This document shows positions 1 to 22,007 of a DNA stretch of 22,007 nt, in pieces (position 1 is the first letter of the stretch; each line of letters begins with the position of its first letter). This DNA is from a virus: the IMG/VR virus record IMGVR_UViG_3300044837_000084, positions 1 to 22,007 of that record; one strand, 5' to 3'. Both the position numbers and the translations under genes were made by a program. A model generated the notes under the pieces. That model searched no databases. It was not told where the DNA came from and saw nothing but the letters and a program-made list of their open reading frames with translations.

Positions 1-1
1 T

Positions 2-802
2 TGGCATATCGACGCGTCATTGCCGCTGGGGCAGATCGGGGAGTATTTCCGGACTACCGACGACTCCTTTCCCGGTACGCCGTATCTCATTCCCTGCCCG
101 GACCGCGTGAAGATGTGGAAAGCGCTCTTTTCACAGAAACGCAAGCCTGTGATCGGAGTGGCATGGACTGGTGGAATGCCGAGAACCAATGCACGTAATC
201 GGCGCATCGGGTTGGAAGACTGGCTTCCCATCTTTGGCATTGACGCGCATTTCGTGTCGCTGCAGTACAAAAATTCGAGCGAGGAGATTGACGCCTTTCG
301 CAAGAAGCATCGCATCGACCTGAAGCAGTACCCGTATGGCACGCTCACCAAAGACTATGACGATACCGCGGCCCTCATCGCCTCTTTGGATTATGTGGTG
401 TGTGTCCAGACTGCGGTTGCGCACACGGCGGGGGCTCTCGGCATTCCCGTAACCGTGCTGGTTCCCGAGGCAACTCAGTGGCGCTACGGCAAGTCGCAAG
501 ATTCGATCCCCTGGTACGAATCGTTACGGGTGGTGAGGCAGCAGAAGACCGGATCATGGAGTCAGGAAATTGAACGCACAGCTACAGAACTTGGAACGTA
601 TTTCTCCCGCGTACCGGGCGGAACAGGAGCGGCTCCACGCAACGACCGTCTACGGAACAGCATCCGTGGTCTATGCGCCGGTGGTGTCCGCAATCATCAA
701 CCGCATGGCGATTACGCACGTCCTGGACTACGGATGCGGGGCGATGTGCAACCTCGCCAAGAACCTGAAAGCGGACCACAAGCTGCAATACCAAGCCTAT
801 GA
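2..802 (+). CDS. GT9/heptosyltransferase-like protein, 5' end missing
   Basis: The frame is open at the window edge, so the N-terminus lies outside. The visible part has the C-terminal Rossmann features of GT9-type (heptosyltransferase-like) proteins: a GVAWTGG strand and loop, then a stretch ending in VCVQTAVAHTAGALG and VTVLVP, which is the nucleotide-sugar binding half. This is followed by W-R-Y-G and PWYESLRVVRQ, typical of TPR-linked GT9 homologues in phages and bacteria. A closing helix (SWSQEIERTATEL) fits the family end. The frame then runs about 65 more residues inside the following methyltransferase gene, and that tail has no family character. The gene is first in a four-gene sugar/methyl cassette just upstream of head-tail genes, so modification of host surface glycan or of a virion glycan is plausible. 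The acceptor cannot be read from sequence. Confidence 0.75.
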   Translation, partial: WHIDASLPLGQIGEYFRTTDDSFPGTPYLIPCPDRVKMWKALFSQKRKPVIGVAWTGGMPRTNARNRRIGLEDWLPIFGIDAHFVSLQYKNSSEEIDAFRKKHRIDLKQYPYGTLTKDYDDTAALIASLDYVVCVQTAVAHTAGALGIPVTVLVPEATQWRYGKSQDSIPWYESLRVVRQQKTGSWSQEIERTATELGTYFSRVPGGTGAAPRNDRLRNSIRGLCAGGVRNHQPHGDYARPGLRMRGDVQPRQEPESGPQAAIPSL

Positions 803-1145
803 CCCCGGTGTGCCTCGCTTCTCCAAAGATCCGGTTCCAGCACAGATGGTGGCGTGCATTGACGTTCTGGAACACATCGAGCCCGAGTACTTGGATACCG
901 TCCTCGATCACCTGCGATCTCTCGCCGAAGGTGTCGTTTTCCTCTCGATTGACACGGGGCCTGCACAAAAGGTCTTAAGTGACGGCAGGAATGCCCACTT
1001 GATCCAACAGCCCATGTCCTGGTGGCTGCCTAAGATTTTCGAGCGCTGGGAGGTGCAGACGGTGCAGCTCGCGAGTGAGAGTGGGTTTTTCGTGGTGGGA
1101 ACGGCCATGGTTCGCTTGGAGGCGAAAGACGGCACCTTGCTGTGA
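570..1145 (+). CDS. Class I SAM-dependent methyltransferase
   Basis: A 191-residue protein with a TTG start, preceded by GGAG eight bases upstream. Motif I (VLDYGCG, residues 51-57) binds SAM. An acidic residue follows in AYDPG (76-80), and IDVLEH (97-102) matches motif IV of Rossmann methyltransferases. The N-terminal helix (LSPxYRxxxxxLHA-like, residues 10-24) is typical of phage methyltransferases of this kind and supports the upstream TTG over the later ATG at 705. The first 233 bases overlap the preceding GT9-like frame. The stop overlaps the next gene as GTGA, so translation is probably coupled. Small-molecule or sugar O-methylation is more likely than DNA methylation, because no target-recognition domain or DPPY-type motif is seen. 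The substrate is unknown. Confidence 0.8.
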   Translation: MNAQLQNLERISPAYRAEQERLHATTVYGTASVVYAPVVSAIINRMAITHVLDYGCGAMCNLAKNLKADHKLQYQAYDPGVPRFSKDPVPAQMVACIDVLEHIEPEYLDTVLDHLRSLAEGVVFLSIDTGPAQKVLSDGRNAHLIQQPMSWWLPKIFERWEVQTVQLASESGFFVVGTAMVRLEAKDGTLL

Positions 1146-1813
1146 TCGCCTCCTTCCTGCTCGTGGGTGAGCAGGACTACGCGGCAACGATGGTGCGGTC
1201 CTTAAAAGACGTCCACCACTGCCCGGTCATTCAAATGTCGGACTTGAAGACGCCTGCGGTTCCGGGCGTTGATGAAGTGGTGCGCATCCCATTCAAAGTG
1301 CCCTTGATGCTGTATCGGTTCAAGCATCTGGCGGCCTATCCGCATGACGACATGCTGATCGTCGATACCGACGTGATTGCGAAACACCCGATCGATGACG
1401 TGTGGGCACACCGCTTCGATGTGGGTTTGACCCATCGGGAGCCGGGCGAACTGTATGACGGGGATGGTGATGACCTCTCATCCGCCATGCCATTTAACAC
1501 GGGCGTGATGTTCTCGCGCTCCACGCAGTTTTGGGCTGACTGTTACACCTGGCTTACCCATCAGAGCGAAGCGAAACAGCGCTGGTACGGCGATCAACTT
1601 GCGGTTGCTCACATGGTGGAGCGCGGGACGTACGCCGTCCTAGGGCTTCCCTGTCGCGTTTTCAATTGGGCACCCACCAGTGCCGCGGATACCTCGGACG
1701 CTCGGTTCTTTCACTACAAGGGCGCGATCAGAAAGAAATGGATCAACCACGCATCTACATCGGTTTTGACCAGCGGGAGGCCGTCGCTTATCACGCCTGC
1801 TGTCAATCCATAA
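1142..1813 (+). CDS. GT8-like glycosyltransferase
   Basis: A 223-residue protein with a GTG start that overlaps the methyltransferase stop. The DTD triad at residues 75-77 (after MLIV) is the expected metal and nucleotide-sugar binding motif of GT-A fold enzymes. FNTGVMF (118-124) and WYGDQ (148-152) correspond to the FNTGV and D-Q elements of GT8 and related transferases. HYKG (191-194) is a typical C-terminal donor-phosphate contact. No signal peptide or membrane segment is seen, so it should act in the cytoplasm. The last 25 residues overlap the following gene in another frame. It sits beside a second, different glycosyltransferase, so the two probably add successive sugars. Donor and acceptor are unknown. 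Confidence 0.75.
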   Translation: MIASFLLVGEQDYAATMVRSLKDVHHCPVIQMSDLKTPAVPGVDEVVRIPFKVPLMLYRFKHLAAYPHDDMLIVDTDVIAKHPIDDVWAHRFDVGLTHREPGELYDGDGDDLSSAMPFNTGVMFSRSTQFWADCYTWLTHQSEAKQRWYGDQLAVAHMVERGTYAVLGLPCRVFNWAPTSAADTSDARFFHYKGAIRKKWINHASTSVLTSGRPSLITPAVNP

Positions 1814-2475
1814 TCGAGAAGGCCAGCGTGCCGGTGAGCTTTCACCCGCTGAGCCTGAACATGCTGAAAGGTTTTGACGGCCAGCGCGACGGCACCAACG
1901 CTTTTACGCTCTCGCGCTTTCTCGTGCCGTCACTGTGTGACTTTCAAGGTTGGGCGCTCTTTATCGATGGCGATATGGCGGTCGACATCGATATTGCGGA
2001 ACTGTGGGCCTGGCGCATTGCATTGCATGACAAGGCGGTGGGAGTGGTCAAGCATGACTACACCACCAAGCACCCGCGCAAGTACGTCGGCACGCCGATG
2101 GAAACCACGAACTTGGACTATCCGAAAAAGAATCAATCGAGCGTGATGCTGTGGAACTGCGCGCATCCGATGAATCGAGTGCTCACGCGCGAGTTCGTGG
2201 CGAATGCGACACCCGCCTCTCTGCATCGTTTCGAGTGGCTCGGCAAAAAGGAAATCGGCGGCTTGTCGGCGGGCTGGAATTATTTGGTCAACGAGGAGGC
2301 GCCATCGAGTGCGCATATCTACCACTACACCTTGGGTGTTCCCGGCATGAAGCATTACGCCCAGGACCACGGCTCGTGGAAGTGGCACACCTCATTACTT
2401 CGAATGCTCGAATGCGCGAAAGAAGACCCGGTAGAGATGGTCAAGCGATCACAAGACACGGTGGGTAGTCCATGA
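1738..2475 (+). CDS. Second GT8-like glycosyltransferase
   Basis: A 245-residue protein starting at an ATG inside the end of the preceding gene (76-bp overlap). The start is chosen because the family-typical N-terminus (IYIGFDQREAVAYH, residues 6-19) begins right after it; an in-frame extension upstream is only a shadow of the previous gene. LFIDGDM (74-80) carries the D-x-D metal motif of GT-A enzymes. Further conserved-looking segments are NQSSVMLWNC and the C-terminal HYTLGVPG. Such proteins are often encoded beside tail genes in phages, where they are annotated simply as glycosyltransferases. The stop overlaps the adaptor gene as ATGA, tying the cassette into the structural operon. The role is inferred to be glycan modification; the acceptor is unknown. 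Confidence 0.75.
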   Translation: MDQPRIYIGFDQREAVAYHACCQSIIEKASVPVSFHPLSLNMLKGFDGQRDGTNAFTLSRFLVPSLCDFQGWALFIDGDMAVDIDIAELWAWRIALHDKAVGVVKHDYTTKHPRKYVGTPMETTNLDYPKKNQSSVMLWNCAHPMNRVLTREFVANATPASLHRFEWLGKKEIGGLSAGWNYLVNEEAPSSAHIYHYTLGVPGMKHYAQDHGSWKWHTSLLRMLECAKEDPVEMVKRSQDTVGSP

Positions 2476-3089
2476 TTTTCAATTCCTACGCGGACTTTCG
2501 CAACAAGGTCCAATCGCTGTTGGATGGCGATGACATCTCGCAATCGGATCTGTCCGTCTCGGTTCTGGACACCATCATTGGTGCCGGTGAAGTGAGAATC
2601 TACCGGGACATTCGCTCGAGTACTCAGGATGCGGCCCTCTCAATCACGGCAACCAACAACTCAGCGCCCTTGCCGGCCGATTATTTGGAACTGAAAGGTT
2701 CGCCCTACACGGCTAAGTTCAAGACAGCGAAGTACGAGCCGTGGGAAGTGGTGCAGAACTACATCCAGACCGGTTGCACGCTTTCAGGTCAGGTCACCTT
2801 CTACACCTTCGAAGGCGACAACATGATCTTCTATCCGCCGCAGACCGGGACCATCACCGGCCGGTATTACAAGCGCTTTGCGGATATTTCGACGGGATTG
2901 AATGCGCTCTTTACCCGCCATCCCGATTTGTTCATCTATGCCGCATTGAGCGAGAGCGCACCGTTCTTAGGTGAGGAGACCCGCTTACCCGTGTGGGAGA
3001 GCAAGTATTCGCAGCTCGCGCAATCAGCCAATGAGCAAGAACGCCGCAGAGTAACGCGCGGCTCGAAACTGGCGACGCGGGTAGCCTAA
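2472..3089 (+). CDS. Head-tail adaptor protein (SU10/P22 gp4-like)
   Basis: A 205-residue protein starting at an ATG that overlaps the previous stop. The N-terminus (NSYADFRNKVQSLLD) followed by a helix (DTIIGAGEVRIYRDIR), PLPADYLELK, a beta-rich centre and YYKRF matches the adaptor family of podoviruses related to phage SU10, the functional equivalent of P22 gp4. These proteins form the ring under the portal that closes the head after packaging and supports the tail hub. The C-terminal helix (ESKYSQLAQSANEQERRRV) is also typical. It lies directly before the gp10-like gene, as expected. The portal, scaffold and coat genes would lie to the left of the window. Confidence 0.8.
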   Translation: MIFNSYADFRNKVQSLLDGDDISQSDLSVSVLDTIIGAGEVRIYRDIRSSTQDAALSITATNNSAPLPADYLELKGSPYTAKFKTAKYEPWEVVQNYIQTGCTLSGQVTFYTFEGDNMIFYPPQTGTITGRYYKRFADISTGLNALFTRHPDLFIYAALSESAPFLGEETRLPVWESKYSQLAQSANEQERRRVTRGSKLATRVA

Positions 3090-3090
3090 G

Positions 3091-4491
3091 TTGAAACTTC
3101 CCTTCCTCGGCCAAGCGTATGCATCGCGCTCGCCGATCCTTGCCTCGCAAACCCTCGTCAATCTGTATGCGGAGGGGACGGAGGGTAATTCAGGGGATAT
3201 GGGGGCGTTTTATGGCACGCCGGGACTTACCTCGCTGGTGGCGGCCTCGGGCGCGGTGCGTGGCCTTCGGGTGGCCGGCGGCAAGCTCTATGCGGCCATT
3301 GGCAACGCAGCGTATCGCATCGATTCGAGTTACAGCGCGGTCAATTTAGGGGCGTTGCCCTACGATACGTCGCCCGTCGCGATCATCGACAACGGCTCAC
3401 AGGTGGCTTTCGCCCATTCCCAAGGCTGGCATTGGGTGTCTTATAGCGGAACCACCATCAAGCCGGTAGTGAACTCTCCCGTTGGCTCCATCCTCACGGA
3501 GATGGACAACTACGTGATCTTTACCACCTCGACCTTGGGGCAGTTTGGGATTACAGCACTCGCAGATTTGAGCACGATCGACCCGCTCGACATTGCATCC
3601 GCCGAAGGCGCACCCGATAACCTGGTGAGCGTCATCGCCGACCATCGGGAGGTGTGGCTATTCGGTGAGAACACCATCGAGATTTGGTCCGATACCGGCG
3701 CGCAGTTCTTTCCCTTCGAGCGCTCTCCTGGTGGGTTCATTGAACAAGGCTGTGTTGCCAAATGGTCGCCGGCCAAACTCGACAACTCAGTGTTCTGGAT
3801 CGGACGGGATCGAAACGGGCAGGGCGTCGTATATCGCGCAAATGCGTATATCCCGCAGCGCATCTCCACGCATGCGATCGAATTTGCGATCAACAATTAC
3901 GGCGATATCTCGGACGCCATTGGATTTAGCTACCAGGAGGAAGGGCACAGCTTTTACTGGCTCACGTTCCCTTCTGCGGATGCTTCCTGGGTGTACGACG
4001 TCGCAACCAATGGCTGGCATCAACGGTCCTGGCTCGATAGCACGACTGGGCTTTCGCATCGTCACAGAGCGAACTGCTACGCCTTCTTCAACAAGTCCCA
4101 CATCGTGGGTGATTGGGAGAACGGCAATATCTACCGCATGGGTCTCGATGTCGGCAATGACAACGGCGCGGTGATTTATCGCGAGCGGGCCTTTGAAGTG
4201 CCGGAATCGGAGAACAAGCGCGTTCGCATGGATTACTTGGAGCTGATGGCAACAGTGGGTGATAGCGCAACACCCACCTCGCAAATCTGGATGCAGATCT
4301 CGAAGGATGGCGGGAGAACTTGGGGCTACAAGCGCTTTCAGACCATGGGCGATATCGGTGAGACCTATGTGCGCTCGCGCTGGCGGCACATGGGCATGGG
4401 ACGCAACATCGTCATCCGCTTCGGCACCACCATGAGTTCGCGGGTGCATTGGATGAATGCGTACGGACGGGGTGAGGCATTGGGTATATGA
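3091..4491 (+). CDS. Packaged DNA stabilisation protein, P22 gp10-like tail hub
   Basis: A 466-residue protein, close to the size of P22 gp10 (about 470). It begins at a TTG one base after the adaptor stop. The N-terminal MKLPFLGQAY-type segment, QTLVNLYAE, the GTPGL motif near residue 48 and the repeated WxF/ExxTIEIWSDTG strands near residue 200 are typical of this family (Phage_stabilise, from memory). Gp10 hexamers plug the portal-adaptor channel and carry the tailspikes. No closer start with a better ribosome site is visible. The stop overlaps the tailspike start as ATGA, so hub and spike are probably made in step. The order adaptor, hub, spike agrees with a P22-like tail machine. Confidence 0.85.
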   Translation: MKLPFLGQAYASRSPILASQTLVNLYAEGTEGNSGDMGAFYGTPGLTSLVAASGAVRGLRVAGGKLYAAIGNAAYRIDSSYSAVNLGALPYDTSPVAIIDNGSQVAFAHSQGWHWVSYSGTTIKPVVNSPVGSILTEMDNYVIFTTSTLGQFGITALADLSTIDPLDIASAEGAPDNLVSVIADHREVWLFGENTIEIWSDTGAQFFPFERSPGGFIEQGCVAKWSPAKLDNSVFWIGRDRNGQGVVYRANAYIPQRISTHAIEFAINNYGDISDAIGFSYQEEGHSFYWLTFPSADASWVYDVATNGWHQRSWLDSTTGLSHRHRANCYAFFNKSHIVGDWENGNIYRMGLDVGNDNGAVIYRERAFEVPESENKRVRMDYLELMATVGDSATPTSQIWMQISKDGGRTWGYKRFQTMGDIGETYVRSRWRHMGMGRNIVIRFGTTMSSRVHWMNAYGRGEALGI

Positions 4492-6113
4492 CCGTTCCGC
4501 TCGTCATCCCGCGCTATGAAATCGATGTCATCGACAAGAATGGCAAGATGGATCGCAACTGGTACAAGTACCTTGCGCTGCTCGGAAAGTCTGCCGGTGC
4601 TTCCCCCACCTTCAGCGATGACATTCAGATTCGGGACATTTTGGGCGCGCTGACGCCGCCGCCGACTCAGCAGCAATTGGGGCAGACGTTCTATCCGCAG
4701 ACCGATGCAGAACGCACGGCCGGAGTGGGACCGGTGAACTATGCGTATCCGCCGGGGAATGTGCTGCGGTACGGGGCAGATCCAACTGGGGTCCGCGATT
4801 CGACAGCGACTATTCTGGTTGCATTTAATGTCGCTCTTGCTTCCGGAGATGGTCCATATTTCCCGGCCGGCACTTATTCCGCCGATACGCTGCAACTTCC
4901 GTTGCTTTCATACAGCAATCCTTTTTGGATCAACGGCGCGGGCTACGGGGTCACGAAGATACAGAAGCGCTCAGCGGATGGCCTTCCGCTATTCATTACC
5001 GGCAGCGCATCTGCCACAGCTTTTTCCACAGAACTGCGCGTTTATGGATTGACGTTCAGCGGTATCGCAGGCAACACGCCGGCCGCAGTTCAGTCTTATG
5101 ATTTGGTGCGTTCTGTATTTGATGGCTGCATCTTTCAGAACAGCATTGCCGGCATGGTCAGCAGCGGCGGTATCTCGAATACCTATCAGGACTGCATATT
5201 CCAGAACAACCAGATCGGGGCAAAGTTTGTGAGCTTTACCTCCTTAGCCGGTGGCGGCTATCCGAACAACATCGAGTTGCAAAACTGCGGGGTATTCGGA
5301 AATACGTTGCAGGGTGTTTATTTCAATGGCGGTCGTAACCTGAACATCGATGCCTGTGATATCGAGGGCAATGGTACATCAGGCAATAGCGCAACGATGG
5401 GCGTCTACGTTGCCAATGTGAACGCCGAGAGTGGCGGTGCTGCTCCCGCTATCGGCGTATCCATCTTTGACTGTTGGATAGAAGCGAATGCGGGAGATGC
5501 CGCCCTACAATTCAACAATGGAGTCAATACCGTCCGTTCGTCGTACTTGGCCGCCAATGCGAATGCCACCAATGACATTCATATCATTGGTGGCAACTAT
5601 CACTTATCTGAATTGGCTTTTGGGACGAATAAGACAGCCAACATCTTAGAGGATGCTGGGGTCAATGCTGGCAACTCGATTGTCAACTGCTTTGATGCAT
5701 TGGTCGGAAGTTTCACCTTTAATGTTGCAAAGACGATGGTGGTCGGCGCGTGGAACGATGGAACGGGAACGCTCACCGATACGATATTGATGCGCTCCGG
5801 ATCTGTGCCGGTCGTGCAGACGGGAGGAGTGTCAATGAACACCCCGCTCATTCAAACTGGCTCTACGACAACGTCGACCGGTGGCTCTATTGCGGTGACG
5901 TTCCCCACTGCTTATCCATTGGGGGTTACGCCAGTTATTCTCCCAACGGTGATCGATGCTCCTTCGATCACCCGATTGATCGGCGTGCAGATCAGCAACG
6001 TTTCCAACACCGGATTTACGGCCAGTTGCAACTCTCTTCTATCAGGCTCTACCACTGTCGCCGGATTGGTAGGCGAGACAATTACTTGGATATCCATCGG
6101 GTCGACAACATAA
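4488..6113 (+). CDS. Tailspike/tail fibre 1, beta-helix with gp53-like C-terminal domain
   Basis: A 541-residue protein. Residues 1-80 are a probable virion-attachment part. A hinge motif, YPPGNVLRYGADPTG (about 86-100), is followed by D-S-T, the usual entry into the right-handed parallel beta-helix of phage tailspikes. The middle (about 100-430) is rich in N, G, S and T with regularly spaced short strands, as in pectate-lyase folds. The last 85 residues (SIAVTFPTAYPLGVTPVI to ETITWISIG) resemble the gp53-like trimer tip domain of tail fibres. It should bind and perhaps cut host polysaccharide (capsule or O-antigen). Catalytic residues cannot be assigned by eye. A second spike is encoded at 11364-13577, so host recognition probably uses two receptors or two enzymes. 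Confidence 0.8.
   Translation: MTVPLVIPRYEIDVIDKNGKMDRNWYKYLALLGKSAGASPTFSDDIQIRDILGALTPPPTQQQLGQTFYPQTDAERTAGVGPVNYAYPPGNVLRYGADPTGVRDSTATILVAFNVALASGDGPYFPAGTYSADTLQLPLLSYSNPFWINGAGYGVTKIQKRSADGLPLFITGSASATAFSTELRVYGLTFSGIAGNTPAAVQSYDLVRSVFDGCIFQNSIAGMVSSGGISNTYQDCIFQNNQIGAKFVSFTSLAGGGYPNNIELQNCGVFGNTLQGVYFNGGRNLNIDACDIEGNGTSGNSATMGVYVANVNAESGGAAPAIGVSIFDCWIEANAGDAALQFNNGVNTVRSSYLAANANATNDIHIIGGNYHLSELAFGTNKTANILEDAGVNAGNSIVNCFDALVGSFTFNVAKTMVVGAWNDGTGTLTDTILMRSGSVPVVQTGGVSMNTPLIQTGSTTTSTGGSIAVTFPTAYPLGVTPVILPTVIDAPSITRLIGVQISNVSNTGFTASCNSLLSGSTTVAGLVGETITWISIGSTT
5564..5595. repeat. Perfect 12-bp inverted repeat inside tailspike 1
   Basis: TGCCACCAATGA at 5564-5575 is followed, after an 8-base loop, by its exact reverse complement at 5584-5595. 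It lies within the beta-helix coding part. There is no T-run after it, so it is not a standard terminator. It could form an mRNA hairpin or simply reflect the repeated Asn/Gly codons. Confidence 0.8.
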
Positions 6114-6449
6114 ATGACCATCGCCGCCGCCGTCTTCGCTCGCAACATCGTTCTGCCGACCGCGGTTGCCTCTCAGTACCTGCAACCCTCGGGAAGCGTC
6201 GGCATCATCACACACGCGGTCTTTGCGAATACCACGGGCGGTTCGATTTCGATCACGGCCTATGTCGTGCCATCGGGGAAAACTGTGGCTGATTCGGCAA
6301 AGCTCATCCCGTCCTTTGCAGTTCCGGCCCTGTCGAGTTACGTCTCGCCGGAACTTGCGGGCGTGGTGTTGGGAGCGGGCGATACCCTGCAATGCTTTTC
6401 GAGTAGTGCCGGGATCAGCTTGAGCGTGAGCGGGATCAAGCAGTCGTGA
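6114..6449 (+). CDS. Small beta-rich phage protein of unknown function
   Basis: A 111-residue protein whose ATG follows directly on the tailspike stop codon with no gap. It is rich in A, S, V and T and looks like a single beta-sandwich: alternating short hydrophobic strands, no charged clusters, no membrane segment and no signal peptide. VFANTTGGSISITAYVVPSGK is reminiscent of small virion-associated proteins found downstream of tail genes. It may be a spike chaperone, a tail accessory protein or a decoration protein; none of these can be decided from sequence. Its GTGA overlap with the acetyltransferase gene supports it as a real gene in the structural operon. Confidence 0.65.
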   Translation: MTIAAAVFARNIVLPTAVASQYLQPSGSVGIITHAVFANTTGGSISITAYVVPSGKTVADSAKLIPSFAVPALSSYVSPELAGVVLGAGDTLQCFSSSAGISLSVSGIKQS

Positions 6450-6925
6450 TCACCATAGAGAATGAGCCATTTAGCCCGGCCCTCTATGCTGAAATTCTAC
6501 CGCTGGCGCAAGCCTGTTGGAATGAAAGCACGATCGTCAAGAATAAGACGTGTGCTTACTACGGAGAGCGGGAATTTGCCGTTGAGCCTGATCTGGATCT
6601 CTACGAGCGGCTGGCAAGCGCGGGCTCAATGATTGTGTTGGCCTTACGCGAGGACGAGACACTCAAGGGCTATGTCGTCGGGTATACCTATCGTAGCCCG
6701 CATCATCAGAAGATTTTATGCGGGCACGGCGATTCGATTTATATCGAGCCTGCCTATCGATCCTATGCCGTCGTCATGGCGGAGAAGTTCGAGTCAGCCA
6801 TGAAGGCATTGAAAGTACAAGCCATCGGTTGGCCTACGCATATCGACGGGCCAATGTACGAAGTGCTCAAGAATCTCGGATACGTCGGTGACGATATTGT
6901 GATGGAGAAAAGATTATGTGTGTGA
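6446..6925 (+). CDS. GNAT-family acetyltransferase
   Basis: A 159-residue protein with a GTG start overlapping the previous stop. The length and layout fit a single GNAT domain: an N-terminal helix pair (YAEILPLAQACWNES), a central strand (MIVLALRED), a strand with a turn (LKGYVVGYT), the SIYIEPAYRSYAVVMAEKF segment (about residues 95-113), which corresponds to the acetyl-CoA loop and following helix, and a C-terminal NLGYVGDDIVMEKRL hairpin. The usual Q/RxxGxG/A loop is degenerate here (YRSYAV). The gene lies between tailspike and ejection genes, where podoviruses sometimes carry such an enzyme. It may modify a virion or host protein; the substrate is unknown. The next start lies 10 bases inside its end. 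Confidence 0.75.
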   Translation: MITIENEPFSPALYAEILPLAQACWNESTIVKNKTCAYYGEREFAVEPDLDLYERLASAGSMIVLALREDETLKGYVVGYTYRSPHHQKILCGHGDSIYIEPAYRSYAVVMAEKFESAMKALKVQAIGWPTHIDGPMYEVLKNLGYVGDDIVMEKRLCV

Positions 6926-7686
6926 TTATCGCCGGAGCAGCCATTGCCGCAGGTGGGGCCATTATCGGTGGCGCTGTCGCCTCTAGCGGCGCCAAAAGTG
7001 CCGCGCAAGCGCAGAAAGATGCCGCTGGGAATGCGAGCGCCACGCAACTGCAAATGTACGACCAGACGCGCACCGATCAAGCGCCCTGGCGCGCGGCGGG
7101 CAGTGAGGCGCTCAATTCTTTGGAGGGTTACTACGGCCTCCCCGGCGCCAATGGCAAGGTTGATCCTAATGCTGGGGCCGCCGACAACAAGCTGATCCAG
7201 AGCATGCCGGGCTATCAGTTCAATTTCCAGCAGGGTAACCAGGCGGTGCAACGAAACCTTGCCGCGAATGGATTACTCGACTCAGGCGCCGCACAGAAGG
7301 CGCTCACGCAGTACGGTCAGGGTATGGCGACCCAAGCGACGGGTCAGTATTTGAACGGCCTACAGAGCCTTGCGGGCTTAGGACAGACGGCTACCGCCAA
7401 CACCGGGGCGGCGGGCGCGAACACCGCGAATCAAGTTGGCAGCAATCAGATTTACGCGGGCAATGCGCAAGCCTCGGGATACGCGAATCAGGCGAATGCG
7501 ATCAACTCGGGACTCTCTGGATTGGCTGGGGCCTATGGTCAGTACAACCAGCAGCAGAATTTGCAGAATCAGCAATACGGCCCCGCGTATCAGGGCGCCA
7601 CCACTGGCTTTGGCGCTGCCGGGGCGGGCGCTGGCAGTTATGACAACGTGCTCAATCAAGTTTACGCACCGACTTACACGCCTTAA
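6916..7686 (+). CDS. DNA ejection protein, P22 gp7-like
   Basis: A 256-residue protein with an ATG 8 bases after GGAG. Residues 4-24 form a glycine/alanine-rich hydrophobic segment (IIAGAAIAAGGAIIGGAVAS) that could insert in a membrane after ejection. The rest is rich in A, G, Q and N, with PGYQFNFQQGNQAVQRNLAANGLLDSG and repeated QYxxGLxxLAGLGQ-like segments, the pattern of the P22 gp7/DNA transfer protein family. Such proteins are packed in the head and leave with the DNA to build a channel across the cell envelope. It is the first of three consecutive ejection genes in the P22 order 7-20-16. Confidence 0.8.
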   Translation: MCVIIAGAAIAAGGAIIGGAVASSGAKSAAQAQKDAAGNASATQLQMYDQTRTDQAPWRAAGSEALNSLEGYYGLPGANGKVDPNAGAADNKLIQSMPGYQFNFQQGNQAVQRNLAANGLLDSGAAQKALTQYGQGMATQATGQYLNGLQSLAGLGQTATANTGAAGANTANQVGSNQIYAGNAQASGYANQANAINSGLSGLAGAYGQYNQQQNLQNQQYGPAYQGATTGFGAAGAGAGSYDNVLNQVYAPTYTP

Positions 7687-7694
7687 GGACTCAC

Positions 7695-9209
7695 ATGGCC
7701 GAGTTTGTAAATCCACAGTTTCAAAACCCCGATCTGATGGGTTCCTATTTGCGTGGGCAACAAGGAGCAACACAGGCGGCCGTGGGTCAGCAGGACGTTG
7801 CCATGGGTGGCTTGCAGATCGATCAGCTACGCCAAACGATGGCACAGCAAGGGCTCATTCAGCAATATGCGCGATCACTCGCGGGGCAACCGGGGCAGCC
7901 GACCGCACTGGGTGCTCCTGGACAGCCGACCCAGCCGCAAGGCGCGCAGCCAGCGCAGGCGGCAGACCCGAATGGTGGAGGTTACAACGCGCCGAACGTC
8001 AACACCATGATGGCCTTGGACGTGCTGCAAGGTCGCGATCCGTTGAAGTCTGCGCAGTACGCACAGCAGAATGTGCTCGAACAGAAGAAATTGCAGTTAC
8101 AGGGGCCGATCAACCTCGCGCAGCAGATCCAGGCGGACCCGCAAGCCAACATCGTCATTGCGAACAATCCACAGCTCAATCAAATGTGGAAGGGCTGGGC
8201 TCAGCAGCATGGATTGAATCCGAATGACCCCACCAACCTCACCGTGGCGAACGCCCAGCGGGCAGCGCGAGACTACGAAGGGCAGTTGCAGGGGCAGTTG
8301 GGACAGCCGAGTACCGCGGGGTTCTCCGGCACATTGAAGCCGGGCGAGACGGCGTATCAGAACGGCCAGCCGGTCGCTGGATCCGCGGATGCGCTCACAC
8401 CGTACCAACAGCAAGAGATGGCGATGCGGCATCAGGAAGCGGCATTGGCGCAGCGGCGATTCGCCTTCGAGCAGGATCAGAGCAAGATTCCGAGCGGCTA
8501 TCAGGTCAGCAAAGACGATCCCACGCGTATTGAGCCAATCCCCGGAGGACCGAAAGATCCCAGTGCCGCAACCGCTGGTGGTTTGGGTGGGCGCGATGGG
8601 GTCATGTTCCAGCGGGTGACTTCGGCGGCAAATGCCGGGGTCAAGGCGATCGAGAACATCGCCGAACTTCCCATCGCCTCGAGTAGCGGGTGGTTATCGG
8701 GCCGCGGTGAGTCGCACAGCCTCTTTGGGTCCGTCAAAGACGTCCTCGCACAGAAGGTCACCGGACAGGATGCGCAGACCGTGAATGTCATGTTCTCCGG
8801 CCTCTCGCGCAATCTCGCGACCCTGGAAACCGCCGGCCTATCCCCGGGCGGGAACCTCACGCATTCCTTGGAAAGCCTCAAGTTGAACGAGGGCGACACG
8901 CAGATGACCAAGATCCGCAAGTTGGCGGAGATGCGTCAGATTGTGGAGGAGAACCTCTCGCCCAATCTCGCCAATCCCAAACTCGCGCCAGCGCAAAAGG
9001 AGCTGGTGCAGAACATCATCACCAAGGTGCAAAAGGCGGTTCCCTTCTCGCAGCATGACGTCACGCAGTTCGAATCGTCCAAGAATCCGCGCGCGACCAT
9101 CATGGATTTTGCCAAGTCCTCGGGGGTGCAGGATCAGGCGGATAAGAACACGCACGCAGTGGGTGAGACCAAGGAAGTGGGCGGATTTAAGGTCACGAGG
9201 GTGGAATAG
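7695..9209 (+). CDS. Internal virion/ejection protein, P22 gp20-like position
   Basis: A 504-residue protein with an ATG 5 bases after AAGGA. The N-terminal third is Q-, A-, G- and P-rich and low in complexity (MGSYLRGQQGATQAAV, QPGQPTALGAPGQPTQP). A helical middle carries AMRHQEAALAQRRFAFEQDQ, and the C-terminal half is folded-looking and helical (about 290-490, including ITSSSGW-like and GLSPGGNLTHSLESL segments). The position directly after the gp7-like gene and the size (P22 gp20 is about 471 residues) suggest the gp20 counterpart. I do not recognise specific gp20 motifs, so this is assignment by position and composition. It overlaps the next gene by one base. Confidence 0.7.
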   Translation: MAEFVNPQFQNPDLMGSYLRGQQGATQAAVGQQDVAMGGLQIDQLRQTMAQQGLIQQYARSLAGQPGQPTALGAPGQPTQPQGAQPAQAADPNGGGYNAPNVNTMMALDVLQGRDPLKSAQYAQQNVLEQKKLQLQGPINLAQQIQADPQANIVIANNPQLNQMWKGWAQQHGLNPNDPTNLTVANAQRAARDYEGQLQGQLGQPSTAGFSGTLKPGETAYQNGQPVAGSADALTPYQQQEMAMRHQEAALAQRRFAFEQDQSKIPSGYQVSKDDPTRIEPIPGGPKDPSAATAGGLGGRDGVMFQRVTSAANAGVKAIENIAELPIASSSGWLSGRGESHSLFGSVKDVLAQKVTGQDAQTVNVMFSGLSRNLATLETAGLSPGGNLTHSLESLKLNEGDTQMTKIRKLAEMRQIVEENLSPNLANPKLAPAQKELVQNIITKVQKAVPFSQHDVTQFESSKNPRATIMDFAKSSGVQDQADKNTHAVGETKEVGGFKVTRVE

Positions 9210-11239
9210 TGGCCAAATATCAAGTCACTGGGCCGGACGGCTCGAAATATCAGATCGAAGGGCCAGATAACGCGGACCCGTCCGACGTCATCAAGCAGGT
9301 GACCGGACAGCATCGGCCGCGATCCTATGACTCGCTCGGCAACGGTCAAGTGGCCCCAACGGGCTCACCGGCCGCGCACGACGCGCAAAGCCCCGTCTCG
9401 CAGAGCAATTTTGAGAACTTTGTCGCAGGCTATGCGAAAACCGGGATCGACTACCTGCGCGGTGCTGGTCAGTACGTTGGGCTCGAATCCCGTCAGGATG
9501 TGGCGAATTCGCGCGCCCTCGATGCGCCGCTCATGGCGAACACCTACGGGCGGGCGGGCAATATCACTTCGAACGTGGTTGATGCGCTACCGACTATGTT
9601 CATTCCGGGGGCCAATTCGGTGACGGGAGCGGCTGCAATTGGCGCCGGCCTCGGGGCGCTGCAGCCATCCACCAGCACCAGCGAAACCCTCACCAATACC
9701 GGACTAGGAGGCGCTGCAGGAGGCGCTGGCATCCTGGCAGGGCGAGCGGTAGGGGTCGGCTACAACGCCCTTAAATCGACCGTACAGCCGTTTTTCAACT
9801 CAGGCCAGGATGCGATCGCGGCCAATACTCTGCGTACCTTCGCCGGGGGCGATGCGGCGGCGGCGGATGCGGCCACCAATATCACGCGCGCCGGCGCCAA
9901 CGTCCTTCCAGGCGTGCAGTCGACCACGGCGGAGCTTGCGGGCAATGCCGGCCTCTCGCAGCTCGAGCGGCAACTCTCGATCAATCCCGATACGATGAAT
10001 CAGGTGACCCAGCGCATGACCGCCAACCGGCAGGCGATGGGCGGGGCGCTCTCAGGCATTGCCGGGACACCAGCCGATATGCAGGCGGCACAAGCCGCGC
10101 GCACGGCAGTTTCAGCCCCATTGTATGCCGCGGCGGAGCAAGCGCAGGTCACCGCCGATCCGGCCTTGAATGCGCTTCTGCGGCGACCCTCGATGCAGGG
10201 TGCCATGACGCGGGCTGGATCTCTCGCCGCGGAGCGCGGTCAGTCCTTCATGCCGACCCGGCCTATCCTGCCGCAAGGTGCGCGCGGTCCAGCATCGAGC
10301 GTCCAGCTTGATCCGGTGACCCTGACGGAACGCGCTGATCTTGGTTTGGGATCGCTGGGCAATAGCGCCCCGATTATTTCGAGGGGCATGCCGCCGGGTC
10401 CGGGGAAACTCACGAACTTCGCATTGGACCCCACGACATTGAACCCTGCCGGACCGATTCCGTTCAACGGCAGCAATATTCAGTATCTGAAGATGGCGCT
10501 TGCCGACATGGCGAACTCTGGCCCTCAAATGGGCATGGGCTCGCACGAAGTGGGGGCGGTCAAAGGGACGCTCGGATCGCTCAACGAGTGGACGCAGGCC
10601 AACGTTCCCGAACTGCGCGCAGCCGACGCGGCCTACGCGAATGCCTCGAAACCGATCAATCAGATGGAAGTGGGGCAGCAGTTATCCAACCGGCTGAACC
10701 CCGCGCTCGCCGACTTCGGCATCGATATCCCGCGCACCAATGCTGAATCCTATGCCAAGGCCGTGCGAGGTGGCGATGCGATTGCGGCGGATGTCACCGG
10801 CAACAAAGCGGCGACACTCGCGAGCACCATGACTCCCCAGCAAATGCAGACCATCACGCAGATCGGTCAGCAACTGGCGAGGAGGGTCAACGCCACCGAT
10901 CTAGGGCGCGGTTCGGGCTCGAACACCGCACAGAACTTGGTGAGCCAGAACATGCTGCGCCAGGTGCTGGGGCCGATGGGCTTACCCGAAAGCTGGGGCG
11001 AGGGGGTCGCCAAAAACACGATGATGCAATCTCTCATGCGGCCCGCGCAGTTCATCGCCAAAGCGGGTGAGGAAAAAATCCTCACGAAAGTGGCTAACGC
11101 GGCCCTTGATCCCGTGGAAGCCAAGCGGCTCTTACAGATGGGCATCGACCCATCGGTGGCCAAGGCCATTTGGGCGCGTCAGGGACTCTTTGGCACGCTC
11201 GGAACTTCGTCGGCGCTCTTAGGAAATTCGACGCAATAA
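9209..11239 (+). CDS. Large internal virion/ejection protein, P22 gp16-like position
   Basis: A 676-residue protein with a GTG start sharing one base with the previous stop. The first 35 residues contain two similar strands (KYQVTGPDG and KYQIEGPDN) and DPSDVIKQV, an N-terminal motif common in large phage ejection proteins. A glycine/alanine-rich hydrophobic stretch (about 130-190, including GAAAIGAGLGAL and GGAAGGAGILAGRAVGVG) could insert in membrane. The remainder is alanine-rich and helical with coiled-coil tendency. In P22, gp16 (609 residues) is the third ejection protein and helps DNA cross the inner membrane; the size and order fit. No peptidoglycan hydrolase motif was seen. Confidence 0.7.
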   Translation: MAKYQVTGPDGSKYQIEGPDNADPSDVIKQVTGQHRPRSYDSLGNGQVAPTGSPAAHDAQSPVSQSNFENFVAGYAKTGIDYLRGAGQYVGLESRQDVANSRALDAPLMANTYGRAGNITSNVVDALPTMFIPGANSVTGAAAIGAGLGALQPSTSTSETLTNTGLGGAAGGAGILAGRAVGVGYNALKSTVQPFFNSGQDAIAANTLRTFAGGDAAAADAATNITRAGANVLPGVQSTTAELAGNAGLSQLERQLSINPDTMNQVTQRMTANRQAMGGALSGIAGTPADMQAAQAARTAVSAPLYAAAEQAQVTADPALNALLRRPSMQGAMTRAGSLAAERGQSFMPTRPILPQGARGPASSVQLDPVTLTERADLGLGSLGNSAPIISRGMPPGPGKLTNFALDPTTLNPAGPIPFNGSNIQYLKMALADMANSGPQMGMGSHEVGAVKGTLGSLNEWTQANVPELRAADAAYANASKPINQMEVGQQLSNRLNPALADFGIDIPRTNAESYAKAVRGGDAIAADVTGNKAATLASTMTPQQMQTITQIGQQLARRVNATDLGRGSGSNTAQNLVSQNMLRQVLGPMGLPESWGEGVAKNTMMQSLMRPAQFIAKAGEEKILTKVANAALDPVEAKRLLQMGIDPSVAKAIWARQGLFGTLGTSSALLGNSTQ

Positions 11240-11344
11240 CAAGCGTTTCAGCTTTCCGTCTTTCATCTTTCGCTGCACTGCCATTCGGGCCGGTGCGAGC
11301 ACCAATGCACACAAGGCAAGCAGCGCGAACGGCTTAATCAGCAT
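11219..11344 (-). CDS. Possible 41-residue antisense membrane protein
   Basis: This short reverse-strand frame largely fills the 124-bp gap between the last ejection gene and tailspike 2. It would encode one hydrophobic segment (KPFALLALCALVLAPARM, residues 4-21) followed by a very basic tail (MKDGKLKRLLLRRI). That layout resembles small single-TM proteins seen in prophages, a resemblance from memory only. Against it: no ribosome site is seen upstream of the ATG, it lies antisense in a dense operon, and its end overlaps the ejection gene by 21 bases. It may be a fortuitous frame. Confidence 0.3.
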   Translation of the reverse strand: MLIKPFALLALCALVLAPARMAVQRKMKDGKLKRLLLRRIS

Positions 11345-11363
11345 CGCGAGAAAAAAGGTATTT

Positions 11364-13577
11364 ATGACCGCACCACTCTTATTCCCGTTCGTATATCGCG
11401 AATTCGACAATGCCGGATTACCGGCCGCAGGATATCACCTCTGGACTTATGCAGCAGGTGGCACGGTTCCCAAGGCGACATATTCTGACGCGGCTGGAAC
11501 AGTCCCCAACACGAATCCGGTGGTGCTCGATACGACCGGCTCGGCCGTCATCAGACTTGGGTCGGGTGCTTACAATTTAGTACTGAAAGATCCCACCGAC
11601 ACGACCACGATTAAAAACGCGGATAACTATCAGTCCTACCTGACTTCAGCGGACATCGGCACAACGATATTTCCCACGACCACCGCGGAAGCGGGCACCG
11701 TCACCAACAATTTATATCCGTATGGCAACGCTCTGCGCTACGGGATCGTGCCGAATAGCTCTGGCGCTGCGGCGGCGAATACCACCGCGCTCAAAGCGTT
11801 GGTCTCCTACGGCCTGCACAACACCGGCTGGACCGGGAACTTGGTGTTCCCCAACACCACGGGCGCGGACGTTTACTACTTCAGCAACTACATCGACTTC
11901 CGCCCCGGCATCGATGTGGACCTCAATTGGTCGACACTGAACTTCACCAAAGCGGCCGATGGTACCGACCCCAATTCCGGCTTCGTTTCCGCCATCCGTG
12001 ATTTCACCATCAAAAACGGCTATATCGTTGTCAATTTCACCTGCGCGAATGGCGGTCACGGCTTGATGTTCGGCGCGCGCGGGGCGGATGGTACTTACTT
12101 CGTGCCGATGTATGACGCGGCCTACCTCGCGGCGACCGGCTGTACGATGGGAAACATTCGCGTCAACAACGTCAAGGTCTCCTCGAATAACCCGGGAAAT
12201 CGCTGCATCTTCATGTTCGGAGGCTTGCAGGATGTGAGCTTCGAGAATGTGTGGATGGACGGCGCGAGCGTCGCCGATGGCTGCTACTACGAATTCGGTT
12301 GGGCGACCGATGCGGGTGGAGTCTTGGCCAATCGGCAAACCTCCCACGCGCACAATCTCTCCTTCAAGAACATCAAGGCGACCAATCTTGGGACGAGCGC
12401 CGGAATGGCGGCACTGCAATGCAATGGCGCTTACAACTGGTCGGTGGATGGCTTGAAAGTCATCACCGCCGCCTGTTGTGTGGCGGCCGGGTTCGGGGAA
12501 TCCTATTTCTACAATCCGTGGGCCTCGGTCGATGATGGGCAAGTCAATAAACGCGGTGTGACGGTCCGAAACGTCGTCGGCAAGGGGATTCAAGGCATCG
12601 GCATCGGTATTGTCGGTGCCAATGCCTCGGCAGTGGCCTCCGGATATCTCGCGGCGACCATCAATGCGCTCGCGACACCGGCTAAGTGGGTGGCGCAAAC
12701 GGATCTGACGAGCGCCATTATCGATGGCTTCGATATGAACGGAACGGCGAACAACAACGGCATCCAAGTCCAAGGCGCGCAGCAATTAAAGATCTCGAAT
12801 GGACGCGTCGTGGGGTTTCAGAAGGGGATCAACACCACCGATGAGGCCACGCTTTACTCGATCGACAATGTACAGGTCATCGGTTCAACCGGCACCACGG
12901 GGATCACCATCGGGAATGCGTCGGATGTGTTCACCCCGGCACGCTTGAGCATCGGGGAGATCAAGAATTGCTTCATCGCCGGGGGCGCAGGCGTCGGCAT
13001 TACGGTGGGCGCGAGTCAGTACTGCCTCATCAAGGGCAATCGCATCGGCAATGAGCTGATCCACGATGGGGTGGCGGAGACCACCCAAACGACCGGGGTG
13101 CTTGCGACCGCCACGGCTTTGAACGTGATCTGTGACGGCAACTACGTGAACACCTCGGGCGGCGCGGTTGCGTATCAGAAGACCTCGGGCCCCGGCGGTT
13201 GCCAGATCATCAATCCCATGGGCTTGGCGACATTGACCGGCGCATGGCAGTACGGCGGTTCTCCGGTCATGGCCACTCTCGCCTATAGCGCGAGCATGAC
13301 GCCCGACTGCACGCAAGCAAGTGAGTTCATTGTGAACCCGTCCAACGGCGTCGCCTTCACGATCAACGCGCCCTTAAACCCGATGACCGGGATGCTCTTG
13401 ACTTTGAGCATTCGCAATGCGACGGGCGGGGCGTTGGGTGCGGTCACGTGGAATGCGGTCTTTAAGCTTGCCGCCTGGACGCAGCCGGCGAATACGTTCA
13501 ATCGCAGCATCACCTACAAATACGATGGGACCAATTGGATTCAGGTGAGTCAGACCGGGGTCGATATTCCAAACTAG
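11364..13577 (+). CDS. Tailspike 2, beta-helix with phage head-binding domain
   Basis: A 737-residue protein with an ATG preceded by AAAGG at good spacing. Residues 1-90 match the common N-terminal tail-attachment beta-domain of podovirus spikes: G-x-PAAGYHLWTYAAGGT, ATYSDAAGT, NPVVLDTTGSAVIRLGSGAYNLVLKD. A hinge, LYPYGNALRYG (about 115-125), leads into a long right-handed beta-helix (about 150-600) with N/G-rich coils such as GITIGNASD and CLIKGNRIGN. A C-terminal beta domain follows (ITYKYDGTNWIQVSQTG). It is a probable polysaccharide-binding or depolymerising spike; the active site is not recognisable. Its N-terminus differs from spike 1 but the hinge is similar, suggesting the two share an assembly logic. 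Confidence 0.82.
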   Translation: MTAPLLFPFVYREFDNAGLPAAGYHLWTYAAGGTVPKATYSDAAGTVPNTNPVVLDTTGSAVIRLGSGAYNLVLKDPTDTTTIKNADNYQSYLTSADIGTTIFPTTTAEAGTVTNNLYPYGNALRYGIVPNSSGAAAANTTALKALVSYGLHNTGWTGNLVFPNTTGADVYYFSNYIDFRPGIDVDLNWSTLNFTKAADGTDPNSGFVSAIRDFTIKNGYIVVNFTCANGGHGLMFGARGADGTYFVPMYDAAYLAATGCTMGNIRVNNVKVSSNNPGNRCIFMFGGLQDVSFENVWMDGASVADGCYYEFGWATDAGGVLANRQTSHAHNLSFKNIKATNLGTSAGMAALQCNGAYNWSVDGLKVITAACCVAAGFGESYFYNPWASVDDGQVNKRGVTVRNVVGKGIQGIGIGIVGANASAVASGYLAATINALATPAKWVAQTDLTSAIIDGFDMNGTANNNGIQVQGAQQLKISNGRVVGFQKGINTTDEATLYSIDNVQVIGSTGTTGITIGNASDVFTPARLSIGEIKNCFIAGGAGVGITVGASQYCLIKGNRIGNELIHDGVAETTQTTGVLATATALNVICDGNYVNTSGGAVAYQKTSGPGGCQIINPMGLATLTGAWQYGGSPVMATLAYSASMTPDCTQASEFIVNPSNGVAFTINAPLNPMTGMLLTLSIRNATGGALGAVTWNAVFKLAAWTQPANTFNRSITYKYDGTNWIQVSQTGVDIPN

Positions 13578-13597
13578 ACCTTTACTGGGGGAACTCT

Positions 13598-13777
13598 ATG
13601 AACATTCTATCTTTCGTCCTGCAATTGATCGCACTCGTGTGCCTGTTTCTTGAAGCGTTCCGGCTCTTCCAGGGACCACCGAACCGCCCGGTGTGGGGCT
13701 GGCTCGGCATGTTCTTTTGGTTGCTGAGCCTGATGATCAGCGTCATCGCGCTGCATCCGATCAACGGCACGCACTAG
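13598..13777 (+). CDS. Small two-TM membrane protein, possible holin-like
   Basis: A 59-residue protein with an ATG 6 bases after the strong ribosome site GGGGGA. Two hydrophobic segments (about residues 4-22, FVLQLIALVCLFLEAFRLF, and 33-52, WGWLGMFFWLLSLMISVIAL) are joined by a short polar loop with PPNRP. It sits directly before the endolysin gene, where phages often place a holin or antiholin. Since a larger three-TM holin-type gene lies at 14848-15375, this could be an antiholin, a pinholin-like protein or an unrelated membrane protein. The family is not recognised. Confidence 0.65.
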   Translation: MNILSFVLQLIALVCLFLEAFRLFQGPPNRPVWGWLGMFFWLLSLMISVIALHPINGTH

Positions 13778-13783
13778 ACTCAC

Positions 13784-14287
13784 GTGACACCGAATCTGAA
13801 CGGCTTCCTGACGATGCTGTCCCATTCCGAGGGAACGGACAGGGCTGCTGATTCCTATCGCGTGTGTTTCGGCGAGAAGTACACGATCCATGATCTCTCC
13901 TATCACCCGACCGAAGTGCGGCCCGATGGAACCAGGGAGTGGGCAGGCGAGAAGCTACCAGACGCGATGTGTATTGCCGCGGGCTTACATCCGCCGTGCC
14001 ATTCGAGCGCGGCCGGTCGATACCAAATAACCCTGCCGACTTGGCTACGTCTGAAGGCGCTCCTGCAGTTGAAGAACTTCGGTCCCGACGCTCAGGACGA
14101 TTGCGCGGTGCAGCTCATCAAGGAACGCGGGGCGCTCGATCTGATCTATGCAGGCGAAGTGGCGGCGGCGATTAGCAAGTGCAGTGGCGAATGGGCGTCA
14201 TTACCGGGCAGCAGCGCACAGCAGCCACAGCGATCGTTCGCACAATTGTTGAATGCCTATCAGGCCGCCGGCGGCGGGTTCGTGTGA
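13784..14287 (+). CDS. Endolysin, lambda R-type lytic transglycosylase (GH104)
   Basis: A 167-residue protein, close to lambda R (158). The N-terminal FLTMLSHSEGTD (residues 8-19) matches the lambda segment with its catalytic glutamate, here E16. SSAAGRYQI (74-82), QDDCAVQLIKERGAL (104-118) and EWASLPG (136-142) are the other family hallmarks. It cleaves the glycan strands of peptidoglycan, forming 1,6-anhydro ends. No signal peptide or SAR segment is seen, so export through a holin is expected. The start is a GTG with a poor ribosome site, but alignment of the first helix with lambda R supports it. It is followed by membrane and coiled-coil lysis-type genes. Confidence 0.88.
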   Translation: MTPNLNGFLTMLSHSEGTDRAADSYRVCFGEKYTIHDLSYHPTEVRPDGTREWAGEKLPDAMCIAAGLHPPCHSSAAGRYQITLPTWLRLKALLQLKNFGPDAQDDCAVQLIKERGALDLIYAGEVAAAISKCSGEWASLPGSSAQQPQRSFAQLLNAYQAAGGGFV

Positions 14288-14288
14288 T

Positions 14289-14654
14289 GTGGAGGAGAAA
14301 CCCGACTTTGGCAACACCACAGCCGTTATCGTGCGTGCGGTCAGGAAGCGCCTCACCCCGGCAACCGTCTGGGGCGCGATCGGCACCCTCACGATTGCCA
14401 TCGGCTATGTGCTCAACGCGCAGCACGATATCTCCCGTCTCAAGGAGACTGTCGCTAAACTGGAGCAAGAGCGCAAGGAATCGACGGAAGGACGAGATCA
14501 GGACCGGGAATTGTTGCACAAAATCGATACTCAATTGGCCGTGATGGGGTCCAAGGTAGACGACATCGCGGCGGAGGTCGACCGCCAGCGCGAGTGGCGG
14601 GATCGGCTCTCGGAAATAGCGGAGTCCCCACCAAAGGCGAGAAGGCGAAAATGA
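14289..14654 (+). CDS. Membrane-anchored coiled-coil protein, possible inner-membrane spanin or XhlA-like
   Basis: A 121-residue protein from the GTG at 14289; an ATG at 14253 inside the endolysin would add 12 residues and cannot be excluded. A basic N-terminal part (VIVRAVRKR) is followed by a single membrane segment (about residues 24-42, ATVWGAIGTLTIAIGYVLN) and a long charged helix (about 45-105) with heptad spacing, rich in K, E, R and D. This N-in, C-out layout fits an i-spanin (Rz-like) that links to an outer-membrane partner, or a hemolysin XhlA-type protein. No lipoprotein Rz1 frame with a lipobox was seen inside it. It ends in an ATGA overlap with the next gene. Confidence 0.6.
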   Translation: MEEKPDFGNTTAVIVRAVRKRLTPATVWGAIGTLTIAIGYVLNAQHDISRLKETVAKLEQERKESTEGRDQDRELLHKIDTQLAVMGSKVDDIAAEVDRQREWRDRLSEIAESPPKARRRK

Positions 14655-14851
14655 CCGACAAGGAAGAAATTTTGCATGCCATCGAAGTGAGCCGCATCAC
14701 CACCAAGGAGGCGGAAGCGCGGGTGTCCGAACTCGTCGCGAACGGCCGCCAGCATGTGGTGCTCGAGGTCGAAAACATGGCGCGCGAGGTGAAGGAACAG
14801 AAGGGCCTGCTGTTGTGGCTCAAGGCTTGGGCGCAGAGGCTGCACAAGTGA
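14651..14851 (+). CDS. Small helical protein of unknown function in the lysis block
   Basis: A 66-residue protein starting at the ATG that overlaps the previous stop (ATGA). It is predicted almost wholly helical and highly charged (KEEILHAIEVSRITTKEAEARVSELV, EVENMAREVKEQKG), ending in an amphipathic segment (LLLWLKAWAQRLHK) that could rest on a membrane. It has no signal peptide. Its stop overlaps the holin start as GTGA, so it is translationally coupled into the lysis block and may modulate holin or spanin action. The family is not recognised. Confidence 0.6.
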   Translation: MTDKEEILHAIEVSRITTKEAEARVSELVANGRQHVVLEVENMAREVKEQKGLLLWLKAWAQRLHK

Positions 14852-15375
14852 CGTTCGGCGAAAAGGCGCTCCAGGTCCTGCGTACCGTGGCCCCTACGAT
14901 CGCGCGTGGGGCTCTAGGACCGTTCGGACCGTTGGCCGCCACCGCCATATCCCTTGCCTTGGGAACGCCTGCTGGCGACGATAAGGCGGCGGAAGCGGCG
15001 CTCTTGACGGCGACTCCGGATCAGCTCTTGGCATTGAAGAAGGCCGAGAATGATTTTGTGGTGCAGATGAAGACGCTGGAGATCAGCGAGGAGAAGCTTT
15101 CCTTCGATGATGTCGCCAATGCGCGCGCGCGGGAGATCGCGGTCAAGGACAATACCCCGCGCATCATCGCCTATATCGTGATCCTCCTGGTGCTGATCGC
15201 GGAGGGCAGCATGTTCTTCGTGGGGCAACCCAAAGGGATGGACGGGGTGGTGCTCGGGCGCATCTTGGGCACGCTCGATTCGGCGCTTATTTTGGTGCTG
15301 GGCTATTATTTTGGATCAAGCGCCGGTAGCGCGAGTAAGGACAAAACGATTTCGGACATCGCGAAAGAGCCGTAA
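14848..15375 (+). CDS. Three-TM holin-type protein (GTA_holin_3TM-like)
   Basis: A 175-residue protein from the GTG that overlaps the previous stop. The first hydrophobic stretch (about residues 19-39, ARGALGPFGPLAATAISLAL), a charged cytoplasmic-looking middle (45-100, with TPDQLLALKKAENDF) and two clear C-terminal membrane segments (106-126, IIAYIVILLVLIAEGSMFFV, and 138-156, RILGTLDSALILVLGYYFG) match the 3TM holin family described for gene-transfer-agent release. SSAGSASKDK after the last segment is also typical. It would permeabilise the inner membrane to release the endolysin. It is the last gene of the rightward operon; no convincing terminator hairpin with a T-run follows. Confidence 0.72.
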   Translation: MTFGEKALQVLRTVAPTIARGALGPFGPLAATAISLALGTPAGDDKAAEAALLTATPDQLLALKKAENDFVVQMKTLEISEEKLSFDDVANARAREIAVKDNTPRIIAYIVILLVLIAEGSMFFVGQPKGMDGVVLGRILGTLDSALILVLGYYFGSSAGSASKDKTISDIAKEP

Positions 15376-15427
15376 TGGAAAAGACAGGACTTTGATTTGG
15401 GGGGCTGAGATATGCCCGTTTGGCTTT

Positions 15428-15640
15428 TCACGAGGGAAACTCGTCCAGTTCGCCAGCCCAATACATGCGCACTCGTTTTTTGAGGGCGCGCGCCTTGCCA
15501 GTTTTCAAAGCGGCGACACGCGGTCCTTTCTTGGGCTTACCCGGGCCAGGTCGGCCTTGATGTTTTCGCCCGGTAGCTACCTTAATGCGACGGCGAATCT
15601 GTTCATCGATGGGCGTGCCTTGCGGAAACTCAATCCTCAT
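15428..15640 (-). CDS. Small basic protein of unknown function
   Basis: A 70-residue leftward gene. Its ATG follows a nearly perfect ribosome site (AGGAGGT, 9 bases upstream), the main reason to accept it and to prefer this start over a longer frame. The protein begins MRIEFPQGTPIDEQIRRRI and has a very basic middle (GRKHQGRPGPGKPKKGPR) and an acidic end (GELDEFPS). It might bind nucleic acid, but no known domain is recognised. It converges on the lysis operon, with only 52 bases between the two ends, and lies on the lysis side of attP. Confidence 0.55.
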   Translation of the reverse strand: MRIEFPQGTPIDEQIRRRIKVATGRKHQGRPGPGKPKKGPRVAALKTGKARALKKRVRMYWAGELDEFPS

Positions 15641-15671
15641 TTCGCGCCAACCTCCTATTGCCAACGCGCCA

Positions 15672-15733
15672 CAGCATAGGGTATTCCCCGATGCTGGACT
15701 GGACACCGCCCCAAGGTGTCAGCCCTGGGGCGG
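15672..15733. repeat. Cluster of overlapping inverted repeats
   Basis: CAGCAT (15672-15677) pairs with ATGCTG (15691-15696) and encloses GGG/CCC. GACACC (15702-15707) pairs with GGTGTC (15715-15720). CCGCCCCA (15706-15713) pairs perfectly with TGGGGCGG (15726-15733). The last two overlap and exclude each other. There is no T-run. The cluster lies just upstream of the leftward gene at 15428-15640 and could be a leader element. The surrounding 15641-15914 holds no gene I can support. Confidence 0.6.
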
Positions 15734-15914
15734 CCGCTTTGGTCGGTGACGCTTCGGGCCTGACAGCCACCCGTTGGTTTACCCCACGTCCCGTACCGGC
15801 AACTCGTGCAACAGATTTTACAACAAGTCGACTACCGCTTAAGGCTCCTCGACGCAGCCCAGCGCGAAGAGCGGCGGCTACAAAAAGCACAGGACGAGGA
15901 CCGGCGGCGCGAAC

Positions 15915-16103
15915 TTACGCGGGCGGCGTTGGAGGCGTTGAAGGCTGTGCAGCATCACGCCGCCTCTCACACTCGCATTGACCCGCAGGATCATCCGATA
16001 CCGCACCGTATCGCTTGACGCAGCCCCGTTCATGGAACTCTAGTGCCGGATCCACCATCACGCCGGCTAGGACTTTGGCCTTTGTCTTTTCATCCTGCTC
16101 CAT
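15915..16103 (-). CDS. Small cysteine-containing protein next to attP
   Basis: A 62-residue leftward gene whose ATG lies 5 bases after GGGGGAG, an excellent ribosome site. The N-terminus is charged (MEQDEKTKAKVLAGV), followed by DPALEFHERGCVKRYG and CECERRR, with three cysteines, and a proline/threonine tail (PSTPPTPPA). No family is recognised. It is the first gene beyond attP on the side away from Int1. If the phage integrates in tRNA-Asn, this gene would sit directly downstream of the restored host tRNA gene and in the same direction. Confidence 0.6.
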   Translation of the reverse strand: MEQDEKTKAKVLAGVMVDPALEFHERGCVKRYGAVSDDPAGQCECERRRDAAQPSTPPTPPA

Positions 16104-16144
16104 TACTTCTCCCCCTGTGCCGGATTTTGTACGGCGGACCCAAA

Positions 16145-16174
16145 CGTCTAAGACACCCCTTGGACACTTAGACG
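16145..16174. repeat. Paired CGTCTAAG motifs, probable integrase arm sites (left of core)
   Basis: CGTCTAAG at 16145-16152 and its exact reverse complement at 16167-16174 form an 8-bp inverted pair 35 bases from the att core. A third copy lies on the other side of the core (16297-16304). This layout is that of arm-type sites bound by the N-terminal domain of a tyrosine integrase; which integrase binds them is inference. Confidence 0.6.
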
Positions 16175-16208
16175 GTACGATTCAAATATGATTGTAAGTC
16201 CTTGATTT

Positions 16209-16258
16209 TGGCTCCCCGGGAGAGATTCGAACTCCCGACCAACGGATTAACAGTCCGT
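16209..16258 (-). other. attP core: 3' half of tRNA-Asn(GUU)
   Basis: Read on the reverse strand, these 50 bases equal tRNA positions 27-76. They contain an anticodon stem and loop with CTGTTAA (anticodon GTT), a five-base variable loop, a T arm with TTCGAAT, a 3' acceptor strand CCGGGGA, the discriminator G and an encoded CCA. The D arm and 5' acceptor strand are absent: sequence beyond 16258 does not pair. This is the usual form of a phage attachment core that rebuilds a host tRNA gene on integration. Its place between Int1 and phage genes on both sides points to attP, or to an att site between tandem prophages. Confidence 0.85.
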
Positions 16259-16262
16259 TTAC

Positions 16263-16276
16263 GTTCCACGTGAAAC
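16263..16276. promoter_or_regulatory. parS-like near-palindrome
   Basis: GTTCCACGTGAAAC equals the inner 14 bases of the bacterial chromosomal parS consensus as I recall it (TGTTNCACGTGAAACA); only the two outer bases differ. It lies 4 bases from the tRNA core, between core and Int1. It may bind host ParB or a phage regulator, or act as an integrase or excisionase site. Confidence 0.5.
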
Positions 16277-16296
16277 CAACCACTTACCTCCATTTG

Positions 16297-16304
16297 CGTC
16301 TAAG
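16297..16304 (+). repeat. Third CGTCTAAG motif (right of core)
   Basis: An exact third copy of the arm-type motif, immediately downstream of the Int1 stop codon. With the flanking bases, copies 1 and 3 share CGTCTAAG-x-CACC. Sites on both sides of the core are expected for a lambda-like intasome. Confidence 0.55.
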
Positions 16305-17198
16305 TCACCGGACCGGTTTGATGCGCGAGCGGCGCACATAGACCCCCATCATTTGGGCGTTGTGACCGAGGATGTTATGGCTGGCATCGGTCGCCGCCTT
16401 GGGCCGCAGTTCCCGGAACCGGAACCCCGCGTTTAGGCGCTTCATGGCGCTCTGTAGGCCGTCCATGGTGTAGGGCCTACCCTTCTCGCCCACAAAGACA
16501 AACTCGTTCTGTGAGCGCGCCAGGGCCTGCTCAATGAAGTATTTGAGGGGCGTGCTCCATTCGATCTCCCGCAACTTGCCATCCTTCGACTGCGTAACCT
16601 GAATCCCGGTGGACGTGATGGCTTCCCGGGTCAGCAACCGCAGATCCCCTTGCCGCAATCCCGTCAGATAGGCCACCGCCAGCAAATCCCGCAACGGGAC
16701 CGGCGCGCGGTTCAGCACGTCGACCAGCTCCTGATTCTCGATATAGCGCTTCGATGGCCTTTCCTTGTTGCGCCGGACGCCCAAGCAGGGATTCGACACG
16801 CACCAGCCAAACCGCATCCCCCAGCTAATCACCGATCCCAGCACGGCCCGCTCCCGATTCCCGCCGACGGCCGCCCCTTCGACTTTCCGCATTTCGAGGT
16901 ATTGGGCTACGTGCGTCGGCTCGAGCGCGTTCAGGATGACGTGGCCGAAATGGTGCTGTAGGCGCGCATTGATGATTCGCAGGTATTCGGGCTGGGTCGC
17001 TGGCTTCAATTCTGGTAAAGCCCGGGCGATGTACAGCATCATCAATTGTCCGTAGGTCGCCGGCCGGTCTGTGGTCCATTCTTGAAGGGCGGTATAGAGC
17101 GCGGTTGCGCCTTCGTCGACCCGGGAGAGTGGGTGCCATTTGTTTTGATGGACGTAGAAGTACCGGCCGTGTCTTTGGTGGACTTTTGGGGGCAGCAT
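16305..17198 (-). CDS. Tyrosine integrase Int1, adjacent to attP, atypical box II
   Basis: A 297-residue tyrosine recombinase. The N-terminal LPPKVHQRHGRYFYVHQNKWHPL is an arm-binding type beta segment. A helical core-binding domain follows (about 48-140), then the catalytic domain with R182 (TGLRQGD), lysine in QSKDGK (205/208), R265, H279 (LGH) and Y287 (GVYVRR). The box II histidine of the usual H-x-L-R motif is replaced by arginine (RELR, 262-265), and only 14 residues separate R265 from H279, against about 19-22 in most relatives, so a helix is shortened. An arginine at this place may occur in some phage relatives, but I cannot verify that here. The ATG has no clear ribosome site, so coupling to the overlapping DUF4224-like gene is likely. 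Its 3' end points at the att core 47 bases away. Confidence 0.88.
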   Translation of the reverse strand: MLPPKVHQRHGRYFYVHQNKWHPLSRVDEGATALYTALQEWTTDRPATYGQLMMLYIARALPELKPATQPEYLRIINARLQHHFGHVILNALEPTHVAQYLEMRKVEGAAVGGNRERAVLGSVISWGMRFGWCVSNPCLGVRRNKERPSKRYIENQELVDVLNRAPVPLRDLLAVAYLTGLRQGDLRLLTREAITSTGIQVTQSKDGKLREIEWSTPLKYFIEQALARSQNEFVFVGEKGRPYTMDGLQSAMKRLNAGFRFRELRPKAATDASHNILGHNAQMMGVYVRRSRIKPVR

Positions 17199-17395
17199 TT
17201 TGGAGGCGGCGTGAAGTCCGGTCGGTTGTATTTCGAGTCACCGTACATCGCCCGGTTAATCGCGTCCAGCGTCGTGACCGGATCGCCGGACGGCTGAACC
17301 ATGAAAGCCACCCCATTGGCCCGTAGCCAGCGGCGCACGTCAGACCGCCGTTGGAGGCCGGAAAGCTTGCGCAAATGGGGCAAGTCGGCGATCAC
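17042..17395 (-). CDS. DUF4224-like protein upstream of integrase
   Basis: A 117-residue protein from the GTG that overlaps the previous stop (GTGA). Residues 8-60 (LRKLSGLQRRSDVRRWLRANGVAF, then GDPVTTLDAINRAM) match the short winged-helix-like DUF4224 family, whose members usually sit directly before phage integrase genes and are candidates for excisionase-type or accessory DNA-binding factors. The family is normally about 70 residues. Here the frame continues another 51 residues (K-, T- and P-rich) inside the Int1 gene, so the tail is probably unselected read-through or the result of a lost stop. Function in recombination directionality is inference. Confidence 0.7.
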   Translation of the reverse strand: MIADLPHLRKLSGLQRRSDVRRWLRANGVAFMVQPSGDPVTTLDAINRAMYGDSKYNRPDFTPPPKCCPQKSTKDTAGTSTSIKTNGTHSPGSTKAQPRSIPPFKNGPQTGRRPTDN

Positions 17396-17589
17396 GGCTT
17401 CGGCGGCTCCTCTTTCGCTGGCGCAAGCTGCGACCCGCACGCCCCACACCAGCGCATGACCCCGGCTATCGCTTGATACCGCATCTTGCAATCAGGATTG
17501 ACGCACTCGAGTAGGACGGTCGACGCGATGCGGCGCGCGGCGGCGATCGCATACGCAAGAGTCACAGCGGGAGTATCAGGGCGGCGCAT
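17392..17589 (-). CDS. Small zinc-ribbon protein
   Basis: A 65-residue protein from the ATG at 17589, chosen because GGTGG lies at ribosome-site distance and the longer frame is arginine-rich shadow of the neighbour. It has two cysteine pairs, CVNPDC and CGAC, 19 residues apart, forming a likely zinc ribbon, preceded by an alanine-rich helix. A proline/lysine tail ends it. It overlaps the gene before it and the DUF4224-like gene after it (GTGA). Function is unknown. Confidence 0.6.
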   Translation of the reverse strand: MRRPDTPAVTLAYAIAAARRIASTVLLECVNPDCKMRYQAIAGVMRWCGACGSQLAPAKEEPPKP

Positions 17590-17767
17590 CGACACCACCG
17601 GCATCAAAGATAGCTCCGCGCGACGGGTGTTCGGTTCTGAAGATCGCCGCCGTTCCCTCCTCGCCCAAGAACCGGTAGCCGCTGCCATCCGCCAGGGCAT
17701 AAGGCCCTTCTAATCCGCGCAGCCGGCACGCTCGCTCCCAATTCTCGTAGGTGCCGACAATGATCAC
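17576..17767 (-). CDS. Small hypothetical phage protein
   Basis: A 63-residue protein from the GTG overlapping the previous stop (GTGA). It begins MIIVGTYENWERACRLRGLEG and contains GYRFLGEEGTAAIF, giving a small alpha/beta look. No cysteine pairs, membrane segments or known domain are seen. It overlaps the next gene by 14 bases. Coupling on both sides is the chief evidence that it is expressed. Confidence 0.55.
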   Translation of the reverse strand: MIIVGTYENWERACRLRGLEGPYALADGSGYRFLGEEGTAAIFRTEHPSRGAIFDAGGVDAPP

Positions 17768-18162
17768 GGCTTGGCTGCTCCGGCATCAGGTTGCGGCGTC
17801 GGCGGCTCTCCAATGGGGCGCACATTTTCTTTTCCCGTAGGCACGGTCTTGGTGTTGGTTTTGGTCGCCCCTTCTGTTGGCCGCTTCGCCACGGCATCAG
17901 CAGGAAAGCCGGGAAGTACGCAGCCGGTTAGCGCATGTTCGACCAAGGCGATTTCCTTGCGCCAGTCAGGGATCGTGCGGCCGTCATCGTTGGGCGACCA
18001 GACTGCCTCGGCAGGCCATCCGATGAAGTGCATCCGCAGCTTGACAGCCTGAAGCACGGCCACCAATCTGGAATTTTCGACTGCAAGTTCGCGGATACGC
18101 TTATCGCGAGCGGCGACCACGGCATCAGCCGCCCGTCGCACTTCATTTGCCGTAGCTTTCAT
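17764..18162 (-). CDS. Hypothetical protein with N-terminal coiled coil and proline-rich tail
   Basis: A 132-residue protein whose ATG is preceded by GGGGTGA. Residues 1-45 form a charged helix with heptad character (AADAVVAARDKRIRELAVENSRL). A compact middle (HFIGWPAEAVWSPNDDGRTI, then WRKEIALVEHAL) looks folded. The last 45 residues are K-, T- and P-rich and probably disordered. It is part of the leftward small-gene chain; no family is recognised. Confidence 0.6.
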   Translation of the reverse strand: MKATANEVRRAADAVVAARDKRIRELAVENSRLVAVLQAVKLRMHFIGWPAEAVWSPNDDGRTIPDWRKEIALVEHALTGCVLPGFPADAVAKRPTEGATKTNTKTVPTGKENVRPIGEPPTPQPDAGAAKP

Positions 18163-18165
18163 TAC

Positions 18166-18399
18166 TCACCCCCCCTCGTTCGTTGAGCCAATCGCCTTCG
18201 CCGCGGCATCAGCCTCAGAGCATTCGCCGTAGTAGCCCTCGCACTTCGGACAGCGCCAATACCAAATACCGTTGCGCTCGAACCGCTCAAGCTGCTGGCG
18301 AACCGGCTTACCGTCCAAGAATGCGAAGGGTAGACAGCAAAAACAGCCTTCAGAGATCAGGCTGAAACCTTGGTCCTCGCAATCGTTGTCGGCAATCAC
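18166..18399 (-). CDS. Small cysteine-rich, zinc-ribbon-like protein
   Basis: A 77-residue protein from the GTG at 18399, which overlaps the stop of the small membrane protein gene (GTGA). Cysteines occur as EGCFCC near residue 20 and as CPKCEGYYGEC near residues 50-60, the latter after WYWR, a zinc-ribbon arrangement. The longer upstream frame overlaps two neighbours and lacks a ribosome site. Possible DNA- or protein-binding microprotein; function unknown. Confidence 0.6.
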   Translation of the reverse strand: MIADNDCEDQGFSLISEGCFCCLPFAFLDGKPVRQQLERFERNGIWYWRCPKCEGYYGECSEADAAAKAIGSTNEGG

Positions 18400-18506
18400 T
18401 TCACTTCTCCATCGGCCCTGAAGCAAAGGTTCGTCGGGAACGCAATGACGATCAGAATCAGCACTCCCCAAATCACTTGCAGCGTGGTCATGACGGTTTC
18501 AAACAT
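18396..18506 (-). CDS. 36-residue single-TM membrane protein
   Basis: A very short gene supported by a strong ribosome site (AGGAG, 7 bases before the ATG). Residues 6-25 (MTTLQVIWGVLILIVIAFPT) form one membrane segment, followed by a short tail (NLCFRADGEVK). It overlaps the gene before it by 8 bases and the next by 4. It may act on the host membrane or on exclusion, but no family is recognised. Confidence 0.6.
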   Translation of the reverse strand: MFETVMTTLQVIWGVLILIVIAFPTNLCFRADGEVK

Positions 18507-18732
18507 CGGGCTCTCCTGCTGTTTCACGCGCGAAGCGACGGCGCTCGGCCCGCATGCCTTCGACGAACGCGGCTGCAATCTCGTCTCTCGCTGATTCAAA
18601 CTGCATAAAGCCGCTCTTTTCGGCTCTGCCCCATGACTTCATGTTGCGAGCGATATAACTCTGCGAACGCACGAAATCCTTCTTGTAGGAATTTTTGATC
18701 CCGCCGAAAGGTAACCGGAATTTAACGGCCAT
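18499..18732 (-). CDS. Small basic hypothetical protein
   Basis: A 77-residue protein with an ATG after AGGGGGA at normal spacing. The N-terminus is basic (MAVKFRLPFGGIKNSYKKDF) and the C-terminal half is a charged helix (ARDEIAAAFVEGMRAERRRFARE). No cysteine pairs or membrane segments are present. The strong ribosome site and short overlaps on both sides support expression. No family is recognised. Confidence 0.6.
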   Translation of the reverse strand: MAVKFRLPFGGIKNSYKKDFVRSQSYIARNMKSWGRAEKSGFMQFESARDEIAAAFVEGMRAERRRFARETAGEPDV

Positions 18733-18919
18733 CGTTTCCCCCTGGATTAACGGGTGTCATGCTGATGGGACGGCCGCAGTAGGGGCAGAACGACCATACG
18801 CGCTCAAGCGTGCGCAATAGCTCCGAGTCCTCGCCTGGGTGATCGTCCGGGAAATACCATTCCCTAGAACTTTTTGGCTCGCGTTTCCACAGGCAATACT
18901 TATCGGCTGGGTCGCTCAT
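18722..18919 (-). CDS. Small zinc-finger-type protein
   Basis: A 65-residue protein starting in an ATGA overlap with the previous gene. CPYCGRPI near residues 45-52, with a further cysteine in KYCLWKRE near residue 9, is the pattern of small zinc-binding phage proteins. The centre (SREWYFPDDHPGEDSELLRT) is acidic. Function is unknown; nucleic-acid or protein binding is possible. Confidence 0.6.
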   Translation of the reverse strand: MSDPADKYCLWKREPKSSREWYFPDDHPGEDSELLRTLERVWSFCPYCGRPISMTPVNPGGNDGR

Positions 18920-19146
18920 TTGACAGCCCTGGATGTTGGCTCGACGGTGATGCTGAGGCGCTCTAGAAGGTCTTTCACATCGTGATCGCCGGAATATACA
19001 AAGTCACTCGTGTGTCCGTTGTCGCGATCTTCTCCGGTGATTTCCAGCGCAGCTTCCATCACCTGGTCTAGCAGATCGTATTGGCGCTTCGATATCGCCG
19101 CAAGACCGACGAGTTGGTAGTACTGATTCTTGGTGATCGTTTTCAT
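18916..19146 (-). CDS. Small acidic helical hypothetical protein
   Basis: A 76-residue protein from the ATG at 19146, with GGAG 8 bases upstream and an ATGA overlap with the previous gene. The longer frame into 19287 is arginine-rich shadow and is rejected. Two helices (YYQLVGLAAISKRQYDLLDQ and VKDLLERL) flank an acidic loop (GEDRDNGHTSD). No known domain is recognised. Confidence 0.6.
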   Translation of the reverse strand: MKTITKNQYYQLVGLAAISKRQYDLLDQVMEAALEITGEDRDNGHTSDFVYSGDHDVKDLLERLSITVEPTSRAVK

Positions 19147-19586
19147 GACCGGAACTCCACGACCTTGGGGCCGTTCTTCTCTGGCGGCGGTAACAGGCCA
19201 GCGGCGTTCGCTGCGTCGATCACGCGGCGGCCATCGCCTAGCACCATGTGTGGCAGAAACGCCGTGTCGAAGCTCAGCACGCCGCACTCAATCGCCGTGG
19301 TCTGTCCCTTGACCCAATCCCGCAGGATCGAATACACAGCCCGCTTGGCGTGCGCCAATGCGTCGTCGCGCTTCCAGCCGCTTTTGGTCACGAGTGCTTG
19401 GGCGTAGCCGGTCCAACTCGCCTCAAGCTGCACCTGCCGATCACGCCACTTAAACACCACGATGGCGACTGAGCGGTCGTTATCGGTCATCGTGCCGAAG
19501 GACTGGCAACCGAAGGCCGCGAGGGTCTTGGTGATCTCTTGCATGGCGTCGGTTTTCAGCTTCACGAATTCATACGGGATCGGCAT
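19143..19586 (-). CDS. Conserved-looking phage protein of unknown function
   Basis: A 147-residue protein with an ATG 6 bases after AGGAG. It has an alpha/beta N-terminal half with FGTMTDNDRSVAIVVFKWRDRQVQLEA strands and a helical C-terminal half (ALAHAKRAVYSILRDWVKG, then ECGVLSFDTAFLPHMVLGDGRRV). The latter resembles a C-terminal motif (ESGI.TFEEEFLPH) I have seen in many uncharacterised phage proteins. This is recognition from memory, without a known activity. It is the largest member of the leftward small-gene chain. Confidence 0.65.
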   Translation of the reverse strand: MPIPYEFVKLKTDAMQEITKTLAAFGCQSFGTMTDNDRSVAIVVFKWRDRQVQLEASWTGYAQALVTKSGWKRDDALAHAKRAVYSILRDWVKGQTTAIECGVLSFDTAFLPHMVLGDGRRVIDAANAAGLLPPPEKNGPKVVEFRS

Positions 19587-19797
19587 TGGCTGCTCCTGAA
19601 GTAGTGGTTGACTCCTTGGCGAGCGTGTAATCCAAGAACGCCTCAAGCGAGGATTCGCAGAGACCACCCAGGGGCCGCTCCGCATCGGGATATGTGCCGC
19701 CCATGAATTGAATGCGTTGCACGACGCCGCCAGGGATGCTCGGTTCGTCACCAATCTCGAAGATGGCGCGTGCCAGTTTTGTTGCGAGAGGGTTCAT
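19570..19797 (-). CDS. Small hypothetical protein after Int2
   Basis: A 75-residue protein from the ATG at 19797, with AAGGTGG just upstream. It starts with a short helix (NPLATKLARAIFEIG) and contains IPGGVVQRIQFMGG and CESSLEAFLDYTLAKE. The longer frame upstream runs into Int2 and is not needed. It overlaps the next start by 17 bases. It may be a regulatory microprotein; no family is recognised. Confidence 0.55.
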   Translation of the reverse strand: MNPLATKLARAIFEIGDEPSIPGGVVQRIQFMGGTYPDAERPLGGLCESSLEAFLDYTLAKESTTTSGAANADPV

Positions 19798-19822
19798 TCG
19801 CCACCTTGTAAAGTAGATTGAT

Positions 19823-20668
19823 TCATCGCAGCGGCTGCACAACGCGACGGGCGCGATCGTAGACACGCCGAGTCATCTTGATATCGATGTGACCGGCGAG
19901 CAGGTAGGCGGAATCAAGGCTCAGGTTGTCTGAGATGCTCTTGGCGCGGATATCGTGAAAATGCCAACGTTCGTTACCTGCGTCTTCCCATGCGCGCATC
20001 GAGCGCTGCCACATCGCTCTAAAACCATCCTCCGAGTACCGCAAGCCCTTCGCCCCGTACTTAGGATTCGTGCGTATCACGTATTCTCTCGGCCAATGCG
20101 GCAACATCAGCTTGGCGCGCTTCAGGACGGTCTCTACGGCCGGCGAGATCATGATCGCCAGCTTCTTTCCCGTCTTGCCTTGGTCGATCTCAATGTGCCA
20201 TTTGTCGCGCGGCAGTCCAATCGCCCGAACCTGCTTCCAGGTCAGCCCCACGATGTCTCCCTGCCGCTGTCCCGTGAGGAGCGCGAGGTCCATCGCAATC
20301 TGTACCTGGGCACAGCAGGTAGCCCGGAATGCGTCGAACTCTTCAGTGGTGACGTAACGGTCTCTCGGCTTCGTAGGCCAGCGCTCAACGCCTGTGCATG
20401 GGTTCCGCAGGTCATCCTGGATGCACCAGCGCCCGATGGCTTTCTTGAACACGGTCGAAAGGATCGTGACCATGCGGTTTCGATGAATGCGGCCGGTCTT
20501 AACCTCGAGGAAATCCACCACCATGCGCGGCGTGACTTGGCTCGGTTCAAGATGGCCGAAAGTTTGGCGAAGTAGGACTAGGATGCCCAAATAGTCGCGC
20601 TGACTGCGCGGCTGTAAATCAGGAATGCACTCGGCAGCGTACCGATCAAACAAGTCGTTCATGCTCAT
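19823..20668 (-). CDS. Tyrosine recombinase Int2, full catalytic set
   Basis: A 281-residue tyrosine recombinase starting at ATG 20668 (or 20662). A helical core-binding domain (about 3-95) begins at once, so the usual N-terminal arm-binding domain is missing. The catalytic domain carries R135 (TGQRQGD), K165 (QGKTGKK), H238 and R241 (FHDIR), H260 (AGH) and Y270 (RRVYDR), all in place. Box II to H260 spacing is 19 residues, as in active enzymes. It is clearly different in sequence from Int1. It lies in mid-operon, about 3.6 kb from the only recognisable att core. Possible roles: the real integrase, a second recombinase for another site, or a relic of an inserted element. No start extends the protein upstream; a stop closes the frame about 110 bases before the ATG. 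Confidence 0.88.
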   Translation of the reverse strand: MSMNDLFDRYAAECIPDLQPRSQRDYLGILVLLRQTFGHLEPSQVTPRMVVDFLEVKTGRIHRNRMVTILSTVFKKAIGRWCIQDDLRNPCTGVERWPTKPRDRYVTTEEFDAFRATCCAQVQIAMDLALLTGQRQGDIVGLTWKQVRAIGLPRDKWHIEIDQGKTGKKLAIMISPAVETVLKRAKLMLPHWPREYVIRTNPKYGAKGLRYSEDGFRAMWQRSMRAWEDAGNERWHFHDIRAKSISDNLSLDSAYLLAGHIDIKMTRRVYDRARRVVQPLR

Positions 20669-20785
20669 GCGACGTCCCCAGAAGATGTCAAAGTTACTGT
20701 ACGGTCCTGAGGGCCCTTTCTCCCTCTTGGTATCCCCAGGAGGTCTACTCGGGTCCCCTGCCCACTGGTACTCGTGGACTCCATT

Positions 20786-21016
20786 TCAGGCCGGGTCGCA
20801 ATTGGCACAGCGTTGCCCGGATAACGGTTTATGTGCGGCGAGCCCGTTTCGGCTCCAAGGGACGTTTTCGTAGGCACTGACGGCGCGATATTCACGCGCC
20901 ACCCTATGTACCGTAGAACGTGAAATCTGCATAGTTCCGGGCAAAACGGTCGAAGTGAAGCCCCTATGCTCATGCAAATTTGCCAGAGGTGGAGCATAGC
21001 TATTCGGCTCCCTCAC
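20786..21016 (-). CDS. Possible small HTH-like protein
   Basis: A 76-residue leftward frame from a GTG without a visible ribosome site. The segment QISRSTVHRVAREY (residues 30-43) looks like a helix-turn-helix recognition pair, and CANC closes the protein. If real it could be a small repressor for the Int2-led operon. An internal ATG at 20932 would give a shorter form starting just before the HTH-like segment. The evidence is weak and an overlapping frame is of similar quality. Confidence 0.3.
   Translation of the reverse strand: MREPNSYAPPLANLHEHRGFTSTVLPGTMQISRSTVHRVAREYRAVSAYENVPWSRNGLAAHKPLSGQRCANCDPA
20964..20999. repeat. Nested inverted repeat, operator-like
   Basis: CTATGCTC (20964-20971) is matched by GAGCATAG (20992-20999), both exact. 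Inside lies a perfect 10-bp palindrome, GCAAATTTGC (20974-20983). The location in the gap upstream of Int2 suggests a repressor or regulator binding region. Confidence 0.55.
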
Positions 21017-21181
21017 TCGATTTGAAGCGCCCGTCTCTCCGAGCTGTCAAGCCGTTCCAGGTACTACTGTTTCCAGGCTTTCTCATAACGCGATTACCAA
21101 AATACCCTTTGGGGCCAGCATTCCCGCACGTTTTGGCCATTCGTAGTCGTGACGCTATCGTCAGAGGTGCGGACGAAAAAT

Positions 21182-21577
21182 TCATTTCACTGCCCGGTCA
21201 AATTCGTAGCACCACATGTTGGGCTGCGGATGTTCCCCTGCCAGCTTGCCGCAATTTTCGCAGGCGCTTTGAATCCAGCCGCGAAAGCTCGGCCGAGGCT
21301 CTGCTGGCGTTTCCGATTCTGAGTGCTCAAGCGCCGCGATAGCGGTGACCATCGCAGTCTTTGCGGCGATGAAATTTTCATCCGAGTCATTCGGGAACAG
21401 ATCGGGGCATATCGTTCCCTCGGCAATCACCCGCAGCGCCCCTTCCAAGTATTCAATGCGTTCCATGCGCGCGTCTGCGATGCCTTCGAGGGTGGCGATG
21501 CGGGCGTGGAGCGGTTTCACCTCCGCTGTTATGGCATCGACCAAAGCCGCTTTGTGCATGGATATAATGTCGCTCAC
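21182..21577 (-). CDS. Hypothetical protein with coiled coil and C-terminal cysteine motif
   Basis: A 131-residue protein from the GTG that overlaps the stop of the gene before it (GTGA). Residues 8-50 form a heptad-rich helix (ITAEVKPLHARIATLEGIADARMERIEYLEG), a likely oligomerisation coiled coil. The C-terminus holds CENCGKLAGEHPQPNMWC, a CxxC...H...C zinc-binding pattern common at the ends of small phage proteins. The longer upstream frame is shadow of the neighbour. Function unknown. Confidence 0.62.
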   Translation of the reverse strand: MSDIISMHKAALVDAITAEVKPLHARIATLEGIADARMERIEYLEGALRVIAEGTICPDLFPNDSDENFIAAKTAMVTAIAALEHSESETPAEPRPSFRGWIQSACENCGKLAGEHPQPNMWCYEFDRAVK

Positions 21578-21999
21578 GGCTTTGAAACTCTTTGCGGAGG
21601 TGTCAAAACTAGGAAGTCTTCGTGCAGCCAATAATTGCTGCGATCCTTCTCGGCTCTGGCGGTCACTTTGCCGGTCCGGTCGTCGATCCATGAATCGTTC
21701 TCAAATTGGACATAGGCACCGAAGCCGTTAGAGTCCGCTTCGACCATAACGACCTTGCCGACAGCGCCTTTGATAAGAAAATGCTTGGAGGACCGCCACC
21801 CGTGGTCTGGCCTGTCGATATCCGGAGCCTTGGTCAGAATCACGGTATCGCCGACCACGAACGGTGCGAATCGACGCGACAGCAGCAAATCGTATGCTCC
21901 CGTCAGCTTGCGGATGTAGTAATCCATTGGGCCGCCGCGCAGCACGTTCACGCCCGACTCAATATCGGCAAACGCTTTCTTGATTTTATCGATATCCAT
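21574..21999 (-). CDS. Hypothetical protein with SH3/KOW-like barrel
   Basis: A 141-residue protein from the ATG at 21999; the region upstream is cut by the window edge, so the ribosome site cannot be judged and a TTG one codon earlier is possible. A helical N-terminus (MDIDKIKKAFADIESG, then DYYIRKLTGAYDLLL) is followed by a beta-rich part (FVVGDTVILTK, IKGAVGKVVMVEAD, AYVQFEND, WLHEDFLVL) that reads like an SH3- or KOW-type small barrel. Such proteins occur in phage early regions. Function unknown. Confidence 0.65.
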   Translation of the reverse strand: MDIDKIKKAFADIESGVNVLRGGPMDYYIRKLTGAYDLLLSRRFAPFVVGDTVILTKAPDIDRPDHGWRSSKHFLIKGAVGKVVMVEADSNGFGAYVQFENDSWIDDRTGKVTARAEKDRSNYWLHEDFLVLTPPQRVSKP

Positions 22000-22007
22000 C
22001 AAGGATT

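Follow-up and report, generated by a model that had tools for sequence, protein, structure and literature searches.

The window, that is the whole stretch analysed here, is an entire virus record of 22,007 bases that is classed as linear and whose left end cuts into the first gene. Its list of open reading frames holds six plus-strand genes in 2-4491, each pair overlapping or lying 1 nt apart:

2..802, + strand: C-terminal half of a predicted TPR-GT9 glycosyltransferase, truncated where the record begins; conserved portion to about 605, the remainder being an out-of-frame tail over MT
570..1145, + strand: SAM-dependent methyltransferase (MT); TTG start, family conservation from about residue 12
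1142..1813, + strand: predicted GT8-type glycosyltransferase a (GT8a); DxD at residues 75-77, missing in relative L002, present in L109 and L015
1738..2475, + strand: predicted GT8-type glycosyltransferase b (GT8b); PF01501, phrog_28018
2472..3089, + strand: SU10-type head-tail adaptor, the cassette's right border; PF24175 E=3e-21
3091..4491, + strand: head closure protein Hc3 / stabilisation protein, the next gene of the virion operon; phrog_578 E=2.8e-104

The preliminary description had seen a GT9-like enzyme, a SAM methyltransferase and two GT8-like enzymes embedded among head-tail genes, and the open reading frames, the Pfam and PHROG matches, the predicted fold of GT8a and the conserved gene order all bear this out; the set lies directly before the adaptor and head-closure genes. 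Its further statement that this enzyme set is coupled to the adaptor by overlaps held for gene content and order and needed correction for the GT9-like gene, which covers no more than the C-terminal half of TPR-GT9. As the order is conserved in dozens of contigs, a chance origin of the arrangement is excluded. GT8b probably starts at the ATG at 1738 rather than at 1666.

An insertion of glycosyltransferase and methyltransferase genes between capsid and connector genes is present in relatives, of which the window itself shows the right border only. Searching with MT, the top-ranked relative was a 42.3 kb contig (L002), 83% identical to the window in MT, 83% in the GT9 part, 72% in GT8b and 85% in the adaptor. 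Its gene order is portal, scaffold, SU10-type MCP (PF17236, E=7.8e-67), Ig/Hoc-like protein, TPR-GT9, MT, GT8b, adaptor and head closure, GT8a being absent from the cassette. Two further contigs (L109 and L015) carry MT, GT8a and GT8b as in the window, L015 with one extra gene between them.

The truncated TPR-GT9 gene

In the window, the GT9-like open reading frame matched PF01075 at E=0.0048, under the curated cut-off, and phrog_36377 at E=1.5e-15. In L002 the corresponding gene encodes 511 aa, with TPR repeats at the N-terminus ahead of a GT9-like catalytic domain; the TPR half of the window's own gene falls outside the record, and the repeats were seen in L002. In a profile search the TPR families of the L002 protein exceeded the cut-off, and its AF2 model (28 sequences; pLDDT 87.9, pTM 0.83) showed a helical repeat domain at the N-terminus and, at the C-terminus, a domain made up of two alpha/beta halves (GT-B). 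Sixteen columns are invariant across 29 aligned TPR-GT9 proteins. Foldseek placed SPINDLY and OGT on top (E 7e-11 to 1e-9), with low TM-scores (0.2-0.4) and whole-chain rmsd values of 10-22 A because the domains superpose badly as a whole. With VIA, OGT was matched at Z ~18-19 (rmsd ~15 A), and the C-terminal domain alone matched the GT9 chains 3tov (Z 18.2, 3.3 A, 261 aligned) and 1psw (Z 17.3, 3.6 A, 255 aligned). The TPR part is not diagnostic, since TPR proteins of other functions score similar Z values. As modelled, the architecture of the first gene is OGT/SPINDLY-like, with TPR repeats and a GT-B fold whose catalytic domain is GT9-like: in common with these enzymes it has a TPR superhelix ahead of a GT-B domain, whereas its catalytic domain agrees more closely with GT9 chains (3.3-3.6 A) than the whole chain does with OGT or SPINDLY.

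Bacterial homologues of TPR-GT9 were inspected in 74 loci. Eight of these contained a flagellin gene, called by a pattern that we take to be typical of flagellins, with nine such genes at 53-3418 nt from TPR-GT9. The chance of finding at least nine flagellin genes was P 4e-6 to 0.01 for densities of 1-3 genes per Mb, which were assumed and are not a measured control. The flagellin-linked homologues matched the phage profile at E 1e-102 to 1e-97. One bacterial locus has the order GT8b, TPR-GT9, MT, flagellin, and in 8 of the 74 loci MT lies within 500 nt of GT8b. According to the accessible text of PMC7591256, the TPR domain of FlmG, the flagellin O-glycosyltransferase of Caulobacter crescentus, binds flagellins, and both of its domains are required for modification. 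The likeness to the phage protein is one of architecture, an N-terminal TPR and a C-terminal GT-B domain being joined in one soluble protein (PMC7591256, accessible text), and it extends to the bacterial members of the phage TPR-GT9 family, which adjoin flagellin genes; the phage gene, in contrast, adjoins a capsid gene.

Methyltransferase and GT8-type enzymes

MT matched PF13489 at E=8.5e-5, under the curated cut-off, and the methyltransferase family phrog_24759 at E=1e-22. The GT9-like open reading frame extends 233 nt into it. Past the first 45 nt of this overlap, protein identity among the window, L002 and L095 was 0.50-0.56 in the GT tail versus 0.77-0.81 in the MT frame, and the differences concentrated at MT third positions. 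In the AF2 model of L002 the counterpart of the tail was disordered, with pLDDT below 50 from residue 461 onwards. A programmed frameshift or a true overlapping gene was rejected as the default reading on these grounds, the MT frame being conserved and the GT tail not; the tail looks tolerated rather than functional and is seemingly unconstrained beyond its first codons.

GT8a found no family match in Pfam, PHROG or NCBIfam and, as a lone query against viral_contigs, zero relatives; its relatives turned up inside TPR-GT9 loci. All seven homologues retained a DxD pair as well as the stretch HxKG..RK.W, as judged by eye against what we presume to be the GT8 signature. The AF2 model built on these seven homologues (pLDDT 89) matched glycogenin in Foldseek, and the top VIA row was PBCV-1 A64R (2p6w; Z 16.4, rmsd 2.7 A, 176 aligned), with glycogenin tied. 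On the strength of this model GT8a is of GT8 type, with a predicted GT-A fold and DxD metal site. The PDB title of the A64R structure links that virus glycosyltransferase to capsid glycosylation. In A64R, which comes from a chlorella virus, glycosyltransferase and methyltransferase domains are joined in one protein, whose own activity is unconfirmed in the accessible part of a review (PMC4691112). Its GT-A fold is nearest to GT8a and its glycosyltransferase is likewise joined with a methyltransferase; it differs in being a single fused protein of a eukaryotic large DNA virus. GT8b matched PF01501 at E=6.4e-4, under the curated cut-off, and phrog_28018 at E=4.9e-26. Its homologue in MW202512 is the only one to clear the GT8 cut-off (36.6 versus 24.3 bits). 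All 92 distinct viral proteins in the alignment carry DxD; by sequence, GT8b is a predicted GT8-type enzyme with a DxD metal site.

Place and retention of the cassette in one capsid clade

A profile of the 29 TPR-GT9 proteins was used to collect the best 80 of 573 viral relatives, i.e. the nearest ones, which single-linkage clustering resolved into 66 groups at 90% identity and 51 at 70%. Among these best 80 of 573, TPR-GT9 was preceded by an MCP gene on its own strand in 68, and the remaining 12 had under 630 nt of upstream contig. The adaptor lay downstream in 66 of the same 80; of the 14 loci without it, 4 are on contigs that stop directly at TPR-GT9 and 6 on contigs that run no more than 2 kb past it, and L110, L132, L156 and L170 extend 2.8-5.1 kb downstream of TPR-GT9 with no adaptor recognised. 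The stretch from TPR-GT9 to the adaptor (66 loci) was filled by MT-GT8 in 33 cases, GT8-MT in 8, MT alone in 3 and nothing in 2. The adaptor as a lone query returned 3 loci.

As this first set had been selected by the enzyme itself, a second set of 80 loci was picked by MCP. In 56 of them both MCP and adaptor were visible, and 35 of the 56 carried TPR-GT9: 12 with MT and GT8, 11 with MT, 6 with GT8 and 6 with neither recognised. No cassette gene was recognised in the other 21, one of which (L320) has an unassigned ORF of 473 aa in the gap, and MT or GT8 without TPR-GT9 occurred in 0 of the 56. The median MCP-adaptor gap was 3006 nt with TPR-GT9 versus 1169 nt without. That MT and GT8 appear here only together with TPR-GT9 agrees with an initiating enzyme whose follow-up steps are optional. 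In a quick tree built from 104 MCPs, pooled from all searches with the variable loop excluded, TPR-GT9 showed one state change (82 with, 22 without; SH-aLRT 98), and among carriers MT showed 5 and GT8 showed 6, so that TPR-GT9 appears stable in one capsid clade whereas the others come and go. Of 12 unlabelled slot genes tried in carriers, seven had enzyme-family matches, two to GT9, two to radical SAM/SPASM and three to methyltransferases; the other five gave one sub-threshold GT4 match and four without match. In these seven cases the slots are filled by other glycosyltransferases, methyltransferases or radical SAM enzymes; in our reading the GT8s and methyltransferases are exchangeable. A Ser/Thr-rich loop of the capsid protein, longer in carriers and with more of these residues, was considered as acceptor (medians of 20 Ser/Thr over 61 residues where the full set is present and 11 over 45.5 without); the enrichment represents a single independent contrast in the tree, and the loop was kept as a lead only.

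Outside this capsid clade, MT and GT8 homologues occur without TPR-GT9: Roseobacter phage CRP-9 has MT between coat and adaptor-like genes and no TPR-GT9, and many of the more distant loci in the MT search sit at places other than the capsid-adaptor slot. Among 50,697 'phages' records, only the metagenome-derived MW202512 covers most of TPR-GT9; there the cassette order is kept, with MCP followed by two small genes, TPR-GT, an endonuclease, MT, GT8, the adaptor and the stabilisation protein. A search for a lysogen or cultured host turned up a related MCP in twelve genomes (1 of 369 in one class, 11 of 385 in another), with no tractable host among them. Loci were fetched from 11 of the 12, G587 being left out for a broken match; TPR-GT9, MT or GT8 was found in 0 of these 11 and the adaptor in 9. 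The lineage is known almost only from metagenomes.

Insertion of glycosyltransferases and methyltransferases at this slot is already known from the cluster J mycobacteriophages; a literature search, with most subscription papers outside it, gave no recognised description of TPR-GT9 beside a phage capsid gene. The accessible text of PMC3706429 describes 8-10 genes in cluster J, including several glycosyltransferases and methyltransferases, between the MCP and head-tail connector genes. The likeness, drawn from that description, lies in several glycosyltransferases and SAM methyltransferases of variable content in the capsid-connector slot; the difference is that these are mycobacterial siphoviruses, for which the same text mentions no TPR-GT9 anchor (PMC3706429). 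Mycobacteriophages such as Che8 are reported to have glycosylated virions, with phage-encoded glycosyltransferases and glycans on capsid and tail proteins (PMC12619734 and PMC11256854, accessible text, from Freeman 2023). Glycosylation is experimentally proved in that other lineage, and the glycosyltransferase genes of Maravista lie near the 3' end, as far as the available text of PMC11256854 tells, unlike the capsid-side place here.

Proposed acceptor of the glycan and alternative targets

We consider it probable (roughly 0.7) that the window holds the right-hand portion of a cassette for glycosylating virion proteins, placed between MCP and adaptor and led by a TPR-GT9 enzyme that is FlmG/OGT-like. 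This reading is based on gene content, fixed position, the way MT and GT8 nest on TPR-GT9, the retention of TPR-GT9 throughout the clade, predicted folds and flagellin-linked bacterial homologues; it is better supported than it was from the window alone, because TPR repeats lie in the missing left part and the first gene keeps to a single capsid lineage. The TPR superhelix would hold a virion protein while the GT-B domain attaches the first sugar in the cytoplasm; GT8a and GT8b would lengthen the glycan, and the methyltransferase would cap or modify it. These steps would precede or accompany head assembly, and their order (TPR-GT9, then the GT8s and MT) is the one we infer. The acceptor would be a virion protein, the capsid protein or an adjoining small head protein being our first guess, and the glycan may serve in shielding, altered adsorption or stability.

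The place in the operon shows co-expression and does not show the target. An earlier proposal that the cassette acts in the lytic phase from a late operon agrees with its position inside the virion operon in many phages. Expression from a promoter of its own in lysogens, with host LPS as the sole target, had been named as the finding that would speak against this. Scans for sigma-70-type promoter-like sites found 0 on the plus strand of window 1-4600 (shuffles gave a mean of 2.5) and 6 in L002 4000-14000, all on the opposite strand; absence of promoters alone is weak evidence for late-operon expression.

The same soluble enzymes could instead modify a host protein or surface glycan late in infection (flagellin, pilin or LPS), leading to superinfection exclusion or to progeny freed from receptors. 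This would agree with FlmG, the nearest well-studied relative, acting on flagellin (PMC7591256, accessible text), with the several bacterial TPR-GT9 homologues that adjoin flagellin genes and with the presence of LPS heptosyltransferase II among the GT9 chains in the PDB. We nevertheless regard it as unlikely, as the cassette is locked to a capsid-side place and to one capsid clade, neither of which a host-directed set would need, and the TPR repeats suggest a protein acceptor. Glycosylation of phage DNA bases is very improbable, and the TPR domain and the place among virion genes fit it poorly. A thymidylate-synthase-family (PF00303) enzyme would make hydroxymethylated bases; it was found in 0 of 15 carrier records, which speaks against the hydroxymethylated-base route only. 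In its favour, some viruses are known to encode DNA-modifying glycosyltransferases (cited in the accessible text of PMC12619734).

The hydropathy of the cassette proteins bears on the last alternative. The highest 19-residue mean was 1.00-1.63 for the window's four proteins and the L002 TPR-GT9, the top value falling in a predicted Rossmann region; in the viral set, 51 of 124 GT9-labelled ORFs had a stretch above 1.6, which was taken for Rossmann strands. The cassette proteins of the window and L002 look soluble. Gtr-type seroconversion cassettes comprise a membrane glycosyltransferase and a flippase. Neither was found among the cassette ORFs, and with no promoter-like site on the plus strand in the regions scanned, classical seroconversion, in which the cassette would alter host LPS in lysogens, is highly improbable even if two integrase-like window genes (one a weak XerC match, the other named by eye) suggest that the phage may be temperate. 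The earlier preference for virion glycosylation or late surface modification over lysogenic seroconversion was supported, seroconversion being the least likely.

Returning to virion glycosylation, we tentatively propose, at somewhat less than even odds, that an uncultured phage clade domesticated a flagellin-type bacterial module (TPR-GT9, MT, GT8) and re-aimed it at the capsid, with TPR-GT9 as the core and the outer-sugar enzymes swapped freely, giving a variable glycan coat on a conserved head. To our knowledge, phage virion glycosylation has been demonstrated in few lineages. In the present clade, one enzyme with a predicted acceptor-binding domain belongs to the fixed gene set of a widespread capsid lineage, and the genes beside it vary in the way expected of a glycan-diversifying set. 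If the reading is true, the clade would offer a natural series (no cassette, TPR-GT9 alone, with MT added, with GT8 added) to probe the role of sugars on phage particles, and a phage relative of OGT and FlmG in which to study how TPR enzymes choose their proteins.

Genes following the major capsid gene

L002, a 42.3-kb contig closely related to the window, carries one gene between those for the major capsid protein (MCP) and TPR-GT9 (TPR repeats with a GT9-like glycosyltransferase), and in two further loci large ORFs lie immediately 3' of the MCP gene:

L002 7728-8189: Ig-like, Hoc-like head decoration protein
L320 8959-10377: large ORF
L294 8883-11937: large ORFs

The L002 decoration protein is a possible acceptor for glycosylation; a profile search of the first locus set matched it to no second locus. 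A small phrog_3982 protein (108-122 aa) followed the MCP in six of seven tried, and its gene is found between MCP and TPR-GT9 in L248, L104, L132, L162, L168 and L264. A family search with the L320 ORF returned no recognised family, and the large ORFs of L320 and L294 perhaps represent a different cassette occupying the identical site.

Additional cassette genes and relatives elsewhere

Two loci encode a radical SAM/SPASM enzyme within the cassette:

L140 5565-6647
L252 11775-12713

HNH-type endonuclease genes, perhaps homing endonucleases that mobilise the cassette, are located in or next to it in L013, L034, L155 and the metagenome-derived phage record MW202512 (L089). TPR-GT9 genes form long tandem arrays in betaproteobacterial loci including L175, L176, L177 and L186, where they are interspersed with genes for the GT8-type glycosyltransferase GT8b and the SAM methyltransferase MT. 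In jumbo Caulobacter phages, a GT8b-MT pair (gp136-gp137 in CcrPW, L092) was observed a few genes downstream of a tail protein gene.

Integrase-like and acetyltransferase genes of the window

The window, a single record, holds two integrase-like genes, the second of which gave zero matches in an NCBIfam search, and an acetyltransferase gene:

16305-17198, minus strand: integrase-like, weak XerC match
19823-20668, minus strand: integrase-like
6446-6925: GNAT-like acetyltransferase, phrog_1249 match

The acetyltransferase gene lies 3' of the tail genes and recurs at a roughly equal position in L002, L003, L005, L095 and L247; its product may be another enzyme acting on a virion protein or sugar.

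Follow-up and report, generated by a model that had tools for sequence, protein, structure and literature searches.

The stretch of viral DNA analyzed here (the window, which is the whole 22,007-bp virus record and a single metagenomic contig) encodes two different tyrosine recombinases, one of which, Int1, belongs to a module that would integrate the phage, and the other, Int2, is best read as an older, armless integrase acting on a simple site, dispensable but still intact, in a phage of mosaic build. We assign this reading a probability of about 0.55.

The genes for the structural virion and for head closure read rightward, and beyond them the genes for both recombinases read leftward (Table 1). 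Both are intact ORFs whose products match Pfam Phage_integrase above cut-off as well as PHROG integrase families; they share about 28% identity and fall into separate clades with full support, which bears out the initial, sequence-only reading of this DNA as carrying two distinct enzymes. Judged from their sequences, the two lineages split long ago, and a recent duplication of one integrase is ruled out by their positions in the tree. The initial reading had also pictured one leftward operon with a chain of about ten small genes. The leftward direction holds, and about eight or nine small ORFs are found between the recombinases, including a DUF4224 gene and a gene matching phrog_17260, but the operon is not strictly gapless, as about 0.5 kb upstream of Int2 has weak coding. 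Homologs of the phrog_17260 gene are found near Int2 or an Int2 relic in two related phages, G008 and G673; a weak homolog is likewise present in G006. The idea of a mobile cassette captured between direct repeats found no support: no direct repeats bound the 16.3–21.2 kb segment, the window has no exact repeat of 15 bp in either orientation, and GC content is even across it, with no shift that would mark a captured cassette. A scan of the window for promoters and terminators returned matches no more often than chance.

Table 1. Features of the recombinase region, with coordinates counted from the first nucleotide of the window.
Feature	Coordinates	Strand	Remarks
Putative arm-type site, TTAGACG on - strand	16145..16151	-	Lysis-side arm
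Putative arm-type site, TTAGACG	16168..16174	+	Lysis-side arm; inverted relative to the 16145 site
attP core, 3' half of a tRNA-Asn(GTT) gene	16209..16258	-	Anticodon arm, T arm, acceptor, CCA; immediately after Int1
Putative arm-type site, TTAGACG on - strand	16297..16303	-	Int1 side; adjoins Int1 stop codon
Int1, lambda-type tyrosine integrase, 297 aa	16305..17198	-	Pfam, PHROG; catalytic set R-K-R-R-H-Y
DUF4224 gene, putative excisionase/accessory	17042..17395	-	PF13986 above cut-off; directly upstream of Int1, overlaps its start
Small ORFs (span 17392..18919)	17392-17700, 17764-18162, 18166-18471, 18499-18732, 18722-18919	-	Two with weak zinc-ribbon matches
Small ORF, 76 aa	18916..19146	-	
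phrog_17260 protein	19143..19616	-	PHROG match
Small ORF, 75 aa	19570..19797	-	Start 25 bp past Int2 stop
Int2, armless tyrosine recombinase, 281 aa	19823..20668	-	Full R135-K165-H238-R241-H260-Y270 set

As to the first enzyme, Int1 combines core-binding and catalytic tyrosine-recombinase domains with an N-terminus that is arm-binding-like (LPPKV..GRYFY..KWHPLSR), as initially proposed, and for which the AlphaFold model shows a short b-b-b-helix at moderate confidence; given the low to middling confidence of the models (pLDDT 57 and 69), they were consulted solely for secondary-structure order and top fold matches. The box-II His is replaced by Arg in Int1 (RELR, not HxxR), so that the textbook His is absent, but the same variant is common to the integrases of the cultured phages Alize, Marilyn, and PA8, and it is thus not a defect peculiar to the window phage. 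Unlike the integrases of cultured phages, to which its identity is about 25–30%, Int1 belongs to a clade of its own and has a shorter N-terminus. The DUF4224 gene is kept beside the relatives of Int1, and such a gene also precedes the integrase in the cultured Vibrio phage Marilyn and in three plasmids; more generally, a small accessory gene (DUF4224 or a putative excisionase), an arm-bearing integrase, and attP follow in the same order in the proteobacterial phages Marilyn and mEp390 and in phage-like plasmids. Int1 does lie at an attP, as had been claimed: its stop codon is followed by half of a tRNA gene, and the 22 kb contain just three copies of the heptamer TTAGACG (or CGTCTAA), all at attP and within 160 bp, with CGTCTAAG being the only 8-mer across the window to have three copies inside 220 bp. 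A similar layout is found with Int1 relatives, the core being tRNA-Asn-like in G001, G002, G003, and G004 and tRNA-Lys-like in G006. The DUF4224 gene, Int1, and attP can thus be described as a complete, self-sufficient lambda-type integration module, its anatomy directly visible and its predicted reaction that of the family, and Int1 most likely integrates and excises the phage. In the proposed scheme, in which the window would be a fragment of a mosaic phage of the temperate type, the N-terminal domain of Int1 would bind the TTAGACG arm sites, its core-binding and catalytic domains would act at the tRNA-Asn anticodon arm, and insertion of the phage would restore the 3' half of the tRNA.

Int2 is built differently. 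It begins at the core-binding domain, with 5 residues ahead of one reference alignment column versus 43–85 in arm-bearing relatives, and so possesses the core-binding and catalytic domains only, along with a complete catalytic set, which is the architecture of a simple recombinase; both the missing arm-binding N-terminus and the full catalytic set had been recognized correctly at the outset. The six catalytic residues are invariant among nine intact Int2-type proteins, and pN/pS ratios of 0.20–0.39 across the family point to purifying selection. Int2 is presumably active as a recombinase. The sole sequence relative that a profile search with Int2 recovers from PDB is lambda Int, with the alignment starting at residue 1 of the arm-less construct of residues 75–356 (PDB 1z19, 1p7d); unlike lambda Int, Int2 is armless by nature, and the identity in the structural match is low (17–20%). 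The initially considered Cre/Xer-like nature of Int2 thus finds no support as a matter of descent. In the best tree after addition of XerD, Cre, Brujita Int, and lambda Int, Int2 is placed among the arm-bearing phage integrases (93/92), and a grouping with the simple recombinases (Xer/Cre/Brujita) is not rejected (AU p=0.157), so that loss of the arm domain within the lambda-type integrases is the likelier history, though not a proven one. Int2 thus suggests that lambda-type integrases can lose arm binding. A precedent is found in the Rci shufflon recombinases of the IntP2 subgroup, which lack an arm-binding domain inside an arm-bearing group (PMC8138268); however, a search for inverted repeats bounding invertible segments and shared across the Int2 phages recovered none. 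Armless as well is the integrase of the mycobacteriophage Brujita, representing a subgroup (IntBrujita) of simple tyrosine recombinases with no arm-binding domain (PMC8138268, PMC7194413). Like Int2, it is a phage tyrosine recombinase composed of core-binding and catalytic domains only, but it groups with XerD and adjoins a repressor gene, whereas the nearest kin of Int2 are arm-bearing lambda-type integrases, and a second integrase is often encoded not far from it.

Presence of Int2 is variable among the related phages, in agreement with what had been suspected: it may be the sole recombinase, paired, reduced to a relic, truncated, or absent. PF00589 and profile searches recover no recombinase besides Int2 in five near-full-length relatives (G007, G010, G011, G012, and G013; 38–41 kb), although these are metagenomic contigs classed as linear, in which a missing second integrase is not proof of absence. 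Searches for serine recombinases and for ParA in the Int2 phages, the Int2-only ones included, detected none. The early genes of the left operon that lie ahead of Int2 in G007, G012, and G013 are ExoVIII and AAA_24, and G013 also encodes a CI/Cro-type (repressor-like) HTH protein, ExoVIII, and a helicase. Int2 together with a separate canonical integrase is found in four records, a small count: the window; G006, where the partner is again Int1 and Int2 runs off the end of the contig, leaving 125 aa; G009, where it is accompanied by the unrelated Int3; and G289, where it is accompanied by a relative of Int3 that has a helix-turn-helix ORF ahead of it and a tRNA-Met fragment behind. In G289 the order of the window recurs, the armless Int2 being followed by small genes over about 2 kb, an accessory gene, a full-length integrase, and a tRNA attP; the order of the two integrases in G006 and G009 differs from that in the window. 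A further example is G673, which again has the gene order of the window, whose phrog_17260 gene shows 83.5% DNA identity to its counterpart there, and in which Int2 is reduced to a C-terminal relic of 70 residues behind an unrelated reading frame, with an intact DUF4224-integrase-tRNA-Arg module of yet another kind. With this relic counted, five records have Int2 and a canonical integrase on one strand at a distance of 1.7–4.7 kb, and the partner integrases are of three unrelated kinds. The sequence-only reading had named, as counting against it, close relatives with a single enzyme and the other a decaying relic; this is the case in G673, where the Int2 relic stands beside an intact integrase, and not in the other relatives. 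A truncated Int2 is present in G288, and a scan of bacterial genomes recovered a single decayed homolog, in a MAG. No match to Int2 is seen in the 38.6 kb of G001, an Int1 phage that does share the early genes located directly ahead of Int2 in G011, and two capsid relatives encode no recognizable integrase.

Phages with two integrases and armless integrases are each already known, and it is their pairing here that is new. Two tyrosine integrases have been predicted in the Gordonia phage Culver (PMC10868165), and two integrases in the Staphylococcus aureus phages TEM126 (PMC6507118) and phIS3501 (PMC3335513), where the role of the second is called unclear. These resemble the window phage in having two predicted integrases each, but they are reports of single phages, whereas the armless clade described here turns up with partners of three unrelated kinds; a literature search for an armless lambda-type clade recurring with interchangeable integration modules found none. 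In these reports the second enzyme is given either an unclear role or none. The relatives described above provide matched cases, Int2 being alone in some, accompanied by either of two unrelated kinds of partners in others, and decaying beside a third kind, and the role of a second tyrosine recombinase in a phage thus becomes testable by deletion.

In the reading that we favor, Int2 would be the second and older resident of the left operon, coming from a lineage whose members frequently have it as the sole recombinase found, and, having no arm sites, it would behave as a simple recombinase of the Brujita kind with a short core site as its target. Different phages would then have gained canonical modules of three unrelated kinds beside it, rendering Int2 dispensable, and in one such phage it has decayed to the C-terminal relic. 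What counts against Int2 as an integrase is that no attP was found for it, and that it would be unusual for an integrase to sit in the middle of an operon with no attP. Moreover, the Int2-only phages, five in number, may be non-lysogenic, and the two capsid relatives with no recognizable integrase, as well as the tree that does not reject a grouping with simple recombinases, count the same way. Eight of nine phages have a following gene whose start falls somewhere from 20 bp ahead of the Int2 stop to about 39 bp past it, which does not fit an attP positioned like that of Int1, and in the window the 75-aa ORF leaves no space for one. A second, attP-like repeat cluster near Int2 is not found in the window, nor is a tRNA-derived attP in the Int2-only phages (all scanned for T-arm and D-arm, part of them with Rfam). 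The 5' half of a tRNA-Thr gene does lie just behind Int2 in G009, where it may belong to either of the two integrases. A repeat cluster in G007 and G010, considered as an Int2 site, proved to consist of iteron-like repeats after the helicase gene.

This lack of an attP beside Int2, with space for one missing in eight of the nine phages, is what speaks for the main alternative, the role of an accessory Cre/Xer-like recombinase acting on the phage's own DNA (resolution of dimers or concatemers, circularization) and unneeded for lysogeny, with Int1 as the sole integrase. The simple core-plus-catalytic architecture would suit such a role, as would the ExoVIII and AAA_24 genes ahead of Int2 in three of the phages and the proximity of a canonical integrase on the same strand in five records. 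We nevertheless consider it rather unlikely, as Int2 is the sole recombinase found in five phages and its nearest solved sequence relative is lambda Int, neither Cre nor Xer. In addition, ParA is absent from the Int2-only phages, Int2 has been lost in G673, and no inverted repeat of the lox/dif type is shared by the Int2 phages (arms of 11 bp with at most one mismatch, spacer of 5–9; weaker sites would be missed by this search). A related proposal, to which we attach similarly low weight, is that the Int2 lineage, descended from arm-bearing lambda-type integrases, represents a general armless accessory recombinase of the early operon, serving in genome resolution or in arm-free integration, and carried alongside the interchangeable canonical modules but independent of them; one phage would then hold two recombination systems with different rules.

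That Int2 of the window is a dying passenger, intact in sequence but no longer used, with the Int1 module doing all the work, appears less probable still. The relic in G673, the truncated copy in G288, and the decayed homolog in the MAG all agree with such a fate, as does the completeness of the Int1 module by itself; however, the frame of the window Int2 is open with all catalytic residues intact, its terminal branch in the tree is short (0.07), and several two-integrase phages retain an intact Int2.

It is very improbable that Int2, in the manner of MrpR of SPbeta, combines a recombinase fold with the function of a DNA-binding regulator: MrpR/YopR are among the weaker Foldseek matches of the Int2 model, and a regulator would need no attP, but MrpR has lost catalytic arginine and histidine residues (PMC10516654), and in the nine intact Int2 proteins the catalytic residues are invariant.

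An equally slight chance is left to a join of two tandem prophages, which the sequence-only reading had raised, or to a chimeric assembly, as could be suspected of two integrases on a single metagenomic contig, since there is one attP only, the identical arm motif on both sides of its core indicates that the two sides belong to one phage, no bounding repeats or GC shift are seen, and the same gene order recurs in G289 and, with the Int2 relic, in G673. The arm motif itself varies by phage among the Int1 relatives (TTAGACG, TTAGAGA, TGGGACA, TTGAGAG) but matches on both sides of the core within each, and motifs that shift between phages along with the Int1 N-terminus would let arm-site recognition be worked out.

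Two relatives carry Int2, the armless tyrosine recombinase, as the sole recombinase found (G010 and G012). These records share a stretch of 378 bp at 98.7% identity, versus DNA identity of about 65-75% outside it, and on the basis of this difference the stretch appears to be a recent gene transfer. Directly 3' of the helicase/primase gene, such Int2-only phages possess TTTGTGCA-type repeats along with a hairpin (L043, L046, L050, L052, and L048), which look like an iteron replication origin.

In G009, which encodes Int2 along with the unrelated Int3, a tRNA-Thr gene is represented directly behind Int2 by its 5' half, not its 3' half, an orientation unusual for a tRNA-derived attP, and three GTACAC motifs surround it. 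An exact 20-bp direct repeat is present on either side of approximately 8 kb including Int2. Decayed copies of Int2 are also recognized. In one relative (L097), an ORF occupies the expected place of the 5' part, with the Int2 relic remaining; this ORF is related to one in the Int2-only phage G007, and the type looks like a homing-endonuclease-type gene. A homologue in a Gammaproteobacteria MAG from a bog lacks catalytic Arg and His residues.

As to the phages with Int1, the integrase adjoining attP in the window, the attP regions compared (the window, L003, L057, L038, L041, and L008) reveal arm-type motifs (TTAGACG, TTAGAGA, TGGGACA, TTGAGAG) that are identical on the two sides of each core and vary from one phage to another, and the Int1 N-terminus varies alongside. 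At a further integrase locus (L006, with the same sequence in L007), a second copy of the integrase gene's final 75 bp lies downstream. One 23-nt stop/start junction (..GGTGCGCTGATG) also recurs there, in five places where small genes meet, a pattern that looks like gene addition by recombination at linker sequences. In the window itself, glycosyltransferase-like ORFs, with one weak Glyco_transf_8 match among them, lie upstream of the genes for the virion and head closure.

Coordinates of the features discussed
Feature	Record or locus	Position
Glycosyltransferase-like ORFs	window	1142-2475
attP region	window	16145-16303
Region with tRNA-Thr 5' half	G009 (L045)	32897-33108
20-bp direct repeat	G009 (L045)	27517 and 35441
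ORF in place of Int2 5' part	L097	8490-9210
Related ORF	G007	32690-33367
Decayed Int2 homologue	L035	10000-10720
Integrase locus	L006	1306-2623
378-bp stretch	G010 (L047)	35703-36080
378-bp stretch	G012 (L051)	34314-34691
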